This document shows, one piece after another, positions 1 to 64,000 of a DNA stretch of 64,000 bases. A model generated the notes under the pieces. That model ran no database searches, was not told the origin of the DNA, and worked only from the letters and a program-made list of their open reading frames with translations. The stretch spans positions 248,001 through 312,000 of the forward strand of contig NZ_JALLPO010000002.1 in NCBI RefSeq assembly GCF_023276435.1, written 5' to 3'. Within the stretch, counting starts at the first letter, position 1, and each line of letters begins with the position of its first letter. The position numbers were made by a program, and so were the translations under genes. Origin of the DNA: Sphaerisporangium perillae. Lineage in GTDB: Bacteria; Actinomycetota; Actinomycetes; Streptosporangiales; Streptosporangiaceae.

Positions 1-1
1 C

Positions 2-820
2 CAGATGCTGTGGGGCGCCTTCACCTCCGTGCTCTTCAGCCACCTGACTGGCAACGTCTGGGCCGGGGTCCTCGGCGGCGTGGCCGCCACCGTCCTGTAC
101 GCGGCGATCCTGTCGGTCGGAGCCGTCACCGCCCGGGCCGACCCGGTGGTCGTCGCGGTGGGCACCAACCTGCTCGCCCTCGGCCTCACCGCGTTCCTGA
201 TGCGGCTCATCCTGGGCGGCGGCGGGACGTTCTCCTCCCCCGACCTCAAAGGCCTGCCGACGCTCGCCGGCCTCGGGCTCGGCGACCTCCCTCTGGCGGG
301 GCCGGTGCTCGGCCCCCAGTCGCCGCTCGTGCCGCTCGCGCTGGTGCTGGTGGTGGCGGCCGCGTGGTGGCTGAAGCGGACCAGGTCAGGGCTACGGCTG
401 CGGGGCATCGGGCAGCATCAGGAGGCCGCCGAGTCCCTCGGGCTCAAGGTCGGCGCCTACCGGCACGGCGCCGTGCTGGCCGCCGGCGCGCTCTGCGGGC
501 TCGCCGGGGCCCAGCTGGCCCTCGGCAACGTGACACTGTTCAGTGAAGGCATGAGCGCCGGGCGCGGGTGGGTCGCGGTCGTCGCCGTGATGCTCGGCCG
601 CAACCGCGTGTACGGCGTCGTGGCCGCCTGCCTGCTGTTCGGGATCGCCGAGGCCTGGGGATTCCGCCTGCAGGGAGCCGGGCTGCCGCAGCAGGCCGCC
701 GACGCCGCGCCGTACGTCATCACGCTGGCCGCTCTGGTGCTGGTCCAGCTGCGCAGGCGGCGGAGGCGGCCCGGCGGCCTGGGATCGGACAAGGTCCTCG
801 AGGAAGGGGTGACCACGTGA
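2..820 (+). CDS. Sugar/nucleoside ABC transporter permease (5' end off window)
   Basis: This is the C-terminal 272 codons or so of an inner-membrane permease; the reading frame is open to the left window edge, so the start lies outside. Hydrophobic segments alternate with short loops, and the region around GIGQHQEAAESLGLKV matches the cytoplasmic EAA-like loop that contacts the ATPase in permeases of the BmpA-type nucleoside/simple-sugar importers. The gene overlaps the next start by GTGA. The genes downstream salvage methylthioribose, so the likely cargo is a nucleoside or a 5'-modified ribose such as methylthioadenosine; that substrate is inferred from context only. The partner ATPase, second permease and binding protein would lie upstream of the window. 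Confidence 0.85.
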   Translation, partial: QMLWGAFTSVLFSHLTGNVWAGVLGGVAATVLYAAILSVGAVTARADPVVVAVGTNLLALGLTAFLMRLILGGGGTFSSPDLKGLPTLAGLGLGDLPLAGPVLGPQSPLVPLALVLVVAAAWWLKRTRSGLRLRGIGQHQEAAESLGLKVGAYRHGAVLAAGALCGLAGAQLALGNVTLFSEGMSAGRGWVAVVAVMLGRNRVYGVVAACLLFGIAEAWGFRLQGAGLPQQAADAAPYVITLAALVLVQLRRRRRRPGGLGSDKVLEEGVTT

Positions 821-1860
821 GCGGCACCGGTAACACGCCGATACTGGCCGACTCGGTACGGACGACCGACGACGGGGTGGACATCCTCGATCGCCGCGTC
901 TACCCGTTCGACCGCAAGTGGGTGCATTGCGCCACCATGGAGGACGTGGCGGTGGCCATCGAGCAGATGGTCACGCAGAGCTCGGGCCCGCTGTTCGCCA
1001 CGACCGCCGGCATGACGCTCGCCGCCCGCGAGGCGCGCGACGCCGGTCCCGGAGCCGCCGCCGAACGGCTGCGCGCCGCGGGCCGCAGGCTCATCGCCAC
1101 CCGGCCCACCAACAACCACATCCGCGACGCCGTCAACGCGATCCTGGCGGCCACCGTGGACGGCCCGCTGGCCGGCGCGCCAGGAGCGGAGCTCGTGGAC
1201 GCCGTGGCGAAGGCCGCGGCCGAGCACGACGCGGGCTACCGCGCGGGAAGCCTGGCCCTGGGCCGTCACGCCGCCGGGCTGCTGGAGGACGGCGCGCGCG
1301 TGCTCACCCACTGCTGGGGCGACGCCTACCTGATCGGAACCGTCCAGGCCGCCGAGGCGATGGGCAAGCGGCTGGAGTTCGTCTGCACCGAGACCCGGCC
1401 CTACCTGCAGGGGGCCAGGCTGACCGCGGCGACGCTGGTGGAGATGGGCTACCGGCCCACCGTGATCACCGACGGCATGGTGCCCTCCGCGCTCGCCAAC
1501 GGGCTGGCCGACGTCGCGCTGGTCGCCTCCGACCGGGTGACCATGGACGGGCACGTGGTGAACAAGGTCGGCACGCTCGCGGTCGCCCTGGCCGCGCAGG
1601 CGTTCGGCGTGCCGATGTACGTGCTCTCCCATGCCCCAGACCCCCTCTCCCCGCGGATCGAGGACGTCGAGATCGAGCACCGCGACGGCGACGAGGTGCT
1701 GCACGTGCTCGGCACGCGCAGCGCGGCCGAGGGCACCCGCGGGTACTACCCGGCCTTCGACGCCACGCCGCCCCACCTGGTCACCCGGATCATCACCGAA
1801 CGGGGGGCCTTCGAGCCCGCCCGCGTGTCCGATCACTTCGAGGAGAATCCCGCGCGATGA
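817..1860 (+). CDS. mtnA: S-methyl-5-thioribose-1-phosphate isomerase family (MtnA-like)
   Basis: A 347-residue member of the eIF-2B alpha/MtnA family, which opens the ribose-1-phosphate ring of 5-methylthioribose-1-phosphate to the ribulose-1-phosphate. The GTG start at 817 overlaps the permease stop (GTGA); a longer upstream frame exists but only shadows the permease. Family features visible are the N-terminal RRVYPFDRKWVHC stretch, TRPTNNHIRDAVN, the cysteine in VCTETRPYLQGARLT and ITDGMVPSAL followed by ASDRVTMDGHVVNKVGT, which carries the conserved aspartate and the NKVGT phosphate-site motif. Some family members act on ribose-1,5-bisphosphate or 5-deoxyribose-1-phosphate instead. The neighbouring kinase, dehydratase and enolase-phosphatase favour methionine salvage. 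Confidence 0.88.
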   Translation: MSGTGNTPILADSVRTTDDGVDILDRRVYPFDRKWVHCATMEDVAVAIEQMVTQSSGPLFATTAGMTLAAREARDAGPGAAAERLRAAGRRLIATRPTNNHIRDAVNAILAATVDGPLAGAPGAELVDAVAKAAAEHDAGYRAGSLALGRHAAGLLEDGARVLTHCWGDAYLIGTVQAAEAMGKRLEFVCTETRPYLQGARLTAATLVEMGYRPTVITDGMVPSALANGLADVALVASDRVTMDGHVVNKVGTLAVALAAQAFGVPMYVLSHAPDPLSPRIEDVEIEHRDGDEVLHVLGTRSAAEGTRGYYPAFDATPPHLVTRIITERGAFEPARVSDHFEENPAR

Positions 1861-2816
1861 GCACCACCCGCCGCATCGTCGTCGACACCGACACCGGCAT
1901 CGACGACGCCCACACGCTGCTCTACCTGGCCGGACGCCCGGACGCGGAGATCGTGGCCGTGACCTCGGTGTTCGGCAACTGCGTGGAGGAGGACGCGGTA
2001 CGCAACATCGGGTATGTCAACCGGCTGCTCGGGCTCTCGGTGCCCGTGGCGCGCGGCGCGGCCGAGCCGCTGTCCGGCACCGCGCACATCGCCCGGTACG
2101 TGCACGGCAAGGACGGCCTCGGGGACCGCGGCTACGACCGCCCGCTCCCGCCCGTGGCCGGCGAGACCGCCGCCGAGCTGCTCGTGCGGCTCGCGAACGA
2201 GCAGCCGGGCGAGCTGGACCTGCTGGCGCTCGGCCCGCTGACCAATCTCGCGCTGGCGTTGCGCGCCGATCCGGAGCTCTTTACAAAGTATCGTTCGGTC
2301 GTGCTGATGGGCGGCTCCGGCCCGTACGCCACCCCCGGCGAGCTGCTCATGATCGACGCGAACGTCAACAACGACCCGGTGGCGGCCCGCGCGGTCTTCT
2401 CGGCCCCGCGTCGCGAGCTGGTCATGGTCGGGGTGAACGTCACCGCCGTGACGATCCTCGCCGAGCCCGCCATCGCCGCCCTGCGTGCGGCCGCCACCCC
2501 GATCGCGCGCTTCGCCACCGAGATCCTCGACTCCTACCTGGACTTCTACCAGAAGGAATGGGGCCGCAGGATCATCCCGCTGCACGATCCGCTGGCGGCG
2601 GGCATCCTGCTCGACCCTAGCCTCGCGACCGGCGCCACGCTCGGGCCGGTCAACGTCGTCGGCGACGGGTTCCTGTGGCGTGCCCGGCTGATGCGGACCG
2701 CCGAGGGGCTGCCGCCGTCCTTCCCGTACGAGCCCGCGCCCGACACTCGGGTGATCACGGCGGTCGACTCGGCCAGGTTCGTCAACGACTTCGTCCAGAC
2801 CCTCACCCGGCCGTGA
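1857..2816 (+). CDS. Inosine/uridine-type nucleoside hydrolase
   Basis: A 319-residue nucleoside hydrolase, which cleaves the N-glycosidic bond of ribonucleosides to a free base and ribose. The calcium-binding signature is present at the N-terminus as VVDTDTGIDDAHT, and the other expected blocks follow: LALGPLTNLALAL, VLMGGSGPYATPGE, the asparagine-rich DANVNNDP, and a C-terminal PLHDPLAAG. ATG at 1857 overlaps the mtnA stop (ATGA) and its own end overlaps the kinase start (GTGA), so it is translationally embedded between two methylthioribose genes. No MTA phosphorylase or MTA/SAH nucleosidase is visible in the window. I infer that this enzyme releases 5-methylthioribose from methylthioadenosine, a role not standard for the family. 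Confidence 0.87.
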   Translation: MSTTRRIVVDTDTGIDDAHTLLYLAGRPDAEIVAVTSVFGNCVEEDAVRNIGYVNRLLGLSVPVARGAAEPLSGTAHIARYVHGKDGLGDRGYDRPLPPVAGETAAELLVRLANEQPGELDLLALGPLTNLALALRADPELFTKYRSVVLMGGSGPYATPGELLMIDANVNNDPVAARAVFSAPRRELVMVGVNVTAVTILAEPAIAALRAAATPIARFATEILDSYLDFYQKEWGRRIIPLHDPLAAGILLDPSLATGATLGPVNVVGDGFLWRARLMRTAEGLPPSFPYEPAPDTRVITAVDSARFVNDFVQTLTRP

Positions 2817-4093
2817 GCGGCGCACTCACCGGCGGTCCCGGCCAGGCCGCACCGGCTGACCTCCCCGGCCCGGCCGCGCCGGGCACGCCCCCCGGCCGGC
2901 GGCCCTACCCGGCCTATCCGCTGCTCTCGCCGGACGACGTTCCCGGATATCTGGAGTCACGCGGCCTTTCGAGCCTGCTCGGCGGCACGGCCGGAGGGCC
3001 GCTCACGGTCCGGGAGGTGAGCGACGGCAACCTCAACCGGATCTTCCTGGTCCGCCGCGACCCGGACGTGCCCGGCCTCGCGGTCAAGCAGGCGCTTCCT
3101 TGGGTCCGCGTCCACGGGGAATCGTGGCCGCTCACGCCGTACCGCGCGGCGGCCGAGGCCCGCGCCTACGAGCACCTGGCCAGGGTCGCGCCGGAGTTCG
3201 TCCCCGCCTACCACGGCTACGACCCGGCGACCTTCACCCTGGTGATGGAGGACCTCGGGGATCTCGACGTGCTGCGCGCGGCCTCGATCGCGGGCCGCTC
3301 CCCCGGCGACACGGGCGCCCAGGTCGGCGTCTTCGTCGCCCGGCTGGCCTTCGCGACCTCCGACTTCGGCATGAGCTCCGCCGGGCGCAAGAAGCTGATC
3401 GCCGAGTCGGTCAACCCCGAGCTGTGCGAGCTGACCGAGGACGTCGTCCTGACCGAGCCGTACATCGAGCACGAGCACAACGGCCACCATCCCGCGCTGG
3501 ACGCGCTGGTCCGCGAGGTGCGCGCCGATCCGGAGCTGCGCCGCGAGGCGGCCCGGCTGAAGCACCTGTTCACGACCAAGGCTGAGGCGCTGATCCACGG
3601 CGACCTGCACTCGGGCAGCGTCATGGTCGGCGGCGGGCGCGTCGCCGTCATCGACCCGGAGTTCTCCTTCGTGGGCCCGATCGGGTTCGACCTCGGGCTG
3701 TTCTGGGCCAACGCCCTCATCGCGGCGATACGCGGCGACGTCCTCGGCTCGTCCGGGCTGGGCGCGGAGCACCTGGCGCAGGTCGCGGCGAGCTGGGAGG
3801 CGTTCACCGGCGAGTTCCAGCGGTCGTGGCCGACCCGTGCGGACGGCTTCTACCCCGACTCCTACCTCGCGGAGTTCCTGCGGGGCGTGTGGCACGACGG
3901 CCTCGGGTATGCGGGCTCTGAGGCGATGCGCCGTGCCGTCGGATACGCCCACGCCGCCGACCTCGAGACGCTCCCCGAACCCGAGCGGCCGATCGCCGCC
4001 GCCCGCGTCGTGCGGCTCGCCCGGGAGTTGATCACGCGGCGACATGGGTACGACCGACCGGACGCGCTGGCCAGGCTGCTCAGAGAGGTGTGA
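2813..4093 (+). CDS. mtnK: S-methyl-5-thioribose kinase
   Basis: A 426-residue APH-fold kinase that phosphorylates 5-methylthioribose at O1, supplying the substrate of the upstream isomerase. Evidence is the N-terminal VREVSDGNLNRIFLV nucleotide loop, VKQALPWVR with the lysine, the catalytic IHGDLHSGSVMV loop, and the metal-binding IDPEFSFVGPIGFDLG, all characteristic of MtnK rather than generic aminoglycoside kinases. The GTG start at 2813 overlaps the nucleoside hydrolase stop. The first 40 or so residues are Pro/Gly/Ala-rich and look like an unstructured extension. The chain then reaches the LSPDDVPGYLESRG helix with which MtnK proteins usually open. A second MtnK-like gene lies at 6842-8095. 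Confidence 0.93.
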   Translation: MSGALTGGPGQAAPADLPGPAAPGTPPGRRPYPAYPLLSPDDVPGYLESRGLSSLLGGTAGGPLTVREVSDGNLNRIFLVRRDPDVPGLAVKQALPWVRVHGESWPLTPYRAAAEARAYEHLARVAPEFVPAYHGYDPATFTLVMEDLGDLDVLRAASIAGRSPGDTGAQVGVFVARLAFATSDFGMSSAGRKKLIAESVNPELCELTEDVVLTEPYIEHEHNGHHPALDALVREVRADPELRREAARLKHLFTTKAEALIHGDLHSGSVMVGGGRVAVIDPEFSFVGPIGFDLGLFWANALIAAIRGDVLGSSGLGAEHLAQVAASWEAFTGEFQRSWPTRADGFYPDSYLAEFLRGVWHDGLGYAGSEAMRRAVGYAHAADLETLPEPERPIAAARVVRLARELITRRHGYDRPDALARLLREV

Positions 4094-4097
4094 GGAC

Positions 4098-4817
4098 ATG
4101 ACGGAGACGACACCCGCGTGGGTCGTGCTCGACATCGAGGGGACCACCAGCTCCACCAGCTCGGTGCACGTGGGTCTGTACGACTACGCGCGGCCCCGGC
4201 TCGGAGTGTGGATCGAGACCCATCCCGAGGACCCCGAGGTCCAGGACGCGGTGGCCCAGACGTGCGCCGAGGCCGGGCTGCCGGAGGATGCCACCACCGA
4301 CGAGGTGGTGGCGGTGCTGCACGGCTGGATGGCCGGCGATGTCAAGGCCACGCCGCTGAAGACCCTTCAGGGCCAGATCTGGGCCGCCGGATTCGCCGAC
4401 GGTGACCTGACCGCCCACTTCTTCCCCGACGTGCCCCCGGCTCTGCGCGCCTGGCACTCGGCGGGGATCAAGCTGGCGGTCTTCTCCTCCGGCTCCGTCC
4501 GGAGCCAGCAGCCGTGGTTCCGGCACAGCGACGCCGGGGACCTGGCGATCCTGATCGAGCAGTACTTCGACACCGTGCTCGCCGGCCCCAAGCGGGAGCA
4601 GGCGTCCTACCGGCGGATCGCCGAGACCCTGGACCAGCCGGCCGGCCGGCTGCTCTTCCTCTCCGACGTCCCGGCCGAGCTCGACGCCGCCTCCGCGGCG
4701 GGATGGCGCGCGATCGGGGTGCGGCGGCCGGGCGAGCCGAGCGAGAACGCCGACTTCGGCGCCCACCCCATCATCACGTCCTTTGACGAACTCACCTTGA
4801 CCGACAAGGAGTCCTGA
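4098..4817 (+). CDS. mtnC: Enolase-phosphatase E1 (MtnC)
   Basis: A 239-residue HAD-superfamily enzyme. MtnC enolises 2,3-diketo-5-methylthiopentyl-1-phosphate and removes the phosphate to give acireductone, the substrate of MtnD at 11964. The first HAD motif is the E1-specific VLDIEGTTSSTSSVHV rather than DxDGT, with the two carboxylates shifted as in known E1 proteins. LAVFSSGSVRSQQ is motif II, AGPKREQASY carries the motif III lysine, and FLSDVPAELDAASAAGW is motif IV. The ATG at 4098 follows the kinase stop by four bases with GAGG just upstream. The stop shares one base with the next ATG (TGATG), so coupling with mtnB is expected. Confidence 0.94.
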   Translation: MTETTPAWVVLDIEGTTSSTSSVHVGLYDYARPRLGVWIETHPEDPEVQDAVAQTCAEAGLPEDATTDEVVAVLHGWMAGDVKATPLKTLQGQIWAAGFADGDLTAHFFPDVPPALRAWHSAGIKLAVFSSGSVRSQQPWFRHSDAGDLAILIEQYFDTVLAGPKREQASYRRIAETLDQPAGRLLFLSDVPAELDAASAAGWRAIGVRRPGEPSENADFGAHPIITSFDELTLTDKES

Positions 4818-5437
4818 TGAACGAGCTGACCCCGGCCCGCGTCCTGTCCGCCGGAGGGAGGCTGGCCGCCGAGTCGGCCCGGTTCACCTCCTACGGCTGG
4901 ATGCGCGGCACCTCAGGCAACATCTCCGAGGTGCTGACCCGTGATCCCCTGCTGCTGGCCGTTACCGCCAGCGGCCTGGACAAGGGCGAGCTCGCCCCCT
5001 CCGACGTCGCCGTGGTGGACCCGAAGGGCGACCTGGTCGAGGTCGAGGGCGTCGAGCCGCTCCGCCCGTCCGCCGAGGCCGGCCTGCACGCCCGCGTGGC
5101 CGCCGTGACCGGCGCGGACGCCGTCGTGCACGTCCATGCCCTGAACGCCGTCATCGCCGGGCACCACTGGCCCGGCGGCGTCCACCTGCGCGACGTCGAG
5201 ACGCTCAAGGGCATCGGCCGCCTCGCCCACGATGACGAGGTCGTCTTCCCGGTGATCCGCAACAGCCAGGACATGAGCGAGCTGGGCGACCGCTTCGAGG
5301 CCGCCTACGATCCCCGCACCCCCGCCGTGATCGTCGCCGGCCACGGCCTCTACACCTGGGGCACCGACCTGGTGCACGCCCGCCACATCACCGAATGCGT
5401 CGAATGGCTCCTCGCATACGCCCTCGCCACCTCCTGA
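4817..5437 (+). CDS. mtnB: Methylthioribulose-1-phosphate dehydratase (MtnB)
   Basis: A 206-residue class II aldolase-fold metalloenzyme. MtnB dehydrates 5-methylthioribulose-1-phosphate between the MtnA and MtnC steps. Visible family features are WMRGTSGNIS near the N-terminus, VTASGLDKGELAP, LRPSAEAGLHARV with the catalytic glutamate, the zinc-binding AVVHVHALNAV, and IVAGHGLYTWG with a third histidine. The length and the RNSQDMSELG segment fit MtnB better than fuculose aldolases. It is the last gene of the block and is followed by a sharp drop in GC. An aldolase acting on 5-deoxyribulose-1-phosphate is the main alternative, but the adjacent mtnC makes the dehydratase more likely. Confidence 0.9.
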   Translation: MNELTPARVLSAGGRLAAESARFTSYGWMRGTSGNISEVLTRDPLLLAVTASGLDKGELAPSDVAVVDPKGDLVEVEGVEPLRPSAEAGLHARVAAVTGADAVVHVHALNAVIAGHHWPGGVHLRDVETLKGIGRLAHDDEVVFPVIRNSQDMSELGDRFEAAYDPRTPAVIVAGHGLYTWGTDLVHARHITECVEWLLAYALATS

Positions 5438-5452
5438 CCGACTCCCCTGGCA

Positions 5453-6151
5453 GTGTCGGCTGACAGCCCTCACCAACCGGTGGGGAAGCGCGGACCGTTA
5501 TCGAGCCGTCCGAGTTCGAACCAAGTTGTAACACTAGTCACAATATCAATCGGAGGGAACGATTCTGGATTCGGCCCCATCATTCAAGCCTGCATCAAGC
5601 TTCCCGTAAACTGTTATAAAGCCGTCGTGAGTGACCTTGGCGACACCGAGCCGCTTGAGATATCGGAACCGGTGCGCATCGACGGAAAAGTGCGTAACTC
5701 AATTATTCAAGTACTTCAGGCTATACACGCAAAGGCGCCAAACGCCAAGATCATGTTGGTGGGCTACCCCAGGGTGATTGGCGCCACATGTGACGTGCCT
5801 TGGGGTATCACCGACCAGGACGAGGTCAACTGGATCAAGGGTACCGTCAATCGTATGGACGACATGATGGCCAACCTGGGCGCCGACCCAAGGCTACAGG
5901 GCGTTCCAGTCACGTTCGTCGATCCTCGGCCCTACTTCGGGTTGAACGGTGAGCATGGCGCGTGCACCGGCGACGGGAACGAGGCCATCCATGAAGTGGT
6001 CACAGACCTCACCCCCGGAGATAGCGCTCTGCTGCCTGGCCCATGGAACCTTCCGGGCCAGTCCGCCCGATCCTTCCACCCAACCTTATGGGGCACGGAT
6101 TTGTATGCCGCCGCGCTCAACAGCGTGATATCCGTACCAGGGTTCCTGTGA
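5453..6151 (+). pseudogene. SGNH/GDSL hydrolase, 5'-truncated
   Basis: The open frame carries the C-terminal two thirds of a secreted SGNH esterase/lipase: VTISIGGNDSGFG is block III with the catalytic-site asparagine, and SFHPTLWGTDLYAAAL is block V with the histidine. Block I (GDSL, nucleophile serine) and the signal peptide are missing. The first 20 or so codons, from a GTG at 5453 to about 5515, do not look like the family and read as unrelated sequence up to the mtnB end. Base composition is clearly more AT-rich than the flanking mtn genes, so this is probably an acquired gene cut at its 5' end. The stop still overlaps the next gene by GTGA. Confidence 0.75.
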
Positions 6152-6642
6152 GGAGGTACAAGGTTGTCTCTGCTGTGGCGGCGGGCTGCATGCTCGCCGC
6201 CACAGCGGCGTGCAGCCTCGAATCGAATCAGGAGCGAGCGGAGCGCCTTGCCACACAAGGACTCAGGCCGGAGGTTTCCCGTATCCGAGCTGTGGTGAAG
6301 GGAGTTCTTCGAACGGCCTGGACTTCAGGGGACGTCTCGAACAGGCAGCTCACCAGCGCGATGGAGCTCCACTTCGGGCGTTTTGATAAACCTCGATCAG
6401 GTGGGATGGGGATCTTCGCCATGCATTTTTCGCCCGCTGGGAGCGTGGGCACCGACATTGTGATTGAGTCGCAATCGAGCGACAGTGGGTTCAACGCCGC
6501 TCAGGCGGCCGTGGCGGCGTGTGTGCGTTTTTCCGGTGCGCCCGGGCCCGACCCGGCTGTCGACATCCACGACGTCGCCTGCCCCTCTACCGTTGCCGCG
6601 ACAAACGTCAGAATCCTCAAGGTCGCCGATCAGAGTCAGTGA
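6148..6642 (+). CDS. Putative lipoprotein of unknown function
   Basis: A 164-residue predicted lipoprotein. The GTG start at 6148 overlaps the stop of the SGNH hydrolase remnant, and the N-terminus VRRYKVVSAVAAGC followed by MLAATAACSLES gives a short charged segment, hydrophobic core and AAC lipobox with the cysteine at about residue 22. The mature part has no motif I recognise and contains two further cysteines, in AACVRF and DVACPS, which could form a disulfide. GC content is low like its neighbour, and the overlap shows the two were an operon before the hydrolase lost its 5' end. It may be expressed poorly now. The 199 bases after it (6643-6841) show nothing. Confidence 0.6.
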   Translation: MRRYKVVSAVAAGCMLAATAACSLESNQERAERLATQGLRPEVSRIRAVVKGVLRTAWTSGDVSNRQLTSAMELHFGRFDKPRSGGMGIFAMHFSPAGSVGTDIVIESQSSDSGFNAAQAAVAACVRFSGAPGPDPAVDIHDVACPSTVAATNVRILKVADQSQ

Positions 6643-6841
6643 GCCATTTCAGCCTGGTCTTGCAGGTCACGGACGCGTCGCAGATGAGCGTTTTTGAGTG
6701 AAGGGGCGTGTCGGCGGGTGGGCGCGCGCGGCCCGGTGCGAGTGGGCGCTCTCGCAAGGTCGGCGATAACGCCCGAGGAGAGGCGACCAGCAAGACCGGC
6801 AAACGTTCCGCCCGCCGGCAGGCGGGGTGGGCGGCTGAGGG

Positions 6842-8095
6842 TCATCGGCCGGTCGAGTCGGTGAGGATCTGGCCGACGCGGTCGAAGAGGGCAGGGACGC
6901 CGGAGGGCCCCGTGTCCGGTGGGAGGCCCTCCACCAGTAGCAGGCGGGCGGCGCGCAGGACGCCGCGGGCCGCTCGGGCGCGCAGGTCCTCGGGGAGGGT
7001 CTCGATGTCGGAGACCTTGGCGAAGCCGATGATCCGGCGGGCGGCCTTGGCGCCGGCGACCGCCACGGCGTCCCCGCGCACCTTGGCGAGGAACCGTTCT
7101 CGCACGGTGTCTCCGAACACCCTGGGGTAGACGCGCAACGGCCACAGCTCCCTGAACTGCGCCTGGTAGGCCCGCCAGGTCTCCTCCGCCTGGGCGAGCA
7201 CCCACGTGGCGTGCCGCTCGTCGCCCAGCGCCAGCGCCCGGGCCGCCGCCAGGACGTAGTTGCCCCAAAGCGCGCCCACGTCGAACCCGGCCGGCCCGTA
7301 GAAGGCGAACTCGGTGTCGAAGGCCTTGGTCGAGCGCGGCGCGCCGGGCCGCTCGGCGCGCACGAGCACCGAGCCGGTGTGCAGGTCGCCGTGGATCAGC
7401 GCCTCGGCGTGGGTCATGAAGGTCAGCCGGGCCGCGCCGACGGCGGCGCGCACGTCCGGGTCCCCGGCGTACGCGGCCACGTCGGGCTCGTTGGCGGGCA
7501 GCACGACGTTGTGCTCGTGCCGGATGTAGGGCTCGGTGTACACCAGGTCCTCGGTGATCTGGCACAGCTGGGGGTTCACCGAGGCCACCAGCGCGGCCTT
7601 CTGGTCCGGTGCGCTGAGCCCGAACACCGAGGTGCCGAAGGCGACCCGGGCGGCGTACCTGCCGAGGTCGGCCGCCGCGTCCTCGTGCCGCAGCCCCTCG
7701 TTGAGCGCGCCGCGCCAGACGCGGTGGTCGGAGAGGTCCTCGATGGCGACGACGTGCCGCTCGGCGTCCTCCTCGTAGATCGCGGGGACGTACGGGCCCG
7801 CGACGAACCCGTGCGCGCGCAGTGCGCGGGCCTCCGACGCGTTGCGGTCCGGCGTCATGGGCCAGCCGGGATCGGTCCTGACGTACGGGAGGGACTGCTT
7901 GAGCACCAGGCCGGGCACGCCGGCCGCCTCGACGATGAACACCAGGTTCAGGTTGCCGTCCCCGACCTCGCGCACGCCCGTGATCAGCGCCGGGTCGAGG
8001 CGGCTCGCGAGCGCCGGCCGCCCGGCGATGTAGGCGGGAACGGTGTCGGCCGTGAGCAGCCCGTACGACTGCCCGGCACCGATCGTGGCGGTCAT
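6842..8095 (-). CDS. Second S-methyl-5-thioribose kinase-like protein
   Basis: A 417-residue APH-fold kinase paralogous to the protein at 2813. It has the same landmarks: VREVGDGNLNLVFIV, VLKQSLPYVR, the catalytic IHGDLHTGSVLV, and FDTEFAFYGPAGFDVG, where the metal aspartate sits in a D-T-E rather than D-P-E context. ATG at 8095 overlaps the permease stop (ATGA), making it the last gene of a four-gene transporter operon. A kinase at the end of an importer operon is likely to trap the incoming sugar. The partner importer is of the Rbs type, so the substrate could be methylthioribose itself or another 5-deoxy pentose. The last 40 residues are less conserved between the two copies. Confidence 0.88.
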   Translation of the reverse strand: MTATIGAGQSYGLLTADTVPAYIAGRPALASRLDPALITGVREVGDGNLNLVFIVEAAGVPGLVLKQSLPYVRTDPGWPMTPDRNASEARALRAHGFVAGPYVPAIYEEDAERHVVAIEDLSDHRVWRGALNEGLRHEDAAADLGRYAARVAFGTSVFGLSAPDQKAALVASVNPQLCQITEDLVYTEPYIRHEHNVVLPANEPDVAAYAGDPDVRAAVGAARLTFMTHAEALIHGDLHTGSVLVRAERPGAPRSTKAFDTEFAFYGPAGFDVGALWGNYVLAAARALALGDERHATWVLAQAEETWRAYQAQFRELWPLRVYPRVFGDTVRERFLAKVRGDAVAVAGAKAARRIIGFAKVSDIETLPEDLRARAARGVLRAARLLLVEGLPPDTGPSGVPALFDRVGQILTDSTGR

Positions 8096-9129
8096 CTTCT
8101 CCTCCCGGGGGTCAGTGTGTAGCTCATGACGAGCGAGCCGACGAGCAGCGCGCCCTGGACGAAGGTCTGGGTGTAGTAGGGGGCGTTCAGCATGGTCAGG
8201 CCGCTGATCATCACGCCGACGAACACCGCGCCGACGAGCGTGCCGAAGGCGTTCGGCCGGTTGGCGCCGAGCACGGCGAACCCGATGAGCGCCGCCGCGA
8301 CCGACTGCAGCAGGTAGGGGTCGCCGGCGCCCACGTCGCCCCGACCGAGCCGGGCCGACAGCAGGATCCCGCCCGCGGCGGCGCACAGGCCGGACACGGC
8401 GTAGGCCAGGGCGCGGTAGCGGTCGACGCGGATGCCCGCCAGGCGCGACGCCCGCGGGTTGCCGCCGACCGCGTACAGCGCGCGTCCCCACCTGGTGTGG
8501 TCCAGGAACACGTACGCGGCGACGGCCAGCACGACCATCACGATCACCGGGACCGGGACCGACGCGACCGTGCCCGCGCCCAGCCACACGAAGCCGCTGG
8601 TGTACCGGCCGGGGGCGGTGGCGCCGTCGGCGGTCATGCCGGCGGACACCGACTGGCCGGAGGTGATGATGAGCGCGAGCCCCTGGAACAGGAACATGGT
8701 GCCGAGCGTCGCGACCAGGTCGGGGACCTTGGCGACCACGATGAGGAGCACGTTCACCGCCGCCACCAGCAGCCCCGCCAGCAGGCCGGCCACGATCGCG
8801 GTGCCCCCTGTGAGGTTGAGCCGCACCATCGCCGAGGAGGTGACCATGACGACGAACCCGACGTTGGCCCCGGCCGACAGGTCGAACCCGCCGGCGGCCA
8901 TCGACACGGTCACCCCGAGCGCCACCACCGCGACGATGGCGACGGACTGCAGCACGATCAGGGCGTTGCCGAAGGTCCCGAAGGCGGGCCTGGCCAGGGA
9001 GAAGACGACGATCATCACGGCGAGGACGGCCAGCAGCCCGTACCGGTAGACGGCGGACCGCACCCGTTCGGCGACGGGTGCCGGCTCGGCGGCGCCCTCC
9101 TCGACCGGGGACGTCACGATCGTGCTCAT
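8092..9129 (-). CDS. RbsC-type sugar ABC transporter permease
   Basis: A 345-residue polytopic membrane protein with the organisation of ribose/xylose/autoinducer-2 importer permeases. About nine hydrophobic segments are visible, from LLAVLAVMIVVFSLARPAF near residue 35 to the C-terminal LLVGSLVMSY. The conserved AGGFDLSAGAN block and the coupling-loop region YAVGGNPRASRLAGIRVDRYR are diagnostic. The start at 9129 overlaps the ATPase stop (ATGA) and its stop overlaps the kinase start. It would form the membrane channel for the binding protein at 10684 and the ATPase at 9126. Confidence 0.92.
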   Translation of the reverse strand: MSTIVTSPVEEGAAEPAPVAERVRSAVYRYGLLAVLAVMIVVFSLARPAFGTFGNALIVLQSVAIVAVVALGVTVSMAAGGFDLSAGANVGFVVMVTSSAMVRLNLTGGTAIVAGLLAGLLVAAVNVLLIVVAKVPDLVATLGTMFLFQGLALIITSGQSVSAGMTADGATAPGRYTSGFVWLGAGTVASVPVPVIVMVVLAVAAYVFLDHTRWGRALYAVGGNPRASRLAGIRVDRYRALAYAVSGLCAAAGGILLSARLGRGDVGAGDPYLLQSVAAALIGFAVLGANRPNAFGTLVGAVFVGVMISGLTMLNAPYYTQTFVQGALLVGSLVMSYTLTPGRRR

Positions 9130-10682
9130 CGGCTCTCCCCTGCCATCAGCGCGGCGAGCCGCCCGGCCGTGGCCTCACCCGTCCTGAGCTCTCCGGTCAC
9201 GGTCCCCTCGTACAGGACGAGGATCCGGTCGGCCACCTCCAGCACCTCCTGCGGGTCGGACGACGCGACGACCACGCCGGTCGTCTCGGAGATCTCCCGG
9301 AGCACGCGGGAGATGTCGGCCCGCGCGCCCACGTCCACGCCTCGGAACGGCTCGTCCAGCAGGATCAGGCGCGAGGCGCCCTGCAGCCAGCGGCCCACGA
9401 CGATCTTCTGCTGGTTCCCGCCGGACAGCGCCTCGATGTCGGCGGCGGGCCCGGGCCCGCGCACGCCGAACCGGTCGATGACGCGGCGGGCGGAGCCGGT
9501 CTCGGCGCGGCGGGACAGCAGGCCGGTGCGGCTGTGCGCGCGCAGCCGGGGAAGGGTGACGTGCGCCCGTACCGACCAGCCCGGGACCGTCGCCTGGGCG
9601 GCCCGCTCCTCGGCGACGAACGCCACTCCGGCCTTGACCGCCGCGTGGGGGTCGCGGGGGCGGTAGGGCGCTCCGCCGAGCCGCATCTGGCCGGACACCA
9701 GGGGCCGCGCGCCGTAGATCTGCTCCAGCAAGCCGGTCTTGCCCGCGCCGATCAGGCCGGTGACCCCGAGGACCTCGCCGGGCGACACGCGCAGGCCGAA
9801 CGGCGCGGCGGCGGGCCGCGTCCGCATTCCCTCGGCCTCCAGCACGGGGCCGCCGGTCGCCGGGGGTCTCCCCTCGTGCCGGGCCGAGGCGATCTCGTCG
9901 CCGAGCATGGCCGCCACCAGGCTCCGCCCGTCGACCGGCGCGGTGAAGACCCGCTGGACGGTGCCGTCGCGCAGTACGGCGACCCGGTCGCACAGCTCCT
10001 GGATCTCGCTGAGCCGGTGGGACACGAACAGGACGGCGACACCGCTCGCCGCCATCCGGCGGACGGCGGCGATCAGGGCGCCGGACTCGGTGGCCGAGAG
10101 GGTGGAGGTCGGCTCGTCGAGGATCAGCAGGCGCGGGTTCTGAGACAGCGCCCGGGCGATGACGATCTGCTGGCGCACGGCGGCGGGCAGCGTCTCGACG
10201 GGCGCGTCGAGCGGGACGCGCAGCCGCGCGGCCTCGGCGACCGCCCGCGCGGCCTGGTGGGTGCGGGCCCGGGTGGTGAACCACCCGGTGCCCCGGCGGG
10301 CCGGCCGCGTGTCCGGGTGCGCGTCCCCGCCCCGGCGGGCGAGGGAGTGCAGGGTGAGGTTCTCGGCGGCGGTGGTGCCGAAGATCACGCCGTCGTCGAT
10401 GTTCTGGTGCACGGTCTGCACGCCCGCGTCCTGGGCGTCCAGCGGGCCGGCCATCTCGACGGCGCGGCCGCCCAGGCGGATCTCGCCGGAGGTGGGCCGG
10501 GTGACCCCGGACAGCACCTTGATCAGGGTGGACTTGCCGGCGCCGTTGGTGCCGATGAGGCCGAGCACCTCGCCGGCGTGGATCTCCAGCGTGACCTCGC
10601 GCAGCGCGCGCGTGGCGCCGTATCGCTTGGACACTCCCGAGACCGACACCACCGGTTCCCCGGCCGGAGTCGCGATCGCCAT
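9126..10682 (-). CDS. RbsA-type sugar ABC transporter ATPase (two nucleotide-binding domains)
   Basis: A 518-residue duplicated ABC ATPase. The first domain has Walker A GTNGAGKST around residue 44, and LLILDEPTSTL as Walker B, although its signature region (ETLPAAVRQQIVIARAL) is divergent. The second has the degenerate Walker A GLIGAGKTG, a proper LSGGNQQKIVVGRWL signature and LILLDEPFRGVDVGA. This asymmetry is usual in ribose-type importers. The domains are separated by an insertion around residues 130-160 (HPDTRPARRGTGWFTT). It overlaps the permease gene by four bases and is one base from the binding-protein gene. Confidence 0.93.
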   Translation of the reverse strand: MAIATPAGEPVVSVSGVSKRYGATRALREVTLEIHAGEVLGLIGTNGAGKSTLIKVLSGVTRPTSGEIRLGGRAVEMAGPLDAQDAGVQTVHQNIDDGVIFGTTAAENLTLHSLARRGGDAHPDTRPARRGTGWFTTRARTHQAARAVAEAARLRVPLDAPVETLPAAVRQQIVIARALSQNPRLLILDEPTSTLSATESGALIAAVRRMAASGVAVLFVSHRLSEIQELCDRVAVLRDGTVQRVFTAPVDGRSLVAAMLGDEIASARHEGRPPATGGPVLEAEGMRTRPAAAPFGLRVSPGEVLGVTGLIGAGKTGLLEQIYGARPLVSGQMRLGGAPYRPRDPHAAVKAGVAFVAEERAAQATVPGWSVRAHVTLPRLRAHSRTGLLSRRAETGSARRVIDRFGVRGPGPAADIEALSGGNQQKIVVGRWLQGASRLILLDEPFRGVDVGARADISRVLREISETTGVVVASSDPQEVLEVADRILVLYEGTVTGELRTGEATAGRLAALMAGESR

Positions 10683-10683
10683 G

Positions 10684-11817
10684 TCAGCCGGTGGACGGCG
10701 CGGCCCACGGCACCGGCGCCACGTCGGGGGTGGACAGTTCCGGGATCGCCTGGACGAGCTGCTGCATGTTGGCGATGCCGCCCTGGCGCAGCCGCTCCTG
10801 GGTGATCAGGGCCGGCGGCACCTTCAGCGCGTGGTCGACCTGCTCTTTCGCGACGAGCAGCGCCGCGGCCCGCACGGCGATCCGGCCGACGTTGGAGGGG
10901 TCGGTGGCGGCGGTGGCCACCCACGGGCTGCCCGCCTCGGTGATCACGCCGATGTCGGCCGTCGAAACGTCCGCGCCGTAGATCTTCACCTTGTCCTTCA
11001 GGCCCAGTTCCTTGACCGCCAGGGCGGCGCCCTTGGCGAACTCGTCGTAGGGCGCGAAGACCGCCGTGACGCCGGGGTTGGCCTGCAGGGCGGCCTTGGC
11101 CTGGTCGGCGACCGCGGCGGCGGTGGAGCTGTTGACCACGCCGATCCGCGCCGCCTGGGTGATGCCGGGGTTGTCCTTCTTGAACTGCGTCCAGGTCTCG
11201 TCGCGCCGGTCCAGCGGGGCGAATCCGGCGACGTACACGTACAGGACCTGGGCCTTGCCGCCGGTGTCCTGCTTCAGCGCGTCCAGCGCCTGTTCGGCGA
11301 TCTTGTGGTCGTCCTGGTCGATCGTGACGGCCTCCGGCGTGCCGGGGTCGACGTCGAAGGCCACCACCGGGATGCCGGCGTCGACCGCCTTCTTGACCGC
11401 CGGCTGGATGGTCTGGGCGAAGCCGTGGTCGACGATGACGGCGGAGGCCTTCTGGTTGACGGCCTGCTGCAGGTTGAGCGCCTGCTTGTCGTTGTTGCCC
11501 TCGCCGCTGGAGACGTCCAGGGTGACGCCGACCGCCTTGGCCTCGGCCTGCGCGCCGGCCAGCCACTGCTCGAAGTAGTCGCCGGAGGAGAGCTGCCTGA
11601 CCAGGGAGACATGGACCTCGCCGCCCGCGAAGGCGGGGGGCGGGGTCGCGGTGGCGGCGGCCGAGGTGGCGGGACCGGCGGGCGTCTTGGGCGCGGCGTT
11701 CGGGTCGGCGGTGGCCGAGGGGCCCTGGGAGCAGCCGGCGAGCAGCACGGCCGCGAGGGCGCCGGCGGCGACGCCGAGGAAGGTGGGGGCGGAACGCAAG
11801 GTGATCACGTCATTCAT
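10684..11817 (-). CDS. RbsB-type sugar-binding lipoprotein
   Basis: A 377-residue periplasmic-binding-protein-like lipoprotein. I chose ATG at 11817 because it gives a normal signal peptide ending in the LLAGCSQG lipobox; the longer frame to 11904 adds an unlikely cysteine-rich extension. After a Pro/Ala/Thr linker, the fold opens with VHVSLVRQLSSGDYFEQWLAGAQAEAK and continues with AVIVDHGFAQTIQPAVKKAVDAGIPVVAFD, the standard ribose-binding pattern. First gene of the operon with ATPase, permease and MtnK-like kinase, and divergent from mtnD. The ligand is inferred to be methylthioribose or a related 5'-substituted sugar. Confidence 0.9.
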   Translation of the reverse strand: MNDVITLRSAPTFLGVAAGALAAVLLAGCSQGPSATADPNAAPKTPAGPATSAAATATPPPAFAGGEVHVSLVRQLSSGDYFEQWLAGAQAEAKAVGVTLDVSSGEGNNDKQALNLQQAVNQKASAVIVDHGFAQTIQPAVKKAVDAGIPVVAFDVDPGTPEAVTIDQDDHKIAEQALDALKQDTGGKAQVLYVYVAGFAPLDRRDETWTQFKKDNPGITQAARIGVVNSSTAAAVADQAKAALQANPGVTAVFAPYDEFAKGAALAVKELGLKDKVKIYGADVSTADIGVITEAGSPWVATAATDPSNVGRIAVRAAALLVAKEQVDHALKVPPALITQERLRQGGIANMQQLVQAIPELSTPDVAPVPWAAPSTG

Positions 11818-11873
11818 ATGGAGAGCCGGAGGCGCACGCGCTCGACAGCGGCAGGTCACAGGGGACATTCCGG

Positions 11874-11903
11874 ATGTTATGCCACAAAGCTTCGCATTGT
11901 CCA
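11874..11903 (-). promoter_or_regulatory. Candidate promoter for the transporter-kinase operon
   Basis: On the minus strand TGGACA and TAACAT are separated by 18 bases, about 57 bases before the binding-protein ATG. This fits a housekeeping actinobacterial promoter. The 146-base divergent gap also has to drive mtnD on the other strand, for which TTGTCC at 11898 followed by weak -10 candidates is possible. No clear SAM-type riboswitch core was found. Confidence 0.35.
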
Positions 11904-11963
11904 CTATTCCTGCATGGATACCGGGGATTTGGTCTTTCGGCCGGTCGGGCGGACAATCGCCTC

Positions 11964-12557
<594 letters not shown>

Positions 12558-12579
12558 AACCGCGTCCGCCGGCCGGGAA

Positions 12580-12700
12580 CGGCATCCGGGCCGGAACCGC
12601 GCCCGGCCCGGAACGGCGCAGGGCCGACACCCGGCCCGGAACGGCGCATTGCCCAGAACGGCGCGGCCCGGAACGGCGCACGGCCCGCGACCGCGCGTAC
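12580..12700. repeat. Degenerate GC-rich tandem repeat downstream of mtnD
   Basis: A unit close to GGCCCGGAACGGCGCA recurs about five times with small changes and variable spacers (for example at about 12613, 12638 and 12668). It lies after mtnD and encodes nothing convincing on either strand. Confidence 0.6.
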
Positions 12701-12832
12701 CGGCCGCCGTCACGCGTGTGATCGCGTCGGCCGGCAGGTCGCGCGGAAGGCGGGCACGCCTCGGCGACCGCGAGGGTCGCGGAAGGACGGCGTATGACGT
12801 GGGGCCGCGGGCAGGCGGCTCCACGGGTCGGC

Positions 12833-12892
12833 GACGCCGGGTCAGGCGGCGCCGGCCGACAGGACGCCGGGTCAGGCGGCGCCGGCCGACAG
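12833..12892. repeat. Two perfect 30-bp tandem copies
   Basis: The segments 12833-12862 and 12863-12892 are identical 30-base direct copies, each containing the palindromic GGCGCCGGCC core. The stop codon of the small minus-strand gene lies in the second copy, so the duplication sits across the 3' end of that gene and just beyond it. Confidence 0.9.
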
Positions 12893-13105
12893 GCGGGTGA
12901 ACAGGGAGAGCGCGGCCTCGCGCACGTCGGGCGGGGTGACGCCCTGCAGGACGGCACGGGCCTCCGCGATGTTGCGCGTGGTGGCGCACGTGATGGCGAC
13001 CGACGTGGCGGCGGCGTGGCTGAGCGACCCTGCGGGCTCGCGGTCGGCCATCTCCCGGGCACTGGTGGCGAGGTCGAGGTTGTCTGTCTTCGACGCGCTG
13101 GTCAA
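12872..13105 (-). CDS. Small conserved-looking hypothetical protein
   Basis: A 77-residue protein without a recognised domain. The chosen start is a TTG at 13105, preceded at a good distance by GAGGAG; an ATG at 13159 would add 18 residues of lower quality. The sequence is a helical alanine-rich chain (AREMADREPAGSLSHAAATSVAITCATTRNIAEARAVL) ending in DVREAALSLFTRLSAGAA, and it looks more protein-like than the opposite strand. It stands alone between mtnD and the desaturase. The 436 bases from 13106 to 13541 hold no other supported gene. Confidence 0.45.
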   Translation of the reverse strand: MTSASKTDNLDLATSAREMADREPAGSLSHAAATSVAITCATTRNIAEARAVLQGVTPPDVREAALSLFTRLSAGAA

Positions 13106-13541
13106 TGGATCTCCTCGGGTAGCGGATTCGAGGTCGTGGCCGGTCACCCGGGCCCTCACGGGGATGCCGGGAGGGCGGTCGCCGCGTGAGTCCGGGCCGC
13201 GGACCCGGCGTCAGGCAGGCCCGCGCCGCCTGCTCATGACGCCCACTGTAGAACAAGCCGCCCCGCCGCTCGCGCTCGGCCGCGTAAACCGCCGCGCCTC
13301 CCACTCGCCGCCGAGCGCGCGCCGGAGGCCGGCGACCATGATCTTTTCACGTACGGTAATTGATCGGTCACCCCAGGCATGGTGGGGCCAGCACTACCAT
13401 GCACCGGCGTGGTGCCCGGATGTCGCTAGACGTGGTGGTCCCGACAGGGTTAGAGGGGCCCTCCTCCATCCCGCCGTCGGCGCACGCGGCTGCTCGCGGG
13501 TCCGGTGGGAGTGCGCCGTACCCCGCCACCTGAGGAGACCC

Positions 13542-14600
13542 GTGACGACCCCATCCACGCTCGACACCATGGACCGGGAAGGACGCGGCAGCGACTTCGC
13601 CGGGCTGTCCCGCCGCATCGCCAAGGCCGGACTGCTGGACCGGCGCCCCGTCCACTACACGGTGCGGCTCTGCGTGGTCGGCGCCCTGTTCGTCGCCGGC
13701 TGGGCCGCGTTCGCGGCCGTCGGCGACTCCTGGGCGCAGATCCCGATCGCGGTGTTCCTCGCGGTGGTCTTCGCCCAGGTCGCCCTCGTCGCCCACGACC
13801 TGGCCCATCGGCAGGTGTTCCGGTCCAGGCGCTCCAGCGAGATCGCCGGATGGGTGGCGGGAAACCTCACCATCGGCATGAGCTACGGCTGGTGGGCCGA
13901 CAAGCACACCCGGCACCACGCCAACCCCAACCACGAGGACCACGATCCCGACGTCTCCGCCGAGGTCCTGATCTGGTCGACCAGGCAGGCCGCCGCGAGC
14001 CGGGGGCTCCCGAGGATCATCGGCCGGTGGCAGGCGTTCCTGTTCTTCCCGCTGCTGACCCTGGAGGGCCTGAACCTGCACGTCGCCAGCTTCCGAGCGC
14101 TGCGCAGGCCCTCGCTCAAGCACCGCGGGCTGGAGGCCACACTGCTGATCACGCACTTCGCGGCCTATCTCGTGGCGGTCTTCTCCGTGCTGCCCATAGG
14201 CAAGGGGCTGCTGTTCGTGGCCGTGCACCAGGCGGTCTTCGGCGTGTACCTGGGCTGCACGTTCGCCCCCAACCACAAGGGCATGCAGATGCTGACCGGC
14301 GAAGATCGGCTGGACTTCCTGCGGCGTCAGGTGCTCACCTCCCGTGACGTGCGCGGCGGGCCGGTGCTGGACTTCGCCCTCGGCGGGCTGAACTACCAGA
14401 TCGAGCACCACCTGTTCCCCAGCATGCCGATGCCGAACCTGCGCCGCGCCCAGCCGATCGTGCGGGCGTACTGCGCCGAGCTGGGTATTCCGTACCAGGA
14501 GAGCGGCCTGGTGGGCTCCTACGCGCAGGCCCTGCGTCACATGCACGCCGCGGGCGCGCCGCTCCGAGTACGGGGGGCGTCGGCGAGCGCCGGGCGGTGA
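13542..14600 (+). CDS. Membrane fatty-acid desaturase
   Basis: A 352-residue integral-membrane di-iron desaturase, introducing a double bond into fatty acyl chains. The three histidine boxes are present: HDLAH (box 1), HTRHH (box 2) and QIEHH (box 3), with the glutamine of box 3 typical of front-end desaturases although no cytochrome b5 domain is attached. Hydrophobic pairs flank the boxes (LFVAGWAAFAAV, IPIAVFLAVVFAQVALVA, and a long pair around ATLLITHFAAYLVAVFSVL). The GTG at 13542 follows a TGAGGAGA ribosome-binding site. In actinomycetes such proteins are often annotated as linoleoyl-CoA or acyl-lipid delta-6 desaturases; the regiochemistry cannot be read here. Confidence 0.9.
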   Translation: MTTPSTLDTMDREGRGSDFAGLSRRIAKAGLLDRRPVHYTVRLCVVGALFVAGWAAFAAVGDSWAQIPIAVFLAVVFAQVALVAHDLAHRQVFRSRRSSEIAGWVAGNLTIGMSYGWWADKHTRHHANPNHEDHDPDVSAEVLIWSTRQAAASRGLPRIIGRWQAFLFFPLLTLEGLNLHVASFRALRRPSLKHRGLEATLLITHFAAYLVAVFSVLPIGKGLLFVAVHQAVFGVYLGCTFAPNHKGMQMLTGEDRLDFLRRQVLTSRDVRGGPVLDFALGGLNYQIEHHLFPSMPMPNLRRAQPIVRAYCAELGIPYQESGLVGSYAQALRHMHAAGAPLRVRGASASAGR

Positions 14601-14643
14601 GTAGCGAATACTGAGGTCACAGGATTAGCGACGGGGGCGACGC

Positions 14644-15801
14644 ATGATCACTACTGAGACGATCGATCGGATCATCCGGTTCAACGGGGGCGACGTGCCC
14701 GTGGTCTCCTTGTACGTGGGCGTCGGCCAGGACGGCCCCACCACCCTCTCCACCCAGGTCAACAGCCTGCTCCACGAGATACGCCCGCTCGGGCAGGACA
14801 GCTCGCTCGGGCGCCAGGCCCGCCTGTCCATCCGCGGCGACATCGAACGCATCGAGAACATCGAGGGCCTGGAACGGGTGGAGGCCGGCGCGGTCGCCGT
14901 CTTCTCCTGCAGCGAGGCCGACCTGTTCGAGCAGATCGTCCTGCCGCGCGCCGTGCGCGACCGCGTCATGGTGGACGCGACCCCCTGGGTGCGCCCGATG
15001 CTGGCGGTCCTCGACGAGTACCACCGCGCCTGCGTCCTGGTGGTCGACCGGCGCTCGGCGGAGGCGTGGGAGCTGTACCAGGACGAGATGCGCGAGATCG
15101 GCAAGGTGGAGGACGAGACCCTTCGCAAGCCCAACTACGCCGGCTGGTACGGCCTCACCGAGCACCGGGTCCGCAACCGCGCCGACGACCTGGCCAAGCG
15201 GCACTACCGCAACGCCGTGCGGCTGCTCGACGGGCTGTTCCGCACCGGCCGGTACGAGCTGCTGATCGTCGGCGGCCATCCGGAGGAGGTGCCGAACTTC
15301 ATCGACTTCCTGCCGCACCATCTGAGCCCGAAGGTCGCGGGGACGTTCGCGGTCGATCCCCGGACGGCCACCCCCGCCGACATCCGCCACACCGCCGAGC
15401 GCATCCTCGAGCAGTACGAGCGCGACGAAGAGCGCCGCTGGGTCGCCGACGTGCTGGAACGGGCGGCCACCCGGCGGCCGGCCGCGCTCGGGATCGAAGA
15501 CTGCCTGTGGGCCGGGTCGGTCGCCGCGGTGCAGGCCCTACTGGTCCAGGACGGGGCGACCGCCCCGGGCGTGGTCTGCGACGAGTCGGGCTGGCTCGGG
15601 ACCTCGGGGGACGCCTGCCCGCTGTGCGGGAAGGCGACCAGGCGGACGCCGGACGTCATCGACGAGCTGGCCGACGCGGTGATCGAGGAAGGCGGGTCGG
15701 TCGAGCACGTCCTGGCCGACACCGAGCTCAAGGAGCACATCGTGGCCGCGTCGCTCCGCTTCCCACTGCCCCCGCCGCCGCCACCGGAGACGTCCCCCTG
15801 A
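14644..15801 (+). CDS. Bacterial eRF1/Vms1-like protein (baeRF family)
   Basis: A 385-residue protein of the archaeo-eukaryotic release-factor-like superfamily found in bacteria. The N-terminal domain opens with VPVVSLYVGVGQDGPTT, the middle part has RPMLAVLDEYHRACVLVVDRRSAEAW, and the third domain has ELLIVGGHPEEVPNFIDFLP with HHLSPKVAGTF, an order typical of baeRF proteins. A C-terminal CPLCGKATRR provides a zinc-knuckle-like pair. The family is proposed to act on ribosomes or peptidyl-tRNA, but a bacterial role is not established. Its 3' end collides with a decayed CHAT gene on the other strand. Confidence 0.82.
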   Translation: MITTETIDRIIRFNGGDVPVVSLYVGVGQDGPTTLSTQVNSLLHEIRPLGQDSSLGRQARLSIRGDIERIENIEGLERVEAGAVAVFSCSEADLFEQIVLPRAVRDRVMVDATPWVRPMLAVLDEYHRACVLVVDRRSAEAWELYQDEMREIGKVEDETLRKPNYAGWYGLTEHRVRNRADDLAKRHYRNAVRLLDGLFRTGRYELLIVGGHPEEVPNFIDFLPHHLSPKVAGTFAVDPRTATPADIRHTAERILEQYERDEERRWVADVLERAATRRPAALGIEDCLWAGSVAAVQALLVQDGATAPGVVCDESGWLGTSGDACPLCGKATRRTPDVIDELADAVIEEGGSVEHVLADTELKEHIVAASLRFPLPPPPPPETSP

Positions 15802-17865
15802 GCGACCGCCGGGCGGGCTCCTCCTCCGCGACCGCCGTTGGCGCGCGCGTTCGGCACGGCCACGGCGCGCGGGGCGAGCGCGATCGGGATGCCGGTGTGC
15901 ACGTACGGTGCCCAGACGGACGGCGGCTCGCCGCGCGCGATCGCGTCGAGGCAGACCGCGTGGTACGCCTCGAGGCTGTTGGCGCCCGCCCAGCGCTGGT
16001 AGAACGCCTGCGCGAACGGTCCGGCGGTGATGCTGTCCACCGGGCACAGCGCGGACACCTCGGCGATGTTGCCGCGGATGCGCAGCGCCAGCGGGAAACC
16101 GTTGACGTCGCCGGCGTGCGGGACATTGCGACCGACATTACACGCGTTGATGAACACGAAGGACGCCTGGCAGCCATCCCGCAGCCAGTCGCCGGCGGTC
16201 AGCCGCAGCTTTGAGGCCATGGAGCGAGGCCACGGTTCGTAGTCACCGTGCGCGGCGATGTGCGCGATGTTCCACCGGGCCTGCGGGTTCAGGTAGTGAC
16301 GGTGGCCTAGCGCCGCGTTCTTCGGCCGGACCACGTCGAAGCCCAGCGCCATGAGCTGCTTCTCCAGCTCGCGCGCCTCCTCGGGCGCGCCGATCGCGGG
16401 ATCCCACCCTCCGATCAGGGCCGATCCGGACACCATGACCGGGCGGGTCGGATCGACGAGACCGGGCAGGTACGTCACCCGGTGCCGCTCGATCAGGAAG
16501 CCGTCGTCGCCGCAGGCCGCGTGCAACGGGATGCCGGCGAACGGCTGGTGTGGCACGAACACGACGTTACGGACGCCGTCGAGTTCGTTCCTGAACCGGC
16601 CGACGATCTCTGTGTGGAGCCGCCCGAGCGCCTGGGTGTGCCGCCGCCGACCGGTCCGCTTGGGCCGCAGCGAATGCCAGACGGCCTGGCGCAGCTGGGA
16701 GAGGGACGCGGGCGTGACGTCGAGCCCGCGTCGCCCACCAGCGCCGGGAGTCGCCGTCCGCGACGCAGCCCGCCGCCCAGAAGCCGCCGCGACGGTCACC
16801 GAAGAGCTGGACGTAGGCGGCGGGTCCGGGCAGGTAGGCCAGCAGGCTCTCCGGCTGGTACGCGGTCGGCCCGGTCGCGCTCGACGTCGGCACCGCCGCG
16901 CTCAACCGCTTGTGCATGGCCTCGAACAGCCGGTCGTCGGCACCCTCTACCTGCTGGTGGAACTGCTCGGCTAGCTCGAACTCCTCGATCAGCTGCGCGT
17001 CCTGGGTGAAGATCCGGTTGATCGCACCGAGGCCCGCGTGCGCCGCGTGGAACGCTAGCTCGGCGTGCCCGCGGGCGGCCAGGAACGTAGCCGTCCAGGT
17101 GGAGATCGTGGTCATCTGCCGGGCCACGTCGATGAGGTCGGCGGTGCCCCGGGACTGGGTTACCGCATGCTGCACGATGCCACAGACGGCATGCACGGCG
17201 TATGCGGCGGCAGCGTCGTCGCCGGCCTCGGTCGCGACCGCGAGGATGACCTGCAGCGCCTCGGTGGCCTTGGTCCAATGGGCAGCTTCGAGTGAGACCG
17301 TCAGTGCCTCCGCCACCGCGAGGCGCTCGGCCGGCTCCAGCACCACCTGCCGGACCAGCTTGTTGAGAAGCCCGGGCCGAAGGTACGTCGCGTACCCGGC
17401 GGCGATCTCGTCGGCGGACTCCAGCAGTGAGCGCCGGTAGTCCTCGGCCGTGCGGCGCTCCACCGGTTCGAGCCGCTCGGGCCGCGGTCGACGCAGTTCC
17501 GGATGCCAGTCGTCGATGACTGCGGCAGCCAACTGCAGGACCTCGATATCGGCCCGGCCGGCGACCATCGCCATGACCCTCAGCACGAGACTCGCGGCGT
17601 TCTCGGCCGCGATATGGCGTACTAGCTGGGCGATCTCGTCGGTCGTTCCGCCGACCGTCGCACCGCCGTCCGCCGAATCGTCCTCTATGGACGGGGCGGC
17701 GACCTCGGTGTCGAGCGGCTCGGCTGGCCATCTCGGGCGGCCGCCGCTGTCGCCACAGCGCGGCCGGTTCGACCACGATGAGCCCTCGCGTCGCCAGAAC
17801 CACGCTGCTGTGGGCCGGCCGACTCGGTCGAGCTCGGCGCCGAGATCGCTTGGCTCGACCAGCAA
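15802..17865 (-). pseudogene. CHAT-domain protease, frameshifted and truncated
   Basis: Two minus-strand frames together make one protein. The upstream part (about 17700-16745) is an alpha-helical repeat region (AIDDWHPELRRP, GLLNKLVRQVVLEPAERLAVAEAL, YVQLFGDRRGGFWAAGCV). The rest (about 16745-15802) is a CHAT caspase-like domain with both catalytic residues, histidine in IAHIAAHGDYEPW and cysteine in VFINACNVGRNVP, ending at YVHTGIPIAL. The frame changes near 16725-16750, between DSRRWWA and GLDVTPASL. No stop occurs near the natural C-terminus; the frame runs on antisense into the baeRF gene. The N-terminus is also unclear. I read it as a decayed CHAT effector; a sequencing error at the shift is the alternative. 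Confidence 0.75.
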
Positions 17866-18131
17866 CTGACCAACATCGTCCTGAACCGGGCCAAGGGTTC
17901 TTCACACCCGAGGTGCTGGACCAGCTCGCCGCGCAACCGTCCGCCCAGGCATCGGTGGCCGGATGCGATCGATGCGCCTGGAGCATGGCCAACGGAGGCA
18001 TCCTGTGCGACTGCGGGCACGACTGGAGCTGCCACCCTGACGCCCCCGGCGGTCGCGAACCCTGTTCGCACTGCTCCTGCCCGAGCATGCGGACGCCGTC
18101 GGAGGTCGACCAGTCGGCGGCTCCACAGTAA
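17822..18131 (+). pseudogene. Fragment of a small cysteine-rich protein, frameshifted
   Basis: Two plus-strand frames join at about 17893: first ELGAEIAWLDQQLTNIVLNRAKG, then FFTPEVLDQLAAQPSAQAS, CDRCAWSMANGG and CDCGHDWSCHPDAPGGREPC, ending SHCSCPS. The cysteine/histidine spacing (CxxC, CxCxxxxxxCH, CxxCxC) resembles a zinc-binding element. It has no clear start and is antisense to the doubtful N-terminus of the CHAT pseudogene, so only one of the two can be right in the overlap. Unrecognised family; probably debris from recombination next to the serine recombinase. Confidence 0.35.
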
Positions 18132-18144
18132 GTGGTGGGGGCTC

Positions 18145-18825
18145 CTACAGCCGCCGGCCATCGTCGGGCACTGGCGGTTCGTCGTCCTCCAGCGCCCGGT
18201 ACAGCGTGGAGCGGCCGATGCCGAGACGCTTGGCGATCGCGGTGACCGACTCGCCGCGGGCCCGGCGGGCGCGAGCGATGGCCATGACGTCGTCGGTGAC
18301 GGTGACCGGGCGGCCGCCCTTGCGGCCGTGCGTTGCGGCCGCCGCCAGTCCGTCCAGGGTGCGCTCGCTGATCAGGTCGCGTTCCATCTCAGCCGCCATC
18401 GCCGCGACCATGAACAGCATCTTGTCGGCCACGGTCTGCCCGCCCGGCCGGTGGACCCCGGCGCAGATCCCCGACAGGATCTCCAGGTTGATCCCGCGCG
18501 GCGCGAGCTCGTCCTCGAGGAAGACCAGCAGCTCCTTCACCGAGCGGGCGATGCGGTCGGGCTTGTAGATGACCAGCGTGTCGCCGGTCTTCATCGCCGC
18601 CACCGTCTTGCGCAGCTTGGGCCGGTCTTTGCGGGTGCTGGCGGTCTCCTCCACGATCTCGCGGCAGTGCGCGGCCGTCAGGGCCTCCATCTGGGACAGG
18701 TGGTCCTGGGCGCGGGTGGAGATCCGGGCGTAGCCGATCCGGATCGCGTTCGACGGGACGCTGCCGGCGGTCGACTCCGCTGCGGCAAGGCCGACGGCGT
18801 GCTCGGTGGAGGTGTTCACCGGCAC
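18145..18825 (-). CDS. Small serine recombinase (resolvase/invertase family)
   Basis: A 226-residue site-specific recombinase. IRIGYARISTRAQD carries the nucleophilic serine (about residue 36), KPDRIARS and RPKLRKTVAAMKTGDTLVIYKPDR the conserved arginines, MVAAMAAEMERDLISERT the long E helix, and GRKGGRPVTVTDD leads into a C-terminal helix-turn-helix (ESVTAIAKRLGIGRSTLYRAL). A longer frame to 19086 exists, but its first 80 or so codons cover the palindromic sites at 18841-18962 and the tail of another broken gene. The GTG at 18825 gives the normal family size. Cointegrate resolution or inversion is expected; no transposase is nearby. Confidence 0.85.
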   Translation of the reverse strand: MPVNTSTEHAVGLAAAESTAGSVPSNAIRIGYARISTRAQDHLSQMEALTAAHCREIVEETASTRKDRPKLRKTVAAMKTGDTLVIYKPDRIARSVKELLVFLEDELAPRGINLEILSGICAGVHRPGGQTVADKMLFMVAAMAAEMERDLISERTLDGLAAAATHGRKGGRPVTVTDDVMAIARARRARGESVTAIAKRLGIGRSTLYRALEDDEPPVPDDGRRL

Positions 18826-18840
18826 ATCGTCTCGATAACG

Positions 18841-18962
18841 GTCCCGTAACTCAATCCCCGGGTCCGGTGTTTCTAGACGGATTCCGGGACTGATCTTCTT
18901 GGGCGAACACGACTCCGGGCCGTCCAGCTCAGAGCCGTCCCGTAAACGACCGTTTCCGGGAC
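18841..18962. repeat. Inverted half-sites upstream of the recombinase (res-like)
   Basis: GTCCCGTAA at 18841 is inverted as TTCCGGGAC at 18892-18900. A tighter palindrome lies at 18937-18962, with arms GTCCCGTAAACG and CGTTTCCGGGAC that pair at all but one position around a two-base centre. Four related half-sites in 122 bases directly before the recombinase start resemble the multi-subsite res regions of small serine recombinases, which also repress their own gene. This reading is inferred. Confidence 0.5.
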
Positions 18963-19165
18963 GTCCGCTCACGGACGAAGACGGGCCGGGCGAGGCCTCG
19001 ATCGGGCCCGCGGCCGCCACCTTGCTCGCCTGGTCGGCGGTGCGGTCGGCCCACCGCTTGGCCAGCGCGGCGAGCCTGGCGTTCACCTCCGCCTTGTCCC
19101 GAAGGTGCTCGTAGTGCTCCCTGGGTCTCAGCCACCAACGCCGCTGTGGGGAATCCGTCGTTCAA
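18963..19165 (-). pseudogene. C-terminal gene fragment upstream of the recombinase
   Basis: Minus-strand sequence reads MNDGFPTAALVAETQGAL in one frame and, after a shift near 19115, EHYEHLRDKAEVNARLAAL and KRWADRTADQASKVAAA in another. The second part is a convincing amphipathic helix. It probably is the tail of a gene lost by rearrangement. It is fused in frame to the long version of the recombinase ORF, another reason to distrust that longer start. The function is not recognised. Confidence 0.35.
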
Positions 19166-19294
19166 CAGCCGATCCGACCTGGTGCGCCATCCGCCACCCC
19201 ACCGAACGTCGCATCAGGGACCTCTTGTATAACTTCGGTATAAAAGCGACTAATAAGCACACTAGTGGCCATAGGGGCCGAAAGGGAACGCTCC

Positions 19295-19435
19295 ATGCAC
19301 GGGGATCACCCCACCTTGCTTGCCGGGCCGGGAAGCCCGGCGACGCTGTCGATCGTCTTGACCGCCGTCGCGGTGTTCGCCGTCGCATCCCTGCTGATTT
19401 ACCGGTTCGTCACCCGCCGCCGGAGGTCCCGTTGA
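19295..19435 (+). CDS. 46-residue single-pass membrane protein
   Basis: A short gene with ATG at 19295 preceded by AAAGGGAA. The product begins MHGDHPTLLAGPGSPATL, has one strong transmembrane segment (SIVLTAVAVFAVASLLIY) and ends in a basic tail RFVTRRRRSR. Its TGA overlaps the TTG start of the glycosyltransferase (TTGA), with GGAGG eight bases earlier inside its own coding region, so it is very likely a translationally coupled partner. No named family is recognised; a small subunit that anchors or stabilises the synthase is my inference. Confidence 0.6.
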   Translation: MHGDHPTLLAGPGSPATLSIVLTAVAVFAVASLLIYRFVTRRRRSR

Positions 19436-20733
19436 GGGCCCACCGACGGAACAACGAGAAGCTGCGGATGGTCGCGGCCGGGGCGCTGGTCCTGGGTGCC
19501 GCCGTCGCCTGGATCGTGATCTTCCGGACCTTCATCTCCAACCCCGGCCACTGGGAGTCGGCGGGCATCTACCTGCTCACCACGGGCGCCCTGATCGCCA
19601 TCTTGGGCTCGACGGTCTACCCGCGCCGGTTCACGCACCTGCCCCCGGTCAAGGGCCGCGTGGTGTGCATCGTCCCGGCCTACAACGAGACGACCGAGGC
19701 CCTGAACTCGACGATCACCGCGCTGCTCAACTCCTCCAGGCCTCCGGACGAGATCCACGTCGTGGACGACGGTTCGTCGACCCCGGTCATTCCGTTCGCC
19801 CACCCCCTTGTGTGGTGGCACCGCCGCGAGAACGGGGGTAAGCGGGAGGCCCAGGCCTTCGTCTTGCGGGAGTTGCGGTGCGCGCGCGACAAGGGGAGGG
19901 GACGGGCCGACTTCATCCTCACCGTCGACAGCGACAGCGTGATTGACCAGAACGCCATCCGGCACCTCCTGCGGGCCATGTCCGACCCGCGCGTCCAGGC
20001 CGCGACCGGTCTGCCGATGCTGCGCAACCGCAGCAAGAACCTCCTGACCAGGTTGCTCGACTTGGAGATGGTGTCGGCCTGCCTGACCCAGCGCGCGGCC
20101 CGGTCGCGGATGGGCGTGGTAGCCCCGTGCTCCGGCGCGCTCACCCTGTACCGGGCCGACCTGGTCCTGGACAACCTGGAGGACTACGTCAACTCCGGCA
20201 CCGTGGGCGACGACCGGCGCCTGACCCACTACGCCCTCCAGCGGGGCCAGACAGTGTCCGTGGACGACGCCTGGGTATTCACGGACATGCCGGAGACCGT
20301 GAAGGCCACCTACCGGCAGCGGACCCGCTGGTACCGCTCCTACTGGATTTACGCCCTGTGGGAGGTCGCCAACCTGCGGCCGCTGCCGACGGCCTGGCGC
20401 ATCTACGCTATGGCCATGAGTGCGCTCAACCCCGTGGCGCTGGTGTGGATGGTCGTGGTCGCGCCACTCCTGGGCAAGCCGTTCCCCTGGGAGGGGGCGC
20501 TGTACTGGCTGGGCCTGACCTACATCATCGGCAGCCGGTACGCGTTCCGGCGGCCGAACGTCAGCGCCGCCGCCCGGGTTGCGACCTGGCTCATCGGGAC
20601 GCCGTTCCTGCTCTTGCTGCAGTACGGGGTGATCCGCCCGGCCATGTGGCACGCGGCGCTGACGGCCCGCCGCACCGGGTGGGTGACGCGTGGGCCGCAG
20701 GTCGACGCGCCGGCCCTGTCGATGGTCGCCTGA
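19432..20733 (+). CDS. Family 2 processive glycosyltransferase (hyaluronan/chitin-synthase-like)
   Basis: A 433-residue membrane glycosyltransferase. Two N-terminal transmembrane segments (MVAAGALVLGAAVAWIVIF and GIYLLTTGALIAILGSTVY) are followed by a GT2 catalytic domain: VCIVPAYNETTE, VVDDGSS, the metal-binding TVDSDSV, SGALTLYRAD, GDDRRLTHY and QRTRWYRSYW, the last two marking a processive synthase. Further transmembrane helices lie at the C-terminus. The start is either TTG at 19432 (GGAGG spacing, TTGA overlap) or ATG at 19468. Such enzymes polymerise and export a beta-linked polysaccharide; the sugar cannot be read. GC is lower than in the mtn or egt genes. Confidence 0.87.
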   Translation: MRAHRRNNEKLRMVAAGALVLGAAVAWIVIFRTFISNPGHWESAGIYLLTTGALIAILGSTVYPRRFTHLPPVKGRVVCIVPAYNETTEALNSTITALLNSSRPPDEIHVVDDGSSTPVIPFAHPLVWWHRRENGGKREAQAFVLRELRCARDKGRGRADFILTVDSDSVIDQNAIRHLLRAMSDPRVQAATGLPMLRNRSKNLLTRLLDLEMVSACLTQRAARSRMGVVAPCSGALTLYRADLVLDNLEDYVNSGTVGDDRRLTHYALQRGQTVSVDDAWVFTDMPETVKATYRQRTRWYRSYWIYALWEVANLRPLPTAWRIYAMAMSALNPVALVWMVVVAPLLGKPFPWEGALYWLGLTYIIGSRYAFRRPNVSAAARVATWLIGTPFLLLLQYGVIRPAMWHAALTARRTGWVTRGPQVDAPALSMVA

Positions 20734-21386
20734 GCACGGTCATGCAGAAGGACATCCATACGGATCGCAGAACGTACCAGAAACCACCAAACCCATACAA
20801 GATCGGCATCCATGATGGAACGCCGGCCGCTTCCCACCTGGGAAAACTCAGTCCAGGATCAGCTCATGGCGGGTTTCCGGCGTACCTTGGCCGGACCCCA
20901 AGGTAGAGCGGGGCCCGTCGCGGCTGTCCATCACGCCCCAGATGGCCTGTCGTTAAGGAGCGTGTCACCAGGTACACGCGAGGCGATATGACAGGGAACG
21001 TGTTCTCTTCGGGCGGCTTCATGCCTGGTGACGGCGCTGGTCGGCCCCGCTAGCGAGATCACCGATGTGGCCGGTAATCGCTGGTTCCCGGTCCCGTCAA
21101 GCGCTCTTGATCGTGTCTCTGACCTGGGCGTATAGGGATCGCGTGTACCTCGTGACACCAGTCTTACCGACACCCCGGTACGCCTTGGCGGTGTCGGTCG
21201 CAAGCCCCGACTGACGGCGGTGTTCCCTATGTCTCCAACGGTCAGCTGAAGATCCGCCAGCCTGACGGAACGGAGTTCAGCTTCTGGGCTCGTGCGGTTC
21301 AGCTTCCTGTGCCCGGTCGTTGGCAAGTTCGGCCCCCTTGGACTGCTCAGGGACTTGTGTGGTCGACTGGTAGGGGGACGTGTGGG
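20734..21386. other. 653-base non-coding or decayed stretch
   Basis: No supported gene. Short protein-like runs occur on the plus strand (around 21050 GNRWFPVPSSALDRVSDLGV, and around 21215-21310 YVSNGQLKIRQPDGTEF), suggesting remnants of one or two genes. The second runs in frame into the kinase start without a stop. No terminator or repeat was identified. Confidence 0.4.
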
Positions 21387-22805
21387 ATGAGTGCGCACAG
21401 TCGTATGTCGATTACTACACGCATCGCTTTGTTCGGCGGCGTGGTGGCGGCTCTGCTGTCTGCGCTGCTTGCGACAGTGCTAATGATCGGCATCAGGAAT
21501 TTCGTCACCGATAACCTCACCCAGGAACTCGCCGCGAACGCCGGCCGCCTGGCCATCCAACTGGAGCAGGACCAGGTGGGGTACCCCCTTGCGCACCATC
21601 ACGCCCGCGACGTGCAGGTTGTCGACTCACGGGGTCGGGTAGTCGCCTCGACCGATGATCTACGGGGCAAGCCGCGAATGACGCGGTTCACCCCCGGCGG
21701 CGAGGAAGCCGCAACCTCCGTCGTGTGCGGTGGGGTCTTCCCGCCCGGCGAATGCGAGATCGTGGTCGCACAATGGGCCAACCACGCTGGCGGGAGATGG
21801 ATCGTCTACAGTGCCTCCCCGGTACCCCCTCCATGGGTCGATCCGCGGCTGGCCGGCCTGGTGGTGGGGGGTGCGGCGGCGCTCGCCGGGGCCGCCACCT
21901 ATCTCGGCTACCGAATCGCCAGGGCAGCCCTCAGGCCGGTGCACGCCATCCGGGCCGAACTCGACGAGATCACCGCGGCCTCTCCCGGCCGGGTACCGGT
22001 ACCACCCAGCGAGGACGAGATCCGCGCTCTGGCCGACAGTGTCAACAACACGCTGAGCCGGCTGCATGCCGCGATGGAACAGCTTCGCCAGTTCGTCTCC
22101 GACGCATCCCACGATCTGCGCAGTCCGATCGCCGCTATGCGGGCCGAGGTAGAGGATGCTCTGGTCGCACCGCAGGAGACCAGCGTGACCACGGTGGGGA
22201 GCGCCGTTCTCGGCAGTCTGGACCGGCTGCAGGCGATCTCGCAGGATCTGCTGACCCTTGCACGGCTGGACGCGGGGGTGCCGGGCGCACGCGAGCGGGT
22301 CGACCTGACCGAGCTCGTTTCCGCGGAGTGCCGGATCCGCCACACTTCGGCGAAGAGGGTCGAATGCTCGCTTGAATTCGGCGTTGTGGTGATCGGCGAC
22401 CGGGGACGGCTTGGCCGCCTGCTCACCAACCTTGTCGACAACGCCCAACGGCATGCTGAAACCAAGATCAACGTCACGCTGCGGCGCGAGCCGAGCGACG
22501 AGTCCGGCGATCAACGCTTCCCGCACGGTGTCGCCGTACTGGAGGTGCTCGACGACGGGGCCGGTATCGATCCCGACAAGCGGGAGCTGGTGTTCCAGCG
22601 GTTCATGCGGCTGGACGCATCCCGTAACAAGGACCCAGGAGGCACCGGACTGGGCCTGCCGATCGCCCGGCAGATCGCCGAGGCCATCGGGGGGACCCTC
22701 CGGATCGAGGACAGCCCTCACGGCGCGCGCTTCGTCCTCCGCCTACCGTCCGCCTCGTCGGCGAGCGAGCACGCCCCGCGCCGCGGCCACGACGCCGGGA
22801 GGTGA
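21387..22805 (+). CDS. Sensor histidine kinase without adjacent response regulator
   Basis: A 472-residue HisKA-type kinase. The first transmembrane segment is IALFGGVVAALLSALLATVLMIG, an extracytoplasmic sensor of about 120 residues contains the pair VVCGGVFPPGECEIV with two cysteines, and the second membrane segment is LAGLVVGGAAALAGAATYLGY. HAMP follows, then the phospho-acceptor VSDASHDLRSPIAAMR, N-box NLVDNAQRHA, DDGAGID and GTGLGLPIARQIAEAIGG. I chose ATG at 21387 (GGGGGACGTGTGGG upstream); the frame is open further upstream but shows decayed sequence. No response regulator lies on either side, unlike the complete pair at 28759-31118. Confidence 0.88.
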   Translation: MSAHSRMSITTRIALFGGVVAALLSALLATVLMIGIRNFVTDNLTQELAANAGRLAIQLEQDQVGYPLAHHHARDVQVVDSRGRVVASTDDLRGKPRMTRFTPGGEEAATSVVCGGVFPPGECEIVVAQWANHAGGRWIVYSASPVPPPWVDPRLAGLVVGGAAALAGAATYLGYRIARAALRPVHAIRAELDEITAASPGRVPVPPSEDEIRALADSVNNTLSRLHAAMEQLRQFVSDASHDLRSPIAAMRAEVEDALVAPQETSVTTVGSAVLGSLDRLQAISQDLLTLARLDAGVPGARERVDLTELVSAECRIRHTSAKRVECSLEFGVVVIGDRGRLGRLLTNLVDNAQRHAETKINVTLRREPSDESGDQRFPHGVAVLEVLDDGAGIDPDKRELVFQRFMRLDASRNKDPGGTGLGLPIARQIAEAIGGTLRIEDSPHGARFVLRLPSASSASEHAPRRGHDAGR

Positions 22806-22946
22806 GGACTGATGGGCCAGGACCGCACGCTGGTGGTGTGCGGGGGCCGCACCCACAAGGGCCGGAACGGATCGCTGCCCGCCGTGTCGAACGGCCGCTG
22901 ATCGGAGCCAGGCTTCGGTGGGAGACGTTTGAGGTGCGGGTGGCTG

Positions 22947-23222
22947 TCACCCGGCGCTGTCGTCTGCTTCCTCGGCCATTTCGGTCAGGATGTTGGCGGC
23001 GTCTTGGTTGCCGCCGCTGGCAAGGCGGCGCATCTCGCCAACGTCGCCTCGTTCTTGCGCCAGCTCGACGAGCTGATCGGCGGCGTCTTTGCTGCCCGCG
23101 TCGGCGAGGCGGCGTAGCTCTTCCATGTCGCCGTGCTCGGCTGCGAGTTCGACGAGCTGGCCGATAGCGTCTGGGTCGCTGTCCGCAATCCCGAGCATGG
23201 CCAGGTGATCATTGCGGTTCAT
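22947..23222 (-). CDS. Short helical-repeat protein
   Basis: A 91-residue acidic protein made of two and a half copies of a helical repeat: QLVELAAEHGDMEELRRLADAG, QLVELAQERGDVGEMRRLASGG, and a last partial NILTEMAEEAD. Such HEAT/Sel1-like repeats are frequent in actinobacterial accessory regions and usually mediate protein contacts. ATG at 23222 overlaps the stop of the truncated hydrolase (ATGA), so both were one operon. Function unknown. Confidence 0.65.
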   Translation of the reverse strand: MNRNDHLAMLGIADSDPDAIGQLVELAAEHGDMEELRRLADAGSKDAADQLVELAQERGDVGEMRRLASGGNQDAANILTEMAEEADDSAG

Positions 23223-23569
23223 GCCGCACCCCTTGCCGCTTCTTCTTTGTCGGCCGTCGGCTGGTTGCTGCTGAGCAGGTCTGCGATCGCGTCTCGCACT
23301 GCCTGTTCGCCGCGCAGGTGGATCGTGACATGGCCGGCTTCGACTGGCCGGACTTCTCCTCGGGGTACTGAGTTGGCGAAGTCGGTGTAGAGCCGGAACT
23401 TGGCTTCGATTTCCTCCTGCAGTAGGGCCTCTGGGATGCCTTGGGAGACAACCGCTTTGAACGGGTCGACCTTGGTGGAGGAAAGGATGAGGAGCGGGAC
23501 GTCGGGCAAGGGGCCGGCTGCGAGTGCAGGCAGGCGTCCCGGTCGATCCGATCGTGGGACGGCCGTCAA
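23219..23569 (-). pseudogene. Alpha/beta hydrolase, C-terminal fragment
   Basis: About 95 recognisable residues remain: LPDVPLLILSSTKVDPFKA is the strand before the acid residue, and EAGHVTIHLRGEQAVRDAIADLL contains the catalytic histidine and last helix of an alpha/beta hydrolase. The oxyanion hole, nucleophile elbow and the first 150 or so residues are absent, and the possible start at 23569 has no signal for the fold. The break lies ten bases beyond the end of the WD40 gene, so a deletion probably fused this remnant to that locus. Confidence 0.7.
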
Positions 23570-23578
23570 GGGCGGACT

Positions 23579-26500
23579 TCAGCGCGGGCAGCGCAGATCC
23601 GATGGGGCCGAGGTGCTCATGTACTGCCGCCACTGGGCGGCGGTGATGTCACGCCCGGCGGAATCGCACGCGGTACGCAGCCAGGCGTCGTGGTCGATCT
23701 GCCACTCGGCCACCACGCCCACGCCGGCGAGCCCGGCCGCCTCGGTGGCGGTGACCAGTTTCTTGCCGTCGGCCGAGAACTCCAGGCCGATGGAGTTGGG
23801 TTTGAGGCCCTTGGGCACAGGAAGCGTGCCGAGCTGATATCCAGAGGGGTAGTCGAAGAGCTTGGCGGTGCCCTCGGAGTCCGTTTCGGCGAACGTGCCG
23901 GCGCCGTTGACGACGGGACCGGTGACGCTGTCGCTCAGCCCGCGCAGGGTGCCGACGCGCGTGCTGCCAGGAGAGTTCCAGACCTCCAGCGTGCCGTCGC
24001 GCCGCTGGATCAGCAGCCTGTCCTCGACGAAGGCGACACCGGTCGCCTCGTCACCTCCGATCGCCCTGATGTGCCCGGTGGTGATGTCGATGACGCTGAC
24101 CTTGCCGCCATCGGGGTCGATGACGGCGGCGTGCGCCGTTCCGGCGTCCACGGCCGCGTAGCCCTGTGGCAGTGACGACGTCCCGCCCGAGACCGGGGCC
24201 ATGTCCGCGGGGCCTGGCACTCTCCGCAGGATCTTCCCCGTCGTCGGGTCCCTGATGGTCACGGTGCCGGAACCGGCCACCGCCACGACCCGCCGGCCGT
24301 CGGGGGTCAGCCGCAGCAGCGTCGGCGGGTCGTTCAGGTGCGGCGGATCGACCGGTGCGGGCCACGAGCCGACCGTGGGGAGCCCGGGCGCGAGGGCGCG
24401 GATCCGGGCGCTCCCATCCTGAGTGCCGACCAGGATGATCTTCGTGCCGTCGGCCGTCCACAGCGGGGGGCTGTAGACGTCCTGAAGGATCGGCGACGCC
24501 CGCTCCGTCTGGCGGTTGGTGATCCCCGAGCCGAGTTCCTGCACGTCCAGGGTGAGGCCGTCGCCGTCCACGAGGACGACGTGGCGCCCGCCGGGCTGGA
24601 GTCCGATCCGGGGCCCCGGACAGGCGTTGCAGGAATCGGGGATCAACGCGTCCGAGGCGGTGCCGATGCGGGAGATCTGGCCGAGATCCCAGAGGGTCAG
24701 CATGCCGCCGGACGCCGAGACCAGCCGGTCGCCGTCCGTGCCCAGAAAGGCGACGCTGCCGGCGGTGACCGGCCCCGCCCCGGTGAGCACGGTGGGTGCC
24801 TCCCGCTTCTCTTTCGGCGGGGTGCTCCTGGAGACGTAGATCATGGTGTTGGCGGCCTGTGCCGCACGTGAGCCGTCGGCGCTGAGCGCCAGCGCCACCG
24901 GATTCGCGCCCCGGGTTTCGGCGACGAGGCCGAACGCGTCGAGGTCGGGCGAGCCGCTGGTGCGCCACAGCGGCAACCAGGTGTCGGCGTTGGTGTAGGT
25001 GACGTATCGGCCGTCCGCCGAGAGTGCCGAGGCCCAGTTGTGGATCCCGAACCCGATCGTGCTGCCTGCGATGCGCTTCAGCTCCGGTGTGGACAGGCGC
25101 ACCCAGGTGCCGTAAGCCCCGTCGAGCAGCACGATGTGCCCGTCGTCGGCGAATGAGACGCGCTCGGGAGTGCTGCCCATGTCCTTCAAGGGGACATGCC
25201 GGGTACGGCCGCTGGTCAGGTCCAGGAGCGAGAGTCCGGATGTCAGGTTCTCCTCGTCCTCGGTGGACACGGCGACGAACCGTCCGGACGGAGAGACGGC
25301 CACGGCCGTGGGCGGATGTCCGGCCGGGAGGCCGAGTGAGGCGACAGGCCGTGTGGCGGACCAGATCAGCACGGTCCTGTCGTCGATGGCCGCCCCGGTT
25401 CCGCCGTCCGTGTCGGTCGCGATCATCCGCACGGCGCCGTGGAGCTTGACCGTCCGCTTCTTCTCGGCCTTCTTCAGGTCGCTGGAAAGCCTCCACATCA
25501 CGACATTTCCGTCTTTGGTCCCCGCTGCGACGGTCTGCCCGTCACCGGAGGCCGCGGTCGCCGAGATCGCGCCCCCCGCCTGGAGGCTCCGCACCAGGTG
25601 AGGGCTGGCCGACACCGCCTGGAACAGGGCGGCCCGGGTCTGCGGCGTCGGGTCATGGTGGTACGCCTGGGCCGCGAACAGCTGTGCCAGGCCGGCGTCG
25701 CTGTTCAACAAGGTGGTGGCGACATCCGCGAGCTTGGCCGCCGTGTGCCTCCGGGCGGTGGCGTCGGCCTGGACCTTCGAGACGACCATGCCGGTGGTCG
25801 TGGCGACGGCGAGCACCGCGGCGGCGGTGACCAGACGACCGGTACGCCACTGCCGGGCGTACCGGTCGGCCTGCCGCAGGGTCGTGGCGAACTTGACCGT
25901 GGCGGGCGGATGGGAGATGTCCGCCCGGTTCTCCTCAGGGGCGATGAGCCGCCAGCGCTTCCTGCGTGCCACCTGCAGCTTGGCGCCGAGCCCGCTGACG
26001 TGCCGTAGACGCGCGCCTTCGTCGAGGCGACCGGTCACGGCGGTCGTGGGCCGCAGGCCGTACACGACTCCGCGCAGCCCGGCCACGCTGGGGCGGCGCG
26101 AGACGGGATGGCGGAACAACTCGCGCAGACCCAGGGCGAAGGCCGCGCCGAGCGAGCCGCCGCTGATCCGCAGGGCGGGTGAGGGGCGGTCGGACAGCAC
26201 GATCCGCCAGAGCACACATCTGCCCTTGTCCACCCAAGGGGAGGCCTGCCAGGCATGGGAGAGCGACGCCGCGAAGGAATGTCCGCCGCTGGACGCCCCG
26301 GCCATCGCCTGTGGGTCCGGGAACAGGCCCACCGGCCCCGCCGGGAACTCCCGGAGCTCCAGCACGCCCGCGGTGCCGTCTTCCTGGCCGGTGTCGCCGT
26401 GATCGGCCCGGTCGAAGACGACGGACACCCGGACGACGGGCCGCTTGCGCCGCTCCGCGCCCGCCAGCAGCAGCGCGGTGAGGCCGACCATGACCTGTGC

Positions 26501-27025
26501 CGGACCGCTCGCCGTGTCGAGCAGGGAGCCGAGCCGGAGCGCGACCCGTTCCGGGGCGCCGGGCACCGCTCTGCCCGGCAACGCGAAATCGCCGAGCGGC
26601 GGACCGGAAGGCAGCAGCCTGCTCTCGTCCCACGCCTCGGCCGCCGGCCTCAGGGCTTCCAGGTGTTCCCGGCATGGGCTGAAAGGGCAGCCGAGAGCTC
26701 TGGCCACCAGGTATGCGGGGTCGGCTGGATTGCGCCCGGCCGGGCCGTCGTCGGGGGCGTTCTTGTTGATCCAGCTCCGCCAGCGCTCGGCCTGGCTCTG
26801 GAAGAGCCAGCCGGGATCCTCGCGTACGGCCTCCTGGCAGCACTTCCACCAGAGCTGTTCCCGGCCGATCAACCGGTCGAGGAGGGCCCCGCCGCTTGCT
26901 CCGCGCCGGGTCGCCAGGTCGCCGAACCGTTCTTCCAGCGCGGTTCTGTGCGAAAGCCGCCTCCGCCCGGGCTCGGGCCCTCTGCCTGGCGTGCGGGGAC
27001 CGCCATCGCCGCCGGGGACGGTCAC
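23579..27025 (-). CDS. Lon-type protease-like domain, transmembrane helix and WD40-like propeller
   Basis: A 1148-residue protein; GTG at 27025 overlaps the previous stop (GTGA). Residues 30-130 are helical with Trp/Cys-rich parts (EQLWWKCCQEAV, LGCPFSPCREHL). Residues about 150-370 match the Lon (S16) protease fold: ISGGSLGAAFALGL around Ser291 corresponds to the serine motif, TGRLDEGARLRHVSGLGAKL around Lys349 to the lysine motif, and LIAPEENRADI to the strand after it. Residues 398-416 form one transmembrane helix, followed by an ALxxxLxxQAYxxxPTxQTRxxLF-like segment common before propellers. About 470-1115 are WD40-like blades. No AAA+ domain is present. A membrane-tethered sensor-protease is inferred; the similarity was judged by eye. 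Confidence 0.72.
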   Translation of the reverse strand: MTVPGGDGGPRTPGRGPEPGRRRLSHRTALEERFGDLATRRGASGGALLDRLIGREQLWWKCCQEAVREDPGWLFQSQAERWRSWINKNAPDDGPAGRNPADPAYLVARALGCPFSPCREHLEALRPAAEAWDESRLLPSGPPLGDFALPGRAVPGAPERVALRLGSLLDTASGPAQVMVGLTALLLAGAERRKRPVVRVSVVFDRADHGDTGQEDGTAGVLELREFPAGPVGLFPDPQAMAGASSGGHSFAASLSHAWQASPWVDKGRCVLWRIVLSDRPSPALRISGGSLGAAFALGLRELFRHPVSRRPSVAGLRGVVYGLRPTTAVTGRLDEGARLRHVSGLGAKLQVARRKRWRLIAPEENRADISHPPATVKFATTLRQADRYARQWRTGRLVTAAAVLAVATTTGMVVSKVQADATARRHTAAKLADVATTLLNSDAGLAQLFAAQAYHHDPTPQTRAALFQAVSASPHLVRSLQAGGAISATAASGDGQTVAAGTKDGNVVMWRLSSDLKKAEKKRTVKLHGAVRMIATDTDGGTGAAIDDRTVLIWSATRPVASLGLPAGHPPTAVAVSPSGRFVAVSTEDEENLTSGLSLLDLTSGRTRHVPLKDMGSTPERVSFADDGHIVLLDGAYGTWVRLSTPELKRIAGSTIGFGIHNWASALSADGRYVTYTNADTWLPLWRTSGSPDLDAFGLVAETRGANPVALALSADGSRAAQAANTMIYVSRSTPPKEKREAPTVLTGAGPVTAGSVAFLGTDGDRLVSASGGMLTLWDLGQISRIGTASDALIPDSCNACPGPRIGLQPGGRHVVLVDGDGLTLDVQELGSGITNRQTERASPILQDVYSPPLWTADGTKIILVGTQDGSARIRALAPGLPTVGSWPAPVDPPHLNDPPTLLRLTPDGRRVVAVAGSGTVTIRDPTTGKILRRVPGPADMAPVSGGTSSLPQGYAAVDAGTAHAAVIDPDGGKVSVIDITTGHIRAIGGDEATGVAFVEDRLLIQRRDGTLEVWNSPGSTRVGTLRGLSDSVTGPVVNGAGTFAETDSEGTAKLFDYPSGYQLGTLPVPKGLKPNSIGLEFSADGKKLVTATEAAGLAGVGVVAEWQIDHDAWLRTACDSAGRDITAAQWRQYMSTSAPSDLRCPR

Positions 27026-27744
27026 CGCAGGGCGCCGTCGATCGCTCGCCTCAGGTCGTCCGAGACGAGGTCGCGCACCTGGCGCCAGGCATCGCGAGTG
27101 GCCTCGTTGAGGGCGGCGCCGGCGGACGTGGCCACCGTGGCCGGCTCCCACGCCGCCGTGCCGTCCACGACCATGGGAACCGAGGCCTCCCAGCCGGTGC
27201 CGCCGTCGAATCCGGGAAGCGCGATCTGCGCCGTGGCAGGGCCTATGTCCTGCCTCGCCATCGGGACCAGCAGCTCTCGCTCGCCGCCGGCCTGGCGGTA
27301 GCGCACGGAGATCACGGCGGGCAGCTCGTCGAAGTCCCGCAGCACCACCTCCAGCGTATGGTCCGCCCCGGCCGCGTCACGGCGGCGGAGGAAGAACTCG
27401 GTCCGGCCGTCCGGTGACGCCGCCTCGGCGGCGACGGACTCGTCGTCCGCGGCGAGCAGCCCGGCCGGTTCCGTGAGCGCCGGAAGCGAGAACCACCGGG
27501 CGGCCGGGTGGCCGGTGGCGGGCTCGGTACGGGCCGGGCGCGGTGACCGTGGCGCGGCAACGGCGCGAACGTCCCGGGCGGTGGCCCCCTCCGGTCGTAT
27601 CGGCAGGTCGACCCCGATGAGGGAGGCCCAGTAGCGCTGCCCGAAGGTGTACCCGTGCCGCCCGCGGCCTGCGGGCGACGCGTCGCGGGGCGGGCCGGAG
27701 TCCGTCAGCGAACTCCAGTAGCGGCGGAGGAAGGAGGCGCTCAT
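27022..27744 (-). CDS. Protein with duplicated YW-motif, partner of the Lon/WD40 protein
   Basis: A 240-residue protein of no family I can name. The N-terminus has two related short motifs, LRRYWSSLTDSGPP (residues 6-19) and GQRYWASLIGVDLP (35-48), which look like copies of a linear docking motif. The remainder is a beta-rich domain (TEFFLRRRDAAGADHTLEVVLRDF, AVISVRYRQAGGERELLVPM), ending in a helix (LNEATRDAWRQVRDLVSDDLRRAI). ATG at 27744 overlaps the upstream stop (ATGA) and its stop overlaps the GTG of the 1148-residue protein. Strict coupling suggests one complex with the protease-like protein. Confidence 0.65.
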   Translation of the reverse strand: MSASFLRRYWSSLTDSGPPRDASPAGRGRHGYTFGQRYWASLIGVDLPIRPEGATARDVRAVAAPRSPRPARTEPATGHPAARWFSLPALTEPAGLLAADDESVAAEAASPDGRTEFFLRRRDAAGADHTLEVVLRDFDELPAVISVRYRQAGGERELLVPMARQDIGPATAQIALPGFDGGTGWEASVPMVVDGTAAWEPATVATSAGAALNEATRDAWRQVRDLVSDDLRRAIDGALR

Positions 27745-28100
27745 TCGGGCCCCTCGACGTTCTGCGGGCCACCGTCCTTGCCGGAGCGTTGTGCCGCCGC
27801 CTTGCCGAAGGTCGTGAGCAGGGCCGGCGCCGCGGCGCCCACCGCGACGGCCGCGTAGGAGCCGGTGATCTGGCTGTGCAGCAGGGCGCCCGCCGCGCAT
27901 CCCAGCGCCGCGCGGGTGAGGGCGACCGCCGTATCGGCCGCGGGGTCGATGAATTCGCCGATGCGGGGCCGGCGTTTCCTCTTTGTCCCTGCCGTGTGGC
28001 GCGCGTCCCGCCAGGCGCTCAGGTGGTTCCACAATGCGACGGCTTCCACGATCAATCCGCCGATGGCTCCGTATCCCATCGCGACGGACCAAGACAGCAT
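27741..28100 (-). CDS. Small membrane protein, first gene of the Lon/WD40 operon
   Basis: A 119-residue protein with a hydrophobic N-terminal segment (SVAMGYGAIGGLIVEAVALW) and a long hydrophobic stretch near the C-terminus (AALGCAAGALLHSQITGSY into AAVAVGAAAPALL), joined by a basic loop (ARHTAGTKRKRRPR). ATG at 28100 is preceded by GGGAGAA; a start at 28118 would add six residues. The stop overlaps the next ATG. It likely provides the membrane platform of the three-gene system. The 197 bases upstream, to 28297, must hold the promoter, but no clear boxes were seen. Confidence 0.65.
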   Translation of the reverse strand: MLSWSVAMGYGAIGGLIVEAVALWNHLSAWRDARHTAGTKRKRRPRIGEFIDPAADTAVALTRAALGCAAGALLHSQITGSYAAVAVGAAAPALLTTFGKAAAQRSGKDGGPQNVEGPE

Positions 28101-28297
28101 GCTTCTCCCTGCTCTCACAGTGCTGCACCGTGGAGAGAATGTCGCACACTTGCCGGCTCCGCGGCGTCGTGCTCCCAGGAAAGTTGCGCGATCGTCAGCA
28201 ACCCCTGCGCCTGAGGGGTTTCACTGCGCGCAGAAGAGCCCTGGCGGAGGAGGAGCCCGCCCGGCGGGCGTGCGGGGCCAGACGATCGGCCTCCGTG

Positions 28298-28762
28298 CTA
28301 CTTGCCCATGGCGCTCGCGAATTCCGCGCAGGTGTGCCGGCGCGTGTCCCAGGACAGCTTGACGCTGCGGATCCCGGGGACGGCGGTGCCGGTGCAGACC
28401 AGCTGGGCGAGCGCGAGCCCTCGCGTGTCCGGCTTCCCCCAAAGGGACAAGACGTCGCCCTCCCGGCTGATCACCACCTCGTTCGGTTCCACCTGGGTGC
28501 TGAGGCCGCGCGCCCGCTCGACCTCGGTCGGCCCGTCCAGCAGCTGCTGCATCGAGTACTCCGGCACGTTGGGCAGCCCCGGCCGGGTGGCCTGGACCAG
28601 TTCGCCGCCCTTGAGGAAGTAGACGACGTTGGTCTGTGACTTTGCGCGCGCGATGGGCGGGTCCCCGGCCACGGTGGCCGCCGTGGGCTGGATGCCGCAG
28701 CCCACGGCCAGCAGCAGCAGTGCGACCAGGCAGCCCTTCCGGCGCCGTGCGGGGCGCCTCAT
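28298..28762 (-). CDS. GerMN-like lipoprotein of a two-component cassette
   Basis: A 154-residue lipoprotein: basic RRPARRRKG, hydrophobic LVALLLLAVG and a GC lipobox near residue 22. The mature part has VYFLKGGELVQATRPG and MQQLLDGPTEVERARGLSTQV, the pattern of the GerMN domain that also occurs in LpqB. ATG at 28762 overlaps the stop of the sensor kinase gene (ATGA). In mycobacteria and relatives LpqB accompanies MtrAB and modulates the kinase; the same arrangement is found here in a short version without the propeller. Two cysteines at the C-terminus could form a disulfide. Confidence 0.78.
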   Translation of the reverse strand: MRRPARRRKGCLVALLLLAVGCGIQPTAATVAGDPPIARAKSQTNVVYFLKGGELVQATRPGLPNVPEYSMQQLLDGPTEVERARGLSTQVEPNEVVISREGDVLSLWGKPDTRGLALAQLVCTGTAVPGIRSVKLSWDTRRHTCAEFASAMGK

Positions 28763-30447
28763 GCGCTCTCTCCGAGCGGGAGCCAGACCGTGAACACGGC
28801 GCCTTCGGCCGGGTCGTTCAGCACCGCGACCTCGCCTCCGTGCAGCTCGACGTTGGCGCGGGCGATCGCCAGCCCGAGGCCGCTACCCTCGCTGCTGGTG
28901 CGGGCCCGGTCCAGCTTGACGAACCGGTCGAACACCAAGGGCAGCAGCCACCTCGGTATGCCGGGCCCATGGTCGGTCACGGTGAGCGTCAGTCCGGCCA
29001 CGCCCTGCCTCTCCTGTTCGGCGAAGCGCACCACCACGGGCGGCGCGCCGTGCTTGAGCGCGTTGCCCACCAGGTTCGCCAGGATCACGTCGAACCTCCG
29101 GGGGTCGAGGCGGGCCATCAGGCCGTCCGGCCCTTCGACCTCCACCCGGCCGGTCCAGCCGCGCGGGGCCAGGCACGCCGCCACCGCCCCGGCCACCTCG
29201 AGGTCCTCCAGCACGAGCGCGGCGGTGCCGGAGTCCAGCCGGCTGATCTCGATCAGATGCTCGACGAGGATCCGCAGCCGCCGGACACCCTCGGTGACCA
29301 GCGGCCCGGCGGTCTCGCGGTCGGCGGCCGAGACGCCGGGATCGGCGAGGGTGTCGGCGAGCGCGGTGATCGCGGTGAGCGGGGTGCGCAGCTCGTGGGA
29401 GACGTCGGCCACGAACCTGCGCGAGGACGCCTCCAGTGCCCGCAGCTCGGCGATGCCGCCCTCCAGTGCCCCGGCCGTCCGGTTGAACGTCCGCGCGAGG
29501 TCGGCGAGCTCGTCGTGGCCGATCACCTCGACGCGGGTGTCGAGTCTCCCGTCGCCGAGCGCGTAGGCGGCCCGTCCCAGCCTGCGTACCGGCAGCAGGA
29601 CGCCGCGGGCGGCCACGAGCGCGAAGACGATCGCGACGGCGAGGGTCACTCCGTTGGCGATCAGCAGGACCTGGGTGAGGGTGCGCAGGTCCTCGGCCTC
29701 GCGGGCCAGGCTGACGATGACAAAGCCCATGATCGGCGTCGGCCGCCCGGTCTGCCGCTCGGGCACCTCGGCGTACACCTGGGCCCCGACGAGCAGGAAG
29801 GGCGCGCCCCGGTGCTCCACCCGGCGCTGGACGGTGTTGCTCCTGGCCATCTGCGCGAAGTCGGGCGGGATGTCCACCCCGTACCGTGGGTCGAAGTCGG
29901 GGAAGAAGTAGATGCCGTCCTCCTGCACCTGGGCGAGCTTGACGTCGTAGCGGCCCTGGACGCTGAGCGCGGACTTCAATTGCTGCAGATACTCGACGCT
30001 GAGGTTGCTGTAGTTGGCGAACTTGGGCATGTCGGCGGACACCGTCCTGCCGATGGTGTTCTTGAACTCCCCGATCACGTTCGACTGGGTCCTGTCCAGC
30101 ATGGACCGCTGGACCAGGTAGTAGGCGACGACGGACGCCGCCAGCGACGACAGCACGGCCACCACGACGAAGCCGGTGATGAGCCGCAGGCGCAGGCCGA
30201 CCCGACGCGGGGAGAGCCTCGGCAGGCGGACCGGCGGGTCCTGCGGGGAGTCCTGCCCGTGCGGCGAGTCCTGCCCGTGCGGCGAGTCCTGCCCGTGCGG
30301 CGAGTCGTGCCCACGGGGCGCGCCCGTGCCGCGCCTCAAGCGGGCGCGCAGGGTCGCCGGCACCGCGGCCAGGGCCGGAGCGTACGCGCGCACGCTGGTC
30401 ACGGCCTTGCGTACAGGGCTCGCCAGGGTCTGCGGCAGCCGGATCAC
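28759..30447 (-). CDS. MtrB-like sensor histidine kinase
   Basis: A 562-residue kinase starting with GTG at 30447, overlapping the response-regulator stop (GTGA). The first 90 residues are cytoplasmic and contain three to four copies of a six-residue unit (SPHGQD). A transmembrane segment LITGFVVVAVLSSLAASVVAYYL, an extracellular sensor of about 180 residues and a second segment (LIANGVTLAVAIVFALVAA) follow. Then come HAMP, VADVSHELRTPLTAI with the phospho-histidine, the N-box NLVGNALKHG, DHGPGIP, and GSGLGLAIARANVELHGG. A four-base overlap links it to the lipoprotein, so the three proteins should act in one pathway, likely cell-envelope related. Confidence 0.92.
   Translation of the reverse strand: MIRLPQTLASPVRKAVTSVRAYAPALAAVPATLRARLRRGTGAPRGHDSPHGQDSPHGQDSPHGQDSPQDPPVRLPRLSPRRVGLRLRLITGFVVVAVLSSLAASVVAYYLVQRSMLDRTQSNVIGEFKNTIGRTVSADMPKFANYSNLSVEYLQQLKSALSVQGRYDVKLAQVQEDGIYFFPDFDPRYGVDIPPDFAQMARSNTVQRRVEHRGAPFLLVGAQVYAEVPERQTGRPTPIMGFVIVSLAREAEDLRTLTQVLLIANGVTLAVAIVFALVAARGVLLPVRRLGRAAYALGDGRLDTRVEVIGHDELADLARTFNRTAGALEGGIAELRALEASSRRFVADVSHELRTPLTAITALADTLADPGVSAADRETAGPLVTEGVRRLRILVEHLIEISRLDSGTAALVLEDLEVAGAVAACLAPRGWTGRVEVEGPDGLMARLDPRRFDVILANLVGNALKHGAPPVVVRFAEQERQGVAGLTLTVTDHGPGIPRWLLPLVFDRFVKLDRARTSSEGSGLGLAIARANVELHGGEVAVLNDPAEGAVFTVWLPLGESA
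30245..30304. repeat. 18-bp in-frame tandem repeat in the kinase gene
   Basis: A unit reading GAGTCCTGCCCGTGCGGC on the plus strand is repeated about three times, with degenerate partial copies at both ends. It codes for consecutive SPHGQD units in the cytoplasmic N-terminus of the sensor kinase. Each gain or loss keeps the frame. Confidence 0.9.
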
Positions 30448-31118
30448 GGTGTTACGAAGCGGTAGCCGAAGCCGCGCACGGTCTCGATGTACCCCGGCCG
30501 GGACGGCTCGTCGTCGATCTTGGCCCGGATGCGCTGCACGCAGGCGTCGACGATGCGCGAGTCCCCCGGGTAGGTGTGCTCCCACACGTCGGCGAGGAGC
30601 TGCTGGCGGGTCAGCGCCAGGCCGGGACGCCGGGTGAGGGCGAGCAGCAGGCGCAGCTCGGTCGGGGTGAGCCGGACGTCCTTGCCGCGCCGGGTCACCT
30701 TGAGCGCCCCCCGGTCGACGACCAGGTCTCCGTAGGTCGAGACGTCGCCGTGCGTGGTCTCCACCCGCCGCAGCACGGCGCGGATGCGGGCATCCAGGAC
30801 GCGCGGCTCGATCGGCTTGACGACGTAGTCGTCCGCCCCCGCCTCCAGGCCGAGCACGACGTCGAGGTCGTCGCCCCGCGCGGTCAGCAGGATGACCGGC
30901 AGGGTGTCCATGCGGCGGATCTTGCGGCAGACCTCGATGCCGTCGATGCCCGGCAGCATGACGTCGAGGAGGGCGATCTCCGGACGGCGGGCCCGGATGC
31001 ACTCGAGCCCCTCCTCGCCGCTCGTCCTGGCCGTCACGCTGTGCCCCTGCCGGGACAGGGCGAACTCCACCGACGCCCGGATGAGGGGGTCGTCCTCCAC
31101 GAAAACGATGCTTGCCAC
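30444..31118 (-). CDS. OmpR/PhoB-family response regulator
   Basis: A 224-residue regulator. The receiver has the acidic pair in VFVEDDPLIRAS, the phospho-acceptor in ALLDVMLPGIDG, LLTARGDD and the lysine in DDYVVKPIE. The DNA-binding winged helix has LTPTELRLLLALTRRPG, LTRQQLLADVWEH, RIVDACVQRIRAKI and YIETVRGFGYRF. I chose GTG at 31118; the longer frame to 31181 only adds 21 residues outside the domain. It is the first gene of the regulator-kinase-lipoprotein operon. The gap to the divergent gene at 31220 is about 100 bases. Confidence 0.93.
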   Translation of the reverse strand: MASIVFVEDDPLIRASVEFALSRQGHSVTARTSGEEGLECIRARRPEIALLDVMLPGIDGIEVCRKIRRMDTLPVILLTARGDDLDVVLGLEAGADDYVVKPIEPRVLDARIRAVLRRVETTHGDVSTYGDLVVDRGALKVTRRGKDVRLTPTELRLLLALTRRPGLALTRQQLLADVWEHTYPGDSRIVDACVQRIRAKIDDEPSRPGYIETVRGFGYRFVTP

Positions 31119-31219
31119 CGAGGAAGTATTTCGATCAACCGCGCCCGGCCGGGTCAATGTGATGATTCCTAGACATTTCACAGAAGGTTCGGTCGAAACC
31201 CCGCCCGAGTGTCTCCCAC

Positions 31220-32938
31220 ATGACGCTCACCACCTCACCCCTGCTCTCGACGCCTCCGGCGAGCACGCCGGAGCGCCGCGCGGTCCGCGTCCGGTGGATC
31301 CTGGTGGCCGGCTGGCTGGCGCATCTGCTGCTGCGGCTGTGGCTGGCCCGATGGCGTACCGGCCCGGTGGCCAACCCCGACGAGTCCACCTATCTCGTGG
31401 TCGCCCGGTGGCTGGCCGGCGGGCCCGGCATGGACATGTCGGGCAGCACCTTCTACCAGGGCGGATACCCCCTCCTGCTGGCGCCGGTCTTCTGGCTGGT
31501 CAAGGATCCGGAGGTCGCCTACCGCATGGCCGTCGGCATCGGCGCGGCCGTCGGGGCGGCGCTGTTCCCGCTCGGCTACGCGGCGCTGCGCCGCCTGGCC
31601 CCGGTCGCTCCCGCCGCGGCCTGCGCCCTGGCGTTCGCCGCCACGTTGCTGCCCGCGACGCTGGTGTTCGGGCAGATGGCGCTCACGGACGCGATCCTGC
31701 CCACGCTGCTCCTCGGCTGGCTGCTGGCCCTGCACGCGTTCGCGGGGTCCGGCCGCCTGCCGGCCGGCCTGCTCGCGAGCGCCCTCGCCGGGTACGGCTT
31801 CGCCGTCCACCTGCGCGGGACGGTGGTCCTGCTCGTCCACGTGGTGATCCTCGCCGTCCTGCTGCCGCGCGGACTGGTCCCCCGCCGGGCCGGGCTGGTG
31901 GCCGTGGCCGCGGCCCTGGTCACGGCGGCGGGCGGCTACGCGCTCAACGCCGCGGTGCGGGCGGCGATCTACCCGGCCGGCCCGCGCGACCTGTCGGCCC
32001 TGCTGTGGGAGCGGCTGACCAGCGCCGATGGCCAGGCCTGGGCGCTTTCCGGAGCGGCCGGCCAGGTGTGGTACCTCGTGGTGGGCACGTGGGGCCTCGC
32101 CGGGGCCGGCCTCGCGGCGGCCGCGGTCACCGTGGCCCGTCGCGCGACGCCCGTCCCGGCCAGGGTCGCGGCGCTGGCCCTGCTGCTGGTCACGGCGGGC
32201 ATCGCCTACGCCTCCTCGGCCGCGCTGCCCGACGAGCACCGGGTCGGCAACTACGCCTACGGGCGGTATCTGACGTGCGTGGCGGTGGTGCTGGCCCTTC
32301 TGGGTCTGGCGGCGCTGACCCGCGCCTCCCGGCGGGCCGCCGTACGGTACGCCCTGGCCTCCGCCGTGCTCATGACGGTCACGGGCGGCGTCGCGGCCCT
32401 GTACGCGGGCGACCGGCTCCGGCGGTACGCCTTCATCGCCTTCGACTTCCCCGAGATCTCCTTCCTGACGGGATCTCGGACGGCGCTGGACATGACCGCG
32501 GCGACCATCTCCGCGCTCGGGCTGCTGGCCTGCCTGCTGGCCGTTTCGCTGCCCAGGACGCGACTGCCGCTCGCCGCCGGGGCGCTCGCAGCCGTGAACG
32601 CGCTGTTCATCGTGGGCGGGACCTTCGATGGGCCGGCTAGTCCCGCCGCGCCCGACCACCTACTCGCCGCCGGGGACGTGGCCGTCGACCGCGGCCTTCC
32701 CTGGCCGGTGCGGCTGCCGCTGATGTACCGGATCTGGTGGACGGAACCGCGGCTGTTCGACCCGGCCCGCGAGCCGGTGCCGCCGGGCGTCTGCGCCGTC
32801 ATCGTGTCCCCGGCCGCCGGCGGCCCGCCCGAGGCGTCCTGGCCCGGGCATCCGGCGGGGTGGCGTCCGGCGTCCCATTCCGGATGGGTGAGCTGGAGCC
32901 CTCCGGCCTGCGCCGCGGCCGTCCATCCCCGGCCGTGA
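31220..32938 (+). CDS. Polytopic GT-C-like membrane glycosyltransferase
   Basis: A 572-residue membrane protein with about eleven hydrophobic segments. The first extracellular loop has RTGPVANPDESTYLVVARWL, matching the acidic (D/E) motif of GT-C enzymes that use polyprenyl-phosphate sugars, and GSTFYQGGYPLLLAP resembles the following loop. The soluble C-terminal 110 residues contain two cysteines (GVCAVIVSP, PPACAAAV). ATG at 31220 is the first start after the divergent regulator. Actinobacteria have many such proteins; donor and acceptor are unknown. Transcribed separately from the two-component cassette. Confidence 0.7.
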   Translation: MTLTTSPLLSTPPASTPERRAVRVRWILVAGWLAHLLLRLWLARWRTGPVANPDESTYLVVARWLAGGPGMDMSGSTFYQGGYPLLLAPVFWLVKDPEVAYRMAVGIGAAVGAALFPLGYAALRRLAPVAPAAACALAFAATLLPATLVFGQMALTDAILPTLLLGWLLALHAFAGSGRLPAGLLASALAGYGFAVHLRGTVVLLVHVVILAVLLPRGLVPRRAGLVAVAAALVTAAGGYALNAAVRAAIYPAGPRDLSALLWERLTSADGQAWALSGAAGQVWYLVVGTWGLAGAGLAAAAVTVARRATPVPARVAALALLLVTAGIAYASSAALPDEHRVGNYAYGRYLTCVAVVLALLGLAALTRASRRAAVRYALASAVLMTVTGGVAALYAGDRLRRYAFIAFDFPEISFLTGSRTALDMTAATISALGLLACLLAVSLPRTRLPLAAGALAAVNALFIVGGTFDGPASPAAPDHLLAAGDVAVDRGLPWPVRLPLMYRIWWTEPRLFDPAREPVPPGVCAVIVSPAAGGPPEASWPGHPAGWRPASHSGWVSWSPPACAAAVHPRP

Positions 32939-32992
32939 CGCCGGGGATGGACGGCAGGACGCCAGGTGCGGGCGGCCGCGAAGCCCGGGGGA

Positions 32993-34144
32993 TCAGCCCA
33001 TGCCGGGCTTGAGGGTGACCTTGGTCCAGCCGGGCTCGCGCTTGTCGAAGTGGGCGTAGGCGTCCGGGGCGTCCCGGAGCGGCAACTCGTGCGAGAGGAT
33101 GAACGACGGCTGCGCCTTGCCGGTGTGGATGAGGTTGCGCAGGTGCCGGTCATAGCGCTTGACCGGGCACTGGCCGCTGCCGATGGTCTGGCCCTTGAGC
33201 CAGTGGAGCCCGTACTCCAGCGGCACCCGCCCATGCCTGGCGAGGTCGTCGGAGGCGCCCGGGTCCTCCGGGATGAAGACGCCGACGACGCCGATGCCGC
33301 CGGTGAAGCGCACCGACTCCACCAGCTTGTTGAGGGTGTCGTCGGGGTGCTCGTGCCCCTGCGGGTCGTGGGCCTGGTATCCGACGCATTCGCAGCCCCG
33401 GTCGGCCCCCTCTCCGCCGGTGAGCTCCAGCACCTGGTCCACCGGCGAGTCCTTGGAGTCGTTGATCGGGATGGCGCCGATCTTCTCCGCGAGTGCGAGC
33501 CGGTCGGGATGGCGGTCGACCACCATGATCTTGCTGGCGTTCTTCACCACCGCGGACAGGGCGGCCATCAGCCCGACGGGGCCGGCGCCCATGATGACGA
33601 CGGACTCGCCGGGACGCAGGCCGGCCATCTCGGTGGCGTGGTACCCGGTGGGGAAGATGTCGGAGCACATGACGTAGTCGTTCTGCTTCTGCAGGGCGTC
33701 CTCGGGCATCTTGCAGCAGTTGAAGTCGGCCCAGGGCACCCGGAGGAACTCCGCCTGCCCGCCCGCCCAGGGACCCATGTCGGCGAAGCCGTAGGCCCCG
33801 CCGCAGAGCCGGGGATAGTCGGGGTTGGCCCTGATGCAGTAGTTGGTGAGACCGGCGTTGCAGTTCTTGCAGGAGCCGCAGGCGACGTTGAACGGCAGGC
33901 AGACGATGTCTCCGACGCTGATGCGCTCGACGGCGTCGCCGATCTCGACGACCTCGCCGAAGTTCTCGTGGCCGAGGATCCTGCCCGGCTCCATGTCCGT
34001 GCGGCCCTCGTACATGTGGAGGTCCGACCCGCAGATGTTGGTGGCGATGATCTTGACGATGGCGTCGCGCGGTGTCTCGATCCTCGGATCCGGCATGTCG
34101 TCGACGCTGACGTCGCGGGGTCCGTGATAAACGAGTGCCTTCAT
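32993..34144 (-). CDS. Zinc-dependent formaldehyde dehydrogenase-like enzyme
   Basis: A 383-residue medium-chain dehydrogenase/reductase. The catalytic zinc ligands lie in NICGSDLHMYEG and GHENFGEVVEIG, the structural zinc cysteines in ACGSCKNCNAGLTNYC, and the Rossmann signature is VIMGAGPVGLMAAL with VVDRHPDR. The insert ECVGYQAHDPQGHEHPDDTLN is characteristic of glutathione-independent formaldehyde dehydrogenases (FdhA), which keep NAD bound and can dismutate aldehydes. ATG at 34144 is preceded by GGAGGGCAGCC; the extension upstream has no domain. Stands alone; the 240 bases before it are repetitive. Confidence 0.9.
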   Translation of the reverse strand: MKALVYHGPRDVSVDDMPDPRIETPRDAIVKIIATNICGSDLHMYEGRTDMEPGRILGHENFGEVVEIGDAVERISVGDIVCLPFNVACGSCKNCNAGLTNYCIRANPDYPRLCGGAYGFADMGPWAGGQAEFLRVPWADFNCCKMPEDALQKQNDYVMCSDIFPTGYHATEMAGLRPGESVVIMGAGPVGLMAALSAVVKNASKIMVVDRHPDRLALAEKIGAIPINDSKDSPVDQVLELTGGEGADRGCECVGYQAHDPQGHEHPDDTLNKLVESVRFTGGIGVVGVFIPEDPGASDDLARHGRVPLEYGLHWLKGQTIGSGQCPVKRYDRHLRNLIHTGKAQPSFILSHELPLRDAPDAYAHFDKREPGWTKVTLKPGMG

Positions 34145-34219
34145 GGCTGCCCTCCTGGAATGCGTCTCCGTTCGACCATGACCCGGCCTCCGGAGGGCCA
34201 CATCCCCCATACGGGTAGA

Positions 34220-34370
34220 GCGGCCCCGCGCGGACCGGCCCCCTCGGCCCGCGCAGACCACCTCCACCGGCCCCGCGCGGGCGCCCTCCTGGCTCGCGCG
34301 GACCACGTCCATCGGGCCCGCGCGGACACCCCTCCTGGCCCGCGCGGGCCGCCCCCGAGCCGCTCCCGCG
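34220..34370. repeat. Degenerate GC-rich tandem repeats
   Basis: A unit near GGCCCGCGCGGACCAC recurs about five to six times between the dehydrogenase and the anti-sigma factor genes, with variable C-rich spacers. No coding content is credible on either strand. Confidence 0.6.
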
Positions 34371-34389
34371 GGTCACGGCCGAGGAAGTG

Positions 34390-35139
34390 TCAGGCCGAGG
34401 GCAGCGGCACCACCATCAGCGGAGGGGCGGACGGCTGCCGCGACCCTCCGGCCGGCTCGACCGTGACACCGATCTTGGTGGCGTCGCCCAGCTCCCCGAT
34501 GACCACCGGAGGCGTGCGTCCCTCGGTGTCGGGCCGGGTCAGCCGGTCGGGGACGGCGCCGCCCGGCCCGATGCGCCACAGCTGGTAGGTCCGGCTCTCG
34601 GGCAGGGCGGCCAGCCCGCTGGAGAAGAACACCACCTGGCCCTGCGAGCGCGACACCACGAGCGTGCCCTTGGCGCCCTGCCCGGCCGTACGGGTGACGG
34701 TCTTCGCGTCCGGCGCGGCCAGGACGGCGGCGATCCGCTGGCCGCCCAGCCGTTCCTGCTGGAGCGCGTCGTTCGCGCGGACGGCCACGACCCCCAGCCC
34801 GACGGCGACGGCCAGGCAGGCGGCGGCCAGCCCGGTCGCCGCGCGCGGCCACCAGGCGCGCCGGGCCGCCGCCCGCCGCCCCGGCGCGGAGGCCGGGTCG
34901 AGGATCGGAGGCAGCTGGCGGACCAGTCCGATCTCGGCCATGACGCGGTCGCGGAGGCCCGGCGGGGGCTCCTGCGCCACGGCGACGCCGAGGCGGGCGG
35001 CCGTCTCGCGCAGCCCCCGTGCCTCCTCCTCGCACTCGGGGCACCGGCTCAGATGCTCCTCGAAGGCGCGCCTCTCATCGGCGTCCTCGACGGCGTACAT
35101 CGCGTACGCGCCTGCCAGCGTGTGCGGGTCGCTGCTCAT
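34390..35139 (-). CDS. rskA: RskA-like anti-sigma factor
   Basis: A 249-residue membrane anti-sigma factor. The N-terminal zinc-binding module has the HxxxCxxC pattern in EEHLSRCPECEEE with LAGAYAMYAVED before it. One transmembrane helix follows around residue 105 (ATGLAAACLAVAVGLGVVAV). The extracytoplasmic RskA domain carries VVFFSSGLAALPESRTYQLW and GRTPPVVIGELGDATKIGVTVEPAGGS. ATG at 35139 overlaps the sigma factor stop. It is expected to hold SigK until regulated proteolysis releases it. Confidence 0.93.
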   Translation of the reverse strand: MSSDPHTLAGAYAMYAVEDADERRAFEEHLSRCPECEEEARGLRETAARLGVAVAQEPPPGLRDRVMAEIGLVRQLPPILDPASAPGRRAAARRAWWPRAATGLAAACLAVAVGLGVVAVRANDALQQERLGGQRIAAVLAAPDAKTVTRTAGQGAKGTLVVSRSQGQVVFFSSGLAALPESRTYQLWRIGPGGAVPDRLTRPDTEGRTPPVVIGELGDATKIGVTVEPAGGSRQPSAPPLMVVPLPSA

Positions 35140-35726
35140 CGCTCCACCCCCAGGCAGTCGCGCATGCGGATCAGGCCGTCGCGCATCCGGGTCTTCACCG
35201 TCGCCAGCGGCACTTTCAGCAGCTCGGCGACCTCACGGTAGGTGTAGCCGCCGTAGTAGGCGTAGGTGACCGATTCGCGCTGCAGCTCGGTCAGCCCGTT
35301 GAGGCAGCGGCGGAGCCGTTCCTGTTCCAGGGTCGTCTCCACCGACTCGGCGACGTCGTCGTAAGGCCGGCGGGCCTCCAGCCGCGCCACGCGGTCCTCG
35401 CGGTCGATCGACGCCTGCGCGGAGCGCACCCGGTCGACGGCGCGGTGGTGGGCGATGGTCATCACCCACGACATGCCCGACCCCCGCGAGGCCTCGAAGC
35501 GGGCCGCGCCACGCCATACCTCGATCAGCACCTCCTGGGCGATCTCCTCGGCCTGGGCCGGGTCGCGCAGCACCCTCAGGGCCACGCCGTAGACGGCGGC
35601 GGCGACCATATCGTAGACCTGCTCGAACGCGGCGCGGTCGCCGCGCGCGACCTGCCGTAGCAGTTCCTCCAGACCGGGCCGGTCGTGCCGGCCGCCGTCC
35701 AGGGGCAGGGCCCGTCTCGGCCTCAT
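35136..35726 (-). CDS. sigK: ECF sigma factor of the SigK type
   Basis: A 196-residue sigma-70 family regulator. Region 2 has AFEQVYDMVAAAVYGVALRVL, AEEIAQEVLIEVWRGAARFE and MSWVMTIAHHRAVDRVRS; region 4 has LTELQRESVTYAYYGGYTYREVAELL followed by VPLATVKTRMRDGLIRMR. Coupling with an RskA-like anti-sigma gene supports the SigK assignment. The first 15 residues (RPRRALPLDGGRHD) are not part of the domain, so an inner start is possible. Such factors control redox-responsive envelope genes in relatives. Confidence 0.92.
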   Translation of the reverse strand: MRPRRALPLDGGRHDRPGLEELLRQVARGDRAAFEQVYDMVAAAVYGVALRVLRDPAQAEEIAQEVLIEVWRGAARFEASRGSGMSWVMTIAHHRAVDRVRSAQASIDREDRVARLEARRPYDDVAESVETTLEQERLRRCLNGLTELQRESVTYAYYGGYTYREVAELLKVPLATVKTRMRDGLIRMRDCLGVER

Positions 35727-35890
35727 GCCTTCTCTCCAACCGTCGGCGTGGACGCGGACATCACTACTTCGGCGCTGGAGGTCCCGTGGATTGCGCGAAG
35801 GCGGAACTTCCCCGTGAAGTGCCCGAGTTGGAAGACGTGGCCGTCATGGCGGCATCATGGCTTCGAGCACCGACGACCGAGGAGCGGCAC

Positions 35891-36421
35891 GTGACCAACC
35901 GTCCCCTTGTACTGCTGGACGTGGACGGGGTGCTCAACCCCGCCCGGCGGCATACGCTGCGGCTCCGGCGCTACGAGTGCGTCCTCGACGGCCAGGCGTA
36001 CAGGATCCTGCTGAACGCGCGGCACGGGGCCAAGCTGTCGGAGCTGGCCCGGGACACCGGGGCTGAGCTGGCCTGGGCCACCACGTGGGAGCATCACGCC
36101 AACGAGCAGATCGCTCCGCGCATCGGCCTGCCCGCCCTTCCGGTCATCAAGGTCAACAGCGATCCTGGGACACGGGCCGGCGAGCACTTCAAGACCCGCC
36201 ACGTCGCCGAGTACGTCGCCGGCCGCCCGTTCGTCTGGTTCGACGACAGCCTCGGCGCCGCCGACTGGCACTACCTGAAGGACCATCCGGGGGTCGACGA
36301 GTTCCTGCTGGTGGACGTGGACCCCCGCACCGGTCTCACCGAAGGGCATCTCGCGCGGGCGCGCGACTGGCTGGCCGGCCGGAGCACTCCCGGCGCCGGG
36401 CTCAGCCGCCCCCGGGCTTGA
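35891..36421 (+). CDS. HAD-like hydrolase
   Basis: A 176-residue protein with the HAD motif I in PLVLLDVDGVLNPARR at its N-terminus and a late acidic motif in RPFVWFDDSLGAADW. GTG at 35891 has a GAGGAG site seven bases upstream. The intervening LSELARDTGAELAWATTWEHHAN is the motif II region, as in actinobacterial HAD-domain hypothetical proteins. Substrate unknown. It stands between the sigK promoter region and a decayed fragment. Confidence 0.75.
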   Translation: MTNRPLVLLDVDGVLNPARRHTLRLRRYECVLDGQAYRILLNARHGAKLSELARDTGAELAWATTWEHHANEQIAPRIGLPALPVIKVNSDPGTRAGEHFKTRHVAEYVAGRPFVWFDDSLGAADWHYLKDHPGVDEFLLVDVDPRTGLTEGHLARARDWLAGRSTPGAGLSRPRA

Positions 36422-36650
36422 GGAAGTCGCGCAGCCAGTGGTAGCTCGCCTTGGGGCCGCGGGACCGCCAGGCCGTGCGCGAGCAGCAGGTGGTGGGCGG
36501 CGGCCAGCGTGCCGTGCCCCTCCTTCGCGCCGGGCGCGTGCCGGCCCTCGCCATAGCCGACGATCGAGGAGCAGTACGGAGCGCCGCCGGCAACCGTCTC
36601 GCTGATCGTCGCGCCGTTAACCGCTTCGCCACCCCTGGTACAGCTCATGG
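36402..36650 (-). pseudogene. Decayed fragment of an unknown gene
   Basis: Two minus-strand frames look protein-like in series: GGEAVNGATISETVAGGAPY with SSIVGYGEGRHAPGAKEGHG and TLAAAHHLLLAHGLA, then, after a shift near 36480, RSRGPKASYHWLRDFLKPGG with a stop at 36402. There is no full-length start. I cannot name the family. It could equally be a chance reading in a GC-rich gap. Confidence 0.3.
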
Positions 36651-36692
36651 CACTAGCGTGCCCCGCGAGACCAGAGAGTGGGGTGTGCCCGG

Positions 36693-36986
36693 ATGTTGAA
36701 GAAGAGCCTGGCCTGCGCGGTGGCCGTCCTCGCGGGCGGTGTGACGCTCGTCGGTTTACGGCCCGCCGGCGCGACGGCCGGTAAGGCAGCACACGACGAC
36801 CGCGGGGCGATCGTCATCGGACACCGCGGTGCGAGCGCCATCCGGCCCGAGCACACGCTGCTGTCGTACGAGGCGGCGGCCAAGCTGGGGGCCGACTACA
36901 TCGAGCCCGACCTGGTGTCGACCAAGGACCACATGCTCGTCGCCCGGCACGAGAACGAGTACCGGATTGAATCACTAGCAAGGTAA
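36693..36986 (+). pseudogene. Glycerophosphodiester phosphodiesterase, N-terminal part
   Basis: The first 89 codons of a secreted GDPD. The signal peptide is [20 protein letters not shown] with an AGATA cleavage region, then [19 protein letters not shown] (catalytic histidine and arginine), [18 protein letters not shown] (metal-binding acidic residues) and LVARHENE with the second histidine. At 36960 the sequence leaves the family and the frame ends after YRIESLAR. The remainder lies at 40209-41054, and the 14 bases before the break are repeated there. An intact gene of 370 codons results if the intervening DNA is removed. Confidence 0.93.
36946..36959 (+). other. Left copy of the 14-bp direct repeat (attachment-site-like)
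   Basis: GGCACGAGAACGAG, coding for R-H-E-N-E of the phosphodiesterase, occurs here and again at 40195-40208. The pair marks the ends of the inserted DNA. Confidence 0.88.
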
Positions 36987-37002
36987 CGGGCATGCTCCGA
37001 TC

Positions 37003-37464
37003 ATGCAAACACCGAGGTTGGACGAGCTATCCCACACTGAGCAAGTGATCCTCCTGGCCCACGCACAGGCCGGTCTGAGGCTAACGATCATGAACATGGA
37101 GCAGGAGCTGGCATCACTGGTCGGCCCCGCCACCGACGACCAGCTCGACGCCCTCGACGGGCACGTAGACGTCATCCGCGCCATGACACACGGCATAAAT
37201 GCCGCCACCCTTTTGCAAGGACTGAAGATCCTCGAATACCTCGGTGACCTCCCCGTGGAGGGCATCGCCGACATTGCCGAGGCCCGCAATGAAGTCGGAC
37301 CATTCGCTTGGGAAGCGATAGCACGCTGTGTGGTGAAAGTGGGAGAGGACAACCCCCTCGACACTCCAGTATGGGGGGACGCCTCACCAGTGGAGCGAGC
37401 AAGATTCCTTGAGGCGTTCACCTACGCCCGCTCCCTCGTCGGGAGCACGCGAGCACCCTCCTGA
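37003..37464 (+). CDS. Hypothetical protein, first gene of the inserted element
   Basis: A 153-residue helical, acidic protein without recognised domain. It opens MQTPRLDELSHTEQVILLAHAQAGLRLTIM and continues with VDVIRAMTHGINAATLLQGL, EARNEVGPFAWEAIARCVVKV and ARFLEAFTYARSL. ATG at 37003 lies 44 bases inside the left repeat; the ribosome-binding site is weak (AAGGTAACGGG). The gene is followed by a perfect hairpin terminator. It is absent from the reconstructed host gene, so it belongs to the element. Confidence 0.6.
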   Translation: MQTPRLDELSHTEQVILLAHAQAGLRLTIMNMEQELASLVGPATDDQLDALDGHVDVIRAMTHGINAATLLQGLKILEYLGDLPVEGIADIAEARNEVGPFAWEAIARCVVKVGEDNPLDTPVWGDASPVERARFLEAFTYARSLVGSTRAPS

Positions 37465-37474
37465 ACGAAAAAGG

Positions 37475-37500
37475 AGCCCCCCGGCTATAGTCGGGGGGCT
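37475..37500 (+). terminator. Strong hairpin terminator
   Basis: AGCCCCCCG and CGGGGGGCT pair perfectly around an eight-base loop, preceded by an A-rich run. It ends the gene at 37003. Confidence 0.85.
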
Positions 37501-37533
37501 GTGCGCTCGATGAAGAACAAGGAGCCAGGAGAG

Positions 37534-37845
37534 ATGTCACCTCACGCGCAGAAACTGCGACGTGCGCTCCCGCACCTCGCCGTCATCCTCTACGCCTTGC
37601 TCATCATCAAGCTCGCTGTCGACACTTGGCCGAAGGCTGGCATGGGAGGAGGACTGGAGTTCATGCTCAACCTCTTCGCGGCTGCGCCTCTCAGCTTCGT
37701 CTTCGCCGCGATCCTGTGGGGCCTGCGGCCCCTGCTACCAGCGGATGCTCACTTCTTCCTCGTGATGGATGCATTGGCCGGGCTCGTCCAAGCCATGCTT
37801 GTCTGGCTCCTGCTGCGACGCCTCGGTCGACGCCGATCGAAGTGA
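37534..37845 (+). CDS. Small three-helix membrane protein
   Basis: A 103-residue protein with three hydrophobic segments: LPHLAVILYALLIIKLAV, FMLNLFAAAPLSFVFAAILWGL and FFLVMDALAGLVQAMLVWLLL, ending in a basic RRLGRRRSK tail. ATG at 37534 follows GGAGCCAGGAGAG; earlier in-frame starts at 37501 (GTG) and 37510 (ATG) are possible. Small membrane proteins of this type can be holin-like or immunity-like; nothing decides here. It lies in the inserted element. The 115 bases to 37960 show no gene. Confidence 0.6.
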   Translation: MSPHAQKLRRALPHLAVILYALLIIKLAVDTWPKAGMGGGLEFMLNLFAAAPLSFVFAAILWGLRPLLPADAHFFLVMDALAGLVQAMLVWLLLRRLGRRRSK

Positions 37846-37960
37846 TTGTCGTGCGACGCACGGCCTGACCATGCGAACGCGGGACCCGGATTCCCTGAGC
37901 GATCTCGCAGACAGCCCGCATTTCAATCTGGTCCCCTCGGATGAGGTAGGGGTTGCAAGT

Positions 37961-38200
37961 CTATCTCAGGAGCCTATTTGCGCCGATGATTTCGACGCCC
38001 AACAAATGACCATCACGGTCGAAATCGAGAACGATATCCCCAGATCCTGGACGCTCGACTACAACCTGCTCCACCGCTTCTCCATCCGCTATGGCATCGA
38101 CGATGTAGCTATACGCGGCATCTACTTCGTGATCATACTCAATCTCATCAGATAGGCGCTCCGAATTCTTCCCGCCGATCGGTTGCGTTTTCAGTTCCAT
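37961..38200 (-). CDS. DUF2283-like protein
   Basis: A 79-residue protein. After about 18 residues it matches the small DUF2283 fold: EIEYDHEVDAAYSYIVDAI and a closing DIVLDFDRDGHLLGVEIIGANRLL. ATG at 38200 gives the closest to family size; the frame is open to 38380 and a longer product is possible. DUF2283 proteins are common in phages and islands, sometimes as antitoxin-like genes, with no fixed function. AT-rich compared with the chromosome. Confidence 0.7.
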   Translation of the reverse strand: MELKTQPIGGKNSERLSDEIEYDHEVDAAYSYIVDAIADGEAVEQVVVERPGSGDIVLDFDRDGHLLGVEIIGANRLLR

Positions 38201-38342
38201 CCAACAGAAATTCGCCTCCCAGTTTTGGTGTTGACAACCACGCGACACTATGGAAAGGAAGACTTCCAGGCCCCGAGACGTTACGACGGTAGCGACGTTG
38301 ACCAAAGCGCGCTCTTCTAGCGACAAAAAATTCGTAGACCCC

Positions 38343-38612
38343 TCATATCGGCCCGAATCCCTCTGTCCACATATCCTCATCTAGTTCAAATTCGGCATAC
38401 CAGAAACATTCAGGCTCGTCGCGGAATCCAGGAAGCTCTTTCGCCGTGAGAATTCGCTGCTCGACGCGTTCAAGTGCGGAGTAGACTCCCAGCAGTTTAA
38501 CATCATCCCCCTCCTCCTCGTTGGCCGAACACTCTTCGCCATCGAAATGAATGACATTTCCTTCCACGTCTTGCGCAACGTGATGCACATGCCAAAGTAT
38601 GTACACACCCAT
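38343..38612 (-). CDS. DUF7336-like small protein
   Basis: An 89-residue acidic protein beginning GVYILWHVHHVAQDVEGN, followed by GDDVKLLGVYSALERVEQRI, ELPGFRDEPECFWYAEFELDED and a last MWTEGFGPI. This order (YxLWHVH, DDVKLLGVYS, PGFxDxPExF, WTEGF) is the one I know from the DUF7336 family of small island-borne proteins, often seen near polymorphic toxin loci. ATG at 38612 is the natural start. Role unknown; an immunity or antitoxin function is possible. Confidence 0.72.
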   Translation of the reverse strand: MGVYILWHVHHVAQDVEGNVIHFDGEECSANEEEGDDVKLLGVYSALERVEQRILTAKELPGFRDEPECFWYAEFELDEDMWTEGFGPI

Positions 38613-38728
38613 AGTCGATCTCCATATAGCTGGCGCTAGATCAGCGCCAATAGTTAGGGCTTTCAGTGATCCGCCCAGTCGCCGCTCGCTCAAGCGGGCA
38701 AGCACGAGACCATAGGGTCAATGATCAC

Positions 38729-39052
38729 CTATTTCGGATCAGGCGACCATTCCGGATTACGCCACTCTTGGGCATAGAGGCGATGGGCAATATTCCATAG
38801 CTCCATTGCCCGAGGGTCGGTTCCCTTCTTCTCGCGCAGGTGATCAAAAAGGTTCTTCCTGGCTCTGCGTGCGTCAATGACGTAGGAAATAGCATCCGGG
38901 TCGTTGACCCACATTGCATACTCGGGCCACAAAAGTCCGAGCGTGGCATGGAGGGGTGGCTGTTCCACAGGCGAGGTGTGCCATACTCCGATGTAGTCAT
39001 CGAGGTCCTCGACCTGTGCGCGTCCGTTGAGGACGTCGTCGATGTAGGTCAT
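38729..39052 (-). CDS. Small hypothetical protein of the inserted element
   Basis: A 107-residue protein starting MTYIDDVLNGRAQVEDLDDY at ATG 39052, with GVWHTSP, LHATLGLLWPEYAMWV and DPDAISYVIDARRARKNL. The helical, Trp-rich pattern with a LHxxLGxxWxEYxxWV core occurs in island-borne actinobacterial hypothetical proteins, to my recollection, but I cannot give a family name. It is transcribed in the same direction as the DUF2283- and DUF7336-like genes, with gaps of about 120-140 bases. Confidence 0.6.
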   Translation of the reverse strand: MTYIDDVLNGRAQVEDLDDYIGVWHTSPVEQPPLHATLGLLWPEYAMWVNDPDAISYVIDARRARKNLFDHLREKKGTDPRAMELWNIAHRLYAQEWRNPEWSPDPK

Positions 39053-39086
39053 AGCTTGATCTTTCGTCCGCGGACTGCCAGCTTGT

Positions 39087-39232
39087 AGACACTACGCGCT
39101 GTGCGACGACCGGCCGGAGTTGTGCAAGGAACTACTGCGGACGCTGTTGGACGAGCTGCGCCGTGTCCTGGCGATCGACGCCGACTGTCTGACCGAGCCC
39201 GGGGTTCATGCAGACAAAGGGAGAGCATTCAG
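39087..39232 (+). pseudogene. Possible C-terminal gene fragment
   Basis: A plus-strand run HYALCDDRPELCKELLRTLL then DELRRVLAIDADCLTEPGVH is a good amphipathic helix in an otherwise empty stretch, without a start, and it runs into the hairpin at 39233. It may be what is left of a gene deleted from the element. Confidence 0.28.
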
Positions 39233-39254
39233 GCCCCCGACCGTAGCCGGGGGC
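39233..39254 (+). terminator. Hairpin terminator
   Basis: GCCCCCG pairs with CGGGGGC around an eight-base loop and is followed by TTCCTCTGTT. The context resembles the terminator at 37475. Confidence 0.65.
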
Positions 39255-39277
39255 TTCCTCTGTTGCCAGTCCTACGT

Positions 39278-39597
39278 TTAGCGCTCTCGCCTAATGCCGC
39301 CATCTCTCTTCACGCGGCACTGACGACGCCGCTCCCATAGCGAGAAGATTGTCAGAGTGACTCCGATCGCCACCCCTGATCCCACGCCGAGCGACGCTGT
39401 AAGCAGCCACGGCATGGATCGTTCGTTGTGATACCACGAAGTAGCACTGCTAGAGCTCCGCAGCCAAGGCCCCACATAACCGGATGGCGGGCTGCCCAGC
39501 GTTGCGACTTAGTTGGCGGGTCGTCTCCTCCCATAGCTCGGTCCAACTTTCGCCAGTATTCTCGCGACTTTCCTGAACTGCCTCTTGGCTCTCTCAT
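39278..39597 (-). pseudogene. Small membrane protein, probably frameshifted
   Basis: One frame has EYWRKLDRAMGGDDPPTKSQ, WAARHPVMWGLGCGALAVLL, another MPWLLTASLGVGSGVAIGVT with LTIFSLWERRRQ. Together they would make one short protein with two transmembrane segments. The frames meet at about 39430, so either one short gene (ATG at 39415, 45 residues) or a frameshifted remnant is present. No family recognised. Confidence 0.35.
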
Positions 39598-39690
39598 CGG
39601 TTGTCACATTTCTCTTTCGCCGGCGATATGACAGCAGTGGCCTAGCCTTCGGCCCGTGCTGCGGGGTATGTGGATTATGACGCACCCGAA

Positions 39691-39718
39691 AAGGCCCCGG
39701 CTTACTGGCCGGGGCCTT
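39691..39718 (-). terminator. Strong hairpin terminator
   Basis: AAGGCCCCGG and CCGGGGCCTT pair perfectly around an eight-base loop. It lies eleven bases after the stop of the acidic protein on the minus strand. Confidence 0.85.
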
Positions 39719-39729
39719 ATAGGGCTGTG

Positions 39730-40107
39730 CTAGGCGGCAAGCTCAGGGGCCTGGAAGAGGGCCAGGGGCACCGGGGCAGCCTGGGCAGGGACAACCTTGG
39801 TAGCCCTACCAACCTTGGTGGTGTCGGCCTCCAGAAGGGCGGCCCGCAGCATGGCCAGGGCCTCCGGGTCAGTCAGAACCGCCTTGACGACCTCGGCGGT
39901 CGTCAAGGCCTGAGGAGCCTCAGCCTCGACCACCTCGACCGGGCGGGCCTCAGCCTCACGGGCCGCGTCGATCTCCTCCCACTCCTCTTCGGACAGGACC
40001 GGGACGACAGCCGGGGCAACCGGTTCAGGAGCGACCTTGGAATCCTCGACCGTGTCAATGTCCTCCCACTCGTCATCCGGCAGGGGAGCGAACGGGGAGA
40101 CCCGCAA
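39730..40107 (-). CDS. Acidic Ala/Val/Glu-rich protein with repeated WEEID motif
   Basis: A 125-residue protein. Two related acidic motifs occur, PDDEWEDIDTVED and SEEEWEEIDAARE, separated by a Pro/Val/Ala linker; the C-terminus has LTTAEVVKAVLTDPEALAML and a basic KVGRATKVVPAQ part. The only in-frame start is TTG at 40107 with a poor ribosome-binding site; a good AAGGAG lies near 40140, where a GTG opens a different frame of 19 codons. A frameshift or a programmed shift is therefore possible. It resembles phage structural-accessory proteins in composition only. Confidence 0.5.
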   Translation of the reverse strand: MRVSPFAPLPDDEWEDIDTVEDSKVAPEPVAPAVVPVLSEEEWEEIDAAREAEARPVEVVEAEAPQALTTAEVVKAVLTDPEALAMLRAALLEADTTKVGRATKVVPAQAAPVPLALFQAPELAA

Positions 40108-40142
40108 GTCCCCGGATGATCCTGTCTGTCACATTGCTCCTT

Positions 40143-40168
40143 GGACGCAACCTTTGTTCCTTGCGTCC
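40143..40168. repeat. Inverted repeat near the right end of the element
   Basis: GGACGCAA at 40143 and TTGCGTCC at 40161 are perfect inverted copies around ten bases, 26 bases inside the right direct repeat. An integrase arm or a regulator site is possible. Confidence 0.55.
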
Positions 40169-40194
40169 GGTTCGTCCGCCTAGTGTATGTGTCA

Positions 40195-40208
40195 GGCACG
40201 AGAACGAG
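40195..40208 (+). other. Right copy of the 14-bp direct repeat
   Basis: GGCACGAGAACGAG, identical to 36946-36959. The phosphodiesterase reading frame resumes at 40209. Confidence 0.88.
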
Positions 40209-41054
40209 ATCTCCGGCACCACCGATGTGGCCGGCCACCCCGAGTTCGCCGGCCGCAGGACGACCAAGACCATCGACGGGGTGCAGGTGACCGGCTGGTT
40301 CACCGAGGACTTCACGCTGGATGAGCTGCGCACGCTGCGGGCGAAGGAGCGCGTCCCCGACCTGCGGCCCGACAACACGGCGTTCGACGGCCTGGCGCAG
40401 ATCCCGACGTTCGAGGAGGTCGTCCAGCTCGCCCAGAAGTACGGCGTCGGGGTGTACCCCGAGACCAAGCACCCGACCTACTTCGACTCGATCGGCCTGT
40501 CGCTGGAGGAGCCGCTGCTCGCCACCTTGAAGAAGTACGGCTGGGACGGCTCGCGGTCGCCGGTCTTCATCCAGTCCTTCGAGACCGGCAACCTCAAGGA
40601 ACTGCGCTCGGCCACGCGCGTGCGGCTGATCCAGCTCATCAACGCCACCGGCGCCCCGTACGACCTGGTGGCGGCAGGCGACCCGCGCACCTACACCGAC
40701 CTGGTCACCCCCGAGGGCCTGCGGGAGATCTCCCGGTACGCCGACGGCCTCGGCGTGGCGACGACGCGCATCGTGCCGGCCGGGCCGGACGGGCGGCTGC
40801 AGCAGCCGACGACCCTGATCAGGGACGCCCACCGCAGGGGCCTCGCCGTCCACACCTGGACCGTCCGCCCGGAGAACTCCCAGCTCCCGGCCGACTACCG
40901 CCTCGGCAACCCCGCGAGTCCCGCCTACCCGCGCGCCACCGGGGACGTGATGGGCTGGCTGGAGCGGCTGTTCTCGCTCGGCGTCGACGGCGTCTTCTCC
41001 GACGACCCCGGCATCGCCCGCGCCACCCGCGACCGCCTGCTGACGCAGGACTGA
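40209..41054 (+). pseudogene. Glycerophosphodiester phosphodiesterase, C-terminal part
   Basis: The 281 C-terminal codons of the GDPD interrupted at 36959. The frame continues HENE with ISGTTDVAGHPEFAGR, then LDELRTLRAKERVPDLRP, TFEEVVQLAQKYGVGVYPETKHPTYF with the metal-binding glutamate and catalytic lysine, VFIQSFETGNLKELR, VHTWTVRPEN, and LFSLGVDGVFSDDPGIA. No start codon with a good ribosome-binding site precedes it; an open frame extends to 40116 through element DNA and could give a product lacking the signal peptide and first histidine. Inactive as it stands. Confidence 0.93.
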
Positions 41055-41065
41055 CCACCGCCGAA

Positions 41066-41110
41066 GGCCCCGGCGCGCCCGCCCCTCTGGGGCCGGCCAC
41101 CGCCGGGGCC
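41066..41110 (+). terminator. Terminator of the phosphodiesterase gene
   Basis: GGCCCCGGC at 41066 and GCCGGGGCC at 41102 form a long stem 12 bases after the stop. The following 275 bases up to egtA contain no clear gene. Confidence 0.6.
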
Positions 41111-41385
41111 TCGTGCTGCCAACACCATGTCGCGACATGTCCCTAGATCATGTCCTTTGAGTCGATCGTCCGCTTTGTGCTTTATCGAGCGTGATGCCGG
41201 GTACGAGATGCTTAGCCAAATGCCGCGAAGATCGGCACCACGGAGGCGCCCGCCTCCGGGCGCCGGGATGGAAACGCCCACGTCCCGCAGGCTCCCCACG
41301 CACTCTCGCCTCTCCCGCACGCCCGTCCCGATCAGGAGGCTCCCGGAACTCTGCCGACCGTAAACACCTCAGCGTAGGAGGGTCC

Positions 41386-42618
41386 ATGATCGGTACGGAG
41401 AACAGCGACGAGCGAGTCCGCGGCCAGGCGGACGTGGAGGAGTTCGCACGACGGTGCTTCCAAGGCACCCCCGGCGACAGGATCGGCATCGAGCTCGAGT
41501 TCCTCGTCTTCGACCGCGACGAGCCCGCCCGGCACGTCCTCGTCGAGCGGGTCGCCGAAGCCCTCCCCGCCCTGCCCCGCGGCAGCGCGGCGAGCTTCGA
41601 GCCCGGAGGCCAGCTGGAGCTCTCCGGCCCTCCCGGCGACCTGCGGGGAGCCCTCTCCGGCCTGGCCACCGACCTCGCGACCGTGCGCGCGGCCCTGCAC
41701 GACCACGGGCTCGCTCTGGTGGGCATGGGGCTCGATCCGCTGCGGCCGCCCCTGCGCCAGCTCCGGCAACCCCGCTATGAGGCGATGGCGGAGCTGCTCG
41801 GCGTGCCGTACGGGCCGATCATGATGTGCCTGACGGCGTCCATCCAGGTCAACGTGGACTTCGGCACGCGGCCGGCCGCCCGGTGGGAGCGCGCGAACCG
41901 TCTCGGGCCCGTCCTCAGCGCCGCCTTCGCCAACTCCGCCGTCCTCGGCTCCCGCCCGTGCGGCTGGATGTCGGGCCGCCAGGCCGTGTGGCTGCACCTG
42001 GACCCCACCCGGACGCGCCCCGTCGTGGCCGACGGCGACCCCGCCGAGGCCTGGGCCAGGTACCTGATGGACGCCCGGCTCATGCTCGTCCCCGAGAAGC
42101 GCCCGCGCCGCCACACCCCGCCGAGCCGGGCCACGTTCGGCGGATGGCTGAAGGCCCCGGGCCTCGGCGGGCACCGGCCCACGGCGGGCGACCTCGCCTA
42201 CCACGCGACGACGGTGTTCCCTCCGGTCCGTCCCCGCGGATGGCTGGAGATCCGCTACCTGGACGCCCTGCACCCGAGGTGGTGGCCCGCCTGCGCGGCG
42301 GTGACCTCGGCGCTCCTGCTCGACGACCGCGCCGCCGACACCGCGCTGGCCTGGGCCGAACCGTTCGCCGACCGCTGGTGGCAGGCCGCGCACGTGGGCC
42401 TCGGGGACCCTCGGCTGCGCCTGGCCGCCGAAGGCTGCTTCCGCGCCGCCATCGAGGCGCTCCCCCGGCTCGGCGCCGGCGCCGGCCTGGTCGCGGACGT
42501 GGAGGCCTACACCGACCGCCACGTCACCCCCGGCCGCTCCCCCGCCCTGGACGTGCTGCGCGCCCACGACGCCGGGTCCGAGCCGTCCGCGTGGCTCGGC
42601 GAGGAGGTCGCCGCATGA
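41386..42618 (+). CDS. egtA: Glutamate-cysteine ligase of ergothioneine synthesis
   Basis: A 410-residue ATP-dependent ligase of the actinobacterial GCS2/EgtA family, making gamma-glutamylcysteine for EgtB. Early residues GIELEFLVFDRD form the metal/ATP motif, then SFEPGGQLELSGPPGDL, MMCLTASIQVNVDFG, and the conserved RGWLEIRYLDALHPRWW near the C-terminus. ATG at 41386 is preceded by TAGGAGGG. It starts a cluster in canonical egtABCD order, overlapping egtB by ATGA. Confidence 0.93.
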   Translation: MIGTENSDERVRGQADVEEFARRCFQGTPGDRIGIELEFLVFDRDEPARHVLVERVAEALPALPRGSAASFEPGGQLELSGPPGDLRGALSGLATDLATVRAALHDHGLALVGMGLDPLRPPLRQLRQPRYEAMAELLGVPYGPIMMCLTASIQVNVDFGTRPAARWERANRLGPVLSAAFANSAVLGSRPCGWMSGRQAVWLHLDPTRTRPVVADGDPAEAWARYLMDARLMLVPEKRPRRHTPPSRATFGGWLKAPGLGGHRPTAGDLAYHATTVFPPVRPRGWLEIRYLDALHPRWWPACAAVTSALLLDDRAADTALAWAEPFADRWWQAAHVGLGDPRLRLAAEGCFRAAIEALPRLGAGAGLVADVEAYTDRHVTPGRSPALDVLRAHDAGSEPSAWLGEEVAA

Positions 42619-43916
42619 CCGGCCTGAAGGAGCGCATCGCCGCCGAACTGGAAGCGGGACGCGCCCGCTCGCTGGCCTACACCGACGTGGACGACGAGGT
42701 GCTGGTGCGCAGGCACTCCCAGTTCATGTCGCCCCTGGTGTGGGACCTCGCCCACGTCGGCAACTATGAGGAGCTGTGGGTGCTGCGGGAGGTCGGCGGG
42801 CTCACCCCGCTGCGGCCGGAGATCGACGCGATGTACGACGCGTTCACCCACTCCCGCCGCGAGCGCCACGCGCTGCCGCTGCTCCGGCCCGCCGAAGCCC
42901 GCCGCTACATCTCCGGGGTGCGCGGCCGGGTGCTGGACGTGCTGGACGCGGCCGACCTCGGCGACCCCGACCCGCTCCGCTCCGGCGGCTTCGTGTTCGG
43001 GCTCGTCCTGCAGCACGAGCACCAGCACGACGAAACGATGCTCGCCACCCTGCAGCTGTCCGGCGAACCGGGCCTGGTCGGCGACGGCCCGCTGCCCCCC
43101 GGGCGGAACGCCTTCCCGGCCGAGGTGCTCGTGCCCGCCGGGCCGTTCACCGCCGGGGCCGGCACGCTGCCCTGGGCCTACGACAACGAGCGGCCCGAGC
43201 ACCGGGTCGACCTGCCCGCGTACTGGATCGACCGGTACCCCGTCACCAACGGCGCCTACGCCGAGTTCATCGAGGACGGCGGGTACACCGACCCGCGCTG
43301 GTGGAGCCCGCGCGGCTGGAGCTGGCGGGACCAGCGGGGGATCCTCGCGCCGCTGTTCTGGACCCGCGACGCCGGCACATGGTGGCGCACCCGCTTCGGG
43401 CGGACCGAGCCGGTGCCCCCCGACGAGCCCGTGCAGCACGTGAGCTGGTATGAGGCCGACGCCTACGCGCGATGGACCGGCCGCCGGCTGCCCACCGAGG
43501 CCGAGTGGGAGAAGGCCTGCGGGTGGAACCCGCACGCCGGACGGGCGGGCGCCTACCCGTGGGGGGACGCCGAGCCCGGGCCCGAGCACGCCAACCTCGG
43601 CCACCGCGCCTCGCGGCCCGCGCCGGTGGGCGCCTTCCCCGCGGGGGCGAGCCCCTGCGGCGCCGAACAGATGATCGGGGACGTGTGGGAGTGGACGGGA
43701 TCGTGGTTCCTGCCCTACCCCGGCTTCCGCTCCTTCCCCTACTCCGAGTACAGCGAGGTCTTCTTCGGCGCCACCTACCGGGTGCTGCGCGGCGGCTCGT
43801 GGGCCACGCACCCGCTGGCGGTCCGCACGACGTTCCGGAACTGGGACCATCCACACCGCCGGCAGATCTTCGCCGGGTTCCGGTGCGCCCGCGCGGCGAC
43901 GCCGGAGGAGGCCTAG
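42615..43916 (+). CDS. egtB: Hercynine oxygenase (sulfoxide synthase) EgtB
   Basis: A 433-residue non-haem iron enzyme that joins gamma-glutamylcysteine to hercynine with O2. The N-terminal DinB-like part provides the iron histidines: one in VWDLAHVGNYEE and two in LQHEHQHDETM. The C-terminal part is an FGE-sulfatase fold (YWIDRYPVTNGAYAEFIE, RRLPTEAEWEKAC, VWEWTGSWF, VLRGGSWATHP, FAGFRCARA). ATG at 42615 overlaps the egtA stop, and egtC begins directly after its own stop. Length is normal. Confidence 0.96.
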   Translation: MTGLKERIAAELEAGRARSLAYTDVDDEVLVRRHSQFMSPLVWDLAHVGNYEELWVLREVGGLTPLRPEIDAMYDAFTHSRRERHALPLLRPAEARRYISGVRGRVLDVLDAADLGDPDPLRSGGFVFGLVLQHEHQHDETMLATLQLSGEPGLVGDGPLPPGRNAFPAEVLVPAGPFTAGAGTLPWAYDNERPEHRVDLPAYWIDRYPVTNGAYAEFIEDGGYTDPRWWSPRGWSWRDQRGILAPLFWTRDAGTWWRTRFGRTEPVPPDEPVQHVSWYEADAYARWTGRRLPTEAEWEKACGWNPHAGRAGAYPWGDAEPGPEHANLGHRASRPAPVGAFPAGASPCGAEQMIGDVWEWTGSWFLPYPGFRSFPYSEYSEVFFGATYRVLRGGSWATHPLAVRTTFRNWDHPHRRQIFAGFRCARAATPEEA

Positions 43917-44627
43917 ATGTGCCGCCACGCGGCGTGGCTGGGCGCCCCCCGCCCGCTCACGTCGCTGCTCGACGACCCCGGGCACGGCCTGCTGCGCCAG
44001 TCGTACGCGCCGCGCCACCAGCGGTGCGGCGCGGTCAACGCCGACGGGTTCGGCATCGGCTGGTACGACCCGCACCACCGGGAACCGGTGCGCTACCGGC
44101 GTTCGGTCCCGATCTGGACCGACGCCAACCTGCCGGCGCTCGCCGGCGCCGCCCGGTCGGGCTGCCTGATCGCGGCCGTGCGCTCGGCGACCCCCGGCAT
44201 GCCCCTGGAGGAGTCCGCCACCGCGCCGTTCACCGAGGGACGATGGCTGCTCAGCCACAACGGGCGGGTGTCGCGGGATGCGGTCAGGCCGCTCGCCGGC
44301 GACCGCGAGCCGGAGAGCGCCTGCGACTCGGCCTGGCTCGCGGCGGCGGTGTTCGCGCGGCTCGGCGCCGGAAGCCCGCTGTGCGACGCGGTGGCCGCGG
44401 TCGTGGTGCCCGCCGGCCTGGACGATCCAGGAGCCCGGCTCAACCTGCTGGTCACCGACGGGGACGCGGTCGTGGCGACCGCCTGGCACGAGACCCTGTT
44501 CGTCCACCTCGGCGAGGGGGTGCTGCTGGCCAGCGAGCCGGTGGACGACCGGCCCGGCTGGGAACCCGTGCCCGACCGGCACCTGGTGCTCGCCACTCCC
44601 GACGGTGTCCGCGTCCAGCCCCTCTGA
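43917..44627 (+). CDS. egtC: Gamma-glutamyl hercynylcysteine S-oxide hydrolase
   Basis: A 236-residue class II glutamine amidotransferase-like amidohydrolase. After removal of the initiator methionine, Cys2 in MCRHAAWLGAPRP is the N-terminal nucleophile. GAVNADGFGIGWYDP, AVRSATPGM, and LLSHNGRV are the substrate-pocket blocks of the family. It removes glutamate from the EgtB product. The gene starts right after the egtB stop. The 222 bases to egtD hold degenerate repeats. Confidence 0.94.
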   Translation: MCRHAAWLGAPRPLTSLLDDPGHGLLRQSYAPRHQRCGAVNADGFGIGWYDPHHREPVRYRRSVPIWTDANLPALAGAARSGCLIAAVRSATPGMPLEESATAPFTEGRWLLSHNGRVSRDAVRPLAGDREPESACDSAWLAAAVFARLGAGSPLCDAVAAVVVPAGLDDPGARLNLLVTDGDAVVATAWHETLFVHLGEGVLLASEPVDDRPGWEPVPDRHLVLATPDGVRVQPL

Positions 44628-44639
44628 CCCGCCGACCGC

Positions 44640-44750
44640 CCTTCCGACCGCACGCCTGCCCGCACCCGTCCGATCTCGCCACCCGTCCGCCTGACCTCGC
44701 CGCCGTCCGGCCTCGCCACTCGTCCGGCCTCGCCGTCACAGCGCCCGCAT
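44640..44750. repeat. Degenerate tandem repeat between egtC and egtD
   Basis: A motif near CGTCCGGCCTCGCCACT recurs about four times with changes. It separates egtABC from egtD by an unusually long gap for this cluster. Confidence 0.5.
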
Positions 44751-44849
44751 CCGCCTCTGCGTTCACCGCTCCCCCCGCGCCCGGCCTTGCCTCCCGCCCA
44801 CGACCAGCGCTCCGCGCGACCAGTTCCGCCGTCACACCAGGAGGCCCGC

Positions 44850-45902
44850 GTGTCCGTCACCCAGATCCCGCTGCCGTTCCTGTACACGGTCAACCACCTC
44901 GGCCCCGACCACCGCCGCAGGGCGCTCGCCGAGGACGTCCGCACCGGGCTGACCTCGACGCCCAAATGGCTGCCGCCCAAGTGGTTCTACGACGCCACCG
45001 GAAGCGAGCTCTTCTCCCGGATCACCACGCTGCCCGAGTACTACCCCACGCGGCGGGAGCTGGCCATCCTGCGCGAGAACGCCGCCGAGATCGCCGCGCT
45101 GTCCGGCGCCGACACGCTGGTCGAGCTCGGCTCGGGCACCAGCGACAAGACCGTCCTGCTGCTGGACGCGCTCGCCGGCGCCGGCACGCTGAAGACCTAC
45201 TCCCCGGTCGACGTGGACGCGGCCACGCTGGAGGCCGCGGCCCGCCGGGTCGCCGCCGCCCATCCCGGCCTGGCCGTCTGGGCGGTCTGCGCCGACTTCG
45301 AGCGGCACCTGTCCCGGCTGCCGCGGACGGGCAGGCGGCTGGTCGCGTTCCTCGGCGGGACGATCGGCAACCTCGACGACGAGGCGCGGGCGTCCTTCCT
45401 CTCCGAGCTGCACGACACGCTCTCCCCCGGCGACGGCCTGCTGCTCGGGGCCGACCTGGTGAAGGACACCGGGCGGCTGGTGGCGGCCTACGACGACAAC
45501 GCCGGGGTGACGGCCGCGTTCAACCGCAACGTCCTCACCGTGATGAACCGCGAGCTCGGCGCGGACTTCACCCCCCAGGCGTTCGAGCACGTGGCCCTCT
45601 ACGATGCGCGGCGGCACCGGATCGAGATGCGGCTGCGGGCCACCCGTCCCATGCGCGTGAACTTCCGCGAACTCGGCCTGACGGTCGCCTTCAGGGCCGG
45701 CGAGGAGATGCGGACCGAGATCAGCGTCAAGTTCTACCGCTACCGCCTGGAGCGCGAGCTGCTGCGCTGCGGCTTCGCGGTGAGCCGCTGGTACACCGAC
45801 CCGGCGCAGGACTTCGCCGTGGTCCTGGCGTTCGTCCCGGAGGGGCGGCACGCCGAGGAGGTTCAGGCGCCGCGAGGGCACCGCAGGAACGGCCGCAGCT
45901 GA
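44850..45902 (+). CDS. egtD: L-histidine N-alpha-methyltransferase EgtD
   Basis: A 350-residue SAM-dependent methyltransferase giving hercynine from histidine. It has WLPPKWFYDATGSELFSRI and TLPEYYPTRREL of the substrate domain, VELGSGTSDKT as SAM motif I, YSPVDVDAATLE, VAFLGGTIGNLDDE, and a C-terminal FRELGLTVAFRAGEEMRTEISVKF. GTG at 44850 has AGGAGG eight bases before. With egtA-C this provides every dedicated step to the sulfoxide intermediate; EgtE (C-S lyase) is not in the window. Confidence 0.96.
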   Translation: MSVTQIPLPFLYTVNHLGPDHRRRALAEDVRTGLTSTPKWLPPKWFYDATGSELFSRITTLPEYYPTRRELAILRENAAEIAALSGADTLVELGSGTSDKTVLLLDALAGAGTLKTYSPVDVDAATLEAAARRVAAAHPGLAVWAVCADFERHLSRLPRTGRRLVAFLGGTIGNLDDEARASFLSELHDTLSPGDGLLLGADLVKDTGRLVAAYDDNAGVTAAFNRNVLTVMNRELGADFTPQAFEHVALYDARRHRIEMRLRATRPMRVNFRELGLTVAFRAGEEMRTEISVKFYRYRLERELLRCGFAVSRWYTDPAQDFAVVLAFVPEGRHAEEVQAPRGHRRNGRS

Positions 45903-46178
45903 TCCGCGACAGCCTTACGCAAGAAAAGGGAAATATGCGGCTATCAATGGCAAAAAACTTTCACTCCACCGTTTACCCGGCATCGGGTGGATGTTTTTCC
46001 ATCGCCGGGGAAACAGAGGGATCCCGTCCCACTCTTCCCCTGGTGAGACGGGCGGTCGGCGGGCCACCCCGCACGGCCGGGGCGCCGTTCGAGATATATG
46101 CTTTGAACCCAATCCGGCATTTTGCCGTTGATATCCCTAGATGCGGGAAGCACCGCATCGACCGAGGAGGTCCGCAGG

Positions 46179-48332
46179 GTGTCGGCGCAGGAAAGGCGGC
46201 TCTCGGCGATCGGGGAGGCCGCGGCCGGTGTTCTCCGCCACACCGATTACCATCTCGTCCGGGCCGAGGACGTCGCGGCGGCCGTGCGGCTCTCCCGGGA
46301 GGGCCAGAGCGGGCGGCGCAGCGCGGTCTGGCTCTACAACGAGGTCAAGAGCCGCAGGGTCCTGGTGGCGCTCGCGATCCACCACGCCTTCGCGGAGTTC
46401 GCCGAGCGCAACGGCCCGCGCGAGCCGCCGCCGGTCCCCGGGAGCCTGGTCGAGGCGCGCGACCTGGTCACCCGGGCGCTGCTCCTGGTCGCCCGGTTCC
46501 ACCGCGCCGAGTTCTTCCTCACCCAGCAGGTCCAGCTCGGGATCGGCGACATCGCCACCTCCGAGAAGCGCCAGTCGGCCCCCCAGGAGCCGCCGAGCTG
46601 GCCCGACACCGCGATCGGACAGGCCGCCTCCGCCGGCTGGGCCGGGCGGGTGTTCGCCTACGCCGGCCACCTCACCCCCGTGCTCGCCGCCGCGGCGCAG
46701 GCGGTGTGCCTGCCGCCTCCGGGATGGGCGCGCTCCAGCGCCGAGAGGCTCTCCGACCTCGCCTTCGACGCGCTCACCGACGACCTGGACGGCCCGGTCG
46801 ACCGGCAGGCCGCGGCGCTGAGCGCCCACTGGTACGAGCGGCACCTGGTCCCGCTGGCGGGCTCGTGGATCGACGACCTGGACGTGGCCGAACGCGTCCG
46901 TGACCTCACGCGCCGGTCCGCGCCCGGCACGCGGGCCGAGGCCGACGCCCAGGCCGGCGTCCTGCGCTCCCTTCTCGACACCGGCATCCTGCTCGAACGC
47001 GGCGCGCGCGAGGCCTCGGAGCTGTCACGGCTCCTGTCGCCCGCCGGAACCGGCGAGCACGCCGACCCGCTCGCCCTGTGCGACGCCCATGGCCGCCGCG
47101 GCCTCGCCCTGCTCAGATACGGCGACCTCGCGTCCGCCCGCGCGAGCTTCCTGTCCTGCCTGGACATCGCCGAACGGGAGCTGAGCGCGCGCGACCCGGA
47201 GGAGGCCGCCCTGTACGCCGCACGGGCGCGGCACAATCTCGGCGAGGTCATGATGGAGGCGGGCCGGCCGGTCGAGGCGGCCGAGCTGATCGACAAGGCC
47301 CGTCCGGCGCCCGGCCAGGGCGGCGACCCGGGCACGGGCGTCTCCCCGGCGTGGCGGCGCCACACGCTGACCGCCCAGGCGGCGGCGCGTGCCGCCTCCC
47401 GCGCCGGCAGGGTCGTGGAGGGGCTGCGGCTGGCCGAGGCCGTGGCCGCCGACCGGCTGGCCCGCCTCGGCGAGCCCGGCGACATCAACGTGGTCGCCGC
47501 CCGGGTGTCCCTCGCCGAGACGCTGCTGGAGGCCGGCCAGCCCATCGAGGCCCGCCACGTGCTCCAGGAGGCCCGGCGCCACCGCGCCGACCTGCTGCGC
47601 CCGATCGCCTACTGGGCCGCCCACGACACGGTGCGGCTCGCGCAGGTCGAGCTCGTCTCGCACGAGCCGGGCGCCGCCCTGCGGCTGCTGGAGGTCTCCC
47701 CCGTCCTGGACGAGTGGTTCGCCCGGCACGTGTCGTTCGGGCTGTGGGCGGAGGCCCGGACGGTGCGGGCCCTCGCCACGGCCCTGGTGGGCGACGCGGG
47801 CACGGCGCTCGGCGCCCTCGGCGAGCTGACGGACCTCCTCGGCGCCGCGCCGGCCGAGGGCCTGCTCCTCCCGGTACGGCGCGCCCTCGCAGAAGTGCAG
47901 TTGATGTGCGGCGACGCGCGCTCGGCCGCCGCGACCCTGGAGGAGGTCCGGGCCGCCGAGACCGAACCGGGCGATCCCCCCGGGCGGGCGCGCACGATGC
48001 TGCTCGCCGCCCGCTGCGAGGACGACCTCGGCCGGGAGGCGGCGGCCCGGCGCCACCGTGCCGAGCTGGCCGGCCTCACCGGGCTCGACCCCGCCCACCC
48101 CCTGCTCCTGGCGGGACGCTACGACGAGGCCGCGCGCCGGTTCGAGACCGGCGGCTTCGAGGGGCTGGAGGAGCTGCTCGCGCCCCTGCTCGACCGCACG
48201 CCCCTCGGCCACGGCCGCCCCGCGCTCGGGGACGGGCATCCGCTGCTCCTGAACGCCGTCGTCCTCGCCGACCGCAGCGGCGCCGTCCGCCTCCCCCGCT
48301 CCCCACGCCAGGTGCTCTGGGAGGACGCCTGA
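46179..48332 (+). CDS. TetR-like N-terminus joined to helical (TPR-type) repeats
   Basis: A 717-residue protein. The first 75 or so residues resemble a TetR-type helix-turn-helix (LSAIGEAAAGVLRHTDYHLVRAEDVAAAVRL, AVWLYNEVKSRRVLVALAIHHAFAEF). The remaining 600 are alpha-helical repeats typical of TPRs (RRGLALLRYGDLASARASFL, LYAARARHNLGEVMMEAGR, VSLAETLLEAGQPIEARHVL). The GTG at 46179 has a GAGGAGG eight bases away; the longer frame from 46122 has none. A repeat-containing regulator is inferred. The 276 bases upstream, after egtD, contain no gene. Confidence 0.6.
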   Translation: MSAQERRLSAIGEAAAGVLRHTDYHLVRAEDVAAAVRLSREGQSGRRSAVWLYNEVKSRRVLVALAIHHAFAEFAERNGPREPPPVPGSLVEARDLVTRALLLVARFHRAEFFLTQQVQLGIGDIATSEKRQSAPQEPPSWPDTAIGQAASAGWAGRVFAYAGHLTPVLAAAAQAVCLPPPGWARSSAERLSDLAFDALTDDLDGPVDRQAAALSAHWYERHLVPLAGSWIDDLDVAERVRDLTRRSAPGTRAEADAQAGVLRSLLDTGILLERGAREASELSRLLSPAGTGEHADPLALCDAHGRRGLALLRYGDLASARASFLSCLDIAERELSARDPEEAALYAARARHNLGEVMMEAGRPVEAAELIDKARPAPGQGGDPGTGVSPAWRRHTLTAQAAARAASRAGRVVEGLRLAEAVAADRLARLGEPGDINVVAARVSLAETLLEAGQPIEARHVLQEARRHRADLLRPIAYWAAHDTVRLAQVELVSHEPGAALRLLEVSPVLDEWFARHVSFGLWAEARTVRALATALVGDAGTALGALGELTDLLGAAPAEGLLLPVRRALAEVQLMCGDARSAAATLEEVRAAETEPGDPPGRARTMLLAARCEDDLGREAAARRHRAELAGLTGLDPAHPLLLAGRYDEAARRFETGGFEGLEELLAPLLDRTPLGHGRPALGDGHPLLLNAVVLADRSGAVRLPRSPRQVLWEDA

Positions 48333-48374
48333 CCGGAGCCACCTCCCGCGCTCGACTCGCTGAAGTTCGAACGC

Positions 48375-48497
48375 ATGGACGGGCAGACCTACCGCGCATT
48401 CGGCTACCGGCTCATCAGCATACCCGCCGGACCATTACCCGAACGAGTGACCACGATCTCCCAGCTCGCGGGACTTCCGAAACGCGCCCTTAGTTGA
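48375..48497 (+). pseudogene. Short fragment after the repeat protein
   Basis: A 40-codon run from ATG 48375, MDGQTYRAFGYRLISIPAGP then LPERVTTISQLAGLPKRALS, reads like the end of a globular protein. It is in the same frame as the preceding gene and separated from it only by its TGA at 48330, so it could be a remnant, a small gene or the former end of a longer neighbour. Its stop overlaps the 3' end of the vapC-like gene. Confidence 0.3.
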
Positions 48498-48903
48498 GAA
48501 TGTCGATGACAGGGATGCCGGGGTAGCGCGCCTGCAGGAATTCGGGACGGGCGGTCAGGATGGGCCAGCCGCGTAGATCATGGAAGGCGGCCGCATGTGC
48601 CAGAGACAGGTCACTGATGGTCGTGCCCTTCAGTAGCCGATAACTGACCAGGAGCGCCTGCTGGGAGGTGAGCGCCGACTCTTCCCCTCCTAGGGCGAAG
48701 TCCGCTCCGAGTATCTGTGTGATCAGCCAGCGTTCCTCATCTGTTCTGGCCTGGGAGAACGCCTCCGTTACGCAGACGGAGGGGATCAGCAGGGAGGTCG
48801 CCGTCTCCTTGATCTCCCCGAGTCGCATGAAGGCTGCGGATTCTTGCCGTGCACATGCCTCCAAGGCGCTGGTGTCCATGATCAGTCCGGAGCGGGCGTC
48901 CAC
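48490..48903 (-). CDS. VapC-like PIN-domain toxin
   Basis: A 137-residue PIN-domain protein. The first acidic residue is in GLIMDTSALEA, followed by a conserved glutamate region (CVTEAFSQAR), TISDLSLAHAAAFHD with the third acidic residue, and a last ILTARPEFLQ. PIN toxins are metal-dependent ribonucleases. The GTG start at 48903 shares one base with the antitoxin stop, the usual toxin-antitoxin layout. The order antitoxin then toxin is as in VapBC. Confidence 0.78.
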   Translation of the reverse strand: MDARSGLIMDTSALEACARQESAAFMRLGEIKETATSLLIPSVCVTEAFSQARTDEERWLITQILGADFALGGEESALTSQQALLVSYRLLKGTTISDLSLAHAAAFHDLRGWPILTARPEFLQARYPGIPVIDILN

Positions 48904-49190
48904 TACGCATTGCCCTCCATGTCGCGGTCCGCCCCTCCGGCGGCGAGGGCGGCACGGAAGCCGGCGCCGTTGTCGTAGATGCGCTGATACTCATCGGGGT
49001 CGGTTACCTTGAGCGCCTCGATTCTCGCCTCGAGCAGCGCGCTCAACTGTGCGGCCCTGCTGAGCTTGTATTCAGCCGCTTCGGCCAGGAACGCCGAGAT
49101 CGACGACGCCTGGCCCGCCTCCAGCCGCTCGCGGATCTTCGCCACGAGGTCGCTGGGGAGGCTGACGGAGAGCTTCTCTGTCGTTCCCAT
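48903..49190 (-). CDS. Ribbon-helix-helix antitoxin
   Basis: A 95-residue protein. KLSVSLPSDLVAKIRERLEAGQ is a ribbon-helix-helix with the next helix at SSISAFLAEAAEYKLSRAAQ; the C-terminal half (LEARIEALKVTDPDEYQRI) would wrap the toxin. ATG at 49190 is followed closely by a promoter-sized gap only. As in other type II systems the RHH part should repress its own operon. Confidence 0.8.
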   Translation of the reverse strand: MGTTEKLSVSLPSDLVAKIRERLEAGQASSISAFLAEAAEYKLSRAAQLSALLEARIEALKVTDPDEYQRIYDNGAGFRAALAAGGADRDMEGNA

Positions 49191-49247
49191 GCCGCGATGC
49201 TACTCGGGTAGCACCGGATGATCAATCGTCGTCGACTCCTGCTTGTA

Positions 49248-51179
49248 CTACGCGTGGTCGGCGAGGGTGTCGCGCAGGCCGTGGACCGCCTCGCCGATCG
49301 GTTCGAGAGCCTTCTCTCCCTGGGCCTCGTCCCCGGCGAGCCGTGGGCGGTGGCGCACCGGGTCTCCGGAGCGGACGCGCTCGGCGATGTCCTCCAGCGA
49401 CGCGGCGACCTCCTTGACCGCCTCGTCCGACGGCTCGGGCCCGCCGTGCTCGCTACGCACCGCCGTCGCCGCCGTCGCGTCGGCGACCTTCTCCAGTGCC
49501 GTCATCGCCGGCAGCCAGGTGGTGACGCGCCTGCTGACGGCGGGCGGCTCGGTCAGCGCCCGCTGGAAGACCGTCCGCAGGTCGGCGAGGGCGTCGAACG
49601 CCTGCCGGTGCAGCAGCGCGCCGCCGGGGCCGCCGTCGAACGCGTGCCGCAGGTACCGCGCCGTGGCCGACACCGCGTCGGCGAAGCGCGGCCGGACCGG
49701 GGCCTGCCAGCTCGCCGGCCAGGGCAGGTAGCCGACGAGCAGCACGATGGCGCAGCCGACGAGCGTGTCCACCAGCCGGATCTCCGCCAGCCGGGGACCC
49801 ATCCCGGTGAGCAGGTCCACGAGCAGCACGACCACCGGCACCTGGAACGTCGACATCAGCCCCCAGTTGCGCTGCTGCCCGTACGGCAGGAGCGCGGCGA
49901 AGATCGCGATGGGGATCAGGATCGCGGGCCCGTACGGCACCAGGTAGAGCAACACGGTGCCGAGGAGCGCGCCGACGACGGTGCCGATGCCGCGCTGGAC
50001 CGCCCGGGCGAACACCGACCCGAAGTCGGGCTTGAGCACCAGCGCGACCGTCAGCATGGTCCAGTAGGAACGCTGGATCCAGTGCAGCTCGCTGAGCACC
50101 GCCGCCACTCCCATGCACAGCGCCAGCCTGACGGTGTAGACGCGGGTCAGGTGCCCGTACATCATCCGCTCCCACGCCCGCCTGACCCGGGTGCCGAACC
50201 CCATCCGCTCATAAGGGGGACGCTCCTCCGGGACCTCGCCTCCGGAGACCAGGTCAGCGGCCTCGTTCACGGCCGAGCACAGCGCCCGCAGCGCCGGCGA
50301 GGACGGCTCGAACCGCCGCAGGCGGGGAGCGTCGCCGCCGGCCAGCGCCGCGGCGATGGCGCCGACGGCCTGCGCCACCTCGGGGGCGGGCTCGCGGCCC
50401 TCCTGCGAGAGCGACAGCAACGCGTTGCGTATCCGGGTGGCCTGGTTCAGCAGGGCGATCAGCCGGGTGCGCTCCTGGTCCGGCCCGGCCGCCGCCGACC
50501 GGGCGCTCAGCACCGTGTCGTAGGCCTTCTTGAGGGCGGTGTCGAACGCCTTCACGGCGTCCGCCCTGTCGGAGTGCCACCGCGACAGGAGGCCGCCGAG
50601 CGCCTGGTAGACCTCGGCGACGGCGGCGTCCTCGGCGGCGCGGGGACGGAGCGGCCAGCCGGCCACCGACAGCAGGAGCGCCCACGCCGCGCCGGACGCG
50701 TACAGCAGCGCTCCGGCGACGGGCCGTTCGGGGAAGGACACGCCGATGCCGAGCACCGTCATCACCAGGAGCTGGAGCCCGGCCAGCGAGCCCGCGGCGC
50801 CCACGAGGCTGATCAGCGCGGACACCGCCGAGACCACGACGACCACCAGCACCGTCCACCAGCCGAGCCCGTGCACGGAGTGGCCCACCAGGTAACCGGC
50901 CGAGCCGCCGGACGCCGCGCAGGCGATGCGGATGACCCGGGCGCGGTAGGTGCCGCCCCGGTCGGCCAGCGCCGCCGCCATGGCTCCCATGCCGGGCAGC
51001 AGCCCCAGCGTGAGCCGGCCCAGCGCCAGGCCGGCGATCAGCGGACCGGTGACCGAGGCGGCGACCCGCAGCATCGCCGGCCAGTTCGGCCGGGCGGGGA
51101 CCGGCCGGACCGTCTCCACCAGCCAGCCGGGAGCGGCGCCGGCCAGCCGGTCGGCGGGACGCCGGAACGGTCCGAGCAT
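49248..51179 (-). CDS. FUSC-family membrane protein (aromatic-acid-exporter-like)
   Basis: A 643-residue protein with two sets of hydrophobic helices separated by a soluble middle part, as in YccS/FUSC proteins. The first set runs from MLRVAASVTGPLIAGLALG to LLYASGAAWALLLSVAGWP. The second begins at VRLALCMGVAAVLSELHWI with the family motif RSYWTMLTVALVLKPDFGSVFARAVQRGIGTVVGALLG, in pieces, and ends with LLVGYLPWPASWQ. The family is linked to export of aromatic acids. It lies 15 bases downstream of the molybdenum hydroxylase large subunit in the same direction, so it may be co-transcribed. Confidence 0.88.
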   Translation of the reverse strand: MLGPFRRPADRLAGAAPGWLVETVRPVPARPNWPAMLRVAASVTGPLIAGLALGRLTLGLLPGMGAMAAALADRGGTYRARVIRIACAASGGSAGYLVGHSVHGLGWWTVLVVVVVSAVSALISLVGAAGSLAGLQLLVMTVLGIGVSFPERPVAGALLYASGAAWALLLSVAGWPLRPRAAEDAAVAEVYQALGGLLSRWHSDRADAVKAFDTALKKAYDTVLSARSAAAGPDQERTRLIALLNQATRIRNALLSLSQEGREPAPEVAQAVGAIAAALAGGDAPRLRRFEPSSPALRALCSAVNEAADLVSGGEVPEERPPYERMGFGTRVRRAWERMMYGHLTRVYTVRLALCMGVAAVLSELHWIQRSYWTMLTVALVLKPDFGSVFARAVQRGIGTVVGALLGTVLLYLVPYGPAILIPIAIFAALLPYGQQRNWGLMSTFQVPVVVLLVDLLTGMGPRLAEIRLVDTLVGCAIVLLVGYLPWPASWQAPVRPRFADAVSATARYLRHAFDGGPGGALLHRQAFDALADLRTVFQRALTEPPAVSRRVTTWLPAMTALEKVADATAATAVRSEHGGPEPSDEAVKEVAASLEDIAERVRSGDPVRHRPRLAGDEAQGEKALEPIGEAVHGLRDTLADHA

Positions 51180-51194
51180 GCGCGCGGGACGCGC

Positions 51195-53282
51195 TCAGCG
51201 CACCAGCTTGTCCATGCGGATCGGCAGGTCGCGGATCCGCACCCCAGTGGCGTGGTGGACGGCGTTGGCGATCGCCGCGGCGGTGCCGACGATGCCGATC
51301 TCGCCGATGCCCTTGGAACCCATCGGATTGAGGTGTGAGTCGTCCTCCTCCACCCAGAAGGCCTGCACGTCGCGGACGTCCGCGCACCCCGCGATGTGGT
51401 ACTGGGCGAGGTCGTGGTTGAGGTAGTCGCCGAACTCGCGGTCCATGATGCTTTCCTCCAGAAGAGCCATCGACAGGCCCATGGTCATGCCGCCGATGAA
51501 CTGCGAGCGCGCGGTCGTGGGGTTGAGGATGCGGCCTGCGGCGAACACGCCGAGCAGGCGCAGCACGCGGGTCTCCCCGGTGTCGGCGTCCACGCCGACC
51601 TCGGCGAACTGGGCGCCGAAGGCATGGCGCGCGAACGGCTCCTGCGCCCGAACCTCCTGGGTGGTGTCCGCGGTCGCCTCCAGCCCGCCGGGCGGCACCG
51701 CGCCCCCGGCGGCCTCCAGCCGGTCGCGGAGGGCCTCGCAGGCCCGCACCACGGCCGTGCCCCACGAGGCGCTGCCCATCGACCCGCCCGCCACGACGGC
51801 ACTGGGCAGCGCGCTGTCGCCGAGCTCGACGACGACCAGGCCGGGCGAGGTGCGCAGGGTGTCGGCGGCGATCTGGGCGAGGATCGTCCTCGCGCCGGTG
51901 CCGATGTCGGCGGCGGCGAGGCGCACGGTGAACCGCCCGTCCGGCTCGGCCCGCGCGGACGCCGACGACGGGGCGCGGTAGGCCGGGTAGGTGGAGGCCG
52001 CGACGCCGGTGCCGACCAGCAGCCGGCCGCCGCGCCGCACGCCCGGCTCGGGGTCGCGACCGGCCCAGCCGAAGCGCCGGGCCCCCTCGCGCAGGCAGGC
52101 CACCAGGTTCCGCGAGCTGAACGGCAGCCCGCTCTCGGGGTCGGTCTCAGGCTCGTTGCGCACCCGCAGCTCCACCGGGTCGACCCCGCAGGCGATCGCC
52201 AGCTCGTCCATCGCCGACTCCAGCGCGAACATGCCCGGCGTCTCCCCTGGCCCGCGCATGTACGACGGCGTCGGGACGTCGAGCCGGACGAGCCGGTGGG
52301 TGGTGCGCCGGTGCGGCGCCGCGTACATCATCCGGGACGGCACGGCGGCCTGCTCGGCGAACTCCGCGACGATGGAGGTCTGCTCGTACACGTCGTGGGT
52401 GATCGCGACGAGCCGCCCGCCGGCCTCGGCGCCGAGCCTCACCCGCTGGATGGTCGGCGTGCGGTATCCGGTGACCGCGAACATCTGCCGCCGGGTCACG
52501 GCCAGCTTGACCGGCCGGCCGACCTGCTTGGCGGCCAGCGCGGCGATGACCACGTGCGGAAGGATCTTGAGCTTGGCCCCGAAACCGCCGCCGACGTAGG
52601 GCGAGACGACCCGCACGTGGGCGGGCGGCATGCCGAACAGCGACCCGAGCGACGCGCGGAGGCTGGAGGCGCCCTGGGTGGGCTCGTGGACGGTGAGGCC
52701 GTCTCCGTCCCACTCGGCGATCGTCGCGTGCGGCTCCATCGGGTTGTTGTGCTCGGCCGGGGTGCTGTAGACGGCGTCCACCACGACCGGGGCCGAGGCC
52801 AGGGCGGCGTCGGGGTCGCCGTCCTCGGTGTCGGTCGCGTAACCGGCGTTGACGCGCTCGGGACGGTACATCCGCGGGTGGTCGGCGCGCAGCTCGACGT
52901 CGTGCTCCTCGGCCGCGTACTCCACGCGGAGCAGCCGGGCCGCGTTGCGGGCGTCCTCCAGGGTCTCGGCCACCACGACGGCGACGTACTGGCCCCGATA
53001 GGCCACCCGCCGCGACTGCAGGACGGCCAGCTCCTCGTCCGCGCTCGGCAGCCGGGGCGCGTTGCCGTGCCAGATCGCCGCGACCACGCCGGGACGCTTC
53101 AGAATGGCGTCGACGTCCACCTCGAGGATCTCGCCCCGGGCGATGGTGGCCTGGACGGGCACCGCGTGGACCAGGCCCGCGGGGGCGTTGTCGTAGGCGT
53201 ACCTCGCCCGGCCGGTGACCTTCTCCACGGCGTCCACGCGGTCGAGCGCGGAGCCGACGTGCCTGCTGCCGGTGACGGTCAT
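51195..53282 (-). CDS. Xanthine dehydrogenase-family molybdopterin-binding subunit
   Basis: A 695-residue large subunit of a molybdenum hydroxylase. HVGSALDRVDAVEKVTGRARYAYD opens the aldehyde oxidase fold; HNNPMEPHATIAEW, VVSPYVGGGFGAKLKI, YMRGPGETPGMFALESAMDELA and the late KGIGEIGIVG (catalytic glutamate in GEIG) are the Mo-site blocks. The RGPGETPG block with a glutamate is as in PaoC/YagR-type aldehyde oxidoreductases. ATG at 53282 overlaps the FAD-subunit stop. The substrate is probably an aldehyde or N-heterocycle, not readable from sequence. Confidence 0.93.
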   Translation of the reverse strand: MTVTGSRHVGSALDRVDAVEKVTGRARYAYDNAPAGLVHAVPVQATIARGEILEVDVDAILKRPGVVAAIWHGNAPRLPSADEELAVLQSRRVAYRGQYVAVVVAETLEDARNAARLLRVEYAAEEHDVELRADHPRMYRPERVNAGYATDTEDGDPDAALASAPVVVDAVYSTPAEHNNPMEPHATIAEWDGDGLTVHEPTQGASSLRASLGSLFGMPPAHVRVVSPYVGGGFGAKLKILPHVVIAALAAKQVGRPVKLAVTRRQMFAVTGYRTPTIQRVRLGAEAGGRLVAITHDVYEQTSIVAEFAEQAAVPSRMMYAAPHRRTTHRLVRLDVPTPSYMRGPGETPGMFALESAMDELAIACGVDPVELRVRNEPETDPESGLPFSSRNLVACLREGARRFGWAGRDPEPGVRRGGRLLVGTGVAASTYPAYRAPSSASARAEPDGRFTVRLAAADIGTGARTILAQIAADTLRTSPGLVVVELGDSALPSAVVAGGSMGSASWGTAVVRACEALRDRLEAAGGAVPPGGLEATADTTQEVRAQEPFARHAFGAQFAEVGVDADTGETRVLRLLGVFAAGRILNPTTARSQFIGGMTMGLSMALLEESIMDREFGDYLNHDLAQYHIAGCADVRDVQAFWVEEDDSHLNPMGSKGIGEIGIVGTAAAIANAVHHATGVRIRDLPIRMDKLVR

Positions 53283-54265
53283 CGCGCCTCCGCCAGGTCG
53301 GCGAGCACGCGTACCAGCAGGTTGCGGGCGAGGGCCACCTTGAAGCGGTTGAGCGGAAGCGGGCGGGCCGCGGCCAGCTCGGCGTCCGCCGCACGTCCGA
53401 ACTCCTCCTCGGTCGCGGGCGCGCCGCGCAGTGCGGTCTCGGCCGCCTCGGCCCGCCAGGGGACGTGCGCGACCGCGCCGAGGGCGATGCGGCAGTCGCG
53501 CACCACGCCGCCGTCCACCTCGAGCACGGCCGCGACCGACACCACGGCGAAGGAGAACGACGCCCGGTCGCGCGCCTTGCGGAAGCGGGAACGGCCGCCC
53601 GGCCGCGGCGGGGGCAGCTCCACCGCCGTGATCAGCTCGCCGGGTGCCAGGACGGTGTCGCGGTCGGGCTCGTCGCCGGGCAGCCGGTGCAGGCCCGGCA
53701 TGGGCACGACGTGCGCCCCGCCGGGGCCCTCCACGTGGACCTGCGCCCCGAGCGCGGCCAGGGCGACCGCCATGTCCGAGGGGTGGGTGGCCACGCAGCT
53801 GTCGGAGTGGCCGAGGATCGCCAGGTTGCGGTGGTCGCCGGCGCGGGCGGGACAGCCCGTGCCGGGGCTCCGCTTGTTGCAGGGTTTGGAGACGTCCTGG
53901 AAGTAGGCGCACCGGGTGCGCTGGAGCAGGTTGCCTCCCACCGTCGCCATGTTGCGGAGCTGGCCGGAGGCGCCCGCCAGCACGGCCTCGGCGAGCATCG
54001 GGTAGCCCCGGCGCACCAGGGGGTGCGCGGCCAGGTCGCCGTTGCGGACGCCCGCGCCGACGCGCAGGCCACCTCCGGGGGTCTCCTCGACGGTCGCGGG
54101 CGCGGCGCGGGTGACGTCCACGAGGGTGCCGGGAGAGACGACGCCGAGGCGCATCAGGTCGATGAGGTTGGTGCCGCCGCCGAGGTACATGACGTCGGTG
54201 CTCGTGCCGGTGGCCTCCAGCGCCTCGGCCACGGTGGAGGGGCGATGGTAGGCGAAGGGTCTCAC
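53279..54265 (-). CDS. FAD-binding subunit of the molybdenum hydroxylase
   Basis: A 328-residue medium subunit. YLGGGTNLIDLMRLGV is the flavin-binding loop, RNMATVGGNLLQRTRCAYFQ the second, and a four-cysteine stretch (CAYFQDVSKPCNKRSPGTGC with C further along) matches the extra iron-sulfur cluster of PaoB-type proteins. GTG at 54265 overlaps the small-subunit stop (GTGA), and its own stop overlaps the large subunit. Supports the PaoABC-like assignment. Confidence 0.92.
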   Translation of the reverse strand: MRPFAYHRPSTVAEALEATGTSTDVMYLGGGTNLIDLMRLGVVSPGTLVDVTRAAPATVEETPGGGLRVGAGVRNGDLAAHPLVRRGYPMLAEAVLAGASGQLRNMATVGGNLLQRTRCAYFQDVSKPCNKRSPGTGCPARAGDHRNLAILGHSDSCVATHPSDMAVALAALGAQVHVEGPGGAHVVPMPGLHRLPGDEPDRDTVLAPGELITAVELPPPRPGGRSRFRKARDRASFSFAVVSVAAVLEVDGGVVRDCRIALGAVAHVPWRAEAAETALRGAPATEEEFGRAADAELAAARPLPLNRFKVALARNLLVRVLADLAEAR

Positions 54266-54957
54266 CGCGCCACCTCCGCGATGGCCGCGACGATGCCGGG
54301 ATAGGCGCCGCAGCGGCACAGGTTCCCGCTCATGCGCTCGCGGATCTCCTCCTCGCCGAGGCGCACCGGCTCGGGCGGCCCGTCTGGGAGGGCTCGCGCG
54401 GCGGGGTCGTGTGGAGGTGCGGCGGGGTCGTGCGAACACCCGGCCGCCTCGGGCCCGGCGCCGGGCGGGCTACGGGGGGTTACCAGGCTGGGCCATCCCG
54501 CCGCCGCCTCGGCCAGCACGCCGGCCGCCGAGCACAGCTGCCCGGGAGTGCAGAAGCCGCACTGCAGGGCGTCGTGGTCGATGAACGCCTTCTGGAGGGG
54601 ATGGAGGGCGCCCCCGCTTCCGAGGCCCTCGACGGTGGTGATGGTCCTGTCGTCGACCGACACCGTGAGCGTCAGGCAGGACACGACCCGCCTGCCGTCC
54701 ACCAGCACCGTGCAGGCCCCGCACTGCCCGTGGTCGCAGCCTTTTTTGGCGCCGGTGAGATCGAGGCGGCCCCTCAGGGTGTCGAGCAGTGTCTCCCTGG
54801 TGTCCACTGTGACCGGATATAGCTGGTCATTGACGGAAAGCTGGAGGTCGACAGTGATCGGAGCCGGGGCCGCGTCATCGTAGGTCGTGTTCGCATCGCC
54901 CTTCACCCGCGCTTCCCTACCCCCGGATGCACCTTCGCTACCCCATGATTCGTTCAT
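54262..54957 (-). CDS. [2Fe-2S] subunit of the molybdenum hydroxylase
   Basis: A 231-residue small subunit. The first cluster is in KKGCDHGQCGACTVLVDGRR, the second cluster cysteines are in ALQCGFCTPGQ and NLCRCGAYPGI. An insertion of about 45 residues, rich in Pro/Ala/His (SPPGAGPEAAGCSHDPAAPP), separates the two halves of the second domain, longer than usual. ATG at 54957 is the most likely start; an inner GTG at about 54909 is possible. First gene of the operon and divergent from the regulator at 55113. Confidence 0.92.
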   Translation of the reverse strand: MNESWGSEGASGGREARVKGDANTTYDDAAPAPITVDLQLSVNDQLYPVTVDTRETLLDTLRGRLDLTGAKKGCDHGQCGACTVLVDGRRVVSCLTLTVSVDDRTITTVEGLGSGGALHPLQKAFIDHDALQCGFCTPGQLCSAAGVLAEAAAGWPSLVTPRSPPGAGPEAAGCSHDPAAPPHDPAARALPDGPPEPVRLGEEEIRERMSGNLCRCGAYPGIVAAIAEVAR

Positions 54958-55112
54958 CGTTGCCGGGGCCCGGCGCGAGCCCGGAGTGTCGCGCCAGGCC
55001 CGCCGAGGCGCGCCCGAATGGGCCGGTTGGCACCTGGACGGAGCCTGGGGTGAAATAGATTCTGTCTTTACCGAAAAGCGCGGCCGGGCCGCCCGATCGA
55101 GGAGGTCATCCG

Positions 55113-55742
55113 GTGGGCACATCGGAGCGCCAGGGCCGCGACGACCATGACGTCCGGGAGCGCCAGGACGCCGTCGGCGCCCGGATGCGCCGGTTCCGCA
55201 AGGAACGCGGCCTGACCCTGCGGGGGCTGTCCACCCGTTCCGGGCTCTCGATCGGGTTCCTCTCCCAGGTCGAGCGCGGCATCTCCTCCATCGGGCTCAC
55301 CGCGCTGAACGGCGTCGCGGCCGCGCTCGACCGCAGCGTGGCCGACTTCTTCGACGACGAGCAGCAGAGCGCCGAGGAACGGGCGGGCGTCGCCCGGCTG
55401 CCGTCGCACTTCACGCTGACCAGGGCCTCGACGGCGGCCACCGAGTACGTCTCCGGCCAGCAGACCTACCGCATGCTGTCCGCGCGGGGGCCGAACCTCC
55501 TGCTGGAGCCGCTGCTGGTGCACATCGCCCCCGGCGGGCGGCGCGAGGACGCCTACGGCCACGCGGGCGAGGAGTTCGCCTTCGTACTGGAGGGCGAGTT
55601 GCTCTACGAGGTCGACGGCGTCGAGCACCGGCTGTATCCGGGCGACAGCGTCCACCTGCGCTCCACGGTCCCGCACAGCATGTACAACGACACCGACGGC
55701 GTCACGACGGTGGTGTCGGTGGTGACCCCGAGGCTGTTCTGA
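55113..55742 (+). CDS. XRE-type regulator with C-terminal cupin domain
   Basis: A 209-residue regulator. The helix-turn-helix is MRRFRKERGLTLRGLSTRSG with LSIGFLSQVERGISSIGLTAL; the cupin has GGRREDAYGHAGEEFAFVLEGELLYEVDG, LYPGDSVHLRSTVPHSMYN. GTG at 55113 follows GAGGAGG. Divergent from the molybdenum hydroxylase operon over about 155 bases, where CTTTACCGAAAAG may be a binding site; control of that operon is inferred. The 170 bases after it hold no gene. Confidence 0.88.
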   Translation: MGTSERQGRDDHDVRERQDAVGARMRRFRKERGLTLRGLSTRSGLSIGFLSQVERGISSIGLTALNGVAAALDRSVADFFDDEQQSAEERAGVARLPSHFTLTRASTAATEYVSGQQTYRMLSARGPNLLLEPLLVHIAPGGRREDAYGHAGEEFAFVLEGELLYEVDGVEHRLYPGDSVHLRSTVPHSMYNDTDGVTTVVSVVTPRLF

Positions 55743-55912
55743 TCCCGACGATCATGATTACCCCTCATGTCCGAGGGTGTGGGAACGCCGTTCTGTTAAG
55801 TGGGACGAAACACCATGAACATCGCGGCGGGGCGGCGCCGGCCGCGATCCGGGTGGGCTCGTGGCTCCGATCTCGGTACGGCCGGGGGCTCACAGCCGGG
55901 TGCGGCCGGGGC

Positions 55913-56800
55913 TCACATCTGGGTGCGGGCCGACCAGAGCTCGGGGAAGACGTCGCGGCGCAGACTGCGCTCGAGCCAGCTCAGCCCGCTCGACCCGCCG
56001 GAGCCGGCCTTCGCGCCCATCGAGCGCCGCACCGCCATGAGATGCCGGTAGCGCCAGTCGGAGAAGCGCTCGGACAGGTCGGTGAGCGTCTCGGCCAGCG
56101 TCCACAGCTCGTCGCCCGGGCCGCCCTCGGCGTAGACCCTGATCCAGGCGGCCTCCACCAGCGGGCTCGGCGTGTACTCCGCCGCAGGGTCGGCCGTTGC
56201 CGGGATCTCGAACCCCCGCCTGGCCAGCACGGCCAGCACGCTGTCGTACAGGCTCGGCCTCCGCAGGGCGTCGAGCAGCTCCTGATACACCGCTGAGCTG
56301 CGCCGATGCGGCCGGGTGAGCGGCTCGGACTTGTTGCCGAGCAGGAATTCCAGGTGCCGGTACATCGCCGACTGGAAGCCCGACGCCTCCCCGAGCGCGT
56401 CCCGGAAGGAGTTGAACTGGGCGGGCGTGAGCCAGCTCAGCGCGCCCCAGGCCGCGTTGAGCGCCTCGAAATACCGCACGCTGCGGGCGAGCACCGCGGT
56501 GGCCTCCACGACCTGGTCGTCGTCCAGCATCCGCTGCGCCAGCCGCCACTCCGACCGGATCAACCCGAAGTACAGCTCCATCACCTGTGTCGTCACCAGG
56601 AAGGCGCGCTCCTCTGGGACGTCGGTGACCGGCCGCTGGAGCCCGTGCAGAGCCTGCGCGGCCACGTAGTCGTCGTAGGGGGTGCCGTTCGCGAAGTCGA
56701 GGATGGGCGCCGCGGCGTGGTCGGCCGCCCCCCTCGGGGCGCGCCGCCGCGCGCCCACCGCTCCCGCCCGGGCACCGCCGGTCCGCCGCCTGCTGGTCAT
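55913..56800 (-). CDS. kynA: Tryptophan 2,3-dioxygenase
   Basis: A 295-residue haem dioxygenase opening the indole ring of tryptophan. Family blocks: LDFANGTPYDDYVAAQALHGLQ, TTQVMELYFGLIRSEW, LTPAQFNSFRDALGEASGFQSAMYR, and FSDWRYRHLMAVRRSMG with the haem-ligand histidine. ATG at 56800 gives a 30-residue Arg/Ala-rich tail before the domain; an inner start is possible. It is divergent from an Lrp/AsnC regulator. A candidate for the next step, a formamidase-like protein, is at 59167. Confidence 0.93.
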   Translation of the reverse strand: MTSRRRTGGARAGAVGARRRAPRGAADHAAAPILDFANGTPYDDYVAAQALHGLQRPVTDVPEERAFLVTTQVMELYFGLIRSEWRLAQRMLDDDQVVEATAVLARSVRYFEALNAAWGALSWLTPAQFNSFRDALGEASGFQSAMYRHLEFLLGNKSEPLTRPHRRSSAVYQELLDALRRPSLYDSVLAVLARRGFEIPATADPAAEYTPSPLVEAAWIRVYAEGGPGDELWTLAETLTDLSERFSDWRYRHLMAVRRSMGAKAGSGGSSGLSWLERSLRRDVFPELWSARTQM

Positions 56801-56825
56801 CTGAGCTCCTTAGTTCACCTCCATG

Positions 56826-56850
56826 TTCACTTAGATAGAATTTTAGTGAA
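56826..56850. promoter_or_regulatory. Inverted repeat in the kynA/AsnC gap
   Basis: TTCACT and AGTGAA form an imperfect palindrome of 25 bases in an AT-rich core, with another TTTCACTTTC at 56877. Position and form fit an operator of the divergent Lrp/AsnC protein. Confidence 0.5.
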
Positions 56851-56931
56851 ATGATGATTCGGTGGCGATTCGACCGTTTCACTTTCGGGATGGAACGTGC
56901 AGGACGGTTTCCGGTTTGCGAGTGACGGAGC

Positions 56932-57378
56932 GTGACCGTGGACGCGATGGACTGGGCCTTGCTGGCCGAACTGCAGGCGGACGCGAGGCTGTCCTACAGC
57001 GAGCTGTCCCGGCGGGTGCACCTGTCGGCCCCGGCGGTCGCCGAGCGGGTGCGGCGGCTGGAGGAGACCGGAGTGATCAGCGGCTACCACGCCAGGGTCG
57101 ACCTCGCCCGCGCCGGCCGTAAGGTCAGCGCGCTCATCCGGATGTCCTGCTACGGGGTGCGCTGCGTGCTGCGCGACAAGCAGGCGCTGGCCTGGCCGGA
57201 GATCGTGGAGGTCCACCGCGTCACCGGCGACACCTGCTGCCTGCTCCGCGTCGCCGCGACCTCGATGACGGCCTTCGAGGAGCTCATCGACCGCCTCGCC
57301 CCCTACGGCCAACCCTCCAGCATGATGATGCTGTCCAGCCCGCTCCCCTGGCGCGCCCTCACCCCCGTCGAGGAATGA
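56932..57378 (+). CDS. Lrp/AsnC-family regulator
   Basis: A 148-residue regulator. The helix-turn-helix is ALLAELQADARLSYSELSRRV with HLSAPAVAERVRRLEETGVI, and the RAM domain has RKVSALIRMSCYGVRC, IVEVHRVTGDTCCLLRVAATS and FEELIDRLAPYG. GTG at 56932 has GGAG before it. Such regulators often respond to an amino acid and control the divergent catabolic gene, here tryptophan dioxygenase. The pair CYGVRCVL/CC adds three to four cysteines near the effector domain, not typical. Confidence 0.9.
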   Translation: MTVDAMDWALLAELQADARLSYSELSRRVHLSAPAVAERVRRLEETGVISGYHARVDLARAGRKVSALIRMSCYGVRCVLRDKQALAWPEIVEVHRVTGDTCCLLRVAATSMTAFEELIDRLAPYGQPSSMMMLSSPLPWRALTPVEE

Positions 57379-57423
57379 CCGGCTTCCCGCGCGAGGCGAC
57401 CTTCATCTCAGGACCCCCTGGCG

Positions 57424-57515
57424 GTGGTCGCCACGAACCGGTCAGCCCAGGAACGGGGGGTCGACGCCGCGAGCCGGTCAGCCCAGGAACGCGGCGGTCG
57501 TCGCCACGAACCGGT
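57424..57515. repeat. Partial tandem copies of the hydrolase 3' end
   Basis: GCCACGAACCGGTCAGC occurs at about 57430 and 57498, and a related AGCCGGTCAGCCCAGGAACG at about 57471. The last lies at the hydrolase stop, so the C-terminal codons of that gene have been copied into the gap downstream. Confidence 0.65.
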
Positions 57516-58317
57516 CAGCGTCATCGACCCACGGAAAGTGGCCCGCTTCTGGCTGAACGACGAGTTCGGCGTTCGGGAACAGCGCGGCGTATTCGACCAC
57601 GACGCTCGGGATCGTGTTCAGGTCGGTCTCTCCGGCGAGCAGCAGCACCGGCGCGGTGAACGCGGCGAGCGCCGCGCGGGTGGCATCCGGGTCGAAGGCG
57701 CCCTCAGCGCCGAAGGCGGCCGCGGCTTCGTCGTTCCGATGGCCGTCCTGGGCCGCCTGGTGGGCTTGTGCCGCCGCATCCCATCGACCGTAGAAGAAGG
57801 GGTCGATGGCCTTCCGGCCGTCGTCGGTGACGTTGCCGGCCACGATCGATTCAAGAGCCGCGAAGGCCGCTGCGAACCAGGGCTCGTCCTTGCGGAGCCT
57901 CGCGGTTTCAAGCCGGGACTCCCCGGTGGCGTCGATGCCGACGGCCCTGGTGCTCGGAGTGATCAGGGCGAGCTTGCCGACGCGTTGTGGGTGCCGGGCC
58001 ACATACAGCACCGCGAGGTTCGCGCCGGCGCTGTGCGCGAGCAGGTCGAACCGGTCAAGACCAAGGTGCTCGCGCAGGGCCTCGACGTCATCGACGAGCC
58101 GGTCACAGCGGTAGGAGGCGGCGTCCTCCGGTATCGCGGACCGGCCGGTGCCCCGAGGGTCCACCATGATCAACTGCCGGTGCGCCGACAGGCCGCCGAG
58201 TTCGCCGAGGTAAACGGAGTCCTGCATCGGGCCGCCCGGCAGGCAGATCACCGGGATGCCCTCTCCGAACACCTCGTAGGCGAGCTCGGTTCCGTCATGC
58301 GCGGAGAAGGCGGACAT
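57478..58317 (-). CDS. Alpha/beta hydrolase (proline iminopeptidase-like)
   Basis: A 279-residue hydrolase. ICLPGGPMQDSVYLGEL is the HGGP-like oxyanion region, MVDPRGTGRSAIP follows, the nucleophile is the serine in LLAHSAGANLAVLY, the acid residue lies in LLLAGETDLNT, and the histidine in EAGHFPWVDD. ATG at 58317 is preceded by no strong site. A peptidase, lactonase or esterase is possible. Not linked in operon with neighbours. Confidence 0.85.
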   Translation of the reverse strand: MSAFSAHDGTELAYEVFGEGIPVICLPGGPMQDSVYLGELGGLSAHRQLIMVDPRGTGRSAIPEDAASYRCDRLVDDVEALREHLGLDRFDLLAHSAGANLAVLYVARHPQRVGKLALITPSTRAVGIDATGESRLETARLRKDEPWFAAAFAALESIVAGNVTDDGRKAIDPFFYGRWDAAAQAHQAAQDGHRNDEAAAAFGAEGAFDPDATRAALAAFTAPVLLLAGETDLNTIPSVVVEYAALFPNAELVVQPEAGHFPWVDDADRFVATTAAFLG

Positions 58318-58375
58318 GGCGAGGATCTTCTCAGCGGCGTTCCGACCAGGGCAACCGATTATCCGGCGGCCCGTG

Positions 58376-58651
58376 CTAGAGGTGGATCAGGCTGCCCTGG
58401 TGGTCGATGTGGTCGGCCGTCTCGTCGTCGAACCACACACCCTGGGTCGCCAGGTAGCGGAACCGGTGGACCCCCGGAGCCAGGATCACCGAGACGGTGC
58501 GCGTGCCGTTCCGGCGGCGGCGCAGCTCGTGGCGTCCGGGGCACCAGTCGTTGAAGTCCCCGACGACGCTGACCACGCCCTCGGGCCGGTCCACGGGCAG
58601 GGTGAAGGTGACACGGGTCTTGCGGCCGAACAGCAGCGTGCGCTTGAGCAT
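58376..58651 (-). CDS. Isolated CBM48 (early set) domain protein
   Basis: A 91-residue protein consisting of one glycogen-binding-like early-set domain: VTFTLPVDRPEGVVSVVGDFNDWCPGRHEL, RTVSVILAPGVHRFRYLATQGVWF, and the final ADHIDHQGSLIHL. ATG at 58651 is preceded by GAGGATCC. Stand-alone forms occur in actinobacteria; they may sense or bind glucan. The 515 bases upstream to 59166 have no gene. Confidence 0.85.
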   Translation of the reverse strand: MLKRTLLFGRKTRVTFTLPVDRPEGVVSVVGDFNDWCPGRHELRRRRNGTRTVSVILAPGVHRFRYLATQGVWFDDETADHIDHQGSLIHL

Positions 58652-58748
58652 CGAGGATCCTCCGGGTCGTGACAGGCCCAGCTTCCCGCAACGCCACTGA
58701 TCTCCGATATACGGACACGCCAGACGTAACATACTGTTCACCCCCATT

Positions 58749-58841
58749 CCCCACCGATCCGAGCTCCGCACATCCCGCGCCCCCACCCCGCCAGACGGCC
58801 TCCCCTCCCCCACCGATGCGAGCTCCGCACATCCGGCGCCG
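58749..58841. repeat. Two 31-bp direct repeats in a gene-free stretch
   Basis: The segments 58749-58779 and 58811-58841 are identical at all but about two or three positions; both contain GAGCTCCGCACATCC. They lie in the 515-base gap 58652-59166, in which I see no gene. Confidence 0.75.
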
Positions 58842-59166
58842 CGTCGGCGGGAGGTGGTACGGCGAAGCCGGCGCCGCCGTACGTCGGGCAACCTGGCGTA
58901 CCTGGATGGGCAGCTCAAGAAGCGCCGGCATCACGGTCGCGATCCGGCCCCACCCGGCACCCATGCCGGTGGTGAGCCAGGCCGACCCACCCGAGCAGTG
59001 GCTTCCCAACACGGCCAGGCGGGGTGGCCATGCCAGGGTGCCGGGTGGGCGGATCCCCCAGCCTCGGATCCGACACCTCGTGTTGTGCTGGGCACCCACG
59101 TTCACCAGGTTGCCCGCCGTATGCCGGGCGACCGGTGAAGGTCCGTGGTGACAGCCCCGGTCCGCC

Positions 59167-60303
59167 CTACTGGGGGCGGTGGAGGTCCAGGCGGATGGCC
59201 AGTTCCTCGGCGGTGGACTTCCAGATGGGCGAGGACGGGTCGATCACGGCGAAGTGGTCGCCGGGGGCTTCGAGGTAGGTCGCCTCGTCCCCCGCCGCCC
59301 GGGCGTACCTGCGGCCGATGTCGAGAAGGTCCAGATCGTCGGAGGCGCCTTGGACGATGAGCTGCGGGACGCCGAGCGGCAGCCGTTCCATCGGGCTGGA
59401 CGCGGCGTACACCTCCGGGATCCGGTCGGCGGTGCCGCCCAGCGCGGCGGCGACGGCGCCGGAGCCCAGGTGGCGCCGGTCCCCCTCCACCAGGTCGAGC
59501 ACCCCGGCCAGCGACACCGCGAGCGCCACCCGGCGCATGCCCGTGCCCGCCCGGGGCGTGTCGGCCACCACCCGCTCCTTGTCCGCCGCCAGGCGGAGCG
59601 CGAGCTGCCCGCCCGCCGAGTGGCCGATCACCGCGATCCGGTCGAGGTCCAGCGGGACGTCCACCGTCTCCAGCGCCGCGAGCCCGGTGGCCAGGTCGCC
59701 GGTCGTGGCGTCCCAGCCGTACAGGTCGGGGCGGCGGTACTCCAGGTTCCAGGAGGCGTACCCACGGTCGGCGAGGTCGATCGCGAGCGCGTCCATCAGG
59801 TCGGCCTCCCAGATGGACCTCCAGTAGCCGCCGTGGACCAGCACCGCGACCGGCGGGGGCGTGCCGTCGCCCGCGGCCGGCAGCCGCAGTTCCCCCCACT
59901 GGTCGGCGTGGCCGCCGTAGGGGACGCGGCGCGCGGGCCGGCGCGTCCGGTGCACCGCGTGGCGGATCGCCCAGACCAGCCCCAGGACCCCACGCCCCTG
60001 GTGGTGGGCGGCGCCGCCGGCCGCCGGGAGCGGGCCGACGCGCGCGAGGTCGAGCCATACCGTACGGGCCGCGCAGGCGGGCGGCGTGCCGATGAGCCGC
60101 CGGGCGTCCAGGTCGGGGCCCGGCAGCGCGACGACGGCCTGGTCGCCGCCCGCGCCGTCGAGCTCGGCGCGGAAGGCGTCCACATCGGTCACGGCGGCGA
60201 AACGCCCCGAGACGCCGAGCGCGGCCATCTCGCCCGCCGCCACCTCTTCCAGCAACCGCGTGTCCGCCGTGAGGCGAGGGCCGGCCACGACCAGCACGTG
60301 CAC
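59167..60303 (-). CDS. DHQase-like domain fused to a kynurenine formamidase-like hydrolase
   Basis: A 378-residue two-part protein. Residues 1-105 (VHVLVVAGPRLTADTRLLEE, DQAVVALPGPDLDARRLIG) resemble type II dehydroquinate dehydratase, but the tyrosine and histidine of that enzyme are not evident. Residues 125-378 are an alpha/beta hydrolase with VAVLVHGGYWRSIWEADLMD (HGGYW, as in arylformamidases), AVIGHSAGGQLALRLA with the serine, LIVQGASDDLD and EAPGDHFAVID with the histidine. GTG at 60303 has GGGAGG upstream. It is 32 bases after an LLM oxidoreductase. Formamidase action downstream of KynA is plausible. Confidence 0.75.
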   Translation of the reverse strand: MHVLVVAGPRLTADTRLLEEVAAGEMAALGVSGRFAAVTDVDAFRAELDGAGGDQAVVALPGPDLDARRLIGTPPACAARTVWLDLARVGPLPAAGGAAHHQGRGVLGLVWAIRHAVHRTRRPARRVPYGGHADQWGELRLPAAGDGTPPPVAVLVHGGYWRSIWEADLMDALAIDLADRGYASWNLEYRRPDLYGWDATTGDLATGLAALETVDVPLDLDRIAVIGHSAGGQLALRLAADKERVVADTPRAGTGMRRVALAVSLAGVLDLVEGDRRHLGSGAVAAALGGTADRIPEVYAASSPMERLPLGVPQLIVQGASDDLDLLDIGRRYARAAGDEATYLEAPGDHFAVIDPSSPIWKSTAEELAIRLDLHRPQ

Positions 60304-60335
60304 GTGTACTTCCTCCCGTTGGGTGACAGTGAGCG

Positions 60336-61358
60336 TCAGGTCGTCGATCCGGACCTCGCCCGGTCCAGCAGCGGCAGGACGGCGGTGCCGAGCAGGTGCA
60401 CGCCCAGGTCGTCGTCGAGGCCGTGCGGCGTGCCGAACTCGACCCTGCGCACTCCCGCGTCGATCAGTGCCTGCGCCTGCGCGGCCACCTGCTCGGGCGT
60501 TCCGGAGAAGGCGAACATATCGAGCACGTCGTCGGGGATCAGCTCGCCGGCCGCCCGGTCGTGCCCGGCGCCGACCAGGTCCCGCACCCGAGCGAGCAGG
60601 TCCGCGGGTACCTCGGCGGTCGGATCCAGTTCCGCGACCACCGCCAGGTACATGGCGACCTCGGTGCGCGCCCTGGCCCTCGCCGCCGCGCCGTCGGTGT
60701 CGACGACGGTCACCGCGCCGAGCACGATGCCTATGTCGCCGGGGTCGCGGCCGGTCCACTCCGCGCCGGCGCGGACCCGCTCACGGATCACCGGCACCAT
60801 CGCGGGGTTGGCGCTGCCGCCCACCTTGATCTCGTCGGCGATCCGCCCGGCGAGCGCCGCGCCCTTCGGACCCCACGCGCCGAGCAGCAGCGGCGGGTGC
60901 GGCCGGCGGACGGCGTAGCGCAGCCTCGTGCCGGGCTCCAGGCGGAACATGTCACCTTCGTACCCACCGGTGTCCCCGCCGAGCAGCCGGTAGATCACCT
61001 CGGCGGCCTCGGCGAGGGCGGTCAGCGGCCGGGGCTGGGCGATGCCGACCGCTCCGAGCCAGGTTCCCCGGGCCAGCCCCAGGTAGGCGCGGCCGTCTGA
61101 GGCGAGGTCCAGGGCGGCCAGCTGCCCGGCGATCTCGTACGGCGCGAGGGAGTAGGGGTTGAGGCAGGCCGTCCCTAGCCGTACGCGCCGGGTGGCGGCG
61201 GCCATCTCCAGCAGGGGGAAGATCGGCGGCTGGTACATCAGGTCGCCGAACACGCTGAGCACGTCGAACCCGTGCTCCTCGGCCAGGCTCGCGAGCCGCG
61301 CGTAGTCGCCGGGCCGCTTGTCACTCTGCAGACCGAGCCCGATCTCGGCGACGGTCAT
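60336..61358 (-). CDS. LLM-class (F420-dependent-type) oxidoreductase
   Basis: A 340-residue bacterial-luciferase-like protein. EIGLGLQSDKRPGDYARLASLAEEHGFDVLSVFGD opens the TIM barrel, then RVRLGTACLNPYSLAPYEIAGQLAALD, LGLARGTWLGAVG, and LLLGAWGPKGAALAGRIADEIKVGG. These match coenzyme-F420-dependent members of the family. ATG at 61358 follows GAGGAACC. Operon with the DHQase/formamidase-like fusion. The substrate is unknown. Confidence 0.88.
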   Translation of the reverse strand: MTVAEIGLGLQSDKRPGDYARLASLAEEHGFDVLSVFGDLMYQPPIFPLLEMAAATRRVRLGTACLNPYSLAPYEIAGQLAALDLASDGRAYLGLARGTWLGAVGIAQPRPLTALAEAAEVIYRLLGGDTGGYEGDMFRLEPGTRLRYAVRRPHPPLLLGAWGPKGAALAGRIADEIKVGGSANPAMVPVIRERVRAGAEWTGRDPGDIGIVLGAVTVVDTDGAAARARARTEVAMYLAVVAELDPTAEVPADLLARVRDLVGAGHDRAAGELIPDDVLDMFAFSGTPEQVAAQAQALIDAGVRRVEFGTPHGLDDDLGVHLLGTAVLPLLDRARSGSTT

Positions 61359-61431
61359 GGGTGGTTCCTCCAGTGGTCGGCTCGTCGCGGTCCATAGCGG
61401 CACCGCGCGGGTCAGGGCGGCGATCCCCGCA

Positions 61432-61559
61432 GGACCGCGCAGGTCAGGGTGCCGGTTCATCCCGGACCGCGCAGGTCGGGATGGCGGTTCATGCGGGCCC
61501 CGCAGGTCGGGACGGCGGTTCATGCGGGACCGCGCAGGTCGGGGGTGGCGGTGCACTCC
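61432..61559. repeat. Four tandem copies of a 32-bp unit
   Basis: A unit of the form GGACCGCGCAGGTCGGG plus TGGCGGTTCATGCG starts at about 61432, 61464, 61496 and 61527, with small differences. It fills the gap between two minus-strand genes. Confidence 0.8.
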
Positions 61560-61565
61560 GGCCGC

Positions 61566-61961
61566 TCAGGTCAGGTCGGCGGAGTTCATCCGGCGGCGCC
61601 GGGTGCGCTCCACCCGCATCACCAGGCGCTCCTCGGGGTCGGGGCAGGCGAACAGCGAGTCCTGGGCGAGCCAGTCCCCCGAGGCCAGGTCGCGCTGCTT
61701 GGCGGCGAGGAAGGGCAGGACTGAGGCCAGCGCGTACACGCAGAAGTGCTTGCCGTCGGGCAGGCGGAGGTGCGCGCTGTTCTCCAGTTCGAAGCTGTCG
61801 CCGACCCGCATGCCGCAGACCGACCGGCCCTCGATGCGATCGACGACGACCCGCAGGTCGTACAGCTCCATGTCCCCCTCGTCCGCCGCCTCCGCGTCCA
61901 TCGCCATGTCGCTTCGCGCCGCCGTGGCCTTGCCCGTCTCCATGCCATCCTCGGCCGTCAT
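61566..61961 (-). CDS. TIGR04076-family protein
   Basis: A 131-residue protein; ELYDLRVVVDRIEGRSVCGM and RVGDSFELENSAHLRLPDG, KHFCVYALASVLPFLAAKQR are the marks of the TIGR04076 family, usually of 80-100 residues with two conserved cysteines. The first 30 residues from ATG 61961 (TAEDGMETGKATAARSDMAM) are acidic and not part of the domain, so a start at 61871 (MELYDL) is possible. Function unknown. It lies 50 bases after an amidohydrolase in the same direction. Confidence 0.8.
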   Translation of the reverse strand: MTAEDGMETGKATAARSDMAMDAEAADEGDMELYDLRVVVDRIEGRSVCGMRVGDSFELENSAHLRLPDGKHFCVYALASVLPFLAAKQRDLASGDWLAQDSLFACPDPEERLVMRVERTRRRRMNSADLT

Positions 61962-62011
61962 AGGTCCGCCTTCGTCCTCGGGTCCGCCGTCAGGGAGGTC
62001 TCGCGGGCCGG

Positions 62012-63322
62012 TCACCGGACCGGCCCCTCGGCGCGGTCGTCGCGGCCGGCCTCTCCATTCAGCACCCAGCGGCCGTCGCGGCCGGCCTCTCGCCCCTTCG
62101 TCACCCAGCGGTCGTCGCGGACGACCTCTCCGCCCTTCATCACCCAGCGGATCCCCCGGAACGCCGAGGTGGTGGCCAGCGGGTCGTCGTCCATGGCGAC
62201 CAGGTCGGCGTACCGGCCGGCCTCGACGGTGCCGAGGTCGGCGTCGGCGCCGAGCCACCGGGCCGGGCCGAGCGTCCCCGCGCGGAGCGCGCCCGCCGGG
62301 CCGAGGCCGGCCTCGGACATGTGCTCCAGTTCCCGTACCGTGGCGTTGGTCCCCTCGAAGGGCCAGAACGGGGGCATGTCACTGCCGAGCAGGACGGTGA
62401 CGCCCGCGGCGAGGGCCATGGCGTAGCTCTCCAGGTGGCGCGGGCCCGCGCCGAGCGAGCGGCACTGCATCCACTCGGGCACGCCGAGTTCGTCGAAGAA
62501 CTCCTTGCACCGCGTAACGAGCAGGGTCGGCACCAGGGCGGTGCCGCGCCGGGCCATCGCCGCCGCCACGTCGGGGGTCAGCTCGTAGCCGTGCTCGACG
62601 CAGTCGAGCCCCAGCTCCACGGCCTCGGCGATGACCGCGGCGGGCCCGGCGTGCGCGGTGACCTTGCGCCCCCAGGCGTGCGCCGTGGCCAGCACCGCCG
62701 CCATCTCGTCGGTGAACAACTGCGGGGTGTCGATGCGCTCGTGCTCCCCGGCGATGCCGCCCGAGATCATGACCTTGATCAGGTCGGCCCCGGCCTTGAT
62801 CTGGTCGCGTACGCCGCGCCGGAACCCGTCGGCCCCGTCGCATTCCAGCGTGTCGGTGCCCTCGTGGCCGTGGCCACCGGTGCAGACCAGGGCGCGCCCC
62901 GCGGTGAAGACGCGGGGCCCGATCGCCCGGCCCGCCTCGATCGCCCGCCGCAGCGCGAAGTCCGCGTGGTCCTTCTCGGCGACGCACCGCACGGTGGTGA
63001 CCCCGCACGAGAGGGTACGGCGCGCGCCGTCGGCCATGTACAGGGCGAGGTCGTGCGGCCCCATGCCCTTGACGTCGTCGCCCTGCCGGCCGGGCAGCGA
63101 CAGGGACAGATGGGTGTGCATGTTGATCAGGCCGGGGGTGAGGTAGGCCCCTTCCAAGTCGAGGCGCCTGGCGCCGGGGGCCTGGCGCAGGACGTCCGCG
63201 CGCGGGCCGACGGCCGTGATCCGCTCGTCTCGCACCAGCACCGCCGCGTCGTGGACCGGGCTCATGCCGTCGGCCGCCCTGCCGTCCACCACGGTGCAGT
63301 TGACGATGACCACCTCGCCCAT
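62012..63322 (-). CDS. Amidohydrolase-family metal hydrolase
   Basis: A 436-residue enzyme of the imidazolonepropionase/Xaa-Pro-dipeptidase-like amidohydrolase group. Metal ligands: GLINMHTHLSLSL (HxH), the carboxylated lysine in DLIKVMISGGIAG, histidines in VTAHAGPAA and CVEHGYEL, and the aspartate in LLGSDMPPFWP. The tail after residue 385 has three imperfect copies of RWVMKGGEVVRDD-like sequence. ATG at 63322 is the first start; upstream lies a perfect palindrome. Hydrolysis of a cyclic amide or peptide is expected; substrate unknown. Confidence 0.88.
   Translation of the reverse strand: MGEVVIVNCTVVDGRAADGMSPVHDAAVLVRDERITAVGPRADVLRQAPGARRLDLEGAYLTPGLINMHTHLSLSLPGRQGDDVKGMGPHDLALYMADGARRTLSCGVTTVRCVAEKDHADFALRRAIEAGRAIGPRVFTAGRALVCTGGHGHEGTDTLECDGADGFRRGVRDQIKAGADLIKVMISGGIAGEHERIDTPQLFTDEMAAVLATAHAWGRKVTAHAGPAAVIAEAVELGLDCVEHGYELTPDVAAAMARRGTALVPTLLVTRCKEFFDELGVPEWMQCRSLGAGPRHLESYAMALAAGVTVLLGSDMPPFWPFEGTNATVRELEHMSEAGLGPAGALRAGTLGPARWLGADADLGTVEAGRYADLVAMDDDPLATTSAFRGIRWVMKGGEVVRDDRWVTKGREAGRDGRWVLNGEAGRDDRAEGPVR
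62041..62150. repeat. In-frame tandem repeat at the amidohydrolase 3' end
   Basis: Three copies of a unit of about 36-39 bases sharing CACCCAGCGG code for successive RWV-K/N-G-RD modules at the C-terminus. The first copy from the enzyme side belongs to the usual family end; the others are added. Confidence 0.75.
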
Positions 63323-63350
63323 CGGCCGGCCCCGATCCCTGAGAGAAGCC

Positions 63351-63362
63351 GCTGTTCATGAA
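63351..63362. promoter_or_regulatory. Perfect palindrome upstream of the amidohydrolase
   Basis: TGTTCATGAACA is a perfect 12-base palindrome 29 bases before the amidohydrolase start; its core TTCATGAA returns at about 63446. A dimeric repressor site is likely. No cognate regulator gene is in the window. Confidence 0.45.
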
Positions 63363-63494
63363 CATGAGCAGCGGTTTGTTCACCGGTAATATAGCGGCCC
63401 GGCCGGGAGTATCCGAGCCGCCCTCATCTCAGCCGAGCTGGACGTTCATGAAATTTCACCCGAACGGCGGCCGGCGGGGAGGTGCCGTTCCGGA

Positions 63495-64000
63495 TCAGCC
63501 GCAGCCCTCGAACTGCGGGACGGCGTAGTTCAGGGCGAGGCCCGACTTGGCGAACCACTTCTGCAGGAGCTTCTTGGCCGTGCCGTCCTGGTACATCTCG
63601 GTGATGGCCTTGTTGACCGCCTCGCAGCCGTCGATGTCACCGGTGCGGATGCCGATGCCGTACCGCTCGTCGCTGAACGGCGCGTTGACGATCTTGGTGT
63701 CGGAGGTGGCGAACCCCGCCAGGATCAGGTCGTCGGTCGAGACGGCGTCCACCTTGCCGGAACGCAGATCGGAGACGCACTCGCTGTAGGAGGCCGACGC
63801 GACGAGCGCCACGGGGATCTTGCGCTCCTCCTTCACCCGGCGCCAGGAGTTGGACCCGGTGACCTGGCAGAGCTTGCGGTCGCGAAGGTCGCGCACGTTG
63901 GAGACGCCGCCCTCCCCCGAGCGGACCAGCGTGTCCTGGTGGGCCACGTAGTAAGGGCCGCCGAACGACACCTTGGTCTTGCGCTCCGCGGTGATGGAGT
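63495..64000 (-). CDS. Amino-acid ABC transporter solute-binding protein (5' end off window)
   Basis: The C-terminal 167 codons of a family 3 solute-binding protein; the frame is open to the right window edge. TAERKTKVSFGGPYYVAHQDTLV is followed by DLRDRKLCQVTGSNSW, ECVSDLRSGKVDAVSTDDLILAGF, YGIGIRTGDIDGCEAVNKAI and MYQDGTAKKLLQKWF, the order of GluB/GlnH-type binding proteins. Two cysteines (LCQVTG, SECVSD) are positioned as in the disulfide of glutamate-binding members. The permeases and ATPase should lie outside the window. Confidence 0.9.
   Translation of the reverse strand, partial: SITAERKTKVSFGGPYYVAHQDTLVRSGEGGVSNVRDLRDRKLCQVTGSNSWRRVKEERKIPVALVASASYSECVSDLRSGKVDAVSTDDLILAGFATSDTKIVNAPFSDERYGIGIRTGDIDGCEAVNKAITEMYQDGTAKKLLQKWFAKSGLALNYAVPQFEGCG

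What the first reader, a model, noticed from the sequence alone, without database searches (positions are those of the whole stretch)
23579..28100. Three-gene operon with a Lon-type protease-like domain fused to a membrane-tethered WD40 propeller
Three minus-strand genes overlap stop-to-start (ATGA, GTGA): a small membrane protein, a YW-motif protein, and an 1148-residue protein with a Lon (S16)-like Ser291/Lys349 pair (ISGGSLGAAFALGL and HVSGLGAKL, then IAPEENRADI), one transmembrane helix and a WD40-like propeller. The Lon fold normally comes with AAA+; here a sensor-like propeller replaces it. Propellers fused to proteases (CHAT, caspase, trypsin) are known in bacterial conflict/signalling systems; a Lon version is one I do not recall. 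Role as defence or envelope signalling is inference.
Basis: partly seen in the sequence, partly recalled or inferred. Interest (0 to 1): 0.82.

Follow-up and report, generated by a model that had tools for sequence, protein, structure and literature searches.

The report
Membrane receptor carrying a Lon-type protease
A soil actinobacterium encodes a membrane protein that joins a sensor-like propeller, probably outside the cell, to a Lon-type protein-cutting domain inside; close relatives of its sensor half carry immune-type signalling domains instead, which suggests a stress or defence receptor that works by cutting proteins.

Summary
Three overlapping minus-strand genes encode a 119-aa membrane protein, a 240-aa protein and an 1148-aa protein with an S16 (Lon) protease domain, one transmembrane helix and a WD40-type propeller. 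The S16 call has three supports: profile hits to solved Lon proteases (E 4e-7), an AlphaFold model matching E. coli Lon (Z 19.5, 2.3 A over 164 residues), and Ser291/Lys349 aligned to the Lon dyad and invariant in 25 of 25 non-redundant homologues. No AAA+ domain was found. New here: (1) the transmembrane-propeller half is homologous to proteins with TIR (9) or nSTAND1 (2) in the same N-terminal position, so the Lon domain sits in an interchangeable slot; (2) the 7 genomes of 295 matching gene 2's beta-domain also carry the S16 gene (one by contig identity); (3) three divergent loci add a caspase and an alpha/beta-hydrolase, as in described conflict systems. Charge bias and invariant cysteines suggest the propeller is outside. 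Best reading: an outside-in receptor protease with gene 2 as dedicated partner, perhaps substrate. No activity or defence function is shown. AAA+-free, sensor-fused Lon proteases are known (CalpL, CARF-Lon); a transmembrane, propeller-fused one was not found in the papers searched.

The parts
27741..28100 (-). Gene 1: 119-aa small membrane protein, ATG start; strongly conserved
   Evidence: Sequence; 15-row alignment with 30 invariant columns; no Pfam family for the window copy, only chance-level ones (E 0.34 and worse) in single other members; found in 17 of 28 other S16 loci
27022..27744 (-). Gene 2: 240-aa partner protein (N-terminal basic-aromatic tail plus beta-domain)
   Evidence: no convincing Pfam family (best PH_17, E 0.0018 at best, in 3 of 15 members); AlphaFold pLDDT 71.8, about 85-97 from residue ~131 on, no PDB match at E <= 0.001
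27595..27744 (-). Gene 2 N-terminal tail (residues 1-50), two copies of an RRYWSSL / QRYWASLxGxxLP motif; low-confidence in the model, probably disordered; linked to gene 1
27025..27498 (-). Gene 2 beta-domain plus C-terminal helices (residues 83-240); the part that goes with the S16 gene
23579..27025 (-). Gene 3: 1148-aa receptor protease, GTG start (helical region - S16 - TM - spacer - propeller)
26576..26893 (-). Helical N-terminal region, residues ~45-150; W59 and C63 invariant in the 24 rows of A3
   Evidence: AlphaFold model and A3 alignment
25844..26440 (-). S16 (Lon-type) protease domain, residues ~196-394
   Evidence: Profile vs PDB, Pfam Lon_C in 23 of 25 members at E <= 1, AlphaFold/Foldseek/VIA, hhalign vs 20 Lon sequences
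26153..26155 (-). Codon of Ser291, aligned to the Ser of PKDGPSAG in Lon (catalytic Ser, recalled)
25979..25981 (-). Codon of Lys349, aligned to the Lys of GGLKEK/GGLKDK in Lon (catalytic Lys, recalled)
25778..25834 (-). Transmembrane helix, residues ~398-416; positive charge on the S16 side
25616..25753 (-). Helical spacer (residues ~425-470), shared with nSTAND1 relatives
23696..25600 (-). WD40-type propeller region (residues ~476-1110; length would fit two seven-bladed propellers, blade count not tested)
23582..23683 (-). C-terminal motif with two invariant cysteines (C1120, C1146)
   Evidence: Invariant in 22 of 22 related propellers

Best explanation
Gene 3 is a single-pass membrane receptor protease. 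Its propeller lies outside the membrane and binds a ligand or reports a lesion at the cell envelope. Binding reorganises the protein, most likely by bringing copies together, and switches on a cytoplasmic Lon-type Ser/Lys protease that works without an ATPase in the same chain. The protease acts on a dedicated partner, gene 2, held at the membrane by gene 1 through gene 2's basic-aromatic tail; cleavage of gene 2 passes the signal on, by analogy with CalpL cutting CalpT. Shown by computation: S16 fold and dyad, membrane segment, homology of the propeller half to TIR and nSTAND1 proteins, gene 2/S16 linkage. Supported but indirect: propeller outside, tail/gene 1 pairing. Inferred: ligand sensing, activation by clustering, gene 2 as substrate, and a stress or antiviral output.
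For: S16. No AAA+ family. Membrane and orientation: mean K+R in the 15 residues before the helix 5.0, after it 2.7; more before than after in 29 of 32 rows, fewer in 1, equal in 2. C1120 and C1146 are invariant in 22 of 22 and 18 of 22 propeller parts hold exactly four cysteines in over 700 residues, as for disulfides. Interchangeable slot: of 10 full-length propeller homologues besides the window's own in 250 family genomes, 9 have TIR_2 as best Pfam family of the first 220 residues and 1 has nSTAND1; a Nonomuraea record adds a second nSTAND1 case, 32% identical over residues 404-1147. Substrate by analogy only: CalpL (passages).
Against: No experiment. Activation and substrate are untested. 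For the window itself Lon_C does not reach its gathering score (14.1 against 21.1 bits). Gene 2 could equally be an inhibitor or adaptor. WD40 propellers are mostly cytosolic (recalled), and the charge rule is a tendency; the two Actinoplanes-type rows (L040, L043) show no bias. Gene 1 was not detected in 11 of 28 S16 loci, so the three-gene form is not universal, and in several divergent loci gene 2 lies on the opposite strand. Three S16 genomes (G152, G170, G280) gave no beta-domain match, although L044, the contig of G170, has a weak gene 2 match.
Confidence: 0.5

Rival explanations
1. Same receptor protease, but gene 2 is a regulator (inhibitor or adaptor) and the true substrate is elsewhere: a host protein, the receptor itself, or in some loci the neighbouring caspase.
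For: Gene 2 relatives keep the beta-domain while their N-terminal parts change completely, as expected of an adaptor. L036, L037 and L038 carry a caspase-like gene (Pfam C14 E 1.4e-12 in L036, 1.2e-8 in L038; L037 by BLAST cluster; His and Cys motifs seen by eye in all three) and a gene of one cluster resembling alpha/beta-hydrolases (L036 copy E 6.5e-4, below Pfam's cut-off) beside the S16 gene.
Against: Only 3 of 28 loci have the caspase; nothing in the window offers another obvious substrate.
Confidence: 0.3
2. Envelope-stress or developmental signalling rather than immunity.
For: Ten of 28 loci have a Vgb_lyase-type protein directly downstream (one cluster; Pfam PF24684 E 1.2e-44 for the L005 copy), with a lipoprotein-like start by eye. 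The window operon lies between genes of two two-component systems.
Against: Sporadic presence (9 of 297 family genomes; only the own genome among 11 of the genus), TIR/nSTAND1 relatives, caspase neighbours and plasmid copies beside cas3 and CRISPR-like arrays fit conflict systems better.
Confidence: 0.3
3. A non-proteolytic Lon fold used as a scaffold, as in ComM or BrxL (their lack of the dyad is recalled).
For: ComM and BrxL also match the model (Z 17.6 and 17.3).
Against: Ser and Lys are both invariant in 25 of 25 non-redundant homologues, down to about 29% identity.
Confidence: 0.07
4. Reverse topology: propeller in the cytosol as a scaffold, S16 domain outside, acting on envelope or incoming proteins.
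For: WD40 domains are mostly cytosolic (recalled).
Against: Charge bias in 29 of 32 rows, cysteine pattern, and TIR or nSTAND1 (cytosolic, recalled) on the same side of the helix in relatives. Signal peptides were not tested.
Confidence: 0.1

Closest known systems
CalpL (Lon-SAVED protease) of type III CRISPR systems, CalpL/T/S
   Same: S16 domain joined to a C-terminal sensor instead of AAA+; three-component system with a small partner protein; activated by oligomerisation (passages and abstract of PMC11417357)
   Different: CalpL senses cA4 through SAVED, is soluble (recalled), and cuts the anti-sigma factor CalpT. Here the sensor is a propeller behind a membrane helix; no SAVED, CARF or sigma-factor family was listed for the three proteins
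TIR-TM-propeller and nSTAND1-TM-propeller proteins of actinobacteria
   Same: Homologous spacer and propeller, 31-36% identical over about 700 residues, including the two C-terminal cysteines
   Different: N-terminal domain is TIR or nSTAND1, not S16; no gene 1 or gene 2 match among the genes shown beside them (L007; up to three on either side of L127-L136)
E. coli Lon and other ATP-dependent Lon proteases
   Same: Protease domain fold (Z 19.5) and Ser/Lys dyad
   Different: No AAA+ domain listed, membrane-tethered, propeller-fused
BrxL of BREX defence
   Same: Lon-like fold in a defence protein (Z 17.3)
   Different: BrxL is an AAA+ factor (PDB titles); no AAA+ here
VMAP ternary and EACC1 conflict systems (Kaur et al. 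2020, PMC7159879, passages seen)
   Same: Peptidase in an effector slot; EACC1 is a small membrane partner; caspase paired with alpha/beta-hydrolase as in L036-L038
   Different: No vWA, MoxR, VMAP or EACC1 model was listed for the three window proteins (one other gene 1 member touched VMAP-M0 at E 0.34); the whole word Lon does not occur in that paper's main text

Membership tests
S16 (Lon) peptidase domain | S16 fold | tested here: met
   AlphaFold pLDDT 86.2, pTM 0.88; Foldseek top rows LonC and Lon; Z 19.5
S16 (Lon) peptidase domain | Ser/Lys catalytic dyad | tested here: met
   hhalign vs 20 Lon sequences prob 98.5, E 3.9e-15, Ser and Lys in register; invariant 25 of 25
S16 (Lon) peptidase domain | Pfam Lon_C match at gathering score | tested here: inconclusive
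   Window 14.1 vs 21.1 bits; 23 of 25 family members match at E <= 1, best 2.3e-7; the L037 protein scores 28.0 bits, above the cut-off
S16 (Lon) peptidase domain | Proteolytic activity | not testable with these tools
   Needs purified protein
ATP-dependent Lon protease (LonA/LonB) | AAA+ domain in the same chain | tested here: not met
   No AAA family among 21 Pfam families listed for the 1190-aa frame at E <= 1
CalpL / CARF-Lon | SAVED or CARF sensor domain | tested here: not met
   No such Pfam family listed at E <= 1; the C-terminal half is a propeller
CalpL / CARF-Lon | Cleavable partner (CalpT) with sigma factor | tested here: inconclusive
   Gene 2 matches no family or fold with confidence; no sigma-factor family in the three proteins; cleavage not testable
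TIR/nSTAND1-TM-propeller proteins | Homologous spacer-propeller half | tested here: met
   BLAST E 1e-68 to 1e-113 over about 700 residues
TIR/nSTAND1-TM-propeller proteins | TIR or nSTAND1 domain at the N-terminus | tested here: not met
   S16 domain instead
VMAP/EACC1 conflict systems | vWA-MoxR-VMAP or EACC1-caspase core | tested here: not met
   No match in the three window proteins; caspase-like gene only in 3 of 28 loci
Listed anti-phage systems (PADLOC-DB 2.0.0) | Match to any model | tested here: not met
   0 families for all three proteins at E <= 1

The most novel reading that the evidence does not exclude
A class of bacterial transmembrane receptors in which an extracellular propeller directly gates an intracellular Lon-type protease with no ATPase, cutting a dedicated partner (gene 2) to trigger an immune or stress response; one sensor chassis is shared by three output types (TIR, nSTAND1, S16), so the output module is exchanged while the sensor is kept, and within the S16 family the sensor may be exchanged too.
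Probability: 0.35. Interest if true: 0.85.

Novelty: new variant of a known kind. Interest (0 to 1): 0.7.

Why it matters
The AAA+-free Lon proteases of immunity met in the papers seen here (CalpL, CARF-Lon) read nucleotide messengers, and CalpL is soluble (recalled). A membrane-spanning version would let a bacterium turn an outside event straight into proteolysis, much as receptor-linked proteases do in animals. The chassis shared with TIR and nSTAND1 gives a natural experiment: one sensor type with three outputs, so ligand and output can be tested by domain exchange in laboratory Streptomyces. Gene 2, with no recognisable fold, is a testable candidate substrate.

Tried and rejected
Leads not used. 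(1) phmmer matched residues 50-96 to human F-box/WD proteins (best E 0.0042); not followed, a single weak hit in a helical stretch. (2) A first iterative search for gene 2 gave minus-strand hits that overlap real genes (L035, L037, L039, L041, L042); these were dropped and codon-bias gene calls used instead, where gene 2 relatives appeared in those loci on the proper strand. (3) The gene 2 model gave only weak, mixed Foldseek rows (best E 0.02), and its profile only chance-like MHC rows (E 0.1 and worse). (4) A phylum-wide search with the S16 alignment returned mostly Lon-sized and PDZ-Lon-sized frames (286 of 396 genomes matched): support for homology, useless for counting this family. (5) No relative was found in viral contigs or phage records. 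(7) Blade number and the geometry of the dyad in the model were not measured.

Results against a neat story. One search, at E <= 1e-7 on full-length proteins, listed TIR_2 for only 1 of the 8 TIR proteins scanned there; TIR_2 became the best family in 9 of 9 when only the first 220 residues were scanned at E <= 0.1, two of the nine just under the gathering score. Linking the C-terminal parts at E 1e-15 by single linkage joined 36 of 37 into one cluster, so the different propellers within the S16 family may be fast-diverging WD40 repeats rather than true swaps. In the tree the tool warned that long branches meet (L128 with L007). The tail-motif pattern is crude: 15 of 18 S16-linked gene 2 proteins, 5 of 8 frames beside gene 1 relatives without S16, 0 of 9 divergent gene 2 proteins; in L040, L043 and L087 a tail is visible by eye though the pattern misses it; L094 and L095 were not examined.

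Counting notes. Family counts come from single-sequence searches and miss remote members (G233, the genome of L042, was missed); the 9 include the own genome and a fragment (G170). In one search the L028 row picked a wrong segment and is the one row with reversed charge. In one search the 32 rows include identical L010/L031. The gene 2 profile was built from the window and 14 of the 28 loci, so only 11 of its 25 hits there are independent (L005, L006, L008, L030, L034, L035, L037, L039, L041, L042, L044); L036 was joined by BLAST cluster only, L038 by the iterated search only, L033 (fragment) had none. Neighbours of L014, L016, L018 and L019 were not examined.

Literature. Searches of the held library: (Lon protease + WD40 + conflict systems) 0 papers; (3 of 4 terms) 0; (Lon peptidase + WD40 repeat + Streptomyces) 0; (2 of BrxL, Lon-like, WD40) 14 papers, 10 listed; (3 of 5 terms) 8; (nSTAND1) 2; 8; 81, 12 listed. 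In no listing did a title point to a Lon-propeller fusion. Papers were seen as listings or passages only (PMC7159879, PMC8195603, PMC9704534, PMC10907252) or passages plus abstract (PMC11417357). PMC10907252 mentions an S8 peptidase with WD40 repeats beside a STAND locus, the nearest protease-propeller parallel met.


Full report
WHAT IS THERE. On the minus strand at 28100-23579 lie three genes that overlap by four bases each (ATGA, then GTGA). They encode a 119-aa membrane protein, a 240-aa protein and an 1148-aa protein. A codon-bias caller trained on the homologues returned the same boundaries. PADLOC listed nothing and NCBIfam only two weak propeller-type rows. Pfam saw only the propeller with confidence. 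On either side lie two-component system genes, with two small unassigned frames and a Germane-domain gene between.

THE S16 DOMAIN. A profile of 25 relatives (A2) finds solved Lon proteases first: E. coli Lon 1rr9 E 3.9e-7, then Yersinia Lon, 1xhk, mitochondrial LONP1 and others; 50 of 53 rows are Lon, LonC or RadA. Scanned one by one, 23 of 25 members match Pfam Lon_C at E <= 1, best 2.3e-7; the window itself is below the curated cut-off. The AlphaFold model of residues 40-402 has pLDDT 86.2 and pTM 0.88. Foldseek's leading rows are MtaLonC and E. coli Lon, and the second aligner gives Z 19.5, rmsd 2.3 A over 164 residues to 1rr9 chain F. Against 20 Lon sequences taken from public genomes, hhalign gives probability 98.5 and E 3.9e-15 and puts Ser291 on the Ser of PKDGPSAG and Lys349 on the Lys of GGLKDK/GGLKEK (that these are the catalytic pair of Lon is recalled). 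Both are invariant in 32 of 32 rows, 25 of 25 after redundancy removal, and are 2 of 13 invariant positions in residues 158-400. No AAA+ family is listed for the protein.

THE MEMBRANE AND THE PROPELLER. In 31 of 32 rows the most hydrophobic segment after the dyad starts 45 to 57 residues after the lysine (residues ~398-416 in the window); L028 is the exception, a wrong pick. The 15 residues before it hold on average 5.0 K+R, those after it 2.7; N-side exceeds C-side in 29 of 32 rows. The propeller part of the window has four cysteines in 723 residues; C1120 and C1146 are invariant in 22 of 22 relatives, C802 is kept in 17 and C799 in 14. I read this as propeller outside, S16 inside.

AN INTERCHANGEABLE SLOT. 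The propeller half alone finds full-length relatives that lack the S16 domain. In 250 genomes of the family there are 10 besides the window's own, in 9 genomes. Nine have TIR_2 as best Pfam family in their first 220 residues (E 5e-13 to 8e-6; two of the nine lie just under the gathering score), one has nSTAND1 (E 4e-126). A Nonomuraea record adds a second nSTAND1 case, E 5e-122, 32% identical to the window over residues 404-1147. In a tree of 22 such propellers the 11 S16 proteins form one group (100/99), while TIR and nSTAND1 proteins interleave (with long-branch warnings). So a module exchange between S16 and TIR or nSTAND1 happened at least once on this chassis. The sensor may be exchanged as well: L025, L026, L028, L031 and L032 have close S16 domains (51-54% identical to the window), but the window's propeller finds four of them not at all at E 1e-3 and L032 only at 2.6e-4; L025, L026 and L031 carry typical WD40 propellers. 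Against this, single linkage at E 1e-15 joins 36 of 37 C-terminal parts, so fast divergence of one propeller line is not excluded.

THE PARTNERS. Gene 1 relatives occur in 17 of 28 other S16 loci; gene 2 relatives were recognised by profile in 25 of 28, 11 of them independent of the profile's own rows. Of the tail matches, six are in genomes without an S16 hit, and G280's S16 gene lies 1.6 Mb away. Two of the seven tail matches were checked and sit next to gene 1 relatives (G074, G031); the other five were not examined. Gene 2 relatives in loci without gene 1 lack the tail motif (0 of 9). This suggests two separable links: beta-domain with S16, tail with gene 1. Divergent loci L039, L041, L042 and L044 have another membrane-type gene (one cluster; DUF6313 E 3.7e-8 for L041). 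L036, L037 and L038 hold a caspase-like gene (Pfam for L036 and L038), a hydrolase-like gene (weak Pfam for L036) and a 610-687-aa gene 2-like protein. Kaur et al. report that in VMAP systems a caspase always has an alpha/beta-hydrolase neighbour (passage). Ten loci have a Vgb_lyase-type protein downstream (Pfam for one); the window has none there.

DISTRIBUTION. The S16 gene is sporadic: own genome only among 11 of the genus, 9 of 297 in the family including the own genome and a fragment, 11 of 345 in the order (overlapping sets), 25 loci in a one-pattern scan of species genomes, all actinobacterial by title, and six Streptomyces or Kitasatospora plasmids (a seventh hit there is the nSTAND1 protein). 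In the three plasmid loci examined, cas3 lies within 3 kb of gene 1 (casA annotated type I-E in L005). In two of these a repeat array of 61-base period ends about 150 bases before gene 1 (L005, L008; L006 not tested). The S16 domains of these plasmids are 97-99% identical, so this counts as one observation. No viral or phage relative was found.

HOW IT PROBABLY WORKS. Outside ligand or lesion, propeller, transmembrane helix, clustering, S16 protease, partner cleavage. The sensing, clustering and cleavage steps are inference; CalpL is the model for activation by oligomerisation and for a dedicated partner substrate (passages). The rivals are set out above. I give the S16 assignment about 0.97, the propeller-outside topology about 0.8, an immune rather than housekeeping role about 0.5, and gene 2 as substrate about 0.4.

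NOVELTY. Two known kinds meet here: sensor-fused AAA+-free Lon proteases (CalpL, CARF-Lon) and transmembrane-propeller proteins with exchangeable N-terminal modules. Their combination, with gene 2 as marker partner, did not turn up in the searches. Hence a new variant of a known kind, of good but not extreme interest until activity is shown.

Noticed in passing
window 26738-26878 (gene 3 residues 50-96): Weak sequence match of the helical N-terminal region to F-box/WD40 proteins (6wnx E 0.0042). Probably chance, but the protein also has a WD40 part.
   Followed up: no
L086-L093: Gene 1 relatives occur without an S16 match in these loci; in several the next frame carries a related basic-aromatic tail, so gene 1 plus tail looks like a separate, wider cassette of unknown purpose.
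   Followed up: partly
L090:5614-6375: A CRISPR-like repeat array of 61-base period lies directly upstream of a gene 1 cassette without an S16 gene, as on the S16 plasmids.
   Followed up: partly
L036:5538-12943, L037:4922-12903, L038:9563-18089: S16 gene beside a hydrolase-like gene, a caspase-like gene with visible His and Cys motifs, and a 610-687-aa gene 2-like protein: a possible two-protease cascade.
   Followed up: partly
L131:9014-12115, L133:9555-12767: In two genomes the TIR-propeller gene faces away from a second gene whose first residues also look TIR-like (by eye; not scanned).
   Followed up: no
L096:254-4534: The own genome also holds an nSTAND1 (E 1.9e-127) WD40 protein with a BTAD domain; its propeller is only distantly like that of gene 3 (E 8e-7).
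   Followed up: partly
window 28298-31118: Upstream genes: Germane-domain protein (E 1.9e-4, just under the cut-off), histidine kinase and response regulator.
   Followed up: no
window 22947-23569: Two small minus-strand frames directly downstream of gene 3 with no convincing Pfam family; the downstream Vgb-type gene of relatives is absent here.
   Followed up: partly
L030:9476-11191, L033:9983-10555, L044:8909-10267: S16 genes cut short or in fragments, as expected of genes under frequent loss.
   Followed up: no
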